64,000 nt of DNA, taken from assembly GCF_005473905.2 (NCBI RefSeq), contig NZ_CP061336.1:2162501-2226500 (forward strand), written 5' to 3'. The number at the start of each line of letters is the position of its first letter. Positions within the stretch are counted from its first letter, which is position 1. The translations under genes and the position numbers were made by a program. Positions 1-64,000 of this stretch are shown in pieces. The notes under the pieces were generated by a model, which was not told where the DNA came from, searched no databases, and saw nothing but the letters and a program-made list of their open reading frames with translations. This DNA comes from Ruminiclostridium herbifermentans (GTDB lineage: Bacteria > Bacillota > Clostridia > Acetivibrionales > DSM-1351).

Positions 1-502
1 CTTTTCAAAAATACTAATGCCAGGACTAAGAGTAGGTTGTATGGTAATTCCTGATTTGCTGATTAGTGATTTTACTAAAATAAAACATGCCAGTGATATT
101 TCATCCTCTGGACTTATACAAAGGTCGCTAGAAAGATATTTTGAAACTGGAAAATGGGATGAGCATCAAAATTATATGCGAGAAATATATAAAGGCAAAT
201 ATGAGTTTATGCTTAGCAGATTAGAAAAACTAAGTTCTTATGGCATTAAGTACAATAAGCCTAATGGGGGCTTGTATTTCTGGATTAGAGTGCCAAAATA
301 TATGTCAGCCAGAGAAATATATGATGAGTGCAAAGCCAAAGGACTTTTACTAATACCTTCTAGTATTTTTTACGACATCAATAATGAAAATAGAGATAAT
401 TATATAAGACTTAGTTTTGCATCATCTGATATTGAGCAGATAAGAGAAGGTATGACAATTTTAGAGAAATGTCTGGCAGAAAATCAAAAATGTACAAAAT
501 AA
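1..502 (+). CDS. PLP-dependent class I/II aminotransferase, C-terminal part
   Basis: The reading frame is open from the window edge, so this is the 3' part of a longer gene. The first residues read FSKILMPGLRVG, the pyridoxal-phosphate lysine region of fold-type I aminotransferases; the Schiff-base lysine is the codon at bases 8-10. Downstream are the small-domain motifs PNGGLYFWIRVP and YIRLSFA, whose arginine normally binds the substrate carboxylate. The sequence resembles the aminotransferase half of MocR/PdxR (GntR-fused) regulators and of 2-aminoadipate-type aminotransferases. Which of these it is cannot be told without the N-terminus. Substrate unknown. Confidence 0.85.
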   Translation, partial: FSKILMPGLRVGCMVIPDLLISDFTKIKHASDISSSGLIQRSLERYFETGKWDEHQNYMREIYKGKYEFMLSRLEKLSSYGIKYNKPNGGLYFWIRVPKYMSAREIYDECKAKGLLLIPSSIFYDINNENRDNYIRLSFASSDIEQIREGMTILEKCLAENQKCTK

Positions 503-503
503 A

Positions 504-827
504 TCAACAGTAAACTGCTTAAATAGTAACAATTTACGCAATAATAATCATAAAATTTACACTATAAGTGTTTCTGACTACTACTTTGCTGATGTAGATT
601 CAAACGGTGATGGAATTGCAGATACATCTGAGAACTGGATTGATGCAAATAACAATGGTATTTTTGAGGTGTCTAGTGTTACTAACGGAGTAAGAACACC
701 TTTAATTACTGAACCTGACATGTTCTATGGCAGAATTGATGCTGGTGTCAAGTCAAGCACTGCGACAGGGCAAGCACAGATAATAAATAATTATTTAAAT
801 AAGCTGCATAATATGAATACCCAATAG
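504..827 (+). pseudogene. Remnant of an Asp/Asn-rich (EF-hand-like) protein, C-terminal end
   Basis: This frame is open through and past the aminotransferase stop and ends with TAG at 825-827, but it has no start codon or ribosome binding site of its own. Translation gives a protein-like tail with YFADVDSNGDGIADTSENW and a following Asp-Asn-rich stretch. That pattern resembles the calcium-binding loops of dockerins, thrombospondin type 3 repeats or surface proteins. Composition and third-position bias look coding, so I read it as the decayed 3' end of a secreted or surface protein gene. It could instead be a gene whose start was lost by frameshift. The parent family is not recognised. Confidence 0.45.
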
Positions 828-859
828 AAGTGGGTTATTATATATTGCAAATATAAAAT

Positions 860-1366
860 TCAGAAGTAATGTATTGGCTTGTATTTTTTAAAAAACCTAT
901 TGTAACCATAGAACTTTTTAAAAATATTATGTGTTAATCCATAGTCAATTATCAGTGGAACATTATTTATAAGACCCCAACTAGAAACTCTGTATAGGTC
1001 GTTCCTGCTTAAGTTATTTTCATGTATGTCACTGATAATAAGCTTATCTTTGTAAAAAAGGGATTTGATGCTTTTTACACGATAATACCTTAAAACAGTA
1101 TTAATATTTTTTATTCTTTCTGCTTTTGGCATAATCAAAAAGCGATTATCTTCAGAAATATCTATTACTTCTGCAAAAAGAACGGATTTATGAGATAAAT
1201 AGGTTTTATGTTCAGCTTCATTTTGAAAAATTCCTCGGATGTCCTTAGCAATTTTAACAACAAAGCCATCGTTTAAATCATAGACTATCCTTGATGAGCC
1301 AATACCTAATCTGCTGTGCTTACCGTTTTTTATATTTAAAATTATTTTATTATAATCATAGCCCAT
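860..1366 (-). CDS. Small protein kinase-like protein
   Basis: 168 residues, beginning MGYDYNKIIL. It has degenerate protein-kinase motifs in the right order: GIGSSRIVYDL resembles the glycine-rich loop, FVVKIAK the ATP-binding lysine strand, IISDIHENNLSRN the catalytic loop (Asp with a following Asn), and LIIDYGL the DFG metal-binding segment. This suggests a minimal kinase fold without most of the C-lobe. Members of this kind occur in Firmicutes and phages, mostly uncharacterised. It stands alone, divergent from the micro-ORF at 1536. Activity and substrate are unknown, and the absence of a clear HRD motif leaves open a pseudokinase role. Confidence 0.6.
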   Translation of the reverse strand: MGYDYNKIILNIKNGKHSRLGIGSSRIVYDLNDGFVVKIAKDIRGIFQNEAEHKTYLSHKSVLFAEVIDISEDNRFLIMPKAERIKNINTVLRYYRVKSIKSLFYKDKLIISDIHENNLSRNDLYRVSSWGLINNVPLIIDYGLTHNIFKKFYGYNRFFKKYKPIHYF

Positions 1367-1535
1367 AATTCTCTCGTTTCAAGTTTAAATCACACTACAT
1401 AGTATTCATTTGGCTGGACTTATGTGAATTGCATTGTGAATTACATTATGTATGATAAAATAAGATGTATAAGGACTGCTTCATAGCTAGAAAGCTTGAG
1501 TAGGAATATATTTTATATGTAAAGGGTACAAAGAT

Positions 1536-1682
1536 ATGCTGGGTGATATAATTATATTAATCTTAGAAAGCTTAGGTTTTAGAATAGGTGAAAAGGTGAG
1601 AGTAAAAAAGGGGAGACTTAAAATACTACTTATACTTGTAATTGTATTAGCAATTGGGTTGGTAATTACTAATTTTAAATAA
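1536..1682 (+). CDS. Possible 48-residue single-span membrane protein
   Basis: An ATG at 1536 lies about nine bases after AAAGGG and opens a 48-codon frame ending at TAA 1680-1682. The product has a basic stretch (RVKKGRLK) followed by a hydrophobic helix, ILLILVIVLAIGLVI, and a short tail. This is the typical layout of a small bacterial membrane peptide. The opposite strand is also open here, but with an unlikely composition. Only the sequence pattern supports it; no homolog is recognised. Confidence 0.35.
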   Translation: MLGDIIILILESLGFRIGEKVRVKKGRLKILLILVIVLAIGLVITNFK

Positions 1683-1809
1683 GACATGTATTGTTTTTAG
1701 ATGAACCACCTTGACGAAAATATTTCGTTGATGTATTATAAATAGTAATTGTGATGAAAATTTCCATATTTAATGGGAAGAATTAATAAATAAATATGTT
1801 AATAATGAT

Positions 1810-2200
1810 GATTGGAAAGAGTAAAAAACAGTTGGCTTCAAAGAGAGTGAGAGTTTGGTGAAATCTCATAAGTTCAAGTTTTTGAAAATCATCCATGAAT
1901 TGCAGCCTGAAATTTTATTAGTGTAAGGTGTGCCGGTTAATAAGCCGTTATATAATGAAGTGATTGTGTATATGCTTTAGTAGTTGGATTGTAAGCTTTA
2001 CGTTGTCTAACTGATTTTTTAGTTGCTAATATTTTTGCTTTTATTTAGTGGATATTGGTGCTACAAAGTTGATGGACATTTCTAAGCTGTATAGCGAATA
2101 GTTCTAACATAAGCTGACAATTCTGTTCATAGCATATTACAAATAAATTGGGTGGTACCGCGAAAATAGCCTCGTCCCTATGTGGATGAGGCTTTATTAT
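1810..2200 (+). promoter_or_regulatory. T-box leader of ileS
   Basis: This untranslated leader ends with the T-box sequence TGGGTGGTACCGCG at 2149-2162, which pairs with the uncharged tRNA acceptor end, followed by a terminator. Upstream are AAGAGAGTGAGAGTTTGGTG (1841-1860), typical of the base of Stem I, and a CCGTTAT...AATGAAG element near 1943-1960, also usual in clostridial T-boxes. An isoleucine codon (ATC) occurs at 1888-1890 and again at 1891-1893 in a plausible specifier region; that assignment is tentative. The downstream gene is ileS, so uncharged tRNA-Ile is the expected signal. Confidence 0.9.
2168..2197 (+). terminator. T-box regulated intrinsic terminator
   Basis: AGCCTCGTCC at 2168-2177 pairs with GGATGAGGCT at 2184-2193, followed by TTATT. 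The 5' arm overlaps the antiterminator region just after the T-box, as expected for tRNA-controlled readthrough into ileS. Confidence 0.85.
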
Positions 2201-2374
2201 ATTAAAAAAATATTAGCAGACTATTTGAATAGTCGGTGGTACATGTAAAATGGAGGCTAACTTGAAGCTTGCGCAGTTATAGTGATTATTTAGCTTGTAC
2301 CAAGAAAAATTGACGCATTAATTGAAAACTAAATTATTTTATTGAAAATTAAATTATATTATGGAGGAAAGAAA

Positions 2375-5167
2375 ATGCCAGAAGATTATGGAAAAACCTT
2401 AAATCTACCACAGACAGAATTCCCAATGAGAGCAAATTTGCCTCAAAGAGAGCCTGAATTCCTTAAGAAATGGGAAGAAATGGACATTTATAATAAGCAG
2501 CTAAAGAAAACAGAAGGAAAACCAACATTTATACTTCATGATGGACCACCTTATGCAAATGGTGGAATCCACCTTGGAACTGCACTTAATAAGATTTTAA
2601 AAGATATAGTTGTTAAATACCACAGCATGGCAGGTTACCATGCACCTTTTGTTCCAGGTTGGGATACTCATGGACTTCCAATTGAGCAAAGAGCTATCAA
2701 AGAACTTGGACTAAAGAGACATGAAGTAGGGCCTGTTGTTTTCAGAGAAGCTTGTGAAGGCTTTGCAATGAAGTACTTAAATGTTCAGAGAGATGCATTT
2801 AAGCGCCTTGGTGTAAGAGCTGATTGGGAGAACCCATACATTACATTAAAGCCTGAGTTTGAAGCAAAACAGGTAGAAGTGTTTGGAAAAATGGCAACAA
2901 ACGGGCATATTTATAAAGGCTTAAAGCCTGTTTACTGGTGCCCTGAATGTGAAACTGCATTAGCAGAAGCTGAGATTGAGTATGCTGATGATACTACAGT
3001 TTCGATATATGTTAAATTCCAAGTTAGAGATGACAAGGGTATTTTTGAAGGAGTAGCGGATAAGGAGAAGGTTAATTTTGTAATTTGGACAACAACAACT
3101 TGGACATTACCTGCTAACCTTGCAATCTGCTTAAATGAGAATTTTGAGTATTCACTAGTTAAAGCAAATGACGAATATTATGTTCTAGCAACTGAATTAG
3201 TTGAAAAGACTATGAATGCTGCAGAAATATCAGAATATGAAATAGTAGCTAAATATCAAGGAAGAGATTTAGAAAGAATACAATGCAGACATCCATTTCT
3301 TAATAGAGATTCAATGGTAATACTCGGTGACCATGTAACATTAGAAGCTGGTACAGGATGCGTTCATACAGCTCCCGGTCATGGTGTAGAGGACTATTTA
3401 GTATGTCAGAAATATAAGGAAATTCCAGTAATTGTGCCAGTTGATAGCAAGGGTGTTATGACAGAGGAAGCTGGACCTTTTGCAGGATTGTTCTATAAAA
3501 AGGCAAATGGCGCTATTTTAGAAAGATTAATTCAGGATGGAAGATTATTGGCTCAAGAGAAAATTTCTCACCAATATCCACACTGCTGGAGATGTAAGGA
3601 CCCTATAATTTTCCGTGCAACTGAACAATGGTTTGCATCAATTGACGGCTTTAGAGAAGAAGCTCTTAAGGCTATAAAAGATGTTAAATGGGTTCCTGAG
3701 TGGGGTGAAGAAAGAATTACAAACATGGTAAGAGACAGAGGTGACTGGTGTATTTCCAGACAAAGAACCTGGGGCTTACCTATTCCGATATTCTATTGTA
3801 AGGAATGTGGAAAAGAATTAATTAATGATGCAACTATAAAGGCAGTTGCAGATTTGTTTAGAGAAAAGGGCTCAAATGCTTGGTATGCTTTAGAAGCTTC
3901 TGAAATATTACCAGCAGGCACTAAATGTGAATGTGGTCATTCTGAGTTTACAAAAGAAAATGATATTATGGATGTTTGGTTTGATAGTGGTTCTAGCCAT
4001 GCAGCTGTATTGGAAACTAGAGAAGGCTTATCATCACCAGCTGATATGTACTTAGAAGGAAGCGACCAGCATCGTGGTTGGTTCCAGTCTTCACTATTAA
4101 CATCTGTAGCTACAAAAGGAAATGCACCATTTAAAACAGTTCTAACTCATGGATATGTTGTAGATGGTCAAGGCAGAAAAATGTCAAAATCATTAGGCAA
4201 TGGTATTGACCCTGCTGATGTTATTAAAGAATATGGCGCAGATATACTGAGAATTTGGGTTGCTTCATCTGATTATACAGCAGATGTTAGAATTTCAAAG
4301 GAATTGTTAAAACAGTTATCAGAATCTTATAGAAAAATAAGAAACACTGCTAGATATATTTTAGGAAATATAAATGGCTTTGACCCAAATACAGACAGCG
4401 TTGATTACTCAGAATTATGTGAATTAGATAGATGGGCACTTCACAAGCTAGCTTTGCTTAACCAAAAAGTATCTGAAGCCTATAAGTCGTATGAATTCCA
4501 TACAATGTTCCATTCAATTCACAATTTCTGTGTTGTTGACATGAGTAATTTCTATTTGGATATTATAAAGGACAGACTTTATACTTCAAAAGTTGATTCA
4601 AAGGAAAGAAGAGCAGCACAAACTGTTATGTATGAAATATTACATGCGTTAGTACTAATGCTAACACCTGTTCTTGCATTTACTACAGAAGAAATATGGC
4701 AGTTTATGCCTCATAAAGCAAGTGACGATATTGAAAGCGTGCAGTTAAACAATTGGCCTGAAATTAACGAGAAGTATATTGACAAGTCATTAGCTGAAAA
4801 ATGGGATAAAATACTTGCACTACGTTCAGATGTTTCAAAGGCTCTGGAGGTTGCGAGAACAAATAAAACAATTGGACACTCATTAAATGCAAAGGTTTCC
4901 ATATTTGCTGATGGTGCAGATTACGAATTTATAAAGAGCATAGAAGATGAGTTAGTTACAATATTTATTATCTCTGATGCTTCAGTAAAAGGCTTGGCAG
5001 AAGCTACAGCAGAAGCACAACAGGGTGATGAAATGCCTAATATCAAGATTACAGTTGAACAAGCACCTGGAGAAAAATGTGAAAGATGCTGGATGTATAG
5101 TGAAACTGTTGGCAAGGATGAAAAGCATCCAACTCTCTGTAAGAGATGTGCAGACGTAGTTGATTAA
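2375..5167 (+). CDS. ileS: Isoleucyl-tRNA synthetase
   Basis: Charges tRNA-Ile with isoleucine in the cytoplasm and edits misactivated valine. The class I signature region reads [14 protein letters not shown], with HLGT as the HIGH-type motif, and the second signature is KMSKS within [10 protein letters not shown]. The large editing (CP1) insert lies between them, and the C-terminus has the zinc-binding pair CERCW...CKRC. At 930 residues it is the normal bacterial length. The start at ATG 2375 is chosen because GGAGG at 2363-2367 lies seven bases upstream; an in-frame TTG at 2342 lacks such a site. Control is by the T-box leader before it. Confidence 0.98.
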
Positions 5168-5182
5168 GTGATACTTTTACCA

Positions 5183-5228
5183 AAATTGGGACGGAACTTG
5201 CGTAAGGCATATTTCGTCCCAATTGTCT
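5183..5228 (+). terminator. Hairpin after ileS
   Basis: AAATTGGGACGG near 5183-5194 pairs with TCGTCCCAATT near 5214-5224. It lies about 15 bases past the ileS stop. The T-tract is poor, so it may be a weak terminator or an mRNA-stabilising 3' hairpin. Confidence 0.55.
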
Positions 5229-5464
5229 ATTATGCTATACTTAATGAAACGGCATTTATGGTTAGAATTGTAGGTGCAGCTATCGATAAATTTGCATAGG
5301 GGAAGGCAATTCATTGGAAAGAGAATAGTTAATGTTTGCATACATGAGATAGTTGCAAACTAGCATGCTGAATAAAAAGTATTAAGTCTTTATAGCTATG
5401 GATATTTTAATTGGATATTTTAATGTGCGAAGGTTGATTAATAATTTGGTTTGGGGGAGCAGCA

Positions 5465-6544
5465 ATGATAAGACATACCGTAAATTTAAAAGAGAGAAGT
5501 TATCCAATATTTATTACAACAAGTTTTGATGAACTGGGGAAATCAGTATTGTCGCTGAGAACTGGAAATAAAATTTTAATAGTAACTGACGAAAATGTTG
5601 ATAAATTTTATTCAGAAATATGTTTACAAGAAATGAAGAGTAATGGGTTTGAGGTTTACAAACATGTTTTGATTCCCGGCGAAGAGCATAAAACCTTAGA
5701 AGCTATATATGGTATATATCAAAAGCTAGTTGAGCATAAATTTGATAGAACTGATACGTTAGTTGCTTTAGGAGGAGGCGTTGTAGGTGATATTACAGGC
5801 TTTGCTGCAGCTTCCTATATGAGAGGTATAAACTTCGTTCAGGTTCCAACCACTCTTTTATCCCAAGCAGATAGTAGTGTAGGAGGAAAAACAGGCGTTG
5901 ATTTTGAAGGTCATAAAAATTTGATAGGAGCATTTTATCAGCCCAAATTAGTTTTTATTAATGTGAACACAATTAAAACATTACCAAAACGTGAGGTTTC
6001 AGCAGGCTTAGCAGAGGTAATAAAGCACGGACTTATATTAGATGCAGAATACTGTGAATACATTAAGGATAATGCAGATAATATCTTTTGTTATGATGAA
6101 AATGTACTTCAATATTTAGCGAAAAAGAATTGCTCTATTAAAGGCAGTGTTGTAGAGGCAGATGAAAAAGAAAGTGATTTAAGGGCAATACTAAATTTTG
6201 GACACACAATTGGTCATGCTATTGAAACAGCACAAAATTTTGAACTTTTGCATGGTGAATGTGTTGCAATTGGTATTGTTGGCGCATACAGAATGGCATA
6301 TTATTTAGGCGTTGTAACAGAAGCATTGGTTGAGAATGTAAAGGAAATTCTCAAGAAGCTGGAATTGCCTATATCATTACCTGGTTTAGATGTTGAAACC
6401 GTTTACAGTCATATTTTTTATGATAAAAAAGTTAAAGACAATAAGCTAAAATTCGTTTTGCCACGCAGAATTGGAGAAGTATTCCAGTGCAATATTGAAG
6501 ATAGTGAATTAATTAAAAAGGTTCTGTTAGATTTATCAAGATAG
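5465..6544 (+). CDS. aroB: 3-dehydroquinate synthase
   Basis: Second step of the shikimate pathway: NAD- and zinc-dependent conversion of DAHP to 3-dehydroquinate. 359 residues, normal length. The NAD-binding segment GGGVVGDITGFAAASYMRG is followed by QVPTTLLSQADSSVGGKTG, both diagnostic. Zinc ligands are visible in FGHTIGHAIE and LLHGECV, with the upstream glutamate in SAGLAEVIKHG. ATG 5465 follows GGGGGA with suitable spacing. It is monocistronic here, followed by a terminator, so the rest of the aromatic pathway is elsewhere. Confidence 0.97.
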   Translation: MIRHTVNLKERSYPIFITTSFDELGKSVLSLRTGNKILIVTDENVDKFYSEICLQEMKSNGFEVYKHVLIPGEEHKTLEAIYGIYQKLVEHKFDRTDTLVALGGGVVGDITGFAAASYMRGINFVQVPTTLLSQADSSVGGKTGVDFEGHKNLIGAFYQPKLVFINVNTIKTLPKREVSAGLAEVIKHGLILDAEYCEYIKDNADNIFCYDENVLQYLAKKNCSIKGSVVEADEKESDLRAILNFGHTIGHAIETAQNFELLHGECVAIGIVGAYRMAYYLGVVTEALVENVKEILKKLELPISLPGLDVETVYSHIFYDKKVKDNKLKFVLPRRIGEVFQCNIEDSELIKKVLLDLSR

Positions 6545-6576
6545 TTTGAATCTGCAATTGCTTATAATTAAAATGG

Positions 6577-6602
6577 GTTCTATGTCAATAGTTAGCGTAG
6601 AA
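6577..6602. repeat. Family D hairpin repeat, copy 1
   Basis: GTTCTATG and CGTAGAAC form a stem around the loop core TCAATAGTTAG. The same loop recurs at 12914-12940 and 57807-57833, and in each case AAACT follows about ten bases later. It lies between the aroB stop and its terminator. Confidence 0.6.
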
Positions 6603-6612
6603 CAGCAAACTG

Positions 6613-6656
6613 AAACGACCATATAAGAGTAGAAATATTTCTTGTGTGGTCGTTTA
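6613..6656 (+). terminator. Intrinsic terminator after aroB
   Basis: AAACGACCATATAAG pairs with CTTGTGTGGTCGTTT (two G-U pairs), followed by ATTGT. Strong stem of about 15 bp. Confidence 0.8.
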
Positions 6657-6862
6657 TTGTATTATGAATTACTTAAAATAAAACAAATATATTTTTAATA
6701 TTCAACAATTATAGGTTTATAACCTTTTAAATAAAAAGATAAATAATTGCATAAAATAAGTTGGGTTATTTGAAAAAAACAATAATTAGTATTGGATTTT
6801 ATAGATTTATATGTGGGAAACAATGGGGTTTCGTAACAAGTAGAAATTGAAAGGGGAAATAG

Positions 6863-7177
6863 ATGTCAAAGGAGAAAGCTAACGATAAGTCTTTAATAAA
6901 TCTATTGGTTAAAAAAGTTGATGAAATGTCATTAAAAATGGAAAAAATGAAATTTGTAGATTATGTTTACTTCATTGAACACCCTAGAAAAATGTTATGG
7001 GCAAATTTTACAAATGGTTTAGCAAGAGGCTTTGGAATAGCTATTGGCTTTACAATTTTGAGTGCAATTACGCTCTATATTCTTAAGTCAATTGTAACTA
7101 TCAATTTACCGTATATAGGTGAGTTTATCAGTGACATAGTAGAAATTGTTCAGAACAGTATGAATAATCCAAGATAG
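6863..7177 (+). CDS. DUF5665-type small membrane protein
   Basis: 104 residues. A charged N-terminal half with a short predicted coiled region (VDEMSLKMEKMKFVDYV) precedes NPRKML-like HPRKMLWANFTNGLARGFG and one or two hydrophobic segments (IAIGFTILSAITLYILKSIV). The LARGFGIAIGFT core matches the DUF5665 proteins of Clostridia as I remember them. Function unknown; probably an inner-membrane protein. ATG 6863 follows AAGGGGAAAT. It is monocistronic, preceded by the aroB terminator and followed by a family B hairpin. Confidence 0.7.
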   Translation: MSKEKANDKSLINLLVKKVDEMSLKMEKMKFVDYVYFIEHPRKMLWANFTNGLARGFGIAIGFTILSAITLYILKSIVTINLPYIGEFISDIVEIVQNSMNNPR

Positions 7178-7198
7178 TAGCTATAAAGCAGTATCTGA

Positions 7199-7250
7199 AA
7201 GCATTGTGCTTTTTCGAGCAACAAAAACCCACAAGTGGCTTTTTGTTAGT
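7199..7250. repeat. Family B palindromic repeat, copy 1
   Basis: Reads CATTGTGCTTTTTCGAGC followed by ACAAAAACCCAC-AA-GTGGCTTTTTGT. The T-rich 3' arm may also terminate the upstream gene. Other copies lie near 17965, 40975, 48222 and 53211. Confidence 0.6.
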
Positions 7251-7319
7251 ATAAGTTAATAAATAAAGACTATGTGTAAAAATGATAGGTTTTCCAAGAT
7301 AGCTTCACTAAATTTTATT

Positions 7320-7627
7320 GCTTAAATAGGGCGTGGGAGGTTAGCCACCAAAAAAGAGGATTCTAGAAATAAAACAATGGCGTACCTCCACGAAAGCTAT
7401 ATCAAAAATTATGCCCTAAATGGGGCGTGGGAGGTTAGCCACCTAAGAAGTGGATTTTAGTATTGAAGAAATGGCGTACCTCCACGAAAGCTATACCAAA
7501 AATTATGCCCTAAATGGGGCGTGGGAGGTTAGCCACCTAAGAAGTGGATTTTAGTATTGAAAAAATGGCGTACCTCCACGAAAGCTATACCAAAAATTAT
7601 GCCCTAAATGGGGCGTGGGAGGTTAGT
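7320..7627 (+). repeat. Family A tandem array: Shine-Dalgarno-bearing 94-bp units before the YteA-like gene
   Basis: GGGAGG recurs at 7335, 7429, 7523 and 7617, a period of exactly 94 bp. Each full unit has a small GCCC...GGGC hairpin, then CGTGGGAGGTTAGCC, a spacer, and the complementary arm GGCGTACCTCCACG. The last unit is cut after GGTTAG and joins the ATG at 7628, so its GGGAGG is the real ribosome binding site. In upstream units ATG is replaced by CC. Units 2 and 3 are nearly identical; unit 1 has diverged. The same architecture precedes remA at 53164-53434. Confidence 0.85.
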
Positions 7628-8260
7628 ATGGATAAAAATAAAATGTACTACTTAAAAGAAAAGCTTATTAATGAAGCCAATAGAATTAACAGAACATTAG
7701 GCCAGATGAATGAAAATGGTGAGGCTGTGATGAGCGAACACTCTCCTAATGAACTTTCAAATTATGATAATCATCCAGCTGATTTGGGAAGTGAGTTATA
7801 TTCTGTTGAAATGAACATGGCTCTTAAGGCCCATGAACAAAGTAAGTTAAATGATATAAACAGAGCTTTAAACAAGTTTGAAAAAGGAACGTATGGTAAA
7901 TGTGAAAGCTGTAAAAGGGAAATTCCTTATGAAAGGTTAGAGGCAATGCCGTCTGCTAAATTTTGTATTGATTGTGAAAAGGAAGAGGAAGCTTCAAAAA
8001 TAAATACACCTGACATGTCATATGATGAGGTGTTTGATGCGCCATTTGGAAGAAAGTACTTGAATAAGCGTGAAGATGATGAATTTGAGGGGCTTGATCA
8101 GCTTAATGATTTAATGAAATATGGTTCTGCAGATACACCTCAGGATATGGGAGGATATGAGGATTATGAGGAGTATTATACTAATGAACTGGATAATCAG
8201 GGAATAGTGGAAGAGATTGATAAAATTTCTAACCAACAATACAGAAATCAACTGCCCTAG
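7628..8260 (+). CDS. YteA-like TraR/DksA zinc-finger protein
   Basis: 210 residues. The N-terminal half is helical, like the DksA coiled coil (MDKNKMYYLKEKLINEA onwards), and includes HPADLGSE. It is followed by a four-cysteine zinc finger, CESCKREIP...FCIDC, at roughly residues 96-120, and an acidic C-terminal tail. This is the layout of the YteA family, a sporulation-associated branch of DksA/TraR in Firmicutes; the detailed function is unknown, and RNA polymerase binding is inferred from the fold. ATG 7628 is chosen because GGGAGGTTAGT lies directly before it; the longer frame from 7544 would run through the repeat array. Confidence 0.85.
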   Translation: MDKNKMYYLKEKLINEANRINRTLGQMNENGEAVMSEHSPNELSNYDNHPADLGSELYSVEMNMALKAHEQSKLNDINRALNKFEKGTYGKCESCKREIPYERLEAMPSAKFCIDCEKEEEASKINTPDMSYDEVFDAPFGRKYLNKREDDEFEGLDQLNDLMKYGSADTPQDMGGYEDYEEYYTNELDNQGIVEEIDKISNQQYRNQLP

Positions 8261-8318
8261 ATGTATAAAGACTAAATAAAACCTTTGTAAGTACTATATA
8301 CAAATTTGCAATATATAA

Positions 8319-8355
8319 AAAATTCTTTACTCTATAGAGGGTAAAGAATTTTTAT
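8319..8355. terminator. Bidirectional intrinsic terminator
   Basis: AAAATTCTTTAC pairs with GTAAAGAATTTTT around TCTATAGAGG. A-rich and T-rich flanks suit the convergent YteA-like gene (+) and zinc-ribbon gene (-). Confidence 0.8.
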
Positions 8356-8388
8356 ATATCACTTTATTTAATTTTATACAGCAAGTTC

Positions 8389-8625
8389 TTATTCCTCAAG
8401 TGGAGACAAGTCGCTTAACTTGTAAGTAATACATTTTGAAGCTCTAGGTACTTTTGTACTTTTAACTGCTGAATTAACTGCTGATTTTGTTGCTTTGGTA
8501 ATTGTTGAAGCTTTGGTACGGGTTTTCTTTGTTTTTGATAACGTACTGGTTAAATTGTTGCTACAACCTTTGTGAGTACAACTACCGTTAATCATAAGAG
8601 AACCACATTTGCAATATTCTAACAT
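8389..8625 (-). CDS. Small zinc-ribbon protein with basic Ser/Thr/Lys-rich tail
   Basis: 78 residues. Four cysteines near the N-terminus (YCKCGSLMINGSCTHKGC) form a likely zinc knuckle. The tail is rich in Lys, Thr, Ser and Ala (TKKTRTKASTITKATKSA), resembling a disordered nucleic-acid-binding extension. The reverse-strand start ATG has AAGGGATGAATTT before it. I do not recognise a named family; small CxC proteins of this type occur in cellulolytic clostridia. It lies just downstream of the flagellinolysin gene on the same strand, with about 145 bases between them. Confidence 0.65.
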   Translation of the reverse strand: MLEYCKCGSLMINGSCTHKGCSNNLTSTLSKTKKTRTKASTITKATKSAVNSAVKSTKVPRASKCITYKLSDLSPLEE

Positions 8626-8769
8626 AAATTCATCCCTTCGACTTGTAAATATTGATTATATATATTAGTATACCATAAAAATCTAAATTTTAATTATGGA
8701 AACTAGAAAACAATATAATTACCAAAGTTTGTTAGTTAAGAGCAACAAATTTAATAGTATATACATATA

Positions 8770-10422
8770 TTAGCCAGCTCTAAGTAGCTGCAGAATTGCT
8801 TGAGGCTGCTGATTGGCTTGAGCTATCATAGCAGAAGAAGCCTGCGCTAAGATATTGTTTTTTGTAAACACCATCATTTCTTTGGCTATATCTGCGTCAC
8901 GAATACGAGATTCGCTGGAAGTTAAGTTTTCTGCACTGTTTTCGGCTACTGACATTGCTTTCTCAAGACGGTTCTGTAAAGCACCAAAGTTTGCTCTAAC
9001 ATGAGAAACACTATTTATTGCAGAATCAAAACTATCAATAGCAGTACTGGCTTGATTTACAACGTCAACATCTGTTAATCCCAATGTTGTACTGCGTATA
9101 TCAGCTAATGTTATATTCAGAACATCTCCAGTATTGGCTCCTGATTGGATTTGTAAGCTTGATAAGCTATTTGGTGTTAAATTTGGCCATATTTCACTAA
9201 ATCCTAAAAGTGGATCATCTGTATAGTTGATAGTATCTGCAATTACGCTTTCAGCATCTAAAGGAGTTCCACCATCAGCATCATAACCTCCTATAGCACC
9301 TGTATCAGCATTAGTAAGAGTCAAACCGGCCAAAAAGGCAGCTCCGTTAGCAGCAAAATCAGCAGTAAAAGCTGATAGGTTAGTATAATAGCCATTAGAT
9401 GCGGATGCAAGTGCTTCATCAAGTGTACTTGTTGGATTATTGCTCAGATATGTCATAACATCCTTTATTCCAATGCCGCCTTTATCCTTTATTTGAGCAT
9501 GCATATAACGAACGGCTCCATAGCCAGCAGAATAATCAATGGAGGTATTTTCCCAACTGGCTAATTCGTTGACCACAGACGCAAAATCTGTTCTTCCTTT
9601 TGAATCAACATAAAGTCTTTCATCTCCGCCGTGGATAAACTCTGCGGCTCCTTCCTGGAACCAAGTTGGCAGAGCCCCAAAGTTCATTGTACGACCCATA
9701 ATGGCATGAACTAGCTCGTGGGCAATAATACGGTCATTGTATATAGGTGCGGTTCCACCATTTGGCAAAGTTGCAGGAGTAAAAGCACTAACATCAATAT
9801 GAAGCTTCTGATTAATTGCTTTTCCAGATGCATCTAGGTTGAAGGAGACAGCAGCCAAATAAGGCTGTGGAGTCTGTTCTAATATAATTTGTAAACTTTG
9901 ACCATCTGCTGAAAGACCGTATTCAGAAAGAATTCGTGCTTCAGCTTGCTCCAGCAAGGCACTTTTCAATGCTGTAATAATTTGATTGTCAACAGCGCTT
10001 GACTTAGGAACATTCAAAAGCTTAAGAGTATTAAACTCTGTATGATTTGCTATTCGATCTATATCAGATATAATATGAGAGGTTTCTTCTTGAATCATTT
10101 TTCTATCAGATTCAGTGAGTGTCCCATTTGCTGCTTGAATAGATAGTTCTCTGCCTCTTTGGAGCAATGAATGCACTTCATTTAGAGCGCCATCTGCTAC
10201 TTGTATAAGCGAAATGCCATCTTGAATATTGTTGCTGCAACGATTTAATCCTCGTATTTGTGCTCTCATTTTTTCAGATATAGACAATCCAGCAGCATCA
10301 TCAGCGGCTGAATTAATTCTCAAACCAGAGGATAATTTTGTTAAGGATTTCTGTGTATTTGTATTATTAATACCATAAGAGCGATTGGCATTTATAGAAC
10401 TAATATTATTGTTTATTCTCAT
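8770..10422 (-). CDS. Flagellinolysin: flagellin with an internal zinc metallopeptidase domain
   Basis: 550 residues. The N-terminal ~140 residues are a standard flagellin D0/D1 region (MRINNNISSINANRS, LSSGLRINSAADDAAGLSIS). The last ~90 residues are the flagellin C-terminus (ESRIRDADIAKEMM, NILAQASSAMIAQANQQPQ). The hypervariable middle holds a metallopeptidase signature: HELVH at residues 235-239, then WFQEGAAEF with candidate third zinc ligands Glu257 or Glu261. Flagellinolysins are a described family of proteolytic flagellins, so it probably assembles into the filament and makes it enzymatically active. ATG 10422 is used because AAGGAGGT precedes it; an upstream ATG at 10470 overlaps a likely promoter. 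No other flagellar genes are nearby. Confidence 0.93.
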   Translation of the reverse strand: MRINNNISSINANRSYGINNTNTQKSLTKLSSGLRINSAADDAAGLSISEKMRAQIRGLNRCSNNIQDGISLIQVADGALNEVHSLLQRGRELSIQAANGTLTESDRKMIQEETSHIISDIDRIANHTEFNTLKLLNVPKSSAVDNQIITALKSALLEQAEARILSEYGLSADGQSLQIILEQTPQPYLAAVSFNLDASGKAINQKLHIDVSAFTPATLPNGGTAPIYNDRIIAHELVHAIMGRTMNFGALPTWFQEGAAEFIHGGDERLYVDSKGRTDFASVVNELASWENTSIDYSAGYGAVRYMHAQIKDKGGIGIKDVMTYLSNNPTSTLDEALASASNGYYTNLSAFTADFAANGAAFLAGLTLTNADTGAIGGYDADGGTPLDAESVIADTINYTDDPLLGFSEIWPNLTPNSLSSLQIQSGANTGDVLNITLADIRSTTLGLTDVDVVNQASTAIDSFDSAINSVSHVRANFGALQNRLEKAMSVAENSAENLTSSESRIRDADIAKEMMVFTKNNILAQASSAMIAQANQQPQAILQLLRAG

Positions 10423-10460
10423 ATGTTCACCTCCTTGCCGAAAAATTTTATTACATTTAT

Positions 10461-10487
10461 TTATCGACATAAAACGACATATAATTA
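10461..10487 (-). promoter_or_regulatory. Possible sigma-D (sigma-28) type promoter for flagellinolysin
   Basis: On the minus strand GTCGATAA (10468-10461) resembles the flagellar sigma -10 GCCGATAA. Fifteen bases upstream is TAAT, a poor match to the TAAA -35. It sits about 40 bases before the chosen start. Position and spacing fit; the -35 is weak. Confidence 0.4.
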
Positions 10488-11034
10488 ATAAATGAGTTAG
10501 CTTAATTTACTTGAACCGTCTGGGAATAAAGGTATTTGGCTCTCAGTATGTTTATTTCCTTATGAAGAGATAGACAAATACATGTATTGGATTTAACCAA
10601 ACACAAACTAATAATATATGCGTATATATAATTATTTCCAAAGATTTTGCTGGAATGAGAAATCAGTAATTTTTAAAGTATTTGATGCATATAATGAATT
10701 TTAGGGAATAAAATTCAACCCAGCATAACACTAATTTTAATTAAATATTCAACATTCCCAATTGTATAATAGAAAATGTGAAAAAGTTGATTTGTTAAAA
10801 ACTACTCTATAAATTATTTGCCAGAATACCAATTCTACTAAATAACAGAGATAATTTTTCTAAAGTCAATTACGTTTAAAGGTCTTTGCATTGAAGCTTT
10901 TTAATGATGAGTTTTTTATGATTATAAGTTCTTATATTGATGAGTTTTTATCCAGTTAATTGGTAATTGACTTTTTATACAATCAAAGCCAACTGAAAAA
11001 TTAAAATATTTAGTGTTTTAAGGGAGGGGTACAT
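10488..11034. other. Divergent intergenic region
   Basis: AT-rich spacer between the flagellinolysin gene (-) and the PHP gene (+). Apart from the possible sigma-D promoter at its left edge and GGAGGGG at 11023-11029, I see no gene or clear structured element. Confidence 0.5.
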
Positions 11035-12732
11035 ATTAAGATTCCATTTATTTCATTTATTTTTGGTTTGGCATTTACTAAAAATCACAAGTCTAATACC
11101 AGTAACTCCAAATCAAATGCAGATTCAGCATTTAAATCAACATCAAATGAAAAATTAAATAAAAAAACTAATATGGGAAATATACATAATTCTGACTCTA
11201 ATACAAATCTAAATGAGATTTGCGATGATTTAGCTCTATCATTTATTACTCCGCCCATAATATGCAACCCTAGAGGTTTTACTGTTATTGCAGCTGTTAC
11301 AAACACAAGGTCAAAAGGTTCGATTATTATAAAAAGCACAAAATGGACAATAAATAAGAAGGATTATAGAACTGAACTTAGAGAAGAACTAAAAGCGAGC
11401 GGTGATTCATTGCGAACTATTGAGGCTCTTAGAAATAGAACAGATTATTTGTCAGAAGAAGAACAAAGAAAATTAATATCTAGATACAAACAGTTCAAAA
11501 GTGGTACGAAATACTTAAGATTTAAATTAACAAATGAGATGGCTGAAGAAATTATTCAAAATGAAACTATGGAATTGGCATTGAAAGTAGAAGGGGAAAG
11601 TCTTAGAGATAGAAAAACAGTAAGTATTGAAAAAGCTGTAAAACTACAGAAAAACATAACTCTTCAAAAGCCTCCCCTTTCACCTGATATAGGTAATGGA
11701 AATTGGTATTTTGGAGATACTCATTCACATTCTACATATACATGGGATTACTATTTTGGAGATGGAATATACACTATACAGGAATTGAAAGATGTTGCAA
11801 TAGTAGCTGGATTAGATTGGCTGACTCTTACAGACCATGCCTATTGTCTGAATTCAAAAAAATATGAAACTCAAAAAAGTACTGTAAGGGATTTGTCGGA
11901 CAGTTCATTTGCATTTCTTTATGGGGAAGAACTTTCATGTGCAGAACTAGTAAATAATACCAAATCCTACGATACCTGTCATTGTAATGGAATTATGAAT
12001 GAAACCTTCGTGCCATGCTCTACTGATATTTTCAGAAAGGCGTCATCACCTGATTCACAGCAAGGTATTAATCAGCTTAAAAAATATGGCGGACTAGTTA
12101 CAATTAATCATGCCAATTGGGGAAAGGGTAAGATAGAGCCTTGGAATTTTAATATAAATACATATGCATACACCCATGGAGAAACAGGTATGGAAATTCT
12201 CAATGGGGGCTGGAATGACATGAATAATGGTTCAACCACTAGATGGGTTGATAAAAGACTATTACATGGCGAAAAGATTTTTCCTTTTGCAGGCAGTGAT
12301 ACTGAATCCAAAAACAACCTTGGAAAATGTTACACCGTTATATATGCTGATAAACTGTCCCATTCTAATATAAAAAATAGCTTAAGTAGCGGACACCAAT
12401 ATGTGACAACTTATCCTGGTCTGGCATTTTGGGTTAGAAAAGCGGGAGAATCTACCTGGTATTGGATGGGTGATACTATTTCTATTGGTACTGGGATTAT
12501 AGATTTACATTTATCATATTCAGACACTACAGATGGCTTAAATATTTATATAATGAAAGGTAAAGCTGGATGGATATCTGAACAGCAAGTTTATTCAACA
12601 GCTGTAGGCGCTGGTAAAGGCACAATTACCACTAAAATGCAAATTGATAAGGATTGCTATCTCAGGGCATATTGCATAGAAGAAAATGAAAAAGGTCATA
12701 GAGCTTATACAACACCTATATGGTTTGAATAA
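11035..12732 (+). CDS. PHP-domain metallohydrolase (CehA/McbA-like), probable ATT start
   Basis: 565 residues if started at ATT 11035. The C-terminal half carries PHP-domain metal-binding motifs in order: DTHSHSTYTWD, LTDHAY, YGEELSC, INHANW and AGSDTESK. These are typical of the CehA/McbA family, whose known members cleave carbamates or phosphoesters; the substrate here is unknown. The N-terminal ~200 residues are a charged, possibly beta-rich region. The only in-frame codons between the upstream stop (11011) and TTG 11068 that could start translation are ATT codons. ATT 11035 lies six bases after GGAGGGG and gives MKIPFISFIFGLAF, a hydrophobic N-terminus; TTG 11068 has no ribosome binding site. 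Confidence 0.8.
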   Translation: MKIPFISFIFGLAFTKNHKSNTSNSKSNADSAFKSTSNEKLNKKTNMGNIHNSDSNTNLNEICDDLALSFITPPIICNPRGFTVIAAVTNTRSKGSIIIKSTKWTINKKDYRTELREELKASGDSLRTIEALRNRTDYLSEEEQRKLISRYKQFKSGTKYLRFKLTNEMAEEIIQNETMELALKVEGESLRDRKTVSIEKAVKLQKNITLQKPPLSPDIGNGNWYFGDTHSHSTYTWDYYFGDGIYTIQELKDVAIVAGLDWLTLTDHAYCLNSKKYETQKSTVRDLSDSSFAFLYGEELSCAELVNNTKSYDTCHCNGIMNETFVPCSTDIFRKASSPDSQQGINQLKKYGGLVTINHANWGKGKIEPWNFNINTYAYTHGETGMEILNGGWNDMNNGSTTRWVDKRLLHGEKIFPFAGSDTESKNNLGKCYTVIYADKLSHSNIKNSLSSGHQYVTTYPGLAFWVRKAGESTWYWMGDTISIGTGIIDLHLSYSDTTDGLNIYIMKGKAGWISEQQVYSTAVGAGKGTITTKMQIDKDCYLRAYCIEENEKGHRAYTTPIWFE

Positions 12733-12844
12733 AATATTTTATTGCATTTAACATATATATGTATTACTCACTAACTCTTTTTTAAAATAACAGGTAAATA
12801 AATTAAATATGGAAAGTAGAGTTGTATGCTAAATACTGTTTATA

Positions 12845-12883
12845 AAAAATGACGCAACTTGTAAAAGGTTACGTCATTTTTTA
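12845..12883 (+). terminator. Intrinsic terminator after the PHP gene
   Basis: AAAAATGACGCAAC pairs with GTTACGTCATTTTT with one mismatch, ending in a run of T. About 115 bases after the stop codon. Confidence 0.75.
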
Positions 12884-12913
12884 GTGCGTACAGCATAGGA
12901 CCTTTTTATGTCA

Positions 12914-12940
12914 CTTTTTATGTCAATAGTTAGGTTAAAG
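12914..12940. repeat. Family D hairpin repeat, copy 2 (degenerate stem)
   Basis: TATGTCAATAGTTAGG is identical to the loop core of the 57807 copy, and GTAAACT follows as there. The flanking stem is reduced to CTTT/AAAG. Confidence 0.5.
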
Positions 12941-13323
12941 CGGTAAACTTTATTTGCCTTACACCTGCAATGTCTAATAAGATGCATTGCACATTCTGGA
13001 ATCAATAGATATATAGATTACTATTCAGCAACTAAATTAGCCTAGTATATTATAGTATTGTAAAAAATTGAATAGTAATCTGAATTGTAGTAAGAAGAAT
13101 AATTTTCATGTAGGTTCTTGTGTTTTTGTTGGCATAACTATACAATTAAGATGAATAATATCAAAATATGGCAATTACATTATAAAGTTTGAATAAAGGA
13201 GGGATGCCTGTAAAATAAAAACATATGATAAATAATAATATACTAAAGATACTATATTGCTAATCAAACAGGATTTATAGCTTTATAAAACTTAATAATT
13301 TTGTTAGAAGGAGATGTTTAGTA
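12941..13323. other. Intergenic region before the CE2 gene
   Basis: AT-rich, presumably holding the promoter and leader of the esterase gene. A strong AAAGGAGGG near 13196-13204 precedes only a four-codon frame (MPVK, stop), which may be chance. The true ribosome binding site is GAAGGAG near 13309. No known riboswitch was recognised. Confidence 0.4.
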
Positions 13324-14646
13324 ATGATAAGAAATAAAAAGGCAAAAAGAATAACAGCCTTTGCAGTTGTATTAGCAATACTTTTTACTGCAATGCTATC
13401 TGTAACATCTGTTGCCACTGCAGCTGACATAGCAGTAGAACCAATTTCAGGAGTTCTATATGGTGACTACAATAAAGACAATAATGTTGATGCTATTGAT
13501 TTTGCTTTGCTAAAGAAGCATTTGTTAGATCAGGTTCAAGAACCTATGGCTTATATGGATCTTAATGTTGACAGTAAAATAGATGTATTAGATTTTGCTG
13601 TTCTCAAAAAATTTCTTTTAGGTACAATAAATACACTTCCTGAAGGTTCAGTACCTGCTGCTCCGGGTGTTCTGTACATTGGACGCTTTGACACCAGTGA
13701 TCCTGCAGGACCTAAATTTGCTTGGGGAACATCTACCATTAAAGCTAATTTTACAGGAACAGGAATTAGTGTAAAATTAAAATCCTCTGGAGATAATTAT
13801 TTCAATGTTATAATAGATGGAGTTGTAAAAACACCAATAAATACACCAGCAGGTTCTTCAGCTACATATACTCTTGCGTCAGGCTTAACAAACGGAACGC
13901 ACACCGTTGAACTTGTTAAGAGAACAGAGGCACATGTAGGTGAGGTGCAATTTTTAGGCTTTACTGTTACTGGGGGAAGTCTTTTAGCACCACCTCCTGC
14001 ATCATCCAAACGAATAGAATTTATAGGTGATTCAATAACTTGCGGTTATGGAAATGAAGGCACAAGCCAGTACCAAAGCTTTACTACAAAAAATGAAAAT
14101 GCATATATGGCCTATGGAGCTATAACAGGCAGAACTTTAGGTGCAGATGTTATAACTGTATCATGGTCTGGTAAGGGTGTAGTACAAAATTATGGCGGAA
14201 ATAAAGATGAACCAATGCCTGTAATTTATCCAAGAATATTGCCTTATGATAAATCAAAAATTTGGGATTATACCAAGTGGGTTCCTCAAGTAGTTGTTAT
14301 CAATCTTGGAACTAATGATATCAGTACAGTAGCACTTGATGGAACTTTGTTTAAATCAGAATATTTAAAGCTTGTAGATAAAGTTCGCAGCCAGTATCCT
14401 GATGCTCATATATATTGTGCAGTAGGTCCAATGTTATCAGGGGAACAGTTGTCAAATATGAAGAAATATGTTGGAGAGGTTGTTTCTAATAAGAATTCTT
14501 CAGGTGATAAGAATGTACACTTTATTGAATTTCCTCAGCAGGATCAAGCTAACGGATTGGGTGAGGACTGGCATCCATCAGTAAAAACTCATCAATTAAT
14601 GGCAGATAAGCTTTCAAAACAGCTTAAGGCTGATTTGGGATGGTAG
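13324..14646 (+). CDS. Secreted CE2-family carbohydrate esterase with N-terminal type I dockerin
   Basis: 440 residues with a signal peptide ending near SVATAADIAV. A type I dockerin follows at about residues 46-107: two calcium-loop repeats, GDYNKDNNVDAIDFALLKKH and NVDSKIDVLDFAVLKKF, so the enzyme docks on a scaffoldin. Next comes a jelly-roll domain (VLYIGRFDTSDPAGPKFAWG), then an SGNH esterase with FIGDSITCGYGNEG (nucleophile Ser), VVINLGTNDIS and DWHPS (catalytic His). Jelly-roll plus SGNH is the layout of carbohydrate esterase family 2, which deacetylates xylan or glucomannan. A dockerin placed before the catalytic part is less common than a C-terminal one. GAAGGAG precedes ATG. Confidence 0.93.
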   Translation: MIRNKKAKRITAFAVVLAILFTAMLSVTSVATAADIAVEPISGVLYGDYNKDNNVDAIDFALLKKHLLDQVQEPMAYMDLNVDSKIDVLDFAVLKKFLLGTINTLPEGSVPAAPGVLYIGRFDTSDPAGPKFAWGTSTIKANFTGTGISVKLKSSGDNYFNVIIDGVVKTPINTPAGSSATYTLASGLTNGTHTVELVKRTEAHVGEVQFLGFTVTGGSLLAPPPASSKRIEFIGDSITCGYGNEGTSQYQSFTTKNENAYMAYGAITGRTLGADVITVSWSGKGVVQNYGGNKDEPMPVIYPRILPYDKSKIWDYTKWVPQVVVINLGTNDISTVALDGTLFKSEYLKLVDKVRSQYPDAHIYCAVGPMLSGEQLSNMKKYVGEVVSNKNSSGDKNVHFIEFPQQDQANGLGEDWHPSVKTHQLMADKLSKQLKADLGW

Positions 14647-14677
14647 AATTATGTAAATATAATTAAAAATGTAATTT

Positions 14678-14734
14678 AAAGAGTTCTAAGATTTAGAATG
14701 AAATATATGTTCTGAACTTAGAACTCTTTTTTTA
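14678..14734 (+). terminator. Intrinsic terminator after the CE2 gene
   Basis: AAAGAGTTCTAAG pairs with CTTAGAACTCTTT, followed by TTTTT. The long loop contains a second pairing (TTTAGAA/TTCTGAA). Confidence 0.9.
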
Positions 14735-14880
14735 TAATATTGGCTTAGTAATAACTAAATTTGTTATTAGAAGCCAGTAAAATTGTGCTATCTATTGTTT
14801 TTTGTTTTTTATGGTGCTAAAATATGTTTGTGGCAAACCTAGCAAATATTTACTGTATTTTTTTGGTCATATAATTAAAT

Positions 14881-14956
14881 GCTGGTGTAGCACAGTCGGC
14901 AGTGCAGCTGATTCGTAATCAGCAGGTCAGCGGTTCGATTCCGCTCACCAGCTCCA
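14881..14956 (+). tRNA. tRNA-Thr (anticodon CGT)
   Basis: 76 bases including encoded CCA. Acceptor GCTGGTG pairs with CACCAGC; the D-stem is GCAC/GTGC. The anticodon stem GCTGA/TCAGC encloses loop TTCGTAA, giving anticodon CGT, which reads ACG threonine codons. The T-arm contains GGTTCGATTCC. Complete cloverleaf. Confidence 0.97.
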
Positions 14957-15108
14957 TAATATTAGACTTTATTCAAGAAATTGAAGTCAATCAATATCCT
15001 AAAATTTACTTAATACTAAAACTTAATCAAAATTAGGAACAGAGATTGAATCTAAATATGAAGCTAAATAAAAACAAAGTTTAGACTTACAAGAGGTGAT
15101 TATCATAG

Positions 15109-16383
15109 ATGGAAATTGCTATTTTAATTAATGAATTTCCACCAAATATACGCAGTGGGATTGGCAGATATGCCGAGACGGGTATTAAGTATATTAATCA
15201 GGTAGATAATACTAGCATGAGTGTTTTTACAACTAATACGGGATATTTGCCGCAGCATCAAGATGTAAATGGTATTTTAGTTTACCGTCCAATGAATTTT
15301 ATTCAAAAAATTTTAATGAGGTATAGAGAAAAGATAGAATCATCTTTATTAAGTCGTCTTCTTTTATTTATAAATGCTTTTATTAATAATTTTCAATTCT
15401 ATAGATTTATAAAGAAACGCCACCATAATAAAGCATTTGATGTGATAGTGTTACATAGCTTGATTTATAGTATTACAGGCTTTTTATGCGCCCGCAGACT
15501 TGGAATACCAGTTGTTTTTCATAAACATAGAGAAGAGTTTGCAAGAATGCCTGATTGGTGGAGACGTGATCCTTTTAAACTGATAGAACTTTCTGAAAGT
15601 GCTATGGAAAAGCTTGCCGCAAAGATTATTGTTCTTACTGAGGAGATGTACGCAGAAAATTTGCGTTATGGAATATGTCCTGAAAAGCTAATGATAATAT
15701 CTAATGGATGTGAGGTTGATTTATTTAAGCAAGTAGATTTAAATTGCTCTTCTACAAAACAAAAAATGACAGAACTAAAAAAAGAACTTAATATAGCTGA
15801 TGATAGAAAAGTAATTCTATATGTAGGTTCACTTACAGAGGGCAAGGGTGTTTTTAATCTAATCAGAGCAGTTAAAATATTAATTAACAATGGACATAAA
15901 GTTAAACTTGTATTAGTGGGGTCGGGAAGGAATGCGAAGGTTAGAGCATTAATTAATAATTATGGTTTGCAAAAAGATATTTATGCATATTATAAAATAA
16001 TTGATATAAACAGTCTTATATATCATTATGCAATTGCTGATGTATGCATTTTTCCTTCAATTACTAAGGAGCCCTTTGGCACTACTGTCACTGAGGCTAT
16101 GTCGTTTGGAAAACTAGTTATTTTGGGATATGGATATTCTAAATTATTTGCTGAATACGAAAATAAGCCTTGTGCGTTTTATGTTGATGGAAATCAGCCT
16201 GGAAAAATTGGTGCTAAGATTGCATATGTATTAGATAATAAGGATAGATTTCAAGAAGTTGCGCAAAATGGACAACGCTATATTCAAAACTGCTTTAAGT
16301 GGGAGACTGCAGCTAAAAAAACAGTTGTTGCTTATAATGAAGCAATTTCCTCAAATGAAAACTTAATGGCATCTAATTTATAG
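15109..16383 (+). CDS. Glycosyltransferase family 4 (GT-B fold)
   Basis: 424 residues. The N-terminal domain has the loop NEFPPNIRSGIGRYAETG near the acceptor site. The C-terminal domain begins with VILYVGSLTEGKGVFNLIRA (residues ~240-260) and carries the E-x7-E nucleotide-sugar motif in EPFGTTVTEAMSFGK. These are hallmarks of retaining GT4 enzymes that build glycans, exopolysaccharide or protein glycosylation. Donor and acceptor cannot be read from the sequence. AGAGGTG precedes ATG. It stands alone between tRNA-Thr and an HD gene. Confidence 0.88.
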   Translation: MEIAILINEFPPNIRSGIGRYAETGIKYINQVDNTSMSVFTTNTGYLPQHQDVNGILVYRPMNFIQKILMRYREKIESSLLSRLLLFINAFINNFQFYRFIKKRHHNKAFDVIVLHSLIYSITGFLCARRLGIPVVFHKHREEFARMPDWWRRDPFKLIELSESAMEKLAAKIIVLTEEMYAENLRYGICPEKLMIISNGCEVDLFKQVDLNCSSTKQKMTELKKELNIADDRKVILYVGSLTEGKGVFNLIRAVKILINNGHKVKLVLVGSGRNAKVRALINNYGLQKDIYAYYKIIDINSLIYHYAIADVCIFPSITKEPFGTTVTEAMSFGKLVILGYGYSKLFAEYENKPCAFYVDGNQPGKIGAKIAYVLDNKDRFQEVAQNGQRYIQNCFKWETAAKKTVVAYNEAISSNENLMASNL

Positions 16384-16467
16384 ACTTTTTATAAAGTTTA
16401 TGATAAATCTAAATGTAATATGATATGATGAAAAATTATAAATAAATAGGGTAGGTAATACTTAAAT

Positions 16468-17040
16468 ATGATTGCTGAAAGTATTTTTTATGATTATATT
16501 GGTAAGTTAAAATTAGATCAAGAAAAAGAATATGAATTAATAGAACATACTAAAAGAGTAGTTAACTTATGTAATAAGTTTGAGGAAAAATTGTGTTTAG
16601 ATGAGCAACTATTACATAAAGCAGCTTGGCTACATGATATTGCAAAATATAATGAATGTGGTAATAAAAGATATAATCATCATATAGAAGCATCTTCGGT
16701 ATTATCAAAGTATGGTTTTAGTTATGAAGATCCTGTCTGTAACATTATAAAAGCACATACAGGAGATTATTTTGAACCCGATGAAGAGTATTCGTTGGAA
16801 GCTGCTGTTTTACGAATATGTGATAAGCTAGATAAATTTAACAAAGGAAAAAAAGATGCTAAAGATAAATGCGAGGCTAGTTTATCGTTAATAGAAGATT
16901 ATTTTTCCGAGATAAATATAGATATTCCAAATGCATTTTATAAAAAATATTATAAATTATTTAAAAAGCTACATAAAAAATGCAAGAATAATAAAAATTA
17001 TAAAAAATTAAAAAAGCTAATAAAAGAATTAACTAAATAA
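16468..17040 (+). CDS. HD-domain phosphohydrolase-like protein
   Basis: 190 residues. HD-superfamily metal-binding motifs are present: EHTKRVVNL (first His), AAWLHDIAK (His-Asp pair), then NHHIEAS and IKAHTGDY (further His) and ICDKLDKF (Asp). The C-terminal 45 residues are strongly lysine-rich (KKYYKLFKKLHKKCKNNKN), suggesting nucleic-acid or nucleotide contact. Substrate unknown. The ribosome binding site (GGGTAGG) is modest. It follows the glycosyltransferase by 84 bases and may be co-transcribed with it. Confidence 0.8.
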   Translation: MIAESIFYDYIGKLKLDQEKEYELIEHTKRVVNLCNKFEEKLCLDEQLLHKAAWLHDIAKYNECGNKRYNHHIEASSVLSKYGFSYEDPVCNIIKAHTGDYFEPDEEYSLEAAVLRICDKLDKFNKGKKDAKDKCEASLSLIEDYFSEINIDIPNAFYKKYYKLFKKLHKKCKNNKNYKKLKKLIKELTK

Positions 17041-17130
17041 GAAATTAAGCAATAAAATAAAGTGATTTAACACTAAATTACACGAAAATATTAAATAGTA
17101 GCTAGAATTAATTCATCACTTTACGAAAAA

Positions 17131-17178
17131 AAGCCATCTACTGATAAAAGTTATATCGTAAGTAGATGGTTTATATTT
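17131..17178 (+). terminator. Intrinsic terminator after the HD gene
   Basis: AAGCCATCTACT pairs with AGTAGATGGTTT, followed by ATATTTTG. An A-rich 5' flank means it could act in both directions. The rest of the gap from 17041 to 17405 shows nothing else recognisable. Confidence 0.75.
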
Positions 17179-17405
17179 TGGAAAATTATCCGGAACCTGC
17201 TAAAGTGATTGACCTTTCAATAAGTTTTTAATTAAGTTTTTATTTCACTTTTCTGCTCCAACATTGATATAGAACCTAGTATTCATTAAACTCTGTTTTG
17301 CAAATACGTAAATTACAAATATCTAAATTGTAAATATCTATAATAATTAATTGAAAGTTAAGTTGATAATCTGTAATGGATAATTTTTATTAAATGGCTT
17401 AACAC

Positions 17406-17729
17406 TCAATTTGCTGACGTGGTAAATTTCAGTCCAATTATTCCAATTAATATAAGGCAAAGAAAAATAATTCTTGATAAATTCAGAGGCTCATTAAAAA
17501 GAATGATTCCCAGCAATACAGCACCTAAAGCACCGATACCAGTCCAGATAGCATAGGCTGTACCAATTGGAAGTGATTTTGTTGCAAGTGATAATAAATA
17601 AAAGCTAATAAGCATTCCACCAATTGTAATCAGTGATGGATATAGCTTTGTAAAGCCATGAGAGTATTTTAATCCAATTGCCCAAACTACTTCAAAAACT
17701 CCTGCAATTATAAGATAAACCCAAGCCAT
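17406..17729 (-). CDS. gdx: SMR-family guanidinium exporter
   Basis: 107 residues with four membrane helices, the normal SMR length. It begins MAWVYLIIAGVFEVVWAIGL; Glu13 is the essential proton- and substrate-coupling residue of the family. KSLPIGTAYAIWTGIGALGA is characteristic of the Gdx (SugE) subtype rather than EmrE, and the sequence closely resembles the characterised clostridial Gdx. It should export guanidinium in exchange for protons as an antiparallel dimer in the cytoplasmic membrane. The guanidine-I riboswitch directly upstream supports this assignment independently. Confidence 0.95.
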   Translation of the reverse strand: MAWVYLIIAGVFEVVWAIGLKYSHGFTKLYPSLITIGGMLISFYLLSLATKSLPIGTAYAIWTGIGALGAVLLGIILFNEPLNLSRIIFLCLILIGIIGLKFTTSAN

Positions 17730-17754
17730 AAATAAATTCCTCCTTAAGCAAAAT

Positions 17755-17875
17755 TAAAGCCTGCAAGATATCATCTTGATACCTCCCAGGCTTTTGTCCT
17801 TCCGTGACACAGCTAAAAGCTGCGAGTTTTCTCTCGGTCACAGGCCAGCTTTACTGCGGAACCCTAGAAAACATT
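17755..17875 (-). promoter_or_regulatory. Guanidine-I (ykkC-yxkD) riboswitch with terminator
   Basis: On the minus strand the aptamer begins CTAGGGTTCCGC (near 17869) and includes GACCGAGAGAAAAC, then GTGTCACGGAAGGACAAAAG, conserved features of the guanidine-I class. A terminator follows: AAAGCCTG...CAGGCTTT enclosing CAAGAT/ATCTTG, then AATTTT (17755-17794). Ligand binding is expected to prevent termination and switch on gdx. Confidence 0.93.
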
Positions 17876-17954
17876 TTAATAGTTTGATATTAGATTTGCA
17901 TGTAAGTTCATTATAATTACTTTTGGTATAATAGTCAATTACTAACTCGAAACT

Positions 17955-18015
17955 ATAATTGGTGCATACATGGTGCATTTTCGAGTCTCAAAAACGCAAG
18001 CGTTTTTGCCAATGT
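17955..18015. repeat. Family B palindromic repeat, copy 2
   Basis: Contains ACATGGTGCATTTTCGAG followed by a perfect 9-bp palindrome, CAAAAACGC-AA-GCGTTTTTG (17989-18008). Compared with the 53.2-kb copy both arms have changed together, so pairing is kept. Confidence 0.65.
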
Positions 18016-18411
18016 CGGTGGTATTTACTTAATCATAGTGTAGTAGGAACTGATTCGAAATAATGTTTTTTATGGCCATAAAATACTTTCTAGTGTTTTT
18101 TTGATGGTTAATAATTTGATGGTTAATAAATTATTAGCATATAACCGCATAAACTAAATAATTGTTCTACTATTTAATAGTTTGATGAATATGTGGCTTG
18201 TGTGTAAATATATAATGAAATATAATATATTATGTAGAAATTGGGCAATGTGACTAATTTAGTGTTTTATATATATAAGATTACAATCCGAAAATTGGAG
18301 AAGAAACAAAATTAATAAAGAAGTTTGTATTAGTGAAAGTTATTTTGAAAATAAAGCTTATAAGAAAAAAGAAACTGTTTATTGCTATGCTAATTTAAAC
18401 GAGGTGATATT
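18016..18411. other. Intergenic leader before the sensor kinase
   Basis: AT-rich. No known riboswitch or gene seen. The kinase ribosome binding site GAGGTGAT lies at 18401-18408. Confidence 0.4.
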
Positions 18412-20172
18412 TTGAAGTTCACTAAATTTTGGGAAAGTATATTATTTAGATTAGTTATTACTTTTCTGATTATAATGATTCCTATATATATGCTTGGAAT
18501 GTATATATATAAATGGAGTTTGCATAATGTAAGAAATGAAATTTCAAAAACTAATATTGCACAGGTTTCTTTTTATCTTGAAAGCCTTGAAATGGAAATA
18601 GATAGAATAAAAATTCTACAGTATGATTGCCTAAATGATGAAAACCTAAATAAACTCTCAGCTAGATACGGAATAATGGGGCAGTATGAAATTAATGAAA
18701 GTTTGAGACAACTTCATCGGAGATTGGTTACAATAAAAAATAGCAGTAACTACATAAAGAATGTCAATGTATATATACGAAATGTAAAAAAAACAATTTC
18801 TTCTAATAACGGCATTAATGATTTTGACTATGAAATGTATGAAAATATCAGGTCTGCAGCTGGAATAAAAGGAGCACAAATTATAAAATATAAAGATGGT
18901 CTTTATTTAAGTACATATCAACAGAACAATTATTTAATGAACTCTCCTGATTATATAATTAGCATAGAACTTAATAGGCAAGCTTTTATACAGGCATTAA
19001 GCAAGTTTAATATGTACGATGAAATTGGTTCAGTCCTCATAGATAAATCTGACAGTACTGTGATTATTAATCAAGCAGAGGAGGATTTACTGTTAAAAAA
19101 AGAAATTATAAATGGTATATTTTCAAGTGGAACTAAAGGAATGAAATTATATAATATTGATGATAAGTCTTATTATATATTGTATGTTAAATCAGAATAT
19201 CTAAATATGATATATTTAAAATGTATTCCTGAAGAAGTAGTTGAAAAGCCTTTTAATAGTTTTTATATATGGGCATGGGCTTTTACAATAGCAGTTTGTT
19301 GTATTATTTTGATTTATTCTATATCAACATATAAACTAATTCATAAACCTCTGATAAAATTAGTGAAATCATTTCACAAGGTTGAAAACGGAGATTTAAA
19401 AGTTAATATTCAACATGATCAAAATGATGAATTTGGATATCTTTATAAATGCTTTAATAAAATGATGGAAAATTTAAATACATTAATAGATCAGGTTTAT
19501 AATCAAAGAATTCTGATGCAGAGAGCTGAGTTAAAGCAATTACAGGCACAGATTAATCCTCATTTTTTGTACAATAGTTTTTTTGCAATAAATACAATGG
19601 CTAAAACTGGGGATGAGAATTTGGCTATTTTCACCAAACGGCTTGGTGAGTATTTTCAATTTATAACAAGGAATTCCTCAGATAAAATACCCCTTAGTGA
19701 TGAGGTTAAACATGCTAAGGTATATACTGAAATTCAATTGATGAGGTTTTCGCGAGCATTGGAGATTAAATTTGGGGAATATCCTGAAAAATACAGTGAA
19801 CTTAAGGTTCCTAGGATTATTCTTCAGCCTATTATTGAAAATGCGTTTAATCATGGCTTGAATAAATTAGAAAACAGCAGGATTATAGTAATTGATTTTT
19901 TGGAAAATGATAATGGGCTGGATATTATTGTTGAAGATAATGGCTGTGGTATGACAGATTATGATATAGCGGAACTGCAAAATGCACTTTTGTATACAGG
20001 AAATGATATTGAGACTACAGGGATAATTAATATTCACCGCAGAATAAGATTGGAATACGGCCAAAATAGTGGAGTAATGGTTTCTAAAAGTGAACTGGGT
20101 GGATTGAAAGTGATATTGAGAATAGAAATCCCCTATGGTTATGAACTGGACAATTATTATCAAAATCAATAA
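18412..20172 (+). CDS. YesM-type sensor histidine kinase
   Basis: 586 residues. A transmembrane helix at ~12-32 and a second at ~283-305 flank an extracellular sensing domain; then HAMP, and a kinase core of the LytS/YesM class with QAQINPHFLYNSFF (His384 is the phosphorylation site). The ATPase domain has PRIILQPIIENAFNHG (N box) and IIVEDNGCGM (G1 box). Such kinases sense oligosaccharides or peptides and act through AraC-type regulators. It starts at TTG 18412 behind GAGGTGAT. The response regulator follows, then a solute-binding protein, pointing to sugar sensing in the cellulosomal enzyme region. Confidence 0.93.
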   Translation: MKFTKFWESILFRLVITFLIIMIPIYMLGMYIYKWSLHNVRNEISKTNIAQVSFYLESLEMEIDRIKILQYDCLNDENLNKLSARYGIMGQYEINESLRQLHRRLVTIKNSSNYIKNVNVYIRNVKKTISSNNGINDFDYEMYENIRSAAGIKGAQIIKYKDGLYLSTYQQNNYLMNSPDYIISIELNRQAFIQALSKFNMYDEIGSVLIDKSDSTVIINQAEEDLLLKKEIINGIFSSGTKGMKLYNIDDKSYYILYVKSEYLNMIYLKCIPEEVVEKPFNSFYIWAWAFTIAVCCIILIYSISTYKLIHKPLIKLVKSFHKVENGDLKVNIQHDQNDEFGYLYKCFNKMMENLNTLIDQVYNQRILMQRAELKQLQAQINPHFLYNSFFAINTMAKTGDENLAIFTKRLGEYFQFITRNSSDKIPLSDEVKHAKVYTEIQLMRFSRALEIKFGEYPEKYSELKVPRIILQPIIENAFNHGLNKLENSRIIVIDFLENDNGLDIIVEDNGCGMTDYDIAELQNALLYTGNDIETTGIINIHRRIRLEYGQNSGVMVSKSELGGLKVILRIEIPYGYELDNYYQNQ

Positions 20173-20190
20173 AGGGAGGTGGCTTAGTCC

Positions 20191-20262
20191 ATGTGTTTTG
20201 TCAGTCCTTTCTGCCAAAGATTTGCATGGATTTATTATGTACAGACTGCTTATTGTAGATGA
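20191..20262 (+). CDS. Possible 23-residue coupling leader ORF
   Basis: The strong GGGAGGT right after the kinase stop serves an ATG at 20191 that is out of frame with the response regulator. The frame (MCFVSPFCQRFAWIYYVQ...) ends at TGA 20260-20262, overlapping the first codons of the regulator, whose own ATG at 20237 has only a weak ribosome binding site. Translational coupling is the likely role, if any. A sequencing or evolutionary frameshift is the alternative. Confidence 0.35.
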   Translation: MCFVSPFCQRFAWIYYVQTAYCR

Positions 20263-21946
20263 TGAGGCAATAATAGTTAATGGCTTATATGAAATATTCA
20301 GCAACATGAAAAATCTTGATTTGGATATTTATAAAGCTTATTCAGGGGAAGATGCTATTCATTGGCTCAAAAGAACAAGAATTGACATAGTTATTACCGA
20401 TATAATGATGCCAGGCATTAATGGTATGCAGTTGCTAGATGAAATACATAGAAACTGGCCTCAATGCAGGGTTATATTTCTCACGGGATATGACGAATTT
20501 GAGTATGTTTATAAAGCAATTCAACATAACAGAGTTAGTTATATTTTAAAAAATGAGGATATAGATAAAGTAGTCTCAGCAGTTGAAAATGCCATTGATG
20601 ACATACGGACAGAAATAAAAGCAGAAGATTTGCTTAATAGAGCAAAGGAACAAGTAAGTATTGCGTTAGAACTTTTTCAAAAAGATTATTTTATCCATTT
20701 GATTAATGAGGATAAATCAATAAGCGTTAGTAAGTCGGTGTTTGAACAACTAGATATTAAAATGTTCCACGACAAACCTGTGCTGTTGCTTTTGGGACAG
20801 GTAAATAACATATCTGCTGATTTTTTGTATTGGGACAAGATTCAATATCTGTATTCAGTACGAATTATTATAAGTAATTATTTAAGCACTAAAATCAAGA
20901 GTACTTGTGTGCTTGATGAAAACTATAGACTTATAATATTTGCACAGCCCAAGGAAGATTCATTTACTGATGAGCAAAATGGAGAAAATATAAATGCCTT
21001 ATATGAGAGAATTGTATCCTTTTTGAAAGGAACCCTTGAAGCTGTGCAAAATGCATGTATGGAATCTCTTGGTGCCTCAATAAGCTTTGCCTTAAGTGGA
21101 CAGCCCTGCAGTTGGGAAACGGTATCTAAAAAGTACATTTCTCTTACTCAATTACTTAATTATAAGATTGGTACTGGCATTGAGATGCTTTTAATAGATA
21201 ACGAAATAAAAGGTGATGTTGGAGGAAGTAATTCAGATATAATTGGAAATAACAATATAGAAATCCTTGAAAATGTGAGGCAATGGAAGCTAGATACAAT
21301 TGAAATGTATCTTGAGTCGGGACAGATGGACAAGTATTTTGAAGTGCTTTCCCAATTGCTAGAGCCATTAAAATTAATAAACAGTAAAAACTGCAATGTG
21401 GCTATTGAAGCATATTATAAAGTATCTCTAAGCATTTTGTCTTATATTAACCGTTATAGACTTAATGAAAAAATAACTTCTATGATGGATTTATCAAGTC
21501 TAATGAAGTTAGATAGCCGTAAAACGTGGAAAGAGGAAATCGACTATATTTATCAGCTATCAAAGGTTATTTTTACACTCCAGAGCGCAGAGCAGGAAAA
21601 ACGGGCAGATAATACAATTACATATATACAGAAATATGTTGATGAGCATTTAAATGAAGAATTGTCACTTGTGAGATTGGCTGAAAAAGTATTTTTAAAT
21701 CCATCCTATCTTTCACGCTTGTATAAGCAGGTTATGGGAACAAATTTATCTGAATATATAGATAATGCACGAATAAAAAAGGCCAAGGAATACCTAGAAA
21801 ATGCAAATATGAAAATTAATGAAGCTGCAAAGCTGGTGGGATATGAATCAGCTGCATCATTTTCAAGATTCTTTAAAAAAGTAACTGGGTATTCTCCTCA
21901 AGAATATCAGGATAAACTTTTATCAGAAAAAATAAGGAACTATTAG
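20237..21946 (+). CDS. YesN-type response regulator with AraC DNA-binding domain
   Basis: 569 residues. The receiver domain (1-~120) has the acidic pair DDE, phospho-acceptor Asp55 in IVITDIMMPG, and conserved threonine and lysine (FLTGYDE, YILKNED). A long helical linker leads to two AraC helix-turn-helix motifs at the C-terminus (LVRLAEKVFLNPSYLSRLYK and INEAAKLVGYESAASFSRFF). It is the partner of the preceding kinase. ATG 20237 is chosen because MYRLLIVDDE is the normal receiver start; the longer frame from 20135 overlaps the kinase gene. Probable targets are the neighbouring transport or esterase genes (inference). Confidence 0.93.
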   Translation: MYRLLIVDDEAIIVNGLYEIFSNMKNLDLDIYKAYSGEDAIHWLKRTRIDIVITDIMMPGINGMQLLDEIHRNWPQCRVIFLTGYDEFEYVYKAIQHNRVSYILKNEDIDKVVSAVENAIDDIRTEIKAEDLLNRAKEQVSIALELFQKDYFIHLINEDKSISVSKSVFEQLDIKMFHDKPVLLLLGQVNNISADFLYWDKIQYLYSVRIIISNYLSTKIKSTCVLDENYRLIIFAQPKEDSFTDEQNGENINALYERIVSFLKGTLEAVQNACMESLGASISFALSGQPCSWETVSKKYISLTQLLNYKIGTGIEMLLIDNEIKGDVGGSNSDIIGNNNIEILENVRQWKLDTIEMYLESGQMDKYFEVLSQLLEPLKLINSKNCNVAIEAYYKVSLSILSYINRYRLNEKITSMMDLSSLMKLDSRKTWKEEIDYIYQLSKVIFTLQSAEQEKRADNTITYIQKYVDEHLNEELSLVRLAEKVFLNPSYLSRLYKQVMGTNLSEYIDNARIKKAKEYLENANMKINEAAKLVGYESAASFSRFFKKVTGYSPQEYQDKLLSEKIRNY

Positions 21947-22127
21947 CATAAAGAAAATTATACAAGTGACAAAAATGCGAACCTTACGCCAAGCAGAGGT
22001 TCTACACAGACCTCTTTAACCCAATTTTTGTGATAGACACCATGTGTGTAGGTTAGCTGCATAAAAAAGTATACAGTATTTAGCTGCAGAAAATCATTCT
22101 TTTACAAAAATGTTAGGAGGAAAAACA

Positions 22128-23828
22128 ATGAAGATGAACAATTTCAAATCAAATATAATTATAGCAGCCAGCGTATTATTATTTGTTATGTTATTGTTAA
22201 TCTTTAACAGATATGATGGTTTTATTAACAGAGACGCAGATATTAATGAAGCTGTCTCTTTAAGTGTAGTTAACCAAGAGCCTTTAGGCAAATACAGCCC
22301 AGCAATTGATATTTCTTTTGTAAGAGCTGTTGATGATGATATACTAAATAATATTTTGCCCAACACACCTGGAGAAACAATAGAAGACAACCGATGGCTC
22401 AGATTATACAGTGAACAATTAGGCATAAACATAAAATATGATTGGACTGCAAATGGCGGATATAATGAAGAAAATTACAATAAAAAAATAAATGTTACAA
22501 TTGCATCAGGAAATTTACCACATGTTATGCCAGTTAATGCAAATCAGCTGAAAATGCTTGCTGACTCTGGAATGATTGAGGATATGACTTTATATTATAA
22601 TGACTATGCATCTGAACTAACAAAAAACATATACACTCAGGCTGAAAATTCTATACTAGAATCAGCTACGATAGACGGAAGACTAATGGCTATACCAAAT
22701 GCTGATGATTCAATTGAAAGTGCACAATTTTTATGGATTCGTGCAGATTGGTTAAAAAAACTGGGACTTAAGCCTCCAGAGACAATGGATGAACTGATAA
22801 AAATTTCTCATGACTTTACAAAAAAAGACCCTGATGGTAATGGTAAGGACGATACCTACGGACTTGCAATAACAAAATACTTGTATAATACTTGCATGGG
22901 CTTGGAAGGTTTTTTTGCAGGCTATCATTCTTATCCTAATTTTTGGCTGGAAAATGGGGAAGGAAAGCTAGTATATGGTAGTATACAGCCTGAAACTAAA
23001 ATAGCTCTCGAAAAGTTATCTGAAATGTATAGGGATGGACAAATTGACAAAGAGTTCAGTGTAATGGATATTCAAAATGTAGCTCATTCCATTACAAAAG
23101 GGGAGTGCGGCATTCAGTTTGGTGAGCAATGGAATCCCTTATATCCTCTTATTAATAGCTTTAACAATGATGGTGCCGATTGGACTGCGTATTCTTTGGT
23201 TTCTGCAGATGGAAGAAAGGTAATGGTACCGCTGAAATTCAGAACCAATTTATACTTTGCAGTCAGAAAGGGATATAGTCATCCCGAAGCCGTGGTGAAA
23301 TTGGTAAATATGTTTTTGGAAAAGACCTGTGGAACAACTAATGAATTTGAAAAATACTATATGCCTGCTCAAAATAATAATATGGGTGTATGGAAGTTTT
23401 CACCAGTAACACCTCATCCTCAATATAAAAATCTCACCGCTTTTTTAGAATTGGAAAAGGCTCGTAAAAGTAATAATTTTTCTAAACTCAGACCTGAATC
23501 TAAAATTATACAGTCTAATGTTGAGGCATATGCCAAAGGTGACAAATTGCAATGGGGATGGGAAAAAATTTATGGTGTAAACGGCGTATATAGTGTATTA
23601 AAGAATTATAAAGAGAGTAATTCACTTATGTATGAAAGATTCACTGGATTATTACCAACAAAAACTATGGCTGATAAAAATGAAGTATTACTTGAATATG
23701 AAAGAGAAGAATTTACAAAAATTATTATGGGTGCTGCACCTATAGATCAATTTGAGATATTTGTAGAAAATTGGTACAAAATGGGTGGTAAGGAAATAAC
23801 TAAGGAGATAAATTTAATAAAGAGGTAA
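22128..23828 (+). CDS. Extracellular solute-binding protein family 1, membrane-anchored
   Basis: 566 residues. ATG 22128 follows TAGGAGG by seven bases. A hydrophobic segment, IIIAASVLLFVMLLLIF (residues ~10-26), is not followed by a lipobox cysteine, so it is either an uncleaved anchor or an unusual signal peptide. The rest resembles LplA/YtcQ-type sugar-binding proteins (ETMDELIKISHDFTKKDPDG NGKDDTYGL, split here; GQIDKEFSVMDIQ). No ABC permease or ATPase gene is adjacent, which is unusual. It may deliver ligand to the YesM-like kinase just upstream instead of, or as well as, a transporter elsewhere. Confidence 0.88.
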   Translation: MKMNNFKSNIIIAASVLLFVMLLLIFNRYDGFINRDADINEAVSLSVVNQEPLGKYSPAIDISFVRAVDDDILNNILPNTPGETIEDNRWLRLYSEQLGINIKYDWTANGGYNEENYNKKINVTIASGNLPHVMPVNANQLKMLADSGMIEDMTLYYNDYASELTKNIYTQAENSILESATIDGRLMAIPNADDSIESAQFLWIRADWLKKLGLKPPETMDELIKISHDFTKKDPDGNGKDDTYGLAITKYLYNTCMGLEGFFAGYHSYPNFWLENGEGKLVYGSIQPETKIALEKLSEMYRDGQIDKEFSVMDIQNVAHSITKGECGIQFGEQWNPLYPLINSFNNDGADWTAYSLVSADGRKVMVPLKFRTNLYFAVRKGYSHPEAVVKLVNMFLEKTCGTTNEFEKYYMPAQNNNMGVWKFSPVTPHPQYKNLTAFLELEKARKSNNFSKLRPESKIIQSNVEAYAKGDKLQWGWEKIYGVNGVYSVLKNYKESNSLMYERFTGLLPTKTMADKNEVLLEYEREEFTKIIMGAAPIDQFEIFVENWYKMGGKEITKEINLIKR

Positions 23829-23891
23829 AGAAATGTTAACAAAGTAAAAATATGTACGTGTAAATATGGAAAAAGTCTCCTTATAATATAA

Positions 23892-25442
<1,551 letters not shown>

Positions 25443-26115
25443 AAATACACAAGTAGCTGTGCTTAAAATCTCGTGATAGGCTTACTTCATTTGCTGAGAC
25501 TGTGATTTTATATAATAATCGAATTGCTCAGATGGTGTTGATAGTGCTACTTATAGGGACAAAATTGCACTTAGGCTTGCTATTTATTGATGGAGACAAT
25601 TGAATATGATTTCTATAGCTTTGGCTTAAATAAGGGTGCATAAAAAATGATTTGCGCTAGATTGCATTATTTATTGGGCGCAAATATTAATTTTAAATTA
25701 TTAATTTCGATTTATTATTATCAAATAAGGAAGTAAGTAATATCGAGAATGCATATTATTGACAGGGGATTGCAATTAAAGTTTTTTCTAAGCTATTAAG
25801 GGTTTAAAACAAATTATTACCATTTAGGATATGGATAGCAGTATTTCCATGTCCTAAATGGTAAAGTCAATTTATATCATGAATAAGCTATGATAATAAT
25901 TTAACTCAGATATATTGATGTAATGCTGCTTTAGTTACTGCACAACAAATATATCAAATCAATCAGCTATTAAGTTAGCTAAAAGCTATCTAGTTAATTA
26001 AGCTGGGTTAACAACTTTGAATTGACGCAAGTTAAAGATAATTAATAATAATTTATTAATAAAAAGGACTAATATAAATTTAAATTTGCTATAATGACAA
26101 TTTTGGGGACTTTCT
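25443..26115. other. Intergenic region between CE1 gene and AraC gene
   Basis: No gene is seen. It contains a hairpin ATTTGCGC...GCGCAAAT (25650-25685), the long inverted repeat at 25818-25863, and an AT-rich stretch probably holding the AraC-gene promoter. Confidence 0.45.
25818..25863. repeat. Long inverted repeat
   Basis: TACCATTTAGGATATGGA pairs with TCCATGTCCTAAATGGTA, about 17 of 18 positions, around a ten-base loop. No T-tract follows, and the nearest upstream stop is 375 bases away, so it is not a typical terminator. It could be an operator or an RNA hairpin. Confidence 0.55.
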
Positions 26116-26163
26116 ATGAGTATTTTATTAAAGTCAATTTCATTAAGACTTAATAAAAAATAG
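26116..26163 (+). CDS. Possible 15-residue upstream leader peptide
   Basis: ATG 26116 lies behind GGGGACTTTCT, nearly identical to the GGGGACTTTAT before the AraC-type gene at 26216. It encodes MSILLKSISLRLNKK and stops at 26161-26163, 52 bases before the regulator. The duplicated initiation region suggests a leader or decoy site, but this rests on sequence alone. Confidence 0.3.
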   Translation: MSILLKSISLRLNKK

Positions 26164-26215
26164 CAGTTTTAAACTTATAGTAATTGACTTATACAAATAT
26201 TTAAGGGGACTTTAT

Positions 26216-27343
26216 ATGAAAAAAGATAGTTGTGAATATGTCAAAATCAGAGATGTCAACCAAATAATAAAGCAATATTATGATGAAAAGCAATTAGAAC
26301 TTAGCCTGTATGAGGCAGTTATAGTTTTAAAGGAAAGTGGAAGAACTACGGGATATCTTCCGCCTCCTAATTTTTTGGACTGGGACCTCGATGACATCGA
26401 TGAATTTTGTCGTTTAATCGATGAAATACCAATTAATATTACCTATTTGCTGCCACCAGAAAAAAAGAAAAATACATATCATATGCCAATGCAATTTTCG
26501 GCTATGGTTTTCAGAGAAAGCAGCTATCGTTCAAAAAGATATTATACTAGTAATGTATTTGCTATTACTTATGTTTTAAGAGGTAGTATGAAATTAACGA
26601 TAGATAATGAGCAATATGAATTAAAGGAAAACCATCTATTTTTAACTTTGCCAAATAGAAATTACAATGCATATCATACAGATGATGATGTAATATTAAT
26701 GGTATCAATAGATCCAAGTATATTTCAGAAAGTTTTTTTTGATTTATTAAAGCATAATAGTGTATTATCAACTCTTTTACATGAAAGATTTGATAATTGT
26801 GATCAAAATTATCTATTATGTACTATATCCAACGACAGGGATATGCGATTTATTTTTCAGCATTTATTTCATGAGTTTATGTGCGGAGATAAATATTCTG
26901 AAGATGTTTTTTGCAATTACATCCAAATATTATGTACATATTTAATCAGAGGTATTGAAAGCTACTCTGCTTGTGTTACACCTCAGAAAAAAAAGCCTTT
27001 TTATGATATATTTCCTGAAGTGTATAAGTACATACAGAATAATTGCGATTCACTGACGCTGGAACAATTGGCTCAGGAATTTCATTATGAGCGCTCCTAT
27101 CTTGGGAAATGCCTAAGTGAAGTCACTGGTAAAACTTTCAGTGAAATAGTTGCTAGTATAAAGCTGGACAGAGCAAAAAAATATTTGGCGGAAACCAACC
27201 TGAAAATTGAGGAAGTAGCAATCCTATCAGGATATAGTAGTTCAGACTATTTTTCTCATAGCTTCAAAAAGGAAGTAGGTAAGTCACCACTTAGATATAG
27301 GAAAGATAAACAAAACTATAATTTTAATAATTTGGCAAAATAA
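26216..27343 (+). CDS. AraC-family transcriptional regulator
   Basis: 375 residues. The N-terminal region (~1-90) is unassigned; a cupin-like ligand domain follows (ITYVLRGSMKLTIDNEQYEL). Two helix-turn-helix motifs lie at the C-terminus (LTLEQLAQEFHYERSYLGKC and IEEVAILSGYSSSDYFSHSF, then KKEVGKSPLRYRK). Lies directly upstream of the SGNH-dockerin gene on the same strand, and between two cellulosomal genes, so local control of plant-cell-wall enzymes is likely (inference). Confidence 0.9.
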   Translation: MKKDSCEYVKIRDVNQIIKQYYDEKQLELSLYEAVIVLKESGRTTGYLPPPNFLDWDLDDIDEFCRLIDEIPINITYLLPPEKKKNTYHMPMQFSAMVFRESSYRSKRYYTSNVFAITYVLRGSMKLTIDNEQYELKENHLFLTLPNRNYNAYHTDDDVILMVSIDPSIFQKVFFDLLKHNSVLSTLLHERFDNCDQNYLLCTISNDRDMRFIFQHLFHEFMCGDKYSEDVFCNYIQILCTYLIRGIESYSACVTPQKKKPFYDIFPEVYKYIQNNCDSLTLEQLAQEFHYERSYLGKCLSEVTGKTFSEIVASIKLDRAKKYLAETNLKIEEVAILSGYSSSDYFSHSFKKEVGKSPLRYRKDKQNYNFNNLAK

Positions 27344-27464
27344 AATAACTATATTTATCAAATAATCTCACCCCAAAAGTCAAGATAAGTAAAAACACCT
27401 ATGATATAACTATAAATAGAGAAATAAGTTTTTTTGAAAATTTATTACGAAGGGGAGAGATGCA

Positions 27465-28376
27465 ATGAAATTGAGAAACATGCTATGTAAATTTACAGCA
27501 GTGGCAATTGTATGTGCTTTAGTTGGTGGAATTATAACACCTGCTGAAGTATCAGCTGCAACTAAAATCAAAGGAAGCGAGGTTCTTGTAATTGGTGATT
27601 CTTTTATCGCTTTATCACATGATATTACAAAGAGATTAGAAGAAAATGCTAGAAAAGCAGGAATCTTAGATGCAAATGATCGTTTCCGTGACAATTCAGT
27701 AAGTGGAACATTGCTTAATGGAGGAACATCACCTACTATTCCTCAACAGTACAAAAATGGTGTAAATGCAGGTACTGTTAAGTATGTTATCATGGATGGT
27801 GGCGGAAACGACTGTATGATGGGTAGTGTTGACGGAGCTGCCAGTGCTTTTAATTCCTTAATAAAAGAAATGGAAAAAAGTGGAACGGTTAAATTGTTTT
27901 ATATGTTCTACCCTGATGCTCAGGGAGGTTTAGCAGGTTTGCTTAATCCTAACTTAAATAGATTAAGACCAATGATTCAGAATACTGTACTTAGTTCAAC
28001 AAAACCAAAAGGATATTTCTTTGATTTAAGACCTACTTTTGAAGGAAAATACGGACAGTACATATTATCTGATGGTATTCATCCAACTCAAGCAGGTAGT
28101 TATGCAACAGCTGATGCTATATGGGCTGAAATGCAAAGAGTTAATTTCTTCGGTGATGATACTCCTCAACAACCAGAAGAAAAATTAGGAGATTATAACA
28201 AAGACGGAAGCGTTGATGCATTAGATTTTGCAGCATTAAAGCAACATTTAATGAATCCACAGAGTACATATACAAAAGTTTTTGATTTAAATGCTGATAA
28301 TTCAGTAGATGCTCTTGACTTTGCAGTTATGAAGAAATACTTACTCGGTACTATAACTACGCTTCCCAGCAATTAA
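27465..28376 (+). CDS. Secreted SGNH hydrolase-like protein with C-terminal dockerin
   Basis: 303 residues. Signal peptide ending near AEVSAATK. The SGNH/GDSL-like domain (~35-225) has VIGDSFIALSHD (nucleophile Ser block), MDGGGNDCMM (block III) and LSDGIHPTQAGS (catalytic Asp-x-x-His). The type I dockerin at ~235-300 has GDYNKDGSVDALDFAALKQH and NADNSVDALDFAVMKKY, again with Ala-Leu recognition pairs. A cellulosomal esterase or lipase-like enzyme is likely; the substrate is not apparent and it does not look like CE2 or CE3. AGGGGAGAG precedes ATG 27465. Confidence 0.9.
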   Translation: MKLRNMLCKFTAVAIVCALVGGIITPAEVSAATKIKGSEVLVIGDSFIALSHDITKRLEENARKAGILDANDRFRDNSVSGTLLNGGTSPTIPQQYKNGVNAGTVKYVIMDGGGNDCMMGSVDGAASAFNSLIKEMEKSGTVKLFYMFYPDAQGGLAGLLNPNLNRLRPMIQNTVLSSTKPKGYFFDLRPTFEGKYGQYILSDGIHPTQAGSYATADAIWAEMQRVNFFGDDTPQQPEEKLGDYNKDGSVDALDFAALKQHLMNPQSTYTKVFDLNADNSVDALDFAVMKKYLLGTITTLPSN

Positions 28377-28744
28377 TATAGTTTATTGATTTTAGTCACA
28401 TTATTGCGTTTTAAGATTTTCCCCCAATTAAAATGTTGAAACGTGAGTTTGGTTAAGAATTAATATATTATTAATATGGCTATCCTGATTATTATATTAT
28501 AAATTGATGACAGGAGAAGCTAGAAATATGTTGAGGAGCACAAATTATATTAAAGGTCAATAATTGCATTGTTAGGCAATTATTGACCTTATTAATGATA
28601 AAGCTTTAAATACTACAGCCCTATCATTTGTATTTTATAGAATCAAAAACATTAATCATTAACAAGAAAGTTTTTACATCTAATTGAATCATATAATTTA
28701 ATTTGATAGGAGAAAAGGTTTTTATTTTATGAATTTATTGCAAC
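28377..28744. other. Convergent intergenic region
   Basis: Between the SGNH-dockerin gene (+) and the SDR gene (-). Holds the shared terminator at 28553-28590; nothing else recognised. Confidence 0.5.
28553..28592. terminator. Bidirectional intrinsic terminator
   Basis: AAGGTCAATAATTGC pairs perfectly with GCAATTATTGACCTT around a short loop. The stem is 15 bp and serves both convergent genes. Confidence 0.8.
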
Positions 28745-29479
28745 TCAGGATATTTTCATGGCTTTCGCAACAGCCTCCTCTATTGTTAAGCCAGTATAGT
28801 CCTGTGCACTGAGCCAACGACCACTTTTTTTATCATCCAAAAAGACGCCTACACATATACCGGGAATAGTGCTTTCAGCGCTATTTGGTGCATTTGGCCC
28901 TCCCAAATCTGTACGGCACCAGCCTGGATCGGCAAGATTAATCATTACATCTGTGCCATCAACAGTTAGTGCCAAGTCTTTTGTTACTTTGTCAAGTGCT
29001 GCTTTTGATGCTGAATAAGGTCCCTGCTGTGGTTCGCCGTTAATTCCGCTGCTTGTATTCACAATTCGACCAAAACCACGTTCAATCATTTTCGGCATAA
29101 AATGATAGCAGATCATCATTGGTGCAGTTGTATTAACACGGAAGCTTAAGTCATAATCTTCTGAAGGTGTTTTGAAGTAGTCTGTTCTATAAGTTACTTG
29201 AAGACCTGCATTATTAAGAACAATATCTACCTGAACACCTGTTTCGTCAATTTTTTGAAGCATTGCTCTAATCGAATCGGGATTAGATAATTCAGCTTCC
29301 ATGGTATAACATTTTACCCCAAATAGTTCAACCTTTTTAGCTAATCGTTCTAATATTTCTTTTTTTCTTGCGTGAAGAATTAGATTACAGCCTTTTGATG
29401 CCATAAACAGCGCTGTTAGGTATCCGATTCCTCTAGATGCTCCTGTGATAAGCGCCCATCTTCCTTTTACATCTACCAT
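28745..29479 (-). CDS. Short-chain dehydrogenase/reductase
   Basis: 244 residues. Classical SDR motifs: cofactor loop TGASRGIG near the N-terminus, NNAG, and the catalytic Ser in NTSSGINGEPQQ with YSASKAALD supplying Tyr and Lys. It is therefore a probable NAD(P)-dependent alcohol/ketone oxidoreductase; substrate unknown. The start at 29479 (MVDVKGRWAL) follows GGAGG by five bases; the four extra residues upstream are unlikely. It may belong with the epimerase-like and alcohol dehydrogenase genes upstream, though 230 bases separate it from them. Confidence 0.9.
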   Translation of the reverse strand: MVDVKGRWALITGASRGIGYLTALFMASKGCNLILHARKKEILERLAKKVELFGVKCYTMEAELSNPDSIRAMLQKIDETGVQVDIVLNNAGLQVTYRTDYFKTPSEDYDLSFRVNTTAPMMICYHFMPKMIERGFGRIVNTSSGINGEPQQGPYSASKAALDKVTKDLALTVDGTDVMINLADPGWCRTDLGGPNAPNSAESTIPGICVGVFLDDKKSGRWLSAQDYTGLTIEEAVAKAMKIS

Positions 29480-29712
29480 GTTTACCTCCAATGCCCATTT
29501 TGGACATAAAATTATAATGATATTATTTGTGAAAAATCTCCTTTGTAAAAGTACGCATATCTTTTACTACTCAAACAGCACTAGTTTGTACAGTTATGAG
29601 ATGAAAACTTTCCACACTCACCTAAGCGAATAAGTTTTGATAAATTAAATAGTTAAAAATACTTAATGACAAAGAATCAACCTGTATAGATCTTTGGCTG
29701 CCTTTTCTCATA

Positions 29713-30738
29713 CTAATAACCGCTTTCTTTAACAAGGCTAAGTGCTGTTTCTAAAGAATTTATTACTTTGTCACACCACTTATCAAAATCAACATCTTCC
29801 TGCTGACATTCTTTGTGACTCAGAATATAATTAATACATTCTTTAACTCCTGTATCGAACCTTATTGTTGCCTGAAATTCAGGAACAAGTCTTTTTAGCT
29901 TGCTATTATCAAATACAACGCTGTTGGCCTTGTCACCAATCAAACTTCCTTCAAAATCGAAATCTCCAGCCTTTGCAAGAAAATCAGATGGTACATAATA
30001 AGGTTTAAAATCTACTGCCAGCGCATTAGCAATTGATTTGTAAATCTGATTCCAGCTAAGTGTTTCATCTGAAGTAATTTGGACAGATTCTCCAATTGCA
30101 TGAATATTGCCTATTAGTCCTATAAAGGCTTTAGCAAAATCACGACTGTGGGTCATAGTCCAAAGTGAAGTTCCATCTCCATGAATGATAACAGGTTTAC
30201 CATCTAACATTCTTTTTATAATTTGATAACTACCCTTTTTGCCATGAACTCCGAGGGGTACTGATTTTTCACAGTAAGTATGGCTTGGACGTACAATTGT
30301 TACTGGAAATCCTTGTTCACGATACATTTTCATTAGATACTCTTCGCAGGCGATTTTGTTACGCGAATATTCCCAGTAAGGATTGGCAAGCGGTGTTCCT
30401 TCATTTATAATGAAATTGGAAAGCGGCTTCTGATATGCGGATGCAGAACTAATAAAAATAAACTGATTTGTTTTTCCGTTGAAAAGGCGATAATCCCTTT
30501 CCAACTGTGATGGTACAAATGCTATAAAATCTGCTACACAGTCAAATTTCATTCCTGAAATCTTTTGAGCAACTGCTGCTTCATCATTAATATCGGCACA
30601 GATTGAGTGAAATCCTTTTGGTAAATTTATATTATTATTGCCCCTATTTAATAGATAAAGTTCATGTTTTTCTTCGATTAGTTTTTCGGAAATTGCAGTA
30701 CTAATAGTGCCAGTACCACCAATCAGTAGTATCTTCAT
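29713..30738 (-). CDS. NAD-dependent epimerase/dehydratase-family protein
   Basis: 341 residues of the extended SDR type. Begins MKILLIGGTGTISTAISE with a GxxGxxG cofactor motif. The catalytic tyrosine region appears as NPYWEYSRNKIACEEYL (Tyr-x3-Lys), with ISSASAYQ supplying the serine. It resembles proteins annotated as NAD-dependent epimerases, which include nucleotide-sugar enzymes and chloroplast stem-loop-binding-like proteins. Substrate unknown. Eleven bases downstream of the iron-dependent dehydrogenase gene, so the two are probably one operon. Confidence 0.85.
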   Translation of the reverse strand: MKILLIGGTGTISTAISEKLIEEKHELYLLNRGNNNINLPKGFHSICADINDEAAVAQKISGMKFDCVADFIAFVPSQLERDYRLFNGKTNQFIFISSASAYQKPLSNFIINEGTPLANPYWEYSRNKIACEEYLMKMYREQGFPVTIVRPSHTYCEKSVPLGVHGKKGSYQIIKRMLDGKPVIIHGDGTSLWTMTHSRDFAKAFIGLIGNIHAIGESVQITSDETLSWNQIYKSIANALAVDFKPYYVPSDFLAKAGDFDFEGSLIGDKANSVVFDNSKLKRLVPEFQATIRFDTGVKECINYILSHKECQQEDVDFDKWCDKVINSLETALSLVKESGY

Positions 30739-30749
30739 GTCTTACCTCC

Positions 30750-31919
30750 TTAAAGTGCCAGTCTGTATATCGCTTCAATATCATCTTTTCCAAGAGGTAC
30801 AAAGCCTCCAGTTTTTCCATTTCCTATACCAAAGTTTTTCACTAAAAGTGGAATATCTTCTTCCTTAGCACCAAGTTCTTTGAAGGTGACAGGAAGTCCA
30901 ATTGAGCTTAAAAAATTCTTAAATCTTGTAATACCTTCTATAGCTGTGTTTTCTGGATTTTGAAAGTCCATTTCACAGCCCCATATCCTTACAGCAGCTT
31001 GAGCAAAACGCATAATATCATGGTTTTTAACATAAGTCATCCATGCAGGCATAATAACTGCGAGTCCAGCACCGTGAGCACAATCATAGAGTGCTGAAAG
31101 TTCGTGTTCAATCCCATGACTATTCCAATCATGGCTTCTTCCAACTCCTACTGTATTGTTATGTGCAACCATACCAGCCCACATAATGTTTGCTCTTGCT
31201 TGATAATTATCAGGATGCTTGATAACCTTTGGTACTTCGTTAATCATGGTAAGTAGAACTGCTTCACAAAGCCTGTCCGTAATTTCAACATCCCTTGTAT
31301 TAGTAAAATATCGCTCAAAAACATGAGCCATGATATCAGCGGCACCACAGGCTGTCTGGTATGCAGGCAAAGTTACTGTAAGCTGAGGATTTAATATAGA
31401 AAAAACAGGGCGGAGGCAGTCACTTCCAGCACCTCTCTTAAGCATACCATCAACTTTTGTAATAACAGTATTACCTGAACCTTCACTTCCTGCAGCAGCA
31501 ATTGTAAGAACCGTTGCAACTGGAAGTGCCTTTTGTACTGAAGCCTTTCCACTGAAGAAATCCCAAAAGTCTCCATCATATGGAACACCAGCTGCAATAG
31601 CCTTGGCAGTATCAATAGCAGAACCTCCGCCTACGGCAAGCACAAAATCAACTTTTTCATTTCTGCATATATCAATTCCTTCATAAACTTTATCATCTTT
31701 GGGATTAGGAACTATTCCTCCAAGTTCTGAATAATTGATACTTGATGCTGAAAGAGATTGCTTAATTTTGTCTAGTAGCCCAGAACGAACCACCGAACCA
31801 CCGCCATAAACGATTAATACCTTTGTTCCACCAAATTCTTTTACAAGAGAACCGCACTGTGATTCTGTATTGCTGCCAAAGACAAATTTTGTGGGACTGT
31901 AAAAAGTAAAATTATCCAT
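30750..31919 (-). CDS. Iron-containing alcohol dehydrogenase (butanol dehydrogenase-like)
   Basis: 389 residues, group III alcohol dehydrogenase. FVLAVGGGSAIDTAKAIA is the NAD(P)-binding region. Metal ligands are in GAADIMAHVFE (Asp and His), RSHDWNSHGIEHEL and CAHGAGLAV (His). It resembles clostridial NADPH-dependent butanol dehydrogenases and YugJ/YqhD-like aldehyde reductases, so a role in reducing aldehydes is likely. Divergent from the AraC-type regulator at 32044, with a 124-base shared promoter region, suggesting local control. Confidence 0.92.
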   Translation of the reverse strand: MDNFTFYSPTKFVFGSNTESQCGSLVKEFGGTKVLIVYGGGSVVRSGLLDKIKQSLSASSINYSELGGIVPNPKDDKVYEGIDICRNEKVDFVLAVGGGSAIDTAKAIAAGVPYDGDFWDFFSGKASVQKALPVATVLTIAAAGSEGSGNTVITKVDGMLKRGAGSDCLRPVFSILNPQLTVTLPAYQTACGAADIMAHVFERYFTNTRDVEITDRLCEAVLLTMINEVPKVIKHPDNYQARANIMWAGMVAHNNTVGVGRSHDWNSHGIEHELSALYDCAHGAGLAVIMPAWMTYVKNHDIMRFAQAAVRIWGCEMDFQNPENTAIEGITRFKNFLSSIGLPVTFKELGAKEEDIPLLVKNFGIGNGKTGGFVPLGKDDIEAIYRLAL

Positions 31920-32043
31920 AATGCTTATCTCCTTGATTAAAAATGTATTGATTCTAAAAATACTATAATATGATACCAGTTATTAAAAAAAATGCTATAA
32001 TAAAAATTATAATAAGTTGTACAAATCTATTCTAGGGGTGCAT

Positions 32044-32922
32044 ATGAAAAAATTATTCGAAGAAAGTAATACACTTGTTTCTCCAATAGAGTGCTTTATG
32101 TTTAATTCAGAAAAAGAGAACTTTCCGGTAAAATCACACTGGCATTATTTTTTAGAAATTATTTATATGATTAAAGGAAGAATAAAGGTGATGTCAGATG
32201 GTAATGTGTATTACCTAAATCCTAATGATATGATTATCATTCATTCTAAGTCTATTCATTCTATTTATTCAGATGATACAGAACCACCTGTATATGCTGT
32301 TTTGAAATTTGATATTAATCGAATTAGACTTACAACTGAATATTCGCCAAAAATGAGTTTGATTTTTAGTGCTGCCAGAAATTTTAAAGAAGCAAGCATT
32401 TATATGTCAGCGAAGGATACTGAAATATTTGATATAAAATATATATTTGAAAATTGTATTTCTGAAATAAATAAAAAGGATTATGGATATGATATGCTTC
32501 TCAATGCTCAGCTTTATACTCTTCTTATGAAAATACTAAGGTACTGGCGCAGTAAAGGCTTTGATACTACAAAAATAAAAAAAGCACATAGTGAGAATGA
32601 ATCTATACATTCTATTAGTGAGTATATTGATATACATTCTGCTGAATCTTTAAAGGTTGAGGAACTTGCAGAAAAGTGCGGTATGAGCTATTCTTACTTT
32701 GCAAAAAGATTTAGAGAACTATATGGTCAGTCCTGTAAGAATTTTATTGAATATATACGTGTCAGTAAAGCTGAAGATTATCTGATTTTTACAGACTACA
32801 GTTTAAATTATATCAGTCAGGAAACAGGTTTTTCAGATTGCAGTCATTTTATTAAGGTGTTTAAGGCTCGTAAGGGTGTGACTCCAAAGCAATTTAGACT
32901 TAATTACAGAATAAAAAATTGA
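32044..32922 (+). CDS. AraC-family transcriptional regulator
   Basis: 292 residues. Cupin-type N-terminal domain (VKSHWHYFLEIIYMIKGRIK, typical HWHxxxEI ligand-binding strand). C-terminal double helix-turn-helix (KVEELAEKCGMSYSYFAKRF and LNYISQETGFSDCSHFIKVF, then KGVTPKQFR). ATG 32044 follows AGGGGTGC. Divergent from the dehydrogenase operon, which it probably regulates (inference). Confidence 0.92.
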   Translation: MKKLFEESNTLVSPIECFMFNSEKENFPVKSHWHYFLEIIYMIKGRIKVMSDGNVYYLNPNDMIIIHSKSIHSIYSDDTEPPVYAVLKFDINRIRLTTEYSPKMSLIFSAARNFKEASIYMSAKDTEIFDIKYIFENCISEINKKDYGYDMLLNAQLYTLLMKILRYWRSKGFDTTKIKKAHSENESIHSISEYIDIHSAESLKVEELAEKCGMSYSYFAKRFRELYGQSCKNFIEYIRVSKAEDYLIFTDYSLNYISQETGFSDCSHFIKVFKARKGVTPKQFRLNYRIKN

Positions 32923-33062
32923 CATGTAAAATGACATAAAAAACTGATATAAAAAGCTGATATAGTTAAGTAGATAAAAGCTAACTTCCCAAAAATCAAT
33001 AATACATTTAATTTATTATGGTGTAATGAGACACTAATTACATAAAATAGGAGAGTAAATAA

Positions 33063-33656
33063 ATGAATGAGGCAAAGAATGAATTTTTAATGTTGTTTAC
33101 AAAATATATAAAACGAGAAGGTTCTCAAAAACTTTTATTGTGGCTGGAAAGCTCAGACTTCTTTATTGCACCAGCATCAGCAAAGTATCATTTAGCTTGT
33201 GAAGGCGGACTTTGTACACACAGTATAAATGTTTTCAAACGCCTTGCAGATGGATTTTGCAGAGAAAAAGGTTATAAAGACTTTGAGGAAGCTTCAACAG
33301 AAGAAAAGGAGAAAGTTGCTATATGCGGACTTTTGCATGATTTATGTAAAGTTAATTTCTATGAGATAGAATATAGAAACAAAAAAGATGAAAAGGGAGT
33401 ATGGCAAAAAGTTGCTACATATGTAATTAACGATAGGTTGCCTTATGGACATGGTGAAAAGTCAGTTTATATAATTTCAGGTTTTATGCGTCTTTCAAGA
33501 GAAGAGTCTATTGCTATCAGGTGGCATATGGGGGGATTTGATGATGCAGTAAAAGGCGGCTCATATAGCTTGAGTCATGCGTATGAGCAATTTCCATTTG
33601 CTGTAATGCTTCATATAGCTGATTTGCAAGCTTCATATTTAGATGAGAGGAAATGA
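33063..33656 (+). CDS. HD-domain hydrolase-like protein
   Basis: 197 residues. HD-type motifs: LCTHSINVFKRL, ICGLLHDLCKVNFY (His-Asp), GHGEKSVYII, RWHMGGFDD (further His) and LHIADLQASY (Asp). This arrangement resembles HD proteins found in Firmicutes and their phages. A nucleotide or phosphodiester substrate is likely but unknown. GGAGAG precedes ATG. Monocistronic. Confidence 0.82.
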   Translation: MNEAKNEFLMLFTKYIKREGSQKLLLWLESSDFFIAPASAKYHLACEGGLCTHSINVFKRLADGFCREKGYKDFEEASTEEKEKVAICGLLHDLCKVNFYEIEYRNKKDEKGVWQKVATYVINDRLPYGHGEKSVYIISGFMRLSREESIAIRWHMGGFDDAVKGGSYSLSHAYEQFPFAVMLHIADLQASYLDERK

Positions 33657-33825
33657 GAAACAGAGGTTATTCATTTTTTAGAATAAAGTAAATTCTGAGG
33701 ACTAAATCAATGATTATTGTTGTGACAGCATTATTTTCTTTATAAATACGGGATAGTTTTTTAGCATATGGCTGCATTATAACCGATAGTAATTGACTTC
33801 AATAAAATATGTATAGGAGGCTATT

Positions 33826-34242
33826 ATGGACTCAGCGAGTAAGCTGACAGTTTTTTTTGATGACCCTTTTTGGGTTGGTGTTTACGAACGCAGAGTGAAT
33901 AATTTACTTGAGGCAGCAAGAATAGTATTTGGTGAGGAACCAAAGGATTATGAGGTATATTATTACTTATTAAATAATTGGAGTAAATTAAGGTTTAGCC
34001 CACCTGTAAGACAATGTGTAAAGGCAGAGGGAAGAATAAATCCTAAGAGAATGCAGAGAGCAATAAATAAGCAACTATCCCAGACAGGAGTTGGTACTAA
34101 AGCACAGCAAGCCTTGAAGCTGCAGCATGAGCAAGCAGTATTGCATAGAAAAGCGTATAACAAACAAAAATCAGAAGAAGAAAAACTTTTTAAGTACAAG
34201 CTTAAACAACAAAAAAAGAAAGAGAAACACAGAGGGAGGTAA
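33826..34242 (+). CDS. YjdF-family protein (DUF2992)
   Basis: 138 residues. The N-terminus KLTVFFDDPFWVGVYER and following AARIVFGEEPKDYEVY match the YjdF family. The C-terminal third is lysine- and glutamine-rich (EEEKLFKYKLKQQKKKEKH), as in relatives. Some yjdF genes are under the yjdF riboswitch that binds azaaromatic compounds; I looked for it in 33657-33825 and did not recognise it. Function unknown. TAGGAGG precedes ATG. Confidence 0.8.
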   Translation: MDSASKLTVFFDDPFWVGVYERRVNNLLEAARIVFGEEPKDYEVYYYLLNNWSKLRFSPPVRQCVKAEGRINPKRMQRAINKQLSQTGVGTKAQQALKLQHEQAVLHRKAYNKQKSEEEKLFKYKLKQQKKKEKHRGR

Positions 34243-34269
34243 ACATAAACTGTATATAATTATTATATA

Positions 34270-34299
34270 TTGACAAAAACCTGTCTAAAATGCTATATT
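34270..34299 (+). promoter_or_regulatory. Promoter of the trpP-ecf operon
   Basis: TTGACA at 34270-34275, an 18-bp spacer, and TATATT at 34294-34299 preceded by TGC (extended -10). The predicted transcript starts near 34305-34308, immediately before the triplet repeat. Confidence 0.75.
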
Positions 34300-34305
34300 C
34301 AATAT

Positions 34306-34343
34306 AAGTAGAGATGAGATTAGATGAGATTAGACGAGATGAG
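34306..34343 (+). promoter_or_regulatory. TRAP-like binding site and antiterminator arm
   Basis: Seven (G/T)AG triplets occur at exact 5-nt spacing: GAG 34311, GAG 34316, TAG 34321, GAG 34326, TAG 34331, GAG 34336, GAG 34341, separated by AT or AC. This is the recognition pattern of the trp RNA-binding attenuation protein. AAGTAGAG (34306-34313), at the edge of the site, is complementary to CTCTACTT (34471-34478) in the downstream terminator, so protein binding would block antitermination. Confidence 0.7.
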
Positions 34344-34469
34344 AAACAAGCAAGTTGTTTTCTAATAATATGTTTTTGTGATATTTTTCTTGTCAAGAAT
34401 TTGAAAAAATATTGTATTATTTAGTTAGAATATATCGACTTGTGTTGTTTGTTAAAATTAGAATTTCAG

Positions 34470-34506
34470 CCTCTACTTGATAAAATTATTTTGTGGAGGT
34501 TTTTTT
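34470..34506 (+). terminator. Attenuator-type terminator covering the trpP ribosome binding site
   Basis: CCTCTAC (34470-34476) pairs with GTGGAGG (34493-34499), followed by seven T. GGAGG in the 3' arm is the trpP ribosome binding site, seven bases before ATG 34507. Forming the hairpin would both stop transcription and hide the ribosome binding site. Confidence 0.75.
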
Positions 34507-35067
34507 ATGGAAAAAAGAGTTGTTGTTAAAGAAAAAAAATCTGGATTATCAATTTCAGACGTAATTTTAGTGGGTGTTTTGCTTGCAGTAGGTGCAGTGT
34601 TAAAACTCTTTGTAGGGTCTATGTTTACAGTTATGAAACCTAATTTCATAATTGCTATGTATTGTTTAGCAATACTTTTGATTAAGCCTAAATTTATTGA
34701 AGCAGTCGTTATTGGGATTTTAGCAGGTGCTATATGTCAGGTATTTCCAGGTACTCCTTATATAAACTTAATTAGTGAACCTATTGGAGCAATAGTAATG
34801 GTTCTGCTTCTTTATATTCCTATGAGCATTGGTAAGTTCTCGTTAAAACCTATAATTTGTACTTTCTTAAGTACGCTAGCTAGCGGATTTACTTTTATAG
34901 GAGTTCTATATGCGGCTTTTTATTCAGGCGCAAGTGTAACAACTATTCCAATTAGTGTGTTTATAACAATTATACTTGGAACGGCTTTATTAAATTCTAT
35001 AATTGTTCAGATATTATTTATACCATTAAAACTTGCACTAGGACGTGGCGAAACTGTTGCTAATTAA
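34507..35067 (+). CDS. trpP: TrpP-like tryptophan ECF transporter substrate-binding (S) component
   Basis: 186 residues with about six membrane helices. It resembles Bacillus TrpP: FTVMKPNFIIAMYCLAILL, VIGILAGAICQVFPGTPYIN and ISEPIGAIVMVL correspond to the MKPD, GI-x-G-P and DKP blocks of that family as I recall them. It should bind tryptophan in the membrane. The adjacent ecfA1-ecfA2-ecfT genes would supply energy. The TRAP-like leader is an independent reason to assign tryptophan. ATG 34507 follows GGAGG in the attenuator; the TTG at 34477 lies in its loop. Confidence 0.8.
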   Translation: MEKRVVVKEKKSGLSISDVILVGVLLAVGAVLKLFVGSMFTVMKPNFIIAMYCLAILLIKPKFIEAVVIGILAGAICQVFPGTPYINLISEPIGAIVMVLLLYIPMSIGKFSLKPIICTFLSTLASGFTFIGVLYAAFYSGASVTTIPISVFITIILGTALLNSIIVQILFIPLKLALGRGETVAN

Positions 35068-35154
35068 GTTTTGATTATGAATGAGTTGTGTAAAGTTCAA
35101 AAAATTAAAATGCTATAATAATTGGTTTTTATCTAAAATAGAAACGGTGAGAAT

Positions 35155-35994
35155 ATGATTGATTTTAGGGATTTTTCATTTAAGTATAAGAAAAGTGAAG
35201 ATTTTGCGTTAAAGGAAATAAACTTATCTATAGAAAAAGGTGAGTTTGTTGGAATTATAGGGAATAGCGGCGCTGGTAAATCTACATTTACATATGCATT
35301 AAACGGTATTATACCACATCATTTTGAAGGTGACTTTTATGGAGAAGTAAATGTAAATGGACTAGATACAGTAGAGTCTTCGCCATCTCAGCTTGCCTTA
35401 AGTGTAGGCAGTGTATTTCAGGATATTGATGGACAAATGGTTTCTTCAGTTGTTGAAGACGAAATTCTTTTTGGACTTGAAAATTTCGGTGTGCCTCATG
35501 AAGATATTGAAAAGAGAATAACTGACATACTTAAGATGGTAGGAATAGAAGAACTGCGATATAGAAATATCAGCACTTTGAGTGGAGGGCAAAAGCAAAA
35601 GGTCGCAATAGCAGCAGTGGCGGCTCTTATGCCTGATATTCTGGTTTTAGATGAGCCAACAGCAGAACTTGACCCCCAAAGCAGTCTTCAAATTTATAAT
35701 ATGCTGCGTATGCTTAATGAAAAAATGAAGATAACCATTATTGTAGTAGAGCAAAAAATTATGTTGCTCAGTGAGTTTTCAAAACGCTTGCTCATAATAA
35801 ATGAAGGAAGTATATTTTTAGACGGAAAGCCTCATGAGGTGTTAAAGGATACTGAAAAGCTTCGTCAAATAGGAGTTAATTGTCCGAGAGTGGCCACTTT
35901 AGCCACCAATTTAATAGAGAAAAAGTTATATGATGGTCCTGTACCTGTTAATGTTGATGAGGCCGAAGTAATGGTAAAAAATGTTATTTTATGA
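35155..35994 (+). CDS. ecfA1: ECF transporter ATPase subunit A1
   Basis: 279 residues. ABC ATPase with Walker A GNSGAGKST, Q-loop VFQDIDGQ, signature LSGGQKQKVAIA, Walker B DILVLDEPTAELD and a switch glutamine-type VVEQKI. Energises vitamin or amino-acid import with EcfA2 and EcfT on the cytoplasmic face. 87 bases after trpP and in line with it, which implies a dedicated module. Confidence 0.92.
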   Translation: MIDFRDFSFKYKKSEDFALKEINLSIEKGEFVGIIGNSGAGKSTFTYALNGIIPHHFEGDFYGEVNVNGLDTVESSPSQLALSVGSVFQDIDGQMVSSVVEDEILFGLENFGVPHEDIEKRITDILKMVGIEELRYRNISTLSGGQKQKVAIAAVAALMPDILVLDEPTAELDPQSSLQIYNMLRMLNEKMKITIIVVEQKIMLLSEFSKRLLIINEGSIFLDGKPHEVLKDTEKLRQIGVNCPRVATLATNLIEKKLYDGPVPVNVDEAEVMVKNVIL

Positions 35995-36101
35995 ATAAAA
36001 TATTTCTTAAAATAATAAAGGGTTTATAGAGGAGCATGAGCGTTTTAAAGTGGTTATTGCTCTTATAATATTTGTGTTTTAATAGTTCATGGAGGTCATA
36101 A

Positions 36102-36902
36102 ATGATTAAATTCAGCAATGTTTCTTTTGCATATGATAAAAATAAAATTCTAGAAAATATAAGCTTTACAATTGAAAAGGGCGAATTTGTTGCTATAGTG
36201 GGCAGAAATGGTGCTGGTAAAACAACACTTATGAAGCTTTTTAATGGACTTTTAAAACCAACTTCTGGAAATATTACAATAGCAAATTTAGACACTAAGC
36301 AGGCAAAAACAAGTGAACTAGCTAAGCATGTTGGATTTTTGTTTCAGAATCCTGACAGACAGATTTGCCAGAATACTGTAAAGGACGAAATTGCATTTGG
36401 CTTGAAATGTGTATTAGATGATAAAAATGAAATAGAAAGACGATGTAAGGAAACCATTGAGAGATTTGGATTTCCAGCTGATAAGGATCCTTTTTCTATG
36501 AGCAGGGGTGAGCGTCAGAAAGTAGCACTTGCTTCAATCATTGCGCTTTCACCTGAAATTTTAGTTCTTGATGAACCTACAACTGGTTTGGATTATAAGG
36601 AATGTATGCATATAATGAATATCATAGAAGAACTAAACCAAAGAGGTACTACTGTAATAATGGTATGTCATGATATGGAGTTGGTTTCAGATTTCGCAAA
36701 GAGAGTAATGGTGATTGGGGAAAAAGGAATATTAGAGGATGATACCTGCAACAAGGTTATGGTTAATTCATCTATTTTAAAAAGAGCATCTCTTGCTGCA
36801 CCGCAAATTGCAGAGTTAGCAATTAGGCTTGGTAATGATTTTCAAGGTGTTTTAACCATTGACGAAATGACTGAAAAAATAGAGAGTAGGTGCAAGGCTT
36901 GA
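36102..36902 (+). CDS. ecfA2: ECF transporter ATPase subunit A2
   Basis: 266 residues. Walker A GRNGAGKTT, Q-loop LFQNPDRQI, Walker B EILVLDEPTTGLD and switch MVCHDME. The signature motif is altered: MSRGERQK replaces LSGGQ, so its composite ATP site with A1 may be weaker. The NPDRQ stretch is typical of ECF ATPases. ATGGAGGTC precedes ATG 36102. Overlaps the start of ecfT by four bases. Confidence 0.92.
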   Translation: MIKFSNVSFAYDKNKILENISFTIEKGEFVAIVGRNGAGKTTLMKLFNGLLKPTSGNITIANLDTKQAKTSELAKHVGFLFQNPDRQICQNTVKDEIAFGLKCVLDDKNEIERRCKETIERFGFPADKDPFSMSRGERQKVALASIIALSPEILVLDEPTTGLDYKECMHIMNIIEELNQRGTTVIMVCHDMELVSDFAKRVMVIGEKGILEDDTCNKVMVNSSILKRASLAAPQIAELAIRLGNDFQGVLTIDEMTEKIESRCKA

Positions 36903-37663
36903 AAGGAATTTTAGAGTATTCTCAAGGTAATACAATTATACATAATTTAAACCCGTTAACAAAAATGCTGCTTGCCTTATTGATTTGTATGAGCAGTTTT
37001 GCAAATGGTAATTTAATTATGGCAGTTGCTATAATAGCTCTGAATGTTATTATTGGGTATATGGCAGGCATTGGAAAGAAATCTGTTTCGGTATTGGTAA
37101 CCCTATTAAAAATAGGACTTATTTTGTTTTTGATACAAGTACTATTAATTAGAACAGGGGATAAGCTGCTGCAATTGCCTCTAAATCTTTACATTACTGA
37201 TGTTGGACTTAAATTTTCAACATTGCTTGTTTTTAGGCTTATAGGTGCAACAATGCCACTAATTATAATGCTTACAGTTACTAAAATGAGTGATTTGACG
37301 AATGTATTGGTACAAAAGCTGCATATACCTTATAAATATGCTTTTGCTTTTATAACTGCCTTACGCTTTATACCTATATTTGAACATGAAATGAATGGAA
37401 TAATAGAATCCCAGACAGCAAGAGGCGTTGAATTTGACACAAAAAATCCAATAAAGAAATTAAAGCTGGTGCTGCCATTATGTGTACCACTTCTGATTTC
37501 ATCAGTAAAACGTATAGAAGGAAGCGCCATATCAGCTGAGTTAAGAGGCTTTAATGTCCGAAAGAGAAACAGTGGCTACAAGAAATACACTTTCAGATTG
37601 AGTGATTATACTGTAATATTAGTATCAATACTTGTTTTTGTTATAAGTGTGGCATTTGTTTAA
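36899..37663 (+). CDS. ecfT: ECF transporter transmembrane (T) component
   Basis: 254 residues, several membrane helices. The coupling-helix motifs ESQTARGVEFD and SAELRGFNV supply the two Ala/Leu-Arg-Gly signatures that contact the ATPases. The start is taken as TTG 36899, overlapping the ecfA2 stop as TTGA with TAGGTG upstream; GTG 36890 is possible but too close to its ribosome binding site. Last gene of the trpP-ecf operon. Confidence 0.9.
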   Translation: MKGILEYSQGNTIIHNLNPLTKMLLALLICMSSFANGNLIMAVAIIALNVIIGYMAGIGKKSVSVLVTLLKIGLILFLIQVLLIRTGDKLLQLPLNLYITDVGLKFSTLLVFRLIGATMPLIIMLTVTKMSDLTNVLVQKLHIPYKYAFAFITALRFIPIFEHEMNGIIESQTARGVEFDTKNPIKKLKLVLPLCVPLLISSVKRIEGSAISAELRGFNVRKRNSGYKKYTFRLSDYTVILVSILVFVISVAFV

Positions 37664-37689
37664 TTAGGTTTGATGTTTTGCTGTAACTT

Positions 37690-38532
37690 CTACCAGTCTT
37701 TTTCTGGGTTAAAGCCATAAATTTGTACGATTGACAACAGATTGCTTTTTGCTATATCTTCAGGCGTGATAAATAAGCCTTGATTGCTGTCAATATCATA
37801 ACCAAAGTGTTTATATGCTTGATAAATAATTTGTGAGCAATTTACGGATATAAGTTTATTACTTTGTTTTTTTGATGCTAATATACCGTACTTCAATCCA
37901 ATAAGATTTTTATCTGCATATTTAGCTATCTCGTCTAGTTCCTTTTGATCTGCATTCTTAAGTCTGAGAACTTTTAAGGTTGAATATGTTTGCCATTTTG
38001 ATATCTTCTGATATTTACTAATGGTACCAGGCTCTATTGACTCTAAAACAATGCCGTTTTTTGCATCTACAACAAGTCCGCAATGTCCATGTCTCCAATA
38101 GAGTGTATGGGTGGACTTTGTAAATAGTATATCTCCATTTTTTAAAGGTGCTAATTGAATACTGCCGTTATTTTTATCTAATTCTTTATTAATAAATATA
38201 TTCTCCTGTGAGGTAAATGGGTTAAGTTTTTCAGTATAAATTTTGCGCTTTGTAAAATAGCTTTTTTGATATGATGAGATTAGGTTTTTTCCGTCCTTTT
38301 GAGCAAGTAAATCGTCAATAGCCAACTTTGAAAGACCAGTTTGTGAAAATATTATAGAATAGTCCTGTTCACTTAGTTTAGAATTTTTAAGTATAGGTAA
38401 TAGGTCTATTTGTGGTGAAGCAGGCCAATAAATACGATTATACATATTTATGAATATGAAACAGCAGTATAAATCTATTAATACAGAAAAAATGGCTATA
38501 GCTATTTTCGTTTTTAGACTTATCCTATTCAC
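37690..38532 (-). CDS. YiiX/permuted NlpC-P60-like cysteine hydrolase, membrane-anchored
   Basis: 280 residues. An N-terminal membrane helix (ISLKTKIAIAIFSVLIDLYC) is followed by an extracytoplasmic domain. NGDILFTKS, then WRHGHCGLVVD (His), and VNCSQIIYQAYKHFG (Cys) recur in the circularly permuted NlpC/P60 superfamily (YiiX, poxvirus G6R-like), which cleaves amide or ester bonds in cell walls or lipids. The catalytic pair would be these His and Cys. Start GTG 38532 follows AAGGAG; the longer frame to 38601 has no ribosome binding site. Converges on ecfT with only 26 bases between. Confidence 0.75.
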   Translation of the reverse strand: MNRISLKTKIAIAIFSVLIDLYCCFIFINMYNRIYWPASPQIDLLPILKNSKLSEQDYSIIFSQTGLSKLAIDDLLAQKDGKNLISSYQKSYFTKRKIYTEKLNPFTSQENIFINKELDKNNGSIQLAPLKNGDILFTKSTHTLYWRHGHCGLVVDAKNGIVLESIEPGTISKYQKISKWQTYSTLKVLRLKNADQKELDEIAKYADKNLIGLKYGILASKKQSNKLISVNCSQIIYQAYKHFGYDIDSNQGLFITPEDIAKSNLLSIVQIYGFNPEKDW

Positions 38533-38749
38533 ATAATCACTCCTTGTACAAAACCATATTTTGATGAAATTAGTATTTGTAAAAAATAGTTGACAATACA
38601 TTACTGCTAAATATTATCAGACAAAAGATAAATAAAATATGTATATTGTTGTGTATATAATATGTAACAGAACCACTTATATTAGTTTGGGCATATTAAT
38701 TCAAAGCGAGTTTTATTGCCATGGAGAACACAAAAGGAAGGACGTTATT

Positions 38750-39265
38750 ATGAAAAAGGGTAATTATTATGCTGGTTTATTACTAATTGTTCTAGGGGTC
38801 ATTGCTCTAATTCTTAACACGGTTTTTGATATCAGGATTATTAAGTTTGATCCCTATGATTTCTGGGTTTTTATAGTGCTGCTTATTGGATTGACTTTTG
38901 AACTTGGTTATTTTCTTAAAGGTTCGAAGCCAGGTTTGCTAATACCAGGAGGAATTATAACAACAATAGGGCTGCTTTTTATGTTTGAAGCTTCAACGGA
39001 TTGGCATTTTTCAAGGTACACATGGCCTGTGTATATAATTTCAGTTGCAGTTGGGCTTTTACAAATGTACATATTTTCAAAAAGAGATAAAGGGTTGCTT
39101 ATTGCTGGTCTAATTGTTGGTGGTATAGGAGTATTTTTTCAAATAGTGATGATACTTAGTGCTATTTCATCAAATTTAATTGGAATATTTATATCTATTT
39201 ATTTGGTTGCTGCTGGTATAGCTTTAGTATTTACCGGCTACTCAAGAAAGGGTACTAAATATTAG
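38750..39265 (+). CDS. Six-helix membrane protein, LiaI/DUF5668-like
   Basis: 171 residues, almost all hydrophobic, with about six predicted helices (YYAGLLLIVLGVIALILN, FWVFIVLLIGLTFELGYFL and later segments). The N-terminal Gly-Leu-Leu-hydrophobic pattern recalls LiaI-LiaF-type and DUF5668 membrane proteins linked to envelope-stress systems, but no such regulator is next to it. ATG 38750 follows GGAAGGAC; the longer frame from 38639 is unsupported. Function unknown. Confidence 0.6.
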   Translation: MKKGNYYAGLLLIVLGVIALILNTVFDIRIIKFDPYDFWVFIVLLIGLTFELGYFLKGSKPGLLIPGGIITTIGLLFMFEASTDWHFSRYTWPVYIISVAVGLLQMYIFSKRDKGLLIAGLIVGGIGVFFQIVMILSAISSNLIGIFISIYLVAAGIALVFTGYSRKGTKY

Positions 39266-39330
39266 AATTGAAGAAAAGCGTTTGAATTTTTCTTGAATAC
39301 TTTCATATAGTTTTATGTTATATTATATTG

Positions 39331-39790
39331 AGGCAGGAAAATCACTTCATATATTTAAAAAGTTGTAGTGTATGAGGTGTGAGATGATGAAAATAACTCC
39401 TGCCTTGATAAAATAATTGCTAAATGTAATAAAATGCTTCTAAAATTTAAAATAATTTAAAATTTATTTTTGAAGCCAGATATTATAATGGGGCAAAAAA
39501 TGTCACCTGCTTCATAAGTGGCCTGTAGTTCTTGAGATGTTAAAGGATGAAAATAACTCTGACTTGATGAATTGGCTGCTGAATGTAGTAAAGTTTTTCT
39601 ACTATATAAAAAGTTATATATTGAATATAGGTATTTATCGATAAGAAAAGTCCTTCACATATTTGTGTGATTGATTGTACTTGAACTTCAGACATTACTC
39701 CTGACTCGATGAAATACCACTGATTCTAATAAAATTTAGCTGTATTCGAAAAAATTATAATGAATTTAAGTATTATAATTTATTTGGAGG
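39331..39790. repeat. Family C repeats, three degenerate tandem units before the dNTPase gene
   Basis: Three related units of about 150 bp. Unit 1 has AGGCAGGA (39331) pairing with TCCTGCCT (39398). Unit 2 starts near 39481 (TATTATAATGGGGC) and unit 3 near 39631. Shared blocks include ATGTCACCTGCTTCATAAGTGG-like and GAAAATAACTCCTGACTTGA-like sequences and a TATTATAAT near the unit ends. A fourth copy follows dnaK at 47947. Confidence 0.65.
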
Positions 39791-39797
39791 TGAGTAT

Positions 39798-40940
39798 ATG
39801 GAATGGAGAAAGTTGAGAGAGCAGCAGGAGAATATGTTAAGCCCTTTTGCTGCAAAAAGTGTAAACTCATATGGGAGATTATTATATGAAGAGAAATGTC
39901 CCATAAGAACAGATTATGAACGTGATGGAAATAGAATACTTTATTCTATGGATTTTAGAAGGTTGAGACATAAAACGCAAGTTTTTTTTAATGCAAAAAA
40001 TGATCACATATGTACACGTATGGAACATGTTCTTAATGTTGGATCTATAGCGAACACAATAGCTAGAACTCTAAATATGAATCAGGATTTAACATATGCA
40101 ATAGCACTAGGACATGATTTAGGACATGCTCCCTTTGGACATAGTGGTGAACGTGTTCTTGACAAGTGTGTGAAGAAAATAGACAAAAATGCTAGCTTTA
40201 AACACGAATTACATAGCTTAAGAGTGGTTGAAAAGCTTGCAACTAGAATATCAAAAGAAAAGATTTATGAAAGCTGCGGACTTAACCTTACCTTTGAAGT
40301 AAAAGACGGTATTGTATCACATTGCGGAGAGAATTATGATGAATTTATTATGCATAGAGATTTAAGCAAAACTCCTGATTCATTAAAAAATGTTAAACGC
40401 ACCGATTCGCCATATACTCTTGAGGCGTGTATTGTACGATTAGTTGATAAGATTGCATATGTGGGAAGAGATATAGAAGATGCAGTTAGAGTCAAGCTTA
40501 TGGATATGCAAGACATACCTAAGGATATAAGAAATGAACTTGGAAACACTAATGGGGAAATTATTAATACTTTGGTGTGTGATATGATAGAAAACAGCTA
40601 TGGAAAAGACTGTATTCAACTAAGCAAGTCAAAGGGCGAAGCATTAGAAAAGCTTATTAATGAAAATGTGAGGCTTATATATAAAGCAGATAAAATTACT
40701 CGCTATGAGAAAATTGCTGAAAATACCCTTGAAGGATTGTTTGACAATTTGCTTGAAAGCCTTTCTGACTTTGAAAAACTACAATATAGGGATAATAAGG
40801 TTTATAGAATGTTTTATAAATATATTATAGATAAAGGGTATGATGAGTCGGTTAGTGATGCCCAAAAGGTAGTTGATTTTGTTGCAGGAATGACAGATTC
40901 CTTTGCTAGAGCTTGCTTTGAAGAAATTTATTGGATGTAA
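39798..40940 (+). CDS. dgt: dGTPase-like deoxynucleoside triphosphate triphosphohydrolase
   Basis: 380 residues. HD-superfamily dNTPase that removes triphosphate from dNTPs. Motifs: YSMDFRRLRHKTQVF, TRMEHVLNVGSIA (His), IALGHDLGHAPFGHSGERVL (His-Asp with following HxxxGH) and VDKIAYVGRDIEDA (Asp). These fit the Dgt family, which lowers or balances dNTP pools. Length is normal for the bacterial short form. TTGGAGGTG precedes ATG 39798. A YfbR-like nucleotidase follows, suggesting a common role in dNTP turnover. The upstream region is filled by family C repeats. Confidence 0.9.
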   Translation: MEWRKLREQQENMLSPFAAKSVNSYGRLLYEEKCPIRTDYERDGNRILYSMDFRRLRHKTQVFFNAKNDHICTRMEHVLNVGSIANTIARTLNMNQDLTYAIALGHDLGHAPFGHSGERVLDKCVKKIDKNASFKHELHSLRVVEKLATRISKEKIYESCGLNLTFEVKDGIVSHCGENYDEFIMHRDLSKTPDSLKNVKRTDSPYTLEACIVRLVDKIAYVGRDIEDAVRVKLMDMQDIPKDIRNELGNTNGEIINTLVCDMIENSYGKDCIQLSKSKGEALEKLINENVRLIYKADKITRYEKIAENTLEGLFDNLLESLSDFEKLQYRDNKVYRMFYKYIIDKGYDESVSDAQKVVDFVAGMTDSFARACFEEIYWM

Positions 40941-40974
40941 CAGCTTGAAAATATAGTTTGTACAAACATAGTGC

Positions 40975-41330
40975 ATTTTCAAGCCTCAAAAACCACTCTG
41001 TGTTTTTTGGAGTGTGGATGTATTTGCTTATACATGGTACTATTTTGAACTTTCAAGCGCCAATACCACAAGTGGTTTTGCAGTGTGGATGTATTTGCTT
41101 ATTCATAGTACTATTTCGAACTTTCAAGCGCCAAAACCACAAGTGGTTTTACAGTGTGGAAGTCTTTGACTATACATGGTACTATTTTGAACTTTCAAGC
41201 GCCAATACCACAAGTGGTTTTGCAGTGTGGATGTATTTGCTTATTCATAGTACTATTTCGAACTACAAAAACTACTTTGTAGTATTTGTGGTGTAGCAGT
41301 ATTAGTTTATATGGTGTAACTTCGAACTAG
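40975..41330. repeat. 71-bp tandem repeat array (family B copy 3)
   Basis: ACTATTTTGAACTTTCAAGC and close variants recur with CTATTT at 41041, 41112, 41183 and 41254, an exact 71-bp period. Each unit contains ACCACAAGTGGTTTT, the core of the dispersed family B palindrome. A leading partial copy at ~40970 retains CATAGTGCATTTTCAAGCC. Period 71 is not a multiple of three, and the frame open through it (40958-41296) is taken as non-coding. Confidence 0.85.
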
Positions 41331-41343
41331 TTTGGAGGTTAGT

Positions 41344-41934
41344 ATGAGTCAAGAAAAATATCATTTTTTTGCGTTTTTATCTAGAATGAAATACATAAAC
41401 AGATGGGGACTTATGAGAAATACCTATACAGAGAATATTCAGGAACATAGTCTTCAAGTGGCAATTATTGCCCACGGACTGGCAGTAATCAGAAATATCT
41501 ATTTTAATGGTGAAATTAATCCTGAAAGAGTTGCTATTCTTGCAATGTTTCATGATTGCAATGAAATTATTACTGGTGATATGCCAACACCAATAAAGTA
41601 CTATAATCCACAAATAAATAAAATTTATAAAGATATTGAGGATATATCCAAAGAGAAAATTATTTCCATGCTCCCAGAAGAAATGACGGATGAATATTAT
41701 TCATTGTTTTTCAAGAATCCTGATGATTTAGAATGTTGGAGGCTGGTAAAGGCTGCTGATAGAATTGCAGCATACATTAAATGTATTGAGGAAGTAAAGG
41801 CTGGTAATAACGAGTTTAAAAAAGCAAGTGAAGCAATATTGCAAACAATTGAGAAAATTGACCTTGAAGAGGTGGCGTATTTTATGGAAAAATTTATGCC
41901 TAGTTTTAACTTATCCCTTGATGAAATCGATTAG
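41344..41934 (+). CDS. yfbR: YfbR-like 5'-deoxynucleotidase
   Basis: 196 residues. HD-domain enzyme dephosphorylating deoxynucleoside monophosphates. Motifs: NIQEHSLQVAIIAHGL (first His), AILAMFHDCNEIITGDMPTPIKYY (His-Asp and the YfbR-type GDxPTP) and VKAADRIAAYIKC (Asp). ATG 41344 follows GGAGGTTAGT, the same initiation sequence as the YteA-like gene at 7628. Together with the dNTPase gene upstream it would convert excess dNTPs to nucleosides. Confidence 0.88.
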   Translation: MSQEKYHFFAFLSRMKYINRWGLMRNTYTENIQEHSLQVAIIAHGLAVIRNIYFNGEINPERVAILAMFHDCNEIITGDMPTPIKYYNPQINKIYKDIEDISKEKIISMLPEEMTDEYYSLFFKNPDDLECWRLVKAADRIAAYIKCIEEVKAGNNEFKKASEAILQTIEKIDLEEVAYFMEKFMPSFNLSLDEID

Positions 41935-42233
41935 TGCTTTTACAAAACTCAACTTTTTATTTGAAAAACTAAAGTGTTAAAGTATATAAAATAATCACTC
42001 ATTTTAAGTTTATTGCCAGGAAACAAGCCATTGACAAGTTTTGAATTCCAACAGACTTTAAATTGGAAAGTTGAGTAATTTAATTGACAAAAAAAGTATA
42101 TGTTATTAAAATTGAATAGAGCAAAAATAGCTAAGTGAATAGGATGTTTTTTACTTAGTAATTTTAACATTCTATTATTATTTACTTAACACATATTTTT
42201 ACTGATCAAAACCAAAAACAAAGGGGCATTAAG

Positions 42234-43061
42234 ATGACATTCGATGAAAATATAGGTAATTTATGCATTATAAACGGAGAAACTGTAGAAAAAGAGAGTC
42301 TGGCACTTTATACGTCTGAAAAATATAAGGCTTTTTATGAGGTTTTAAAAATAATTAAAGGAATACCTCTTTTTTATGAAGATCACTTTATGAGATTAAA
42401 AAGTTCAATGAATAAAGCCAGTTATGAGTTGGCAATTTCTAAAAGAGATCTTAAAGATCAAATTAAAAAGGTATGTGCTCTAAATTCATTTTCTGATTGT
42501 AATGTTAAAGTAATTGTGCTTCAATATGGAGCTGAGCAGATAACAATTATTTGCATTAATAAGTTCTATTATCCTACTAAACAAGAATACGATAATGGTG
42601 TAGTTTGTTGTACTGCCAATTTGACAAGAACTAATCCAAACATAAAGATTATTAATACTAGCTACAAGGATGAAATTAAGCGTGTAGTTGAAGAAAAAAA
42701 GGCTTTTGAGGTTTTGCTTGTTAATGATGAAGGAAAAATAACTGAAGGCGGAAAATCAAATGCTTTTTTTGTAAAGGGAAATAAAATATATACTTCTCCT
42801 GAAGATTATATTTTGGTGGGAATAACCAGAAAATACGTGGTCGATGTATGTAAGAAGCTTGGATATGAAGTAATAGAGACGCTTATTGGAGTAGATTCCT
42901 TGACCAGTTTTGATGCAGCTTTTATTACAGGTACATCAATAAATGTTTTACCAATAAGATGTATCGATAATTATGAAATTGATTCTGCAAAGAATCCTAC
43001 AACTCAACATGTGATGGTAGGGTATAATAGCCTTGTCAGTTCATATATAAATGAAAATTAA
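42234..43061 (+). CDS. Class IV aminotransferase (PabC/branched-chain type)
   Basis: 275 residues, fold-type IV PLP enzyme. ESLALYTSEKYKAFYEVLK and GIPLFYEDHFMRL match the N-terminal domain. NTSYKDEIKR supplies the PLP lysine region, and ITEGGKSNAFFVKGN the conserved E-x-SN phosphate-binding stretch. FITGTSINVLPI is the C-terminal block. Length and motifs fit 4-amino-4-deoxychorismate lyase, D-amino-acid or branched-chain aminotransferase; the reaction cannot be decided. AAAGGGGC precedes ATG. The preceding 299-base gap shows no recognisable element. Confidence 0.85.
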   Translation: MTFDENIGNLCIINGETVEKESLALYTSEKYKAFYEVLKIIKGIPLFYEDHFMRLKSSMNKASYELAISKRDLKDQIKKVCALNSFSDCNVKVIVLQYGAEQITIICINKFYYPTKQEYDNGVVCCTANLTRTNPNIKIINTSYKDEIKRVVEEKKAFEVLLVNDEGKITEGGKSNAFFVKGNKIYTSPEDYILVGITRKYVVDVCKKLGYEVIETLIGVDSLTSFDAAFITGTSINVLPIRCIDNYEIDSAKNPTTQHVMVGYNSLVSSYINEN

Positions 43062-43087
43062 TTAAAATAATAGGGGGGGTAAGTATT

Positions 43088-43948
43088 GTGAGGTACCTTG
43101 AAAATGCTTTCAAATTTACATTAAATAATTTTTTATTGGCAATACCACTTTTAATTTCAATGGCAATACCTTCATTAATTATTAAAATAGGTACTGCTGG
43201 CTTTACTGCTAAGTTGGCCCAAAAGTATACAGAAATATTTATGAGCGTTTTGAGAGGCGAGTATTTAGACATTAGCGCGAACTTTTTTGATGAATTGATT
43301 AGTATGCCAATGATTATTTGTGTTACTATTGGAGGATTTCTGCTTTTGTTGTTTTCTATTTTAATTTATCCTGCTACTTATGGGTTAATAAATAAAAAAT
43401 ATGAAACAGGAAATGCAACTCTAAGCGATTTCACACAGTGTATGTCAAAATATATAGGAAGATATATACAGTTTGGTTTGCTAAGCATTGCTATAAGTAT
43501 TGGATTAGTTTTAGTTTTAGTTATACTTGTGGTTATAGCTTCTGTTATTGCGGCATTAGTTTCAACTATCGCAGGTATACTGCTAATGTTACTTTTCTAC
43601 TTTGCATTCATAGTAGGAAATATTGCTTTAGGAATTTATATGATTTTGTGGTTCCCAGCAGTTTGTGTAGAGGATAGCGGAATTATTGAGGGATTGAAAA
43701 ATTCCTTCAAAACAGTTAATGGCAGCTTTTGGCCAATATTAGGTATTACTATATTAATTTCACTAGGTGGTGGTATAGCTGGTTCTATATTGGGCATTTT
43801 CCCATTTGTTGGTGTAGTAATATCATCTGTAATTAGTAGATTAGCAAATTTTGTTTTGATAGTTTACTATTTTGAAATTTATCGCGCTAAGACAGGTAGA
43901 TTTTATTCAGCTGATAATTTCCAGCAGATAAATAATCCTATTGAGTAA
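43088..43948 (+). CDS. Polytopic membrane protein, function unknown
   Basis: 286 residues with about six membrane helices (MIICVTIGGFLLLLFSILIY, LVLVLVILVVIASVIAALVS, IALGIYMILWFPAV). It has the repeated gly/ile-rich texture of DUF4013 or glycerophosphodiesterase-membrane-domain-like proteins; I cannot settle which. The motif EDSGIIEGLKNSFKTVNGSF before the last helices is typical of that broad group. GTG 43088 follows GGGGGGT. Probably co-transcribed with the aminotransferase 26 bases upstream. Confidence 0.65.
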   Translation: MRYLENAFKFTLNNFLLAIPLLISMAIPSLIIKIGTAGFTAKLAQKYTEIFMSVLRGEYLDISANFFDELISMPMIICVTIGGFLLLLFSILIYPATYGLINKKYETGNATLSDFTQCMSKYIGRYIQFGLLSIAISIGLVLVLVILVVIASVIAALVSTIAGILLMLLFYFAFIVGNIALGIYMILWFPAVCVEDSGIIEGLKNSFKTVNGSFWPILGITILISLGGGIAGSILGIFPFVGVVISSVISRLANFVLIVYYFEIYRAKTGRFYSADNFQQINNPIE

Positions 43949-43983
43949 AAGCAATAGCAAAGAAGTATGATTTTTGCCATTAT

Positions 43984-44023
43984 AGCCTTGTTCTACGTCT
44001 TATGTAGAGCAAGGTTATTTTTA
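43984..44023 (+). terminator. Intrinsic terminator before hrcA
   Basis: AGCCTTGTTCTAC pairs with GTAGAGCAAGGT, then TATTTTTAT. The remaining gap up to 44245 shows no recognisable feature. Confidence 0.85.
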
Positions 44024-44245
44024 TCAATTATTTATATTCCAAAGAGTATGGTTTTTTATGATGTGGGTTTAGCGGCACAAGCATAAGGATGAGTAAATGT
44101 CATTTACCATAATTTACATAATTCTAGTACTTATTATTTATACAAATCATTGAATTAGTATATAAACCTATATACTAGATTATTTTTTAAGAAGCGGAAT
44201 ATTAACTCCTTTATCAAAAAATAGCAATAATTATTGGAAAAGTAC

Positions 44246-44274
44246 TTGACAAACACAAGGGCTAATGGTATTTT
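44246..44274 (+). promoter_or_regulatory. Vegetative promoter of the hrcA operon
   Basis: TTGACA at 44246-44251, 17-bp spacer, TATTTT at 44269-44274 with TGG before it. The CIRCE element begins 11 bases downstream, covering the likely transcription start. Confidence 0.65.
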
Positions 44275-44285
44275 TAATATATAAA

Positions 44286-44312
44286 TTAGCACTCAATAAC
44301 TTAGAGTGCTAA
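44286..44312 (+). promoter_or_regulatory. CIRCE operator
   Basis: Perfect TTAGCACTC-N9-GAGTGCTAA inverted repeat, the HrcA binding site. It overlaps the start of transcription of hrcA-grpE-dnaK, giving autoregulated heat-shock control. Confidence 0.97.
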
Positions 44313-44353
44313 CAACAAAGTAAAAAATGCTGGAAGCAAAGGGAGTGATAAAC

Positions 44354-45400
44354 GTGCTGCTTGACGATAGAAAACTTAGAATACTACAAGCCATTATTGA
44401 TGATTACATTACTTCAGCTGAGCCTGTTGGTTCGAGAACTATTGCCAAAAGGCATGAACTTGGTCTAAGTTCAGCTACCATTAGAAATGAAATGGCTGAT
44501 TTAGAGGAAATGGGTTTTTTAGAACAACCACATACTTCTGCTGGCAGGGTTCCATCGGATAAGGGCTATAGGCTATATGTAGACAAATTAATGCAGATTA
44601 ATGAACTTTCACAAGATGATATAGAAAACATAAAAAATGCTATGGACGTCAAAATTAATGAACTTAGTCAGCTTATAAGAAATGCTTCAGTAGTAATGTC
44701 AAAATTTACAAAATATACTACTATGGCATTGACTCCTCATTCAAAAAAATCTGCATTAAAAGCAGTACAGGTTGTTCCTATTGAACAAGGAAAGGCTCTT
44801 GTTATTATTGTTACAGACACAAATATTGTACGTAATAATTTAGTAAGAGTTGATGATAGAATTACTCCTGATTCTTTAATTCAAATATCAAATTTGTTAA
44901 ATGATAAGCTAAGAGGATATACTCTTAAAATGCTTGCATCAAATGATATTAGGTTTGAGGTTGAGAAATTTATTTCTATACCTCATAGTATTATTAATCC
45001 AATTCTCAACGGTATTGAAGACTTGATTAAAACAATTGATCATCCTGAGGTATATTTGGAGGGAACTACAAATATATTGAACTTTCCTGAATTTAGAGAG
45101 GTTCAGAAGGCAAAAGAGTTTTTAAATATACTTGATGAGAAGAAGTTAATTTCAGACATTCTTGTTAATACTTTATATAATAATAATGATATAGTAATAC
45201 AGATTGGCAATGAGAACAATATAGAAGGTATAAAGGAATGCAGTTTAGTAACAACCTCATATAGTGTTGGAGATCATGTAATAGGTACTATAGGCATTAT
45301 TGGCCCTACAAGAATGGAGTATTCAAAGGTTGTTTCTTCAATGAACTTTATAAGAAATAAAATTAATCAAGAGATATTACGGCTCTTGGGTGATGGATAG
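44354..45400 (+). CDS. hrcA: Heat-inducible transcription repressor HrcA
   Basis: 348 residues. Winged helix-turn-helix at the N-terminus (DDYITSAEPVGSRTIAKRH, LSSATIRNEMADLEEMG, QPHTSAGRVPSDKGYR) followed by the GAF-like dimerisation domain. It represses the operon through CIRCE, with activity dependent on GroEL in known relatives. GTG 44354 is preferred: GGGAG lies nine bases upstream and the family normally starts with LDDRKxxIL; the ATG at 44327 has no ribosome binding site. Heads the heat-shock cluster. Confidence 0.96.
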   Translation: MLLDDRKLRILQAIIDDYITSAEPVGSRTIAKRHELGLSSATIRNEMADLEEMGFLEQPHTSAGRVPSDKGYRLYVDKLMQINELSQDDIENIKNAMDVKINELSQLIRNASVVMSKFTKYTTMALTPHSKKSALKAVQVVPIEQGKALVIIVTDTNIVRNNLVRVDDRITPDSLIQISNLLNDKLRGYTLKMLASNDIRFEVEKFISIPHSIINPILNGIEDLIKTIDHPEVYLEGTTNILNFPEFREVQKAKEFLNILDEKKLISDILVNTLYNNNDIVIQIGNENNIEGIKECSLVTTSYSVGDHVIGTIGIIGPTRMEYSKVVSSMNFIRNKINQEILRLLGDG

Positions 45401-45429
45401 TTAAAAATTAAGGAGGTAAATACTGGATA

Positions 45430-46026
45430 ATGAAAAAAGATATTAATTCAAAAGATGAAGAAGTAATTAATATAGATGAAAATGAGCAAACAGCAAATAA
45501 CAGTTGTGATTCTGATTCATCTAGTAATTGCGGTGAGGAATGTCAAACAGATTCAGTTAATACTGAAATTGAGGAATTAAAAGCAAAACTTGAGGAAAAG
45601 AACCTTCAGTGTGAGGAGTATAAAAATGCAGTTCAACGTATAGCTGCTGAATTTGATAATTATAAAAAACGTACTTTAAAAGAAAAAGAAGCTCTTAGTC
45701 TTGATGCTGCCATTGACACTGTAAATACTATTTTGCCAGTGGTTGACAATCTGGAAAGAGCTTTAAAAGCTGCTGAGGAAATGGAAAACAATCCGCTAAA
45801 AGAAGGCGTTGAAATGGTTATGAGGCAGATGATGGAATGTTTAGAGAAGCTAGGTGTCAAGCCAATTGAAGCAATAGACAATCCATTTAATCCTGAACTT
45901 CATAATGCTGTAATGCATGTGGAGGATGAAGAAAAAGGAGTTAATGTTGTAATTGAAGAATTTCAAAAAGGTTATACAATGAAGGGAAAAGTCGTAAGAC
46001 ACAGTATGGTTAAGGTAGCAAATTAA
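45430..46026 (+). CDS. grpE: Nucleotide exchange factor GrpE
   Basis: 198 residues. A long acidic N-terminus is followed by a coiled coil (EELKAKLEEKNLQCEEYKNA), then RIAAEFDNYKKRT and the C-terminal beta-domain (NPFNPELHNAVMHVEDE, MKGKVVRHSMVKVAN). Releases ADP from DnaK. AGGAGG lies 13 bases before ATG 45430, longer than usual spacing, but no better start is in frame. Between hrcA and dnaK in one operon. Confidence 0.96.
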   Translation: MKKDINSKDEEVINIDENEQTANNSCDSDSSSNCGEECQTDSVNTEIEELKAKLEEKNLQCEEYKNAVQRIAAEFDNYKKRTLKEKEALSLDAAIDTVNTILPVVDNLERALKAAEEMENNPLKEGVEMVMRQMMECLEKLGVKPIEAIDNPFNPELHNAVMHVEDEEKGVNVVIEEFQKGYTMKGKVVRHSMVKVAN

Positions 46027-46064
46027 TAGTTTTGAATAACTCAAATTTGAATACATTTTGTTAA

Positions 46065-47939
<1,875 letters not shown>

Positions 47940-48686
47940 ATATATAGTGAGGCAAGAATATGTCCCTACTTCTATAAGTGGCAGGTACCGCTTTGGTTTT
48001 TAGACGGTGAGAATATTTTCCGCCTCACTTGCACGCTGCTGATTCTAATGAATTTTTCTACAACCGAGAAATTTCATTTTGAAACTAGGTGTTATAATAT
48101 ATAGGGGCTGTAATAGGCCCCTATAGCAATTAAAAGTTGAAAATTAAAAAGTCTGCATTCATGTATTTATCGTTCTCTATATATAATGCTGATGGTGATG
48201 TTTGGAAATTATTTGCATATAGCTGAGTTTTCAAACCACAAAACCGCAAGTGATTTTATGACAGAAATTTATATGGAGTAACGTATAAGAAATACTACGA
48301 GAAGCTTTTTGAGAATTTAACAGCAAGTAATTATAGAATTTTTGTTTGAATAGGTGTGTTAATAAATTAACTCGTTTTTGGGAGAATCATTTTTTAAGTT
48401 GACTTTAAACTAAGCTTAGGTATAAAATTATTCTTGTATTTGTGGAGGTTTTAACATTTAATTCCACAAGTAAACGTAATTTTACGACGGAAGTATTTTA
48501 AAATAGTTAAGACCAATTATAGATTAATTTAGTTAACATTAAGTATTTTTTAATTGATAATAAATGCCAAAGCTGGTAATTTTAGGCTCTGGCTTGTTTT
48601 ATGCTTTAGAAAATAATACCGGTGAAGTAAGCAACTTGATTTTTCTGAGGGATTTTAATGTTATGTATTAGACGGGAGTTGAATTT
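47940..48686. other. Long gap between dnaK and dnaJ, rich in repeats
   Basis: 747 bases without a gene in what is usually a tight operon. It holds family C copy 4 (47947-48028 core), a perfect 8-bp hairpin ATAGGGGC/GCCCCTAT (48101-48124), a degenerate family B core AACCACAAAACCGCAAGTGATTTT (near 48236-48259, written with a single mismatched arm), and an isolated TGTGGAGGT near 48441 with no gene after it. Confidence 0.6.
47947..48100. repeat. Family C repeat, copy 4
   Basis: GTGAGGC (47947-47953) pairs with GCCTCAC (48022-48028). Between them is ATGTCCCTACTTCTATAAGT, matching unit 2 near 39500. Beyond the stem GCTGCTGATTCTAATGAATT and a final GTTATAAT match the dNTPase-upstream units. Confidence 0.65.
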
Positions 48687-49823
48687 ATGGCAGAAAAGAG
48701 AGACTACTACGAAGTATTAGGGGTAAGTAAAAGTGCTTCTGATGCGGAGCTAAAAAAGGCATATAGAAATTTAGCAAAAAAATATCATCCTGATGTTAAC
48801 CCTGGTGACAAAAATGCAGAGGCTAAGTTTAAAGAGATAAATGAAGCTTATGAGGTGTTAAGTGATCCTCAAAAGAAAAGCAGATATGATCAATATGGTC
48901 ATGCAGGTGTTGATCCAAATGGCTTTGGAGGAGCTGGAGGTTTCTCAGATTTTGATTTTGGAGGAATTGGCGATATTTTTGAATCCTTCTTTGGAGGTTC
49001 AGGCTTTGGTGGAAGGTCAAGGTCAAGAAGAGGGCCTCAAAAGGGTGCAGACCTTAAATATGCAGTAGAAATTTCTTTTGAAGAAGCAGCCTTTGGTATA
49101 GAAAGAGAATTAACGATAGGAAGAATGGAAATATGTTCAAAGTGTACTGGATCAGGAGCAAAGCCAGGTACAGAAGCATCAACTTGTAAGCATTGTAATG
49201 GAACTGGTCAGGTACAAATCAGACAGAATACGCCATTCGGACAATTTATTAATCAAAAAACCTGTGATGTATGTCGTGGAGAAGGTAAAATTATTACTGA
49301 TCCGTGTCCAGCATGTAATGGTAAAGGAAAGCTTAGAAATAATGTTAAAATTAAAGTTAATATTCCTGCAGGAATTGATGATGGACAGACAATTTCATTA
49401 AGAGGAGAAGGGGATCCTGGTTCAAAGGGCGGACCAAACGGAGACTTATTAATAAATGTCAGAGTTAAACCCCATCCTCTATTTAAAAGACAAGGAAATG
49501 ATATTGTATGTGATGAGCCAATTACATTTGTTCAGGCGGCTCTTGGAGCGGAAATAGAAGTGCCTACATTAGATGGAAAAGTAAAATACACTGTGCCTGA
49601 GGGAACGCAAACGGGTTCGGTATTTAGACTTAGAGGAAAAGGAATACCATATTTACGTGGTAATGGTCGTGGAGATCAATATGTTAAGGTTAATATTGAA
49701 GTTCCAAAGAAATTAAGTGAAAGACAGAAGGAACTATTAAGAGAGTTTGCTGAAATTAGCGGCGATGACACTCATGAGCAAAGGAAAGGCTTTTTTGACA
49801 AAATGAAGGACGCATTCAAATAA
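48687..49823 (+). CDS. dnaJ: Chaperone DnaJ (Hsp40)
   Basis: 378 residues. J domain with [19 protein letters not shown] (HPD motif) that stimulates DnaK; a Gly/Phe-rich linker; four CxxCxGxG zinc repeats ([32 protein letters not shown]); then the C-terminal substrate-binding domains. Type I DnaJ of normal length. ATG 48687 follows GACGGGAG. Separated from dnaK by 747 bases of repeats, so it may have its own promoter. Confidence 0.97.
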
Positions 49824-49942
49824 AGCTTAGCAGTGAAAACAGAAAATATAAAATATAGGGAGGTGCCAAGCCTGTGCTGTTTCTGTCAAGGAAATATACA
49901 TTTCGTTAGTGTTAAACAAGAAATGTAGGGCATGGGTATTTT

Positions 49943-50896
49943 ATGAAATGGTACGAAATACGTGTAAATACAACTAATGAAGCAAGTGAGGCTGTCTCTG
50001 AACTGTTAACATCAATGGGTGCAGGCGGTATTGCAATAATGGATCCATTTGATATACGAAAAGAAATTCAAAAAACAGATACTTTAGATTATGCTGATGA
50101 TGAGTTTATTGAATCATTAGGTGAGGATGTTATAATCAAGGCTTACTTTCAAAATAGCTTAGATATAAATGATCTCCTAAAGCAAATAAATGATGGTTTA
50201 GAAAATATATCCCAATTTCTTGATGTTGGTAAAGGCATAGATGGCTATGGTGAAATAGAAGACGAGGATTGGTCCACATCATGGAAGAAATATTATAAGC
50301 CATTTAAACTTACAGAAAGAATAGTTATTAAGCCTACTTGGGAACATTACGATGCTGAACAGAATGATATTGTAGTTGAAATGGATCCTGGAATGGCTTT
50401 TGGAACAGGGACCCATGAAACAACTCAAATGTGTTCAAAATTATTAGATAAGTATATGAAAGATGAATTTGAAGTACTGGATGTTGGTTGTGGTACAGGT
50501 ATATTGTCCATTATTGCTGCAAAGCTTGGTGCACAAAAGGTTGATGCTATTGATATTGATGAGGTGGCAGTAAGGGTTGCTAATGAAAATATTTCCACAA
50601 ACAATGAAAGTTCAAAAATAACAGTTTTTAAAGGCGTTCTAACTGATTTTAAGCAGAATGACAAAAAATATGATATTATAGTTGCAAATATTATAGCAAA
50701 TGTAATTATTGACTTAGCATCAGTTATACCTTATTATTTAAAAGGAAATAATTCTTTATTTATTACATCTGGTATAATAAAAGAGAGAAAATTAGAAGTT
50801 TTAGAAGCTTGTGCAAAAAACAGGTTGGATTGTATAGAAACCCTGGAAATAGGTGAATGGGTAGCAATGGTGTTCAAATGTCAAGATACTTTGTAA
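49943..50896 (+). CDS. prmA: Ribosomal protein L11 methyltransferase
   Basis: 317 residues. SAM-dependent trimethylation of ribosomal protein L11. WYEIRVNT at the N-terminal L11-recognition domain; EMDPGMAFGTGTHETTQMC and VLDVGCGTGILSIIAAKLG (motif I) and VANIIANVIIDLA (NPPF-like catalytic region) in the methyltransferase domain. The usual order dnaJ-prmA-rsmE is kept. Its end overlaps rsmE by 19 bases. Confidence 0.95.
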   Translation: MKWYEIRVNTTNEASEAVSELLTSMGAGGIAIMDPFDIRKEIQKTDTLDYADDEFIESLGEDVIIKAYFQNSLDINDLLKQINDGLENISQFLDVGKGIDGYGEIEDEDWSTSWKKYYKPFKLTERIVIKPTWEHYDAEQNDIVVEMDPGMAFGTGTHETTQMCSKLLDKYMKDEFEVLDVGCGTGILSIIAAKLGAQKVDAIDIDEVAVRVANENISTNNESSKITVFKGVLTDFKQNDKKYDIIVANIIANVIIDLASVIPYYLKGNNSLFITSGIIKERKLEVLEACAKNRLDCIETLEIGEWVAMVFKCQDTL

Positions 50897-51645
50897 ATAG
50901 TTCACAGATAAGAGATAATAAAATAACTATCGTTGGTGAAGATTATCAGCACCTGAAAAAGGTTTTAAGAACTGTAAAGGGAGATGTTATAACAGTATGC
51001 TGTGAGGGCTTTGATTATTCCTCAGAGATAACTGAAGTTACTAATGATTATATTATAGCTGACATTATTAATAAAGAGCCAAATCAAACTGAATCTGCGC
51101 TAAAGGTAACCCTATTTCAAGGATTACCCAAGGCAGACAAAATGGATTTGATTGTACAAAAGTGTATTGAAATCGGAGTAAATGAGATAGTACCAGTTAT
51201 AAATGAGAGATGTATTACAAAAATTAATACTGACAAAGATGCCGTAAATAAAGTATCTAGATGGCAAAAGATTAGTTTAGAGGCAGCAAAACAGTCGAAT
51301 AGAGGAATTATTCCTAAAATATGTATGCCTATTAAGTTTACTGATGCTGTCAATATAGCTTCAAGCTTTGATTTGTCAGTAATTCCATATGAGAAGGAAA
51401 GTTCAACTGGTCTTAAAGATATAGTGTCAAAATACTCAGTTGTTAAAACAGCTTCAATTTTTATCGGCCCAGAAGGCGGTTATACTGAACAGGAAATACA
51501 ATTAGCTGAATCCAAGGGTATTAATAAGTTAACTCTTGGGCCAAGGATTCTTAGAACAGAGACGGCTGGGATTGTTGCTTTATCACTAATGATGTATGAA
51601 CTAGGAGATGTATCAAATGGGAGAAATAAAATTTGTAGTTGTTGA
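50878..51645 (+). CDS. rsmE: 16S rRNA (uracil1498-N3)-methyltransferase
   Basis: 255 residues. SPOUT-class RNA methyltransferase. The N-terminal PUA-like domain begins MSRYFVNSSQI; the C-terminal knot has FIGPEGGYTEQEI and LGPRILRTETAGIVAL. ATG 50878 is preferred over 50857, since MSRYFV is the family start. Overlaps prmA by 19 bases and the next gene by 29 bases, so translation is coupled. Confidence 0.94.
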   Translation: MSRYFVNSSQIRDNKITIVGEDYQHLKKVLRTVKGDVITVCCEGFDYSSEITEVTNDYIIADIINKEPNQTESALKVTLFQGLPKADKMDLIVQKCIEIGVNEIVPVINERCITKINTDKDAVNKVSRWQKISLEAAKQSNRGIIPKICMPIKFTDAVNIASSFDLSVIPYEKESSTGLKDIVSKYSVVKTASIFIGPEGGYTEQEIQLAESKGINKLTLGPRILRTETAGIVALSLMMYELGDVSNGRNKICSC

Positions 51646-51988
51646 TGATGCAGTATTTATGAGGACATTAATAAAAAGAATGATAGAAGAGAATTCTAAT
51701 TACATAGTTGTTGGAGAAGGCTCAAATGGATTCGAAGCTATTGAACAGGCAAGAAAGTATCAACCAGATATTATTACATTAGATATAACAATGCCTGAAA
51801 TGGATGGTATTATGGCAATAAAAGGTATAACTGAGGTTAGCCCAAACACAAAAATACTTATGGTTTCTGCCATGGGACAGCAAGGAATGGTTATTGATGC
51901 AATAAAAATGGGAGCAAAGGACTTTGTAGTTAAACCCTTTGATAAATCCAGAGTACAGCAAGCCATTGAAAATGTATTAAAGCTATAA
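51617..51988 (+). CDS. CheY-like single-domain response regulator
   Basis: 123 residues, a lone receiver domain. Acidic pair at Asp10-Asp11, phospho-acceptor Asp56 in DIITLDITMPEMDG, then VSAMGQQGM (Ser/Thr switch) and VVKPFDKSR (Lys). It closely resembles CheY of Gram-positive bacteria, where the target is the flagellar switch; no chemotaxis genes are adjacent. ATG 51617 lies nine bases after AGGAG and inside the rsmE gene, a 29-base overlap. Probably the last gene of the dnaJ-prmA-rsmE operon. Confidence 0.88.
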   Translation: MGEIKFVVVDDAVFMRTLIKRMIEENSNYIVVGEGSNGFEAIEQARKYQPDIITLDITMPEMDGIMAIKGITEVSPNTKILMVSAMGQQGMVIDAIKMGAKDFVVKPFDKSRVQQAIENVLKL

Positions 51989-52013
51989 AAATAATAAAGA
52001 AAAAGTTTAATTT

Positions 52014-52040
52014 ATGGAGGATTCAAATCCTCCATTTTGT
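52014..52040 (+). terminator. Intrinsic terminator after the CheY-like gene
   Basis: ATGGAGGAT pairs with ATCCTCCAT around TCAA, followed by TTTGT. Confidence 0.8.
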
Positions 52041-52205
52041 GTATAATCAATTTAAATATTGGCAAATATTTCATATGGGTTAGCAATTTGAAGCAAATTG
52101 GAAAAAAATAAAGAAAATAAGTAAAAAATTCTTTAAATAATATGAAATTGTGTTATAATACTTTACGAGATTGTTAATTTTAAAGCTCATCTAGTGGAGG
52201 AATTT

Positions 52206-53087
52206 ATGGTTAGGAGCATGACTGGTTTCGGTAGGGGAACCTTTAGTGATTGTGGTAAGGAATTTACTGTAGAAATTAAAAGTGTAAATCACAGATATAT
52301 AGATTTCTATATTAAGTTACCTAGACAGATTGCTTTTTTAGAGGAACGTGTTAGAGAGATAGTATCAAAAAGCATATTTAGAGGAAAAGTTGATATTTTT
52401 ATTTCATTTGAAGACCGTTCTGAGGATTCAAAAAGTGTTACACTTGATGAGGCTTTAGCTGATGCTTACATACAGGCTATTGAAAAGTTAAAGAACAAGT
52501 ATAATTTAGCTGATGACATAAGTGTATCTTTAGTATCTAGATTACCAGATGTACTACGAATTGAAAAAAATGAAGACGATGAAGAACAGCTTTGGAAAGT
52601 ATTGAAAAGTGCATTAGAGACTGCCATATCATCATTAATTCAAATGCGTGAAAAGGAAGGCAATGAATTAAGAGAAAGCCTGTTGCAAAAGGCAGATAAT
52701 ATGCAAGATATAATTAAAAATATATCTGACAGAAGTCCTGAAGTTGTTTCTGAATACAAACTAAAGCTTGAAAATAGGATAAAGGATCTTTTGAGCCAAC
52801 AAACAATTGATGAAAACAGAATTGCAATGGAAGTTGCTATTTTTGCTGATAGATGTAGTATTGATGAAGAATTAGTAAGACTTGGAAGTCATTTATCACA
52901 GCTAAGAGATATATTAAGTATACAGCAGCAGCCCATAGGAAGAAAGCTTGACTTTTTAGTTCAGGAAATAAATAGGGAAATAAACACTATCGGCTCAAAG
53001 TCAAATGATATAATTATAACGAAAAATGTTCTTGAACTTAAAAGTGAAACAGAGAAAATAAGAGAACAAATTCAGAATATCGAATAG
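52206..53087 (+). CDS. yicC: YicC/YloC-family endoribonuclease
   Basis: 293 residues. N-terminal MVRSMTGFGRG and EIKSVNHRYIDFYIKLPRQI and C-terminal CSIDEELVRLGSHLSQLRD, then GRKLDFLVQEINREINTIGS are diagnostic of the YicC family; relatives (B. subtilis YloC, E. coli YicC) have reported RNase activity. ATG 52206 follows GTGGAGG. First gene of the conserved yicC-remA-gmk-rpoZ set. Confidence 0.92.
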   Translation: MVRSMTGFGRGTFSDCGKEFTVEIKSVNHRYIDFYIKLPRQIAFLEERVREIVSKSIFRGKVDIFISFEDRSEDSKSVTLDEALADAYIQAIEKLKNKYNLADDISVSLVSRLPDVLRIEKNEDDEEQLWKVLKSALETAISSLIQMREKEGNELRESLLQKADNMQDIIKNISDRSPEVVSEYKLKLENRIKDLLSQQTIDENRIAMEVAIFADRCSIDEELVRLGSHLSQLRDILSIQQQPIGRKLDFLVQEINREINTIGSKSNDIIITKNVLELKSETEKIREQIQNIE

Positions 53088-53107
53088 AGTTGATATTCTG
53101 TTTTTGA
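53073..53107 (+). terminator. Intrinsic terminator at the yicC end
   Basis: AGAATATC pairs with GATATTCT, followed by GTTTTT. The 5' arm lies within the last codons of yicC. Confidence 0.65.
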
Positions 53108-53434
53108 AGTTTTGTTTAAGCATAGCATATTTTCAAGTTACTACACTAAATAGTTAAATATAAACGCCTAAATTGGCATGGGAGGAGCTCGAAAAATAAG
53201 TTTGTGCAAACATAGTGCAATTTCGAGCCACAAAAACCACAAGTGGTTTTTGAAGTTTAGATTATGCATGGCGTGTTTTAAGTTATTATTTTAAATAGTT
53301 AAATAAAATATAAACGCCTAAATTGGCATGGGAGGATAGCCGATAATAAAAACATATATTGGTTTTGAACTAGAGGCGTTCCTCCCATAAAATAAAAATA
53401 ATATATAACGCCCAACTGGGCATGGGAGGATAGT
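53108..53434 (+). repeat. Family A units before remA, one interrupted by a family B element
   Basis: GGGAGG occurs at 53180, 53330 and 53424; the last is the remA ribosome binding site and lies 94 bases after the second, the same period as the array at 7320. The complete unit has GCC...GGC, ATGGGAGGATAGCC, then GGCGTTCCTCCCAT (53376-53388). The first unit is disrupted by a family B palindrome, CAAAAACCAC-AA-GTGGTTTTTG (53231-53252). Confidence 0.8.
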
Positions 53435-53713
53435 ATGAAGCTTATAAACATTGGATTTGGCAATATTGTTTCTGCAAATAGATTAATTGCAATAGTAAGT
53501 CCTGAATCTGCGCCTATAAAAAGGATTATTCAAGAGGCAAGAGATAGAGGAATGTTAATAGATGCAACATATGGCAGAAGAACAAGAGCAGTTATTATTA
53601 CTGATAGTGATCATATTATTTTATCAGCAGTGCAGCCTGAAACAGTGGCTCACAGATTGAATACAAAGGACGCTGATACAAGTGATAATGATGATGAAAC
53701 AATAGAGGATTAG
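53435..53713 (+). CDS. remA: Extracellular matrix regulator RemA (DUF370)
   Basis: 92 residues. [20 protein letters not shown] and [20 protein letters not shown] are the conserved RemA sequence; relatives form DNA-binding rings that activate biofilm-matrix and osmoprotection genes in Bacillus. The position between yicC and gmk is conserved in Firmicutes. GGGAGGATAGT joins directly to ATG 53435 as the last part of a family A unit, suggesting translational control (inference). The C-terminus is acidic. Confidence 0.93.
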
Positions 53714-53722
53714 GAGGACGCT

Positions 53723-54328
53723 ATGCAACAAAAGGGGTTATTAGTTGTATTGTCTGGTCCGTCTGGGGCAGGTAAAGGAACAGTTTGCCAAAAATTATTA
53801 GAACACAGAGAGACTGTAAAATATTCTGTATCGGCAACTACAAGGAAACCGCGTGAGGGTGAAATAGAAGGTAAGAATTATTTTTTTGTATCAGAAAGTA
53901 AATTTTTAGACATGATAGATAATGATGGTTTAATAGAATGGGATAAGTACTGTGATAATTATTACGGAACTCCAAAATCATATGTTGAATCTTGCATTCA
54001 GGATGGCTTAGATGTTGTTTTAGAGATAACTGTTGCAGGCGCTCTTGAAATAAAACAGAAGTATCCCGAATGTGTTCTGATATTTATTCTTCCACCTTCA
54101 TATGATGAATTAAAAAGAAGAATAGTCTGCAGAGGAACTGAATGCTGTGATGTTATCGAAAAAAGATTGGAACAGGCATATAAGGAAATGAAATATGCAT
54201 CAAAATATGATTATTTAGTTTTAAATGATTGTGTTGATAACGCTGTTTTAAATATTGAAAAAATATTAGATGCTGAGCGATTAAAACCATCAAGAAATAC
54301 AGAACTGTTAAATACATTTATTAAATAA
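53723..54328 (+). CDS. gmk: Guanylate kinase
   Basis: 201 residues. Phosphorylates GMP to GDP. P-loop LSGPSGAGKGTVCQ; GMP-binding SATTRKPREGEIEGKNYFFV; lid and later TPKSYVESC. Normal length. Nine bases after remA behind AGGAGG, so co-transcribed with it. Confidence 0.95.
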   Translation: MQQKGLLVVLSGPSGAGKGTVCQKLLEHRETVKYSVSATTRKPREGEIEGKNYFFVSESKFLDMIDNDGLIEWDKYCDNYYGTPKSYVESCIQDGLDVVLEITVAGALEIKQKYPECVLIFILPPSYDELKRRIVCRGTECCDVIEKRLEQAYKEMKYASKYDYLVLNDCVDNAVLNIEKILDAERLKPSRNTELLNTFIK

Positions 54329-54557
54329 GGTTGATGGTCAATTAATATAAAGTTAAAGAACTTTTATAGTGTAAAATATTGGTGTGGGATTTTATTTTAA
54401 TTTAATAATGTACTTAAAATAAGTTGCTAACTTGGTAACATAACTTTGATATCATTTTTCTCACAGATAATATTTTATTTGCAAAAGTTGACTAAAATTA
54501 ATGTGAAAATTTATAAATATATTTTTAAAAGATTTTACAAAACTGGAGGTATTTATA

Positions 54558-54896
54558 ATGATTTATCCATCAATAAATGATTTGATGAAGACTGCAGATA
54601 GCAGATATACATTAGTAGTTGAAGCTGCTAAGAGAGCAAGACAGTTAGTTGACGGAGCGCCTAAGCTTTCAAAAGTAAATTCTGAAAAGGAAGTTACTAT
54701 TGCTATTAATGAAATTGCAGAAGGAAAAATAACTTATGTTAGAACAAGTAAAGAGAAAAACTTAGTTGATAAATTTCTTTCAGAAGAAACTCCTATAGAA
54801 GAAACTTCTTTAGAAAAAACTTCTTTAGAAAAAATTTCTTTAGAAGAAACTCCTTTAGATGAAGTTATTTTTGAAGAATCAACCATAGAAGAATAG
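54558..54896 (+). CDS. rpoZ: RNA polymerase omega subunit with acidic repeat tail
   Basis: 112 residues. The N-terminal ~70 residues are the omega fold: MIYPSINDLMKTADSRYTLV, EAAKRARQLVDG, KEVTIAINEIAEGKI. This helps assemble the beta' subunit. The C-terminal ~40 residues are a degenerate five-residue repeat of the type EETSLEKTSLEKISLEETPL, strongly acidic and probably disordered. Such extensions vary between species. ACTGGAGG precedes ATG. 229 bases after gmk, in a gap with nothing recognised. Confidence 0.92.
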   Translation: MIYPSINDLMKTADSRYTLVVEAAKRARQLVDGAPKLSKVNSEKEVTIAINEIAEGKITYVRTSKEKNLVDKFLSEETPIEETSLEKTSLEKISLEETPLDEVIFEESTIEE

Positions 54897-54908
54897 TATG
54901 CCATTATG

Positions 54909-54940
54909 TCAGTTGAGAGCTCTCACTGATTTTTTCTTCT
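54909..54940 (+). terminator. Intrinsic terminator after rpoZ
   Basis: CAGTTGAGAG pairs with CTCTCACTG with a small mismatch, followed by ATTTTTTCTT. Confidence 0.8.
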
Positions 54941-55096
54941 AAATACAAAAATGTTCATGGTATTTTGTATAGGTTATATTTATTCTTTTACATTATACTG
55001 GTTTGTCTGAAATTTTATAAACCCGGGTTATACAGTGAAAACAAAAATCGTTATTGTACGGTTTTGTTATAATATATTTTTTGCAGGGAGGCTTTT

Positions 55097-57730
55097 ATGT
55101 CAAAATATGTTTATCTTTTCAATGAAGGGAATGCAAAAATGAGAAATCTTCTTGGAGGAAAAGGTGCTAACTTAGCCGAGATGACTGGTTTAGGACTTCC
55201 GGTTCCAAGAGGGTTTACTGTAACTACTGAGGCTTGTACAAGATATTATAGCGATGGCAAGACTATTGCAAAAGAAATTGAAAATGAGATTTATGAAATG
55301 CTAGAAAAGACAGAAAAAGTTGTTGGTAAGAAATTCGGAGATCCAACAAATCCATTTTTAGTTTCTGTCAGATCTGGTGCAAGAGCTTCAATGCCTGGCA
55401 TGATGGACACAATTCTAAATCTTGGGTTAAATGATTTAGTTGTAGAGGGACTTGCAAAGCTTACTAGTAACGAAAGATTTGCATATGACAGCTACAGAAG
55501 ATTCATTCAGATGTTCTCTGATGTAGTAATGGAAGTTGAAAAAGCTAAGTTTGAAAAAATACTTGACGATGTAAAAGAAGAAAACAATGCAAAATTTGAT
55601 ACGGATTTATCAGCAGAAAACTTAAAGGAAGTTGTAAAGAGGTATAAAGTACTATTTAAAAATGAAAAAGGGTTTGATTTTCCACAAGACCCAAAAACAC
55701 AGCTTATGGAAGCAATAAAGGCTGTTTTCCGTTCTTGGGACAACCCTCGTGCTATTTATTATAGAAGATTAAATGATATTCCTGGAGATTGGGGTACAGC
55801 AGTAAATGTACAGGAAATGGTTTATGGAAATATGGGCAATAATTCAGGAACAGGTGTTGCCTTTACTAGAAATCCCTCAACAGGTGAAAAGAAGCTCTAT
55901 GGTGAGTTTTTAATGAATGCACAGGGAGAGGATGTTGTTGCAGGTATCAGAACTCCTCAACCAATGGAGCAAATGAAGGAGGTTAATCCTGCTGCATATG
56001 AAGAGTTTGTAAAGATTGCTGGTATATTGGAAAAGCACTATAGAGATATGCAGGATATGGAGTTTACAATAGAAAATGGTAAGCTATTTATGCTTCAAAC
56101 CAGAAATGGTAAGAGAACAGCTGCGGCAGCGTTAAAAATTGCAGTTGACTTAGTGGAAGAAAACATGATTACTAAGGAAGAAGCAATTATGAAGGTTGAT
56201 CCTAAGCAGTTAGATGCTATTCTACATCCTAATTTTGACGCTAAGGCACTAAAAGCAGCAACTGTAATTGCTAAAGGACTTCCAGCATCACCTGGTGCTG
56301 CAACAGGTAAGATTTACTTCACAGCAGAGGACGCTACAGAAGCTGCTAAAAAAGGTGAAAGCAAACTTATACTTGTTAGACTTGAAACTTCACCAGAAGA
56401 TATAGAGGGTATGCATGTATCACAGGGAATATTAACTGGTCGCGGAGGTATGACCTCACATGCTGCAGTTGTAGCTCGTGGTATGGGTACTTGTTGTGTT
56501 GCTGGCTGTAGTGATATAAAAATAAATGAAGAAGAGAAATATTTCATTGACAAGAATGGAAAGAAGTATGTAGAAGGTGATTGGATATCATTAGATGGCT
56601 CAACTGGTAATGTTTACGGAGAACAGCTGCCAACTGTTGAACCAGAAGTGACTGGAGATTTTGCTACACTTATGAAGTGGGCGGATGAAATAAGAACATT
56701 AAAAGTAAGAACAAATGCTGATACTCCTGCTGATGCTGAGCAAGCAATGAAGTTTGGAGCAGAAGGTATAGGTCTTTGCCGTACAGAGCATATGTTCTTT
56801 AATGCTGATAGAATTTCTGCAATGAGAGAAATGATTGTATCAAGGACAGAAGAGCAAAGAAGAAAAGCTCTTGATAAGCTTTTGCCAATGCAGAGAAGCG
56901 ATTTTGAGGGCCTATTTACTGCAATGAAAGGCTATCCTGTAACTATCAGATTCTTAGACCCACCATTGCATGAATTCCTACCACAAGAGGATGAAGATAT
57001 CGATGCTCTTGCAAAGGAAATGGGAATGTCATTTGATGAGTTAAAGAGTATAGTTCTTAGCTTACATGAATTTAACCCAATGATGGGACATAGAGGCTGT
57101 CGTTTAGCAGTATCTTACCCTGAAATTGCTGAAATGCAGACAAGGGCCGTTATAGAAGCTGCTATCAATGTAAATAAAAAAGGGATGTCAGTTATACCTG
57201 AAATAATGATTCCATTAGTAGGAGATGTAAAAGAATTAAAATTTGTAAAAGAAGTTGTGGTAAAAACTGCTAATGAAGTTATTGAAAAAGCAGGTGTCAA
57301 ACTAGAATATAAAGTTGGAACAATGATAGAAATACCTAGAGCGGCACTTACAGCCGATGAAATTGCTAAAGAAGCTGAGTTCTTCTCATTTGGTACAAAT
57401 GACTTAACCCAAATGACTTTTGGATTTAGTAGAGATGATGCAGGCAAGTTCTTGGATGATTACTATTCAAAGAAAATTTATGAGTCAGATCCATTTGCTA
57501 GGATCGATCAAACTGGAGTTGGCAAACTGATTGATATGGCAGCTAAACTTGGTAGACAGACAAGACCTGATATCAAGCTTGGAATCTGTGGTGAGCATGG
57601 AGGAGATCCTTCATCAGTTGAATTCTGTCAGAATGCTGGACTCAACTATGTATCATGTTCGCCTTTCCGCGTGCCAATAGCAAGACTTGCTGCTGCACAA
57701 GCAACTCTAAAGGAAAAGCTAGGCGGCTGA
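55097..57730 (+). CDS. ppdK: Pyruvate, phosphate dikinase
   Basis: 877 residues, usual length. Interconverts pyruvate, ATP and phosphate with PEP, AMP and pyrophosphate; in cellulolytic clostridia it takes part in glycolysis. N-terminal ATP-grasp domain (GGKGANLAEMTGLGLPVPRG, VSVRSGARASMPGMMDTILN), central phosphohistidine domain with GILTGRGGMTSHAAVVARGM (catalytic His), and C-terminal PEP-binding TIM barrel ending CGEHGGDPSSVEFC. AGGGAGGC precedes ATG. Monocistronic, between two terminators. Confidence 0.98.
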   Translation: MSKYVYLFNEGNAKMRNLLGGKGANLAEMTGLGLPVPRGFTVTTEACTRYYSDGKTIAKEIENEIYEMLEKTEKVVGKKFGDPTNPFLVSVRSGARASMPGMMDTILNLGLNDLVVEGLAKLTSNERFAYDSYRRFIQMFSDVVMEVEKAKFEKILDDVKEENNAKFDTDLSAENLKEVVKRYKVLFKNEKGFDFPQDPKTQLMEAIKAVFRSWDNPRAIYYRRLNDIPGDWGTAVNVQEMVYGNMGNNSGTGVAFTRNPSTGEKKLYGEFLMNAQGEDVVAGIRTPQPMEQMKEVNPAAYEEFVKIAGILEKHYRDMQDMEFTIENGKLFMLQTRNGKRTAAAALKIAVDLVEENMITKEEAIMKVDPKQLDAILHPNFDAKALKAATVIAKGLPASPGAATGKIYFTAEDATEAAKKGESKLILVRLETSPEDIEGMHVSQGILTGRGGMTSHAAVVARGMGTCCVAGCSDIKINEEEKYFIDKNGKKYVEGDWISLDGSTGNVYGEQLPTVEPEVTGDFATLMKWADEIRTLKVRTNADTPADAEQAMKFGAEGIGLCRTEHMFFNADRISAMREMIVSRTEEQRRKALDKLLPMQRSDFEGLFTAMKGYPVTIRFLDPPLHEFLPQEDEDIDALAKEMGMSFDELKSIVLSLHEFNPMMGHRGCRLAVSYPEIAEMQTRAVIEAAINVNKKGMSVIPEIMIPLVGDVKELKFVKEVVVKTANEVIEKAGVKLEYKVGTMIEIPRAALTADEIAKEAEFFSFGTNDLTQMTFGFSRDDAGKFLDDYYSKKIYESDPFARIDQTGVGKLIDMAAKLGRQTRPDIKLGICGEHGGDPSSVEFCQNAGLNYVSCSPFRVPIARLAAAQATLKEKLGG

Positions 57731-57751
57731 TATAGCTAGAAATAATATTGT

Positions 57752-57803
57752 ATAAAAGGGGAGTATTGCAGGCTATCTTTGAATAGGATGCATACTCCTT
57801 TTA
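57752..57803 (+). terminator. Intrinsic terminator after ppdK
   Basis: ATAAAAGGGGAGTAT pairs with ATACTCCTTTTAT (two-base bulge) around an extended loop. T-rich end. Confidence 0.75.
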
Positions 57804-57806
57804 TGT

Positions 57807-57833
57807 GTTCTATGTCAATAGTTAGGATAGAAC
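57807..57833. repeat. Family D hairpin repeat, copy 3
   Basis: GTTCTAT pairs perfectly with ATAGAAC around GTCAATAGTTAGG. Same loop as at 6577 and 12914; GTAAACTGG follows, close to the aroB-downstream copy. Confidence 0.65.
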
Positions 57834-57873
57834 AACTGTAAACTGGAAATTTGATACACTGGAAAAATAAAGA

Positions 57874-57911
57874 AGGGTATTATTTCTTAGCAATCTAAGA
57901 GATAATACCCT
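57874..57911 (-). terminator. Terminator for the first GGDEF-EAL gene
   Basis: AGGGTATTATTTCTTAG pairs with CTAAGAGATAATACCCT (one G-U). On the minus strand the stem is followed by TCTTTATTTTT. Confidence 0.85.
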
Positions 57912-57943
57912 GCATCTTTATAATTCATAACCAGCTAGTTCAA

Positions 57944-59650
57944 CTAGCTATCCTTTTCAATAATGTCAATTAGCTTTATGACATCATTTGTCTCCATAGG
58001 CTTACCCCAAACATAACCTTGAATATAATCACTCCCAAGATTAGCAAGGATATCAAGCTGCTCTTGCAGTTCAACACCTTCTGATAGGACTTCAAAATTC
58101 ATTATATGACCAATTGAAATAATGGCATTAACATAATTTCTTCCAGATTCACTAATAAGAAGATCATCAACAAAAGATTTATCAATTTTAAGCATATTGA
58201 TAGGGAGTTTAGCTAAATAACTGAGTGATGAATAACCGGTTCCAAAGTCATCAAGTGCTATACGAATTCCAATTTTCTTTAATTCATTAAGTATTTCAAC
58301 TGCTTTTGATATAGAAGAAATAAATACTGATTCTGTAATTTCAATTTCAAGTTGTTCTGGAGGGAATCCAGTTTCATCAAGCATCTGTTTAATTTCATCT
58401 AAAAAGTCTTTATTCAATAAATGCAGTACAGAAATATTTACTGAAAGTATGTATTTTTCAGTAGTCTTATCTAATATTTTTCTGAAAAATAACATGGTAT
58501 TGTATATAATCCAGTTATCAATTCTAGTAATAATTCCCGTTTTTTCTGCAATTGGAATAAACAAATTAGGGCTTATTTGATTACCATTTTCATCTTTCAT
58601 ACGAGCTAGTGTTTCAAAGCCTCTGAGTTGTTTTGTTTTAGTATCAAATTGTGGCTGTAATACGAAGTACAAATTATTATCATCTAATGCCTTTCTAACC
58701 TTTTGCTCTAGTATAACATTATTTTCTATCATTTCAGTTATAGAAGGTGTATACAAACAAATATCTTCGTTGCTGATATTCTTTGAATAATACATTGCAG
58801 CATCGGCAAAACGAAATATTTCTGATGAATCTTTTGAGTCTCTAGGAAACAGGGATACACCAAAACTTGCTGAAACATAAAAATAATTATCTTTTACAAT
58901 GAATCTCTCTGACAGAGCGTTAGAGTATTTTTTTATGTTTTGAGTTAGATCCTCTACAGAGACATAATTTTTTATAATTATTATAAATTCATCACCACCA
59001 AGCCTGGCAATAAATTCATTTTTATTCTTAACATAATTCCACCTTTTTGCAACTTGACATAGAACTTCATCACCTAAATCATGTCCAACTGAATCATTAA
59101 TGTTTTTAAAATCGTCCAAGTCAACCATGATTAATGCAAAATTCTCAGTTTCAGAATTGTGATTTTCGATAAGCGTAGATATATAATCATTGAAGGCACG
59201 GCGATTAGGCAGTCCTGTCAGTGCATCGGTGACTGCGTACTTAGTTATAGTTTTTGAATGCATGTCCAGTTGCTTTAAATATATATAGATTATAAATACA
59301 ACACTAATATTTGTAATCTGAGCAGCTAATCCTGAAACAGGCGAGTAAGAGTTAACCCTAATTATAGTTGAAATAAGTATAAATATTTGAATAATAGAAA
59401 GAATTATTGCAGTAGTAAATCCTTGTTTTTGAAAATATGTAACCATGATAACGAGAATAAACATTTGAAGTTGTCCTAAAATACCACTTATGGACAATGA
59501 ATGTATGCGAGATTCTCCTATCATTAAAGAAATATCAAACTTATTAATTTGCATATTTGCTATGAAAATAATAAAATAAATAATTATTGAGATTACTATT
59601 GTCCATTTTGGGAGTTGCTTTTTTTGGGGAAGGCTATTACTATGTTTCAT
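57944..59650 (-). CDS. Membrane GGDEF-EAL cyclic-di-GMP enzyme
   Basis: 568 residues. About four or five N-terminal helices form a small membrane sensor. A GGDEF domain follows (ALTDALTGLPNRRAFNDYI-like start, RLGGDEFIIII active site), then an EAL domain with RGFETLARMK (ETL instead of EAL, glutamate kept), ALDDFGTGYSSLSYLAKLPI, LKIDKSFVDD and SEGVELQEQLD. Both catalytic sites look intact, so it could make and degrade cyclic-di-GMP. Start MKHSNSLPQKK. Closely related in sequence to the two genes upstream. Cyclic-di-GMP normally controls motility and attachment. Confidence 0.93.
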   Translation of the reverse strand: MKHSNSLPQKKQLPKWTIVISIIIYFIIFIANMQINKFDISLMIGESRIHSLSISGILGQLQMFILVIMVTYFQKQGFTTAIILSIIQIFILISTIIRVNSYSPVSGLAAQITNISVVFIIYIYLKQLDMHSKTITKYAVTDALTGLPNRRAFNDYISTLIENHNSETENFALIMVDLDDFKNINDSVGHDLGDEVLCQVAKRWNYVKNKNEFIARLGGDEFIIIIKNYVSVEDLTQNIKKYSNALSERFIVKDNYFYVSASFGVSLFPRDSKDSSEIFRFADAAMYYSKNISNEDICLYTPSITEMIENNVILEQKVRKALDDNNLYFVLQPQFDTKTKQLRGFETLARMKDENGNQISPNLFIPIAEKTGIITRIDNWIIYNTMLFFRKILDKTTEKYILSVNISVLHLLNKDFLDEIKQMLDETGFPPEQLEIEITESVFISSISKAVEILNELKKIGIRIALDDFGTGYSSLSYLAKLPINMLKIDKSFVDDLLISESGRNYVNAIISIGHIMNFEVLSEGVELQEQLDILANLGSDYIQGYVWGKPMETNDVIKLIDIIEKDS

Positions 59651-59951
59651 AAGGTATGCTCCTTTATTATCCGGTAATTAAAAAAATCAAAAAGCATGCA
59701 GATAAGCTTATTTAAAATCTGTAAATAACAAAACATGATACAAAATGGCAAAATACATCTTTATTATACAATAACAAATATACGAGTAAATATCAATATC
59801 AACTAGCTTAGATTGGCATTTTCATAATGTTTTAGTGTTTGTCTTAAATATAGTTATTAATTGTAAGAGTGTTATATTGGTGATAAAATATAATATACTA
59901 ACATATATTGTATATTAATTTGAATATTAATTTCAGAGAGGCAGGAGAACT
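59651..59951. other. Divergent promoter region
   Basis: 301 AT-rich bases between the first GGDEF-EAL gene (-) and the flavin reductase gene (+). Several AT-rich -10-like sequences; no structured element recognised. Confidence 0.4.
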
Positions 59952-60458
59952 ATGAGTTTTAAAGAAATTAAGGTAGAAGATTTGTTATTTAATCCATTTA
60001 AAAAGATAGGTAAAGAGTGGATGCTGATATCGGCAGGTAATAATGAGAAGTTCAACACAATGACAGCCAGCTGGGGTGGCCTTGGAATTATGTGGGGAAA
60101 GAATGTTGCAACAACTTATATACGTCCTCAAAGATACACTAAGGAGTTTGTTGATGCAAATGAAACTTTTACAATTTCATTTTATGATGAAGCCTACAAG
60201 AAGGCTCTAAACATATGTGGGACAGTATCGGGAAGAGATACAAATAAAGTAGAGCAAGCTGGCTTAACACCATACTTTATAGATGGAACAGTTGCTTTTG
60301 AAGAAGCTAACATGATTCTGATATGTAAAAAACAATACCATTGTGATATGACTCCTGACAATTTTGATGAAAAAGAAAATGATGATAAATGGTATCCTTC
60401 TAAAGATTATCATACTATGTATATATCAGAAATTATTAAAGTTTTGGTAAAAGAGTAA
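59952..60458 (+). CDS. Flavin reductase-like FMN-binding protein
   Basis: 168 residues. FNTMTASWGGLGIMWGKNV and TYIRPQRYTKEFVDANETFT match the flavin reductase-like domain, which binds FMN in a split beta-barrel dimer. The product may reduce flavin or act as a ferric reductase; the partner is unknown. CGTVSGRDTNKVEQAGLTP is also typical of the clostridial branch. AGAGGCAGGAGAACT precedes ATG. The only plus-strand gene among the GGDEF-EAL genes. Confidence 0.85.
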   Translation: MSFKEIKVEDLLFNPFKKIGKEWMLISAGNNEKFNTMTASWGGLGIMWGKNVATTYIRPQRYTKEFVDANETFTISFYDEAYKKALNICGTVSGRDTNKVEQAGLTPYFIDGTVAFEEANMILICKKQYHCDMTPDNFDEKENDDKWYPSKDYHTMYISEIIKVLVKE

Positions 60459-60938
60459 TCTCAGCTTGATTCTTTTTTATAAAATACTAGATAAGTAAAT
60501 CCATAATATTGGTGCTAAAGAGAACTAATTCTTATGGGGAAAGCTAAAGGGAGGTATACTTTTTTGCTTTTTCTATAGTCAATAAAGGTCACAGTCCTTC
60601 GTCTTATTAGCTGTTTGTTTTGAAGAATTGGAATTATAAGCAGTTTTGACTTGAAGTTGATTATGAAATGAATCTAACTTTAGAACAATATTGTACGAAC
60701 TAGAATGATTTTAAAGATAATTTTTTAGGTATGTTGGCACTATCAAATAAAAAGCTAATGTTATATGAGAAAAGCTTGCTGAATGAATACATTCTAATAT
60801 TGTTGAAATTAGTAAAACAATATTCATTATGTTTTAATTGTTCAGCAAGCTCCAAGTTTTTGCAGAATGATCTACATGATTGAGGGTACACTATGAACCA
60901 TGGATGATGGGAATGTTATTAAGAATAGCTTAAATTTA
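60459..60938. other. Intergenic region with a large hairpin
   Basis: AGCTTGCTGAA (60773-60783) pairs with TTCAGCAAGCT (60841-60851), and inside it AATATTGTT pairs with AACAATATT. On the minus strand TTTTCTC follows, so it may terminate the second GGDEF-EAL gene. No gene seen in the rest. Confidence 0.55.
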
Positions 60939-62675
60939 TTATAATTCTTCAGTTATTCCAATAAGCTTTAACACATCACTTGTATTCATAGGCTTACCCC
61001 ATACATACCCTTGAATATAATCACTTCCTAAATTAGCAAGTATATCTAGCTGGTCTTGAATTTCTACACCTTCAGATAATACCGAAAAATTCATTATATG
61101 CCCTATGGAAATAATTGCTGCAACATAATTTCTACCGGAATCGCTGACAAGAAGCTCATCTATAAAGGACTTGTCAATCTTAAGTATATCAATTGGAAGC
61201 TTAGTTAAATAACTGAGTGATGAATATCCTGTTCCGAAATCATCAAGTGCTATTCGGATACCCATATTTTTTAATTCATTTAATATTTCAATTGCTTTAG
61301 ATATTGATGAAATAAATACAGATTCTGTAATCTCAATTTCAAGCTGATTTGGAGGGAATTCTGTTTCTTGAAGCATGAGTTTAATTTCATCAATAAAACC
61401 TTTATTCAGTAAATGTAATACAGATATGTTCACTGAAAGCAACAGGTCTTTATCAGTTTTATTAAGAACTTTTTTAAAAAAAATCATTGTATTACGAATA
61501 ATCCAGTTATCAATACTTGTTATTAGACCAGTTTTTTCTGCAATTGGAATAAACATTGCAGGGCTTATAGGATTTCCATTTTCGTCGTTAAGTCGAGCCA
61601 GAGTTTCAAAGCCTCTAAGCCTTTTTGTTTTAGTATCATATTGTGGCTGCAATACAAAGTATAGTTTATCATCTTCTAAAGCCCTTCTAATTTTTTGTTC
61701 TAAAGCTACATTATATTCAATTGATTCGGTCATAGATGAATTATACAGACATATATCCATGCTGCTGATATTTTTTGCATAATACATAGCTGCATCAGCA
61801 AAACGGAACAATTCTGTGGAATCCCTTGAGTCTAGTGGATAGAGAGCGACACCAAAACTAGCTGTAATATAGAAGTAAGTGTCCTTTACTACAAATCTAT
61901 CGGATATGGCTACAGAATATTTTTTAATACTCTGTTTTAGATCATACTCCGAACCATAATTTTCTAAAATTATGATAAATTCATCACCGCCAAGCCTTGC
62001 TATAAAATCATTCTTTCCCTGAACCATTTTCCATCGTTCTACCACTTGACAGAGAACTTCATCTCCTGCATCATGTCCAACTGAATCATTAATGTTTTTA
62101 AAATCATTTATATCTACTATAACTAATGCAAATTTAAAGCTATCATCATTACAGTCTGAAATTAGTCTTATCAAATAGTCATTGAATTTGCGGCGGTTGG
62201 GAAGACCTGTAAGTGTATCAGTAAGAGCAAATTCTGCAATGATATTTTGATTGAGGTCTAACTTCTTTAAGTATAGATAGATTAATAAGGTTACAGTTAT
62301 GCATGTAGATATTGCCGCTAATCCAGCAATTGATGAATATGCTTGAAGGAAAATAAACGGAATTGCTAAAATAATAGTATGAATAATACAAATTGTAACG
62401 ACATTTTGAAATCCTTTTTTTCTATAAAATATAACCATTATTATGAGAAGAAACATTTGTAATTGAGTTAACATCCCACTAATTGTTAAGTAATGAAAAA
62501 CTATATTAAATAATGTTAAATTGATTTGATATCTATTAATATAAGTTGTAGTTATCATAATTAATATATAAAAAAGAATAGGAAAAATCATAGTCCAGCT
62601 TGGTAATTGAATTGATTTTGATGGCAATTGTATTGATTTTGAAAACTCCTTATCAAATGAATTATATTGTGTCAT
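60939..62675 (-). CDS. Membrane GGDEF-EAL cyclic-di-GMP enzyme, paralog 2
   Basis: 578 residues with the same layout as the neighbour at 57944: N-terminal helices, GGDEF domain (DTLTGLPNRRKFNDYLIRL, RLGGDEFIIIL) and EAL domain (RGFETLARLND, IALDDFGTGYSSLSY, ILKIDKSFIDELL, SEGVEIQDQLD, GYVWGKPM). The N-terminus contains a direct repeat, SIQLPSKSIQLPS, absent from the paralog. Catalytic residues appear intact in both domains. A tandem duplication origin is likely. Confidence 0.93.
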   Translation of the reverse strand: MTQYNSFDKEFSKSIQLPSKSIQLPSWTMIFPILFYILIMITTTYINRYQINLTLFNIVFHYLTISGMLTQLQMFLLIIMVIFYRKKGFQNVVTICIIHTIILAIPFIFLQAYSSIAGLAAISTCITVTLLIYLYLKKLDLNQNIIAEFALTDTLTGLPNRRKFNDYLIRLISDCNDDSFKFALVIVDINDFKNINDSVGHDAGDEVLCQVVERWKMVQGKNDFIARLGGDEFIIILENYGSEYDLKQSIKKYSVAISDRFVVKDTYFYITASFGVALYPLDSRDSTELFRFADAAMYYAKNISSMDICLYNSSMTESIEYNVALEQKIRRALEDDKLYFVLQPQYDTKTKRLRGFETLARLNDENGNPISPAMFIPIAEKTGLITSIDNWIIRNTMIFFKKVLNKTDKDLLLSVNISVLHLLNKGFIDEIKLMLQETEFPPNQLEIEITESVFISSISKAIEILNELKNMGIRIALDDFGTGYSSLSYLTKLPIDILKIDKSFIDELLVSDSGRNYVAAIISIGHIMNFSVLSEGVEIQDQLDILANLGSDYIQGYVWGKPMNTSDVLKLIGITEEL

Positions 62676-63163
62676 ATATTATGTCTCCTGTATACTTTTT
62701 ATCTCAACTGTAAATAATTAATTATTAAATATTAATTTTTACTTCAAATATTCAGATAGTATCTATAAAATAAATTCCTATCAAATTAAAAGGGTTGCCA
62801 TTGTCTTAACCATATTTTAGTACAAAAGTAATTTCTAATTTAGAGATATAAAAAAATTCTGCTATTAATATACCTTTTATTCTAGAACTTTTATCACATT
62901 GATATATACAATATTCCTTAGTAATAAAATAACATAAACATACAACAAATATCAACATAAATCTGCAAAAATGTAATTAATTTATACAAAATTGTAGATA
63001 TTATACAATAATTTAGCGATAAAGCACAAAAATGTAAAAAAATTAAAGATAAAAAAGGAACACATTAATTAAAATGTGTTCCAAATAAATTCCAATGGAA
63101 ATGTGCGCTTTTAATTTAGTTTGTGAAAGTTATATAAGTGACACTAAAAATTTAAGCTAGTTT
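62676..63163. other. AT-rich intergenic region between GGDEF-EAL genes
   Basis: Holds the minus-strand terminator at 63051-63082 and presumably the promoter of the 60939-62675 gene. No gene or known riboswitch seen. Confidence 0.5.
63051..63082 (-). terminator. Terminator for the partial EAL gene
   Basis: GGAACACATT pairs with AATGTGTTCC around AATTAA. On the minus strand it is followed by TTTTTT. Confidence 0.85.
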
Positions 63164-64000
63164 TTAAGCTAATAATGTAGATTTTATTATTTCATCTGAT
63201 ACTCCTAATAGCTTTAAAGCATCTTTTGGAAGCATTGGTTTTCCCCATAGGTATCCTTGCATAAAATCACTTCCGAGATTGGTGAGTATATCTAACTGTT
63301 TTTGATTTTCAACACCCTCAGATATTACAGAAAAATTCATAATATGACCTATTGAAATAATTGCTTCAACATAATTCCTTCCAGATTCACTGACCAGAAG
63401 TTCGTCTATAAAAGACTTATCTATTTTTAATAAATCTATAGGGAGTTTTGATAGATAGCTGAGGGATGAATAACCTGTTCCAAAGTCGTCTAATGCAATA
63501 CACACACCTAATTTCTTTAATTCATTTAACGTTTCAATAGCTTTCGCCATTGAGGATATAAATACTGACTCTGTAATTTCTATTTCAAGGTTACTTGGAG
63601 GAAATTTTGTCTCGTTAAGCATTTGTTGTATCTCGTCTAAAAAACCTTTATTTAATAAATGAAGTACAGAGATATTTACTGAAAGAATAAGGTTTTCATT
63701 AGTTATATCTAAAACTCTTTTGAAAAATAACATTGAATTTCTTATAACCCAGTTATCGATACTAGTAATAAGTCCTGTTTTCTCTGCAACTGGAATGAAT
63801 GAAGCAGGATTGATTATATTACCGTATTCATCCTTCATACGAACAAGAGCTTCGAAGCCTCTAATCTTTCTTGTTTTAGTATCATATTGGGGCTGTAAGA
63901 CAAAATAAAGATTATTTTCCTCCAATGCTATCCTAATCTTCTGTTCCAGTGCAACACTGTTTTCTATTGTATCAGTCATAGAACGGTTGTACATAGTAAT
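63164..64000 (-). CDS. GGDEF-EAL paralog 3, C-terminal EAL part (cut by window edge)
   Basis: The frame is open to the window end, and the first residues (MYNRSMTDTIENSVALEQKI) align with the linker between the GGDEF and EAL domains of the two paralogs. So the gene almost certainly continues upstream with GGDEF and membrane parts. The EAL domain has a true EAL-type motif, FEALVRMKDE, unlike ETL in the neighbours, plus ALDDFGTGYSSLSYLSKLPI, LKIDKSFIDE, SEGVENQKQLD and GYLWGKPM. Cyclic-di-GMP phosphodiesterase activity is likely. Confidence 0.9.
   Translation of the reverse strand: MTMYNRSMTDTIENSVALEQKIRIALEENNLYFVLQPQYDTKTRKIRGFEALVRMKDEYGNIINPASFIPVAEKTGLITSIDNWVIRNSMLFFKRVLDITNENLILSVNISVLHLLNKGFLDEIQQMLNETKFPPSNLEIEITESVFISSMAKAIETLNELKKLGVCIALDDFGTGYSSLSYLSKLPIDLLKIDKSFIDELLVSESGRNYVEAIISIGHIMNFSVISEGVENQKQLDILTNLGSDFMQGYLWGKPMLPKDALKLLGVSDEIIKSTLLA

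Follow-up and report, generated by a model that had tools for sequence, protein, structure and literature searches.

A predicted TRAP-type leader with a Shine-Dalgarno-hiding hairpin ahead of a trpP-ECF operon in Ruminiclostridium herbifermentans

The window analysed here is a 64,000-nucleotide stretch of DNA from Ruminiclostridium herbifermentans (contig NZ_CP061336.1, positions 2,162,501 to 2,226,500), and all coordinates refer to it unless stated otherwise. It includes a cluster of four genes on the plus strand, the first of which (34507-35067) specifies a TrpP-like ECF S component of 186 aa that matched the Pfam family TrpP (PF17099; 39.9 bits, cut-off 27.2). It is followed by genes for two ECF ATPases, ecfA (35155-35994) and ecfA' (36102-36902), both recognised by ABC_tran, and by ecfT (36890-37663), which specifies a CbiQ-type membrane component recognised by CbiQ; matches to the NCBIfam ECF models were below cut-off. 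This one cluster holds every part expected of an ECF transporter of the TrpP kind: the S component, both ECF ATPases and EcfT. The closest named relatives of the TrpP were from the same genus, R. sufflavum (88% identity), then R. cellobioparum and R. hungatei, and a TrpP of this type was found in 10 of the 11 genus genomes, counting this one. In the accessible text of PMC11487621, the TrpP of Bacillus subtilis is treated among the ECF S proteins, and the TrpP family assignment, together with the regulation described below, points to tryptophan as the probable substrate of the trpP-ecfA-ecfA'-ecfT product.

A first, sequence-only reading of this DNA had considered linkage to a dedicated EcfAA'T module to be unusual, but within this TrpP clade such linkage is normal. 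Of 80 related loci, 79 had one or more ECF ATPase genes 3' of trpP and 75 had EcfT; in the five loci lacking EcfT, the contigs end 296-1264 bases past trpP. In L039-L043, five members of the genus, the trpP and ecfA genes overlap or are almost contiguous; in R. herbifermentans they are 87 bases apart. This gap (35068-35154) contains an extended -10-like sequence, TGCTATAAT, which is absent in the nine genus relatives compared, and the ECF module of R. herbifermentans could have a promoter of its own.

Upstream of trpP, and on the same strand, the leader begins with a sigma-A-type promoter at 34270-34299, comprising TTGACA (34270-34275), an 18-nt spacer and TGCTATATT, in which TATATT (34294-34299) carries the TG of an extended -10. 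Its score of 11/12 was the best among 12 promoter-like sites in 1 kb (4.1 expected). The transcript start that this promoter implies lies at about the sequence AAGTAGAG (34306-34313), the 5' arm of a putative antiterminator or anti-SD-hairpin helix. The arm overlaps the first of seven KAG triplets forming a predicted TRAP-type binding site, GAG-AT-GAG-AT-TAG-AT-GAG-AT-TAG-AC-GAG-AT-GAG (34311-34343), with triplets beginning at 34311, 34316, 34321, 34326, 34331, 34336 and 34341 and all spacers 2 nt long; an in-register AAG at 34306-34308 is a possible eighth, weaker triplet. The stretch 3' of the array is A+U-rich. Further downstream, CTCTACTT (34471-34478) is complementary to AAGTAGAG at all eight positions and, judged by conservation, covariation and helix probabilities, would serve as the 3' strand of the antiterminator helix and, extended by position 34470, as the 5' strand of a hairpin at 34470-34506. 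In this hairpin, CCTCTAC (34470-34476) pairs with GTGGAGG (34493-34499), one of the seven pairs being U-G, and a T7 run (34500-34506) leads directly to the trpP ATG at 34507. GTGGAGG, conserved in the genus, is also the trpP Shine-Dalgarno sequence (SD). The promoter boxes, the exact 5-nt steps of the triplets, the arm complementarity, and the hairpin with the SD in its 3' arm had all been described in the sequence-only reading, and each was confirmed to the base.

The hairpin stem lies directly before U7, and so offers the GC-rich stem and U tract of an intrinsic terminator, a class defined also by activity in vitro. A simple terminator scan of 33900-34900 listed no terminator; the hairpin was passed over because its loop exceeds the 8-nt limit of the scan. 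A U run of at least five between SD and ATG was present in 19 of 23 TRAP-type leaders and in one of the 17 T-box leaders that could be parsed (19 tried), and among 18 pattern-picked SD-ATG spacers of the window in two, one of them that of trpP, all of these being raw counts uncorrected for base composition. Transcription termination at the CCTCTAC/GTGGAGG-T7 hairpin is plausible on these sequence features.

The genome carries one mtrB gene, matching PF02081 at 130.4 bits (cut-off 21.3, E 9.5e-38), which disposes of the objection that TRAP might be missing, a point for which the earlier reading had proposed a genome search. In phmmer comparisons with TRAP of solved structure, the protein gave E values of 1.4e-52 (a tandem construct) and 4.4e-26 (1c9s), and the alignments retained EKLDKGE and KIRG, segments in which RNA-contacting residues lie. 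Of 31 mtrB loci, 21 matched a strict motif derived from the EKLDKGE/KIRG stretch, the other 10 deviating somewhere within it. Across the order, mtrB was found in 53 of 58 genomes.

Comparison of the leader with those of relatives, also proposed at the outset, supported a TRAP-type element. All 10 genus trpP leaders retained TTGACA, TATATT, AAGTAGAG, the array, CCTCT(A/G)CT, and GGAGG or GGGGG with a U run. Eight had perfect runs of 7-8 triplets, and the arrays of R. sufflavum and R. hungatei were interrupted by one imperfect triplet. Among 56 trpP leaders from a wider range of genomes, a significant array (no more than 5 of 500 shuffles as good) was present in 22 of 24 from mtrB-positive genomes and 1 of 32 from mtrB-negative genomes, an association with a Fisher p of 2.8e-12, uncorrected for shared ancestry. 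The 56 comprised 50 of the 80 related loci tested for mtrB, minus L072 and L103, which had no upstream DNA, plus eight others; the count excludes repeats from the same genome (L035-L039, L043, L048), a partial match (L049, with an array visible by eye) and a degenerate one (L050). The single array-bearing leader among the 32 was that of G013 (L045), a draft of 140 contigs in which a complete TRAP-type trpP leader stands without a detectable mtrB.

The number of triplets, which had been called unusual, is indeed low, at seven, or eight with the in-register AAG, but orthologous leaders carry 7-10 when gaps are allowed, so that the set lies at the low end of a range rather than outside it. A table in the available part of a review (PMC4347634) gives 9-11 triplets for the TRAP targets of B. 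subtilis.

The pairing of the two arms could be followed beyond the genus, within which the 5' arm was identical in all 10 leaders. Six core arm pairs were standard in every one of the 17 leaders that could be aligned, and covariation was observed at pair 5 (U-A in nine leaders, U-G in one, C-G in seven) and pair 6 (G-C in 16, A-U in one). The perfect eight pairs of the R. herbifermentans leader are partly its own, since pairs 7 and 8 were standard in only 10 and 2 of the 17. When the arms of 11 hand-chosen representatives of 23 leaders were swapped, cognate arms summed to -205.3 kcal/mol, versus a mean of -161.0 (sd 8.7) for swapped arms, and none of 20000 permutations was as good. For single leaders the evidence was weaker: when the 3' region was shuffled 200 times, over 20 shuffles paired as well as the real sequence in six of the 10 genus leaders (4 shuffles in R. 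herbifermentans, 63 in R. sufflavum). The exact core helix, folded before the SD is transcribed, had a predicted mean probability of 0.94-1.00 in 14 of 17 leaders (1.00 in R. herbifermentans), and of 0.24 in G009, 0.81 in G007 and 0.70 in R. papyrosolvens; in these last three, a shifted register gave the best duplex instead of AAGUAGAG:CUCUACU. The claim that the 5' arm competes with the SD hairpin was, in this way, upheld by sequence in 10 of 10 genus leaders and by covariation further out.

Inspection by eye of the folds predicted for 23 leaders showed the SD hairpin in 22, among them all 10 of the genus; the exception was Petroclostridium. In R. herbifermentans the 58-nt stretch that contains it has a predicted energy of -13.7 kcal/mol, and the region 34290-34500 as a whole folds with modest stability (z -1.94; 9 of 200 shuffles as good). 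In the full leader, the SD was predicted to lie in the hairpin with a probability of 0.96 without a block and 1.00 with the array blocked, and the arm helix with a probability of 0.08. As the hairpin is predicted to win at equilibrium even without TRAP, any switch must be kinetic, with the ON state arising during transcription. Blocking of the array had a larger predicted effect in G026, G013, G036 and T. caenicola, where the hairpin rose from 0.02-0.21 to 0.93-1.00; in the last three, the SD was predicted to be paired elsewhere (0.78-0.93) in the absence of a block, and not free.

Given mtrB in the genome and an array that tracks mtrB among relatives, the reading of this sequence as a TRAP-type leader stands, and it is highly probable that the trpP-ecfA-ecfA'-ecfT leader is a TRAP-controlled tryptophan-importer leader in which TRAP frees an SD-hiding hairpin. 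In TRAP-regulated leaders the triplets overlap one strand of a structure that competes with a terminator or SD hairpin, and here AAGUAGAG overlaps triplet 1 and is complementary to a strand of the SD hairpin. At low tryptophan, TRAP would be unbound and AAGUAGAG, at the very start of the newly made RNA, would pair with CUCUACUU, keeping the CUCUACUU strand off the SD and allowing trpP to be transcribed and translated. When tryptophan is plentiful, tryptophan-loaded TRAP would wrap the triplets at the extreme 5' end of the RNA and mask the 5' arm, which would free CUCUACUU, so that CCUCUAC could pair with GUGGAGG and hide the trpP SD. The same hairpin, with U7, may also release RNA polymerase ahead of the start codon.

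An alternative using the same TRAP site is that repression occurs by termination alone, with release in the A+U-rich stretch past the array, and that the SD hairpin is secondary. There is a precedent in B. subtilis, where, in the available text of PMC3913778, TRAP is reported to terminate transcription in vivo when the attenuator hairpin is missing, the sole requirement being an A+U-rich segment downstream, and the R. herbifermentans leader is A+U-rich in the corresponding place. Several leaders outside the genus also carry a separate mid-leader terminator-like hairpin, which is strong in several relatives. Within the genus, however, this hairpin was weak or missing, none passed the thresholds used in the R. 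herbifermentans leader, and the features that are conserved are the SD hairpin and the arm pairing. Termination alone is considered unlikely.

Control of the trpP leader by something other than TRAP, either a T-box, another riboswitch or a tryptophan leader peptide, is suggested by the orthologous operons of mtrB-negative genomes, where a T-box core (simple pattern) was found in 19 of the 32 leaders, compared with 3 of the 24 from mtrB-positive genomes (L055, L059 and L062). At the Rfam gathering score, no T-box was found among 13 trpP loci; at E ≤0.001, a T-box was matched in all six core-bearing loci tried (L059, L060, L066, L070, L074 and L081), one of them mtrB-positive, at 50.6-79 bits, below the gathering score of 93. 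In the R. herbifermentans leader, a T-box or other Rfam element was rejected, as a search of 34240-34540 gave no Rfam match up to E 1, T-box (RF00230) included. A tryptophan leader-peptide attenuator was likewise rejected, as no leader ORF of at least six codons with a tryptophan codon was found in this leader and none was common to the 10 genus leaders; leader ORFs of some single genus leaders contain one or two such codons. With an array that tracks mtrB, non-TRAP control is very improbable here. Among the three core-bearing, mtrB-positive cases, L055 carried both core and array, and L059 and L062 had a core without a significant array. The latter two also showed a GA-rich, triplet-like stretch after the T-box core, near the SD and about 60 bases before trpP, and their leaders may combine T-box and TRAP control.

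Direct blocking of the ribosome by TRAP, which the accessible text of PMC11255114 gives for B. subtilis trpG, trpP and ycbK, was rejected on the position of the array, which ends about 150 nt before the SD (34343 to 34493), the distance being roughly 100-150 nt in the 10 genus leaders, and has only the slightest probability. An origin of the GA-rich periodic stretch as a repeat arisen by chance, or a role as an operator acting in the DNA, is hardly credible, even though the array is by construction an imperfect 5-nt repeat and chains allowing 3-nt spacers do arise elsewhere by chance (L068:10510, L128:3475), as triplets were kept among orthologues while spacer letters and the choice of G or T drifted, and their presence follows mtrB.

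The frequency of such runs bears on chance in particular. Six KAGNN units with at most one mismatch matched three times in the window, the three overlapping one another within the 34311-34343 array, against 0.01 expected from shuffles. In a scan of the whole genome (4,817,678 bases in one contig) for KAG triplets at fixed 2-nt spacing, perfect runs of six and of five triplets occurred only in the trpP leader array, and the reversed control pattern gave none; a chance repeat was rejected on this basis. Across the 11 genus genomes, an array-similarity search with a relative's array as query returned trpP leaders as its only clear matches, and none of 20 loci scored from the many weaker matches had an array (best chain score 3.0).

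Tryptophan synthesis in R. herbifermentans appears to be under a different RNA device, and this, which the sequence-only reading did not cover, is the unusual feature rather than the ECF linkage. The trpE leader of this genome matched the T-box at 80.3 bits (gathering score 93; E 4.9e-17), with UGG (Trp) read at the specifier position. The same specifier reading gave AUC (Ile) for a T-box at 1799-2182 of the window, on the plus strand, which precedes a 941-aa ORF named from its sequence as isoleucyl-tRNA-synthetase-like. All four Ruminiclostridium trpE leaders examined, this one included, have a T-box. Elsewhere in the order, an anthranilate-synthase match was found in 19 of 20 hand-picked mtrB-positive genomes, and a TRAP-like array of 6-12 KAG triplets lay upstream of trpE in 13 of the 19 order-mates examined. 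By locus, 14 of 25 scored carried an array (one of 26 was left out), a count made without shuffles, and the opposite-strand control gave 0 of 25. A T-box before trpE was found in six order-mates (L163-L168, of 16 loci tried), three of the six below the gathering score; the three genus members of this set are all among the six. With TRAP-like arrays in 13 of 19 and T-boxes in six, TRAP control of trpE therefore looks common in the order, judged from the leaders, whereas the genus uses a T-box for trpE. TRAP control of trpE may be the older state, as a comparison across the order, made without a tree, suggests; some trpP leaders of the order also combine an SD hairpin with a distinct terminator in mid-leader. 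TRAP appears to have become specialised to uptake in Ruminiclostridium. A broader proposal is offered tentatively, as a shade short of evenly balanced: that TRAP in this genus is a single-target sensor of free tryptophan governing uptake only, co-transcriptionally, through one hairpin that is both SD mask and terminator; that synthesis is under a T-box sensing uncharged tRNA-Trp; and that TRAP and T-box have been exchanged on one operon across Clostridia.

Two other sets of leaders are close to this one. The trpP-ecf operons of mtrB-negative Clostridia that have a T-box are orthologous and presumably also under tryptophan-supply control, but with a T-box in place of the TRAP array. The TRAP-like arrays upstream of trpE elsewhere in the order differ in that they precede biosynthesis genes, in the position where Ruminiclostridium has a T-box.

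Among known systems, the B. subtilis trpEDCFBA leader has 11 triplets, compared with seven (plus AAG) here, where the gene controlled is that of a transporter; its terminator and SD hairpin are separate, whereas in R. herbifermentans the SD and the U tract belong to one and the same hairpin. In the accessible text of PMC11255114 and PMC3913778, TRAP acts on B. subtilis trpE through both termination and an SD-hiding hairpin, and the two leaders share a remote 5' TRAP site that overlaps one antiterminator strand, with an alternative hairpin forming on binding (predicted here). B. subtilis trpP (yhaG) is likewise a TrpP-family ECF S component under TRAP, as predicted for R. herbifermentans, but there TRAP binds where translation is initiated and keeps the ribosome off directly, a difference in mechanism that the sequence-only reading had not drawn. 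In R. herbifermentans it would act by refolding the leader from a site about 150 nt upstream, and the S component is accompanied by EcfAA'T genes of its own. A 2008 survey of T-boxes marks the TRAP-bearing Firmicutes in a figure legend (PMC2494555). Among the papers listed by a literature search that covered few subscription journals, none dealt with TRAP acting on a trpP-ecf operon of Clostridia. The regulator and the kind of gene are known, and the mode of action, which would differ from that on Bacillus trpP, and the changed regulon would be new; the leader is therefore a variant on a known theme. With this leader, a textbook mechanism would be extended beyond Bacillus to the operon of an ECF importer, on which TRAP would act in another manner. 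It also provides a clear example for comparison of an operon whose regulator, TRAP or T-box, has been exchanged, and of a cell in which two tryptophan sensors divide the work.

These comparisons also raise the question of what TRAP does in relatives that have mtrB but lack both this TrpP and a trpE leader of the TRAP type. Four mtrB-positive genomes without this TrpP had a T-box before trpE (G002, G014, G015 and G020, the last with only a degenerate TrpP-like match). G002, which belongs to the same genus, retains mtrB, and the array-similarity search found no TRAP target in it. Autoregulation of mtrB through a nearby array was rejected, as no adjacent chain of at least six triplets was present in any of the 31 mtrB loci, with flanks of up to 1.5 kb. 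Near mtrB in the R. herbifermentans genome, 6.2 head-to-tail copies of a 94-base unit were observed (L001:608-1187, approximately 3243248-3243827 of the genome; 95% matches), located between a 65-aa ORF adjoining mtrB and a thioesterase-like ORF, and each unit carries inverted arms, CCTCCAC...GTGGAGG. Within the window, a guanidine-I riboswitch aptamer was recognised by Rfam at 17781-17878 on the minus strand (72.7 bits).
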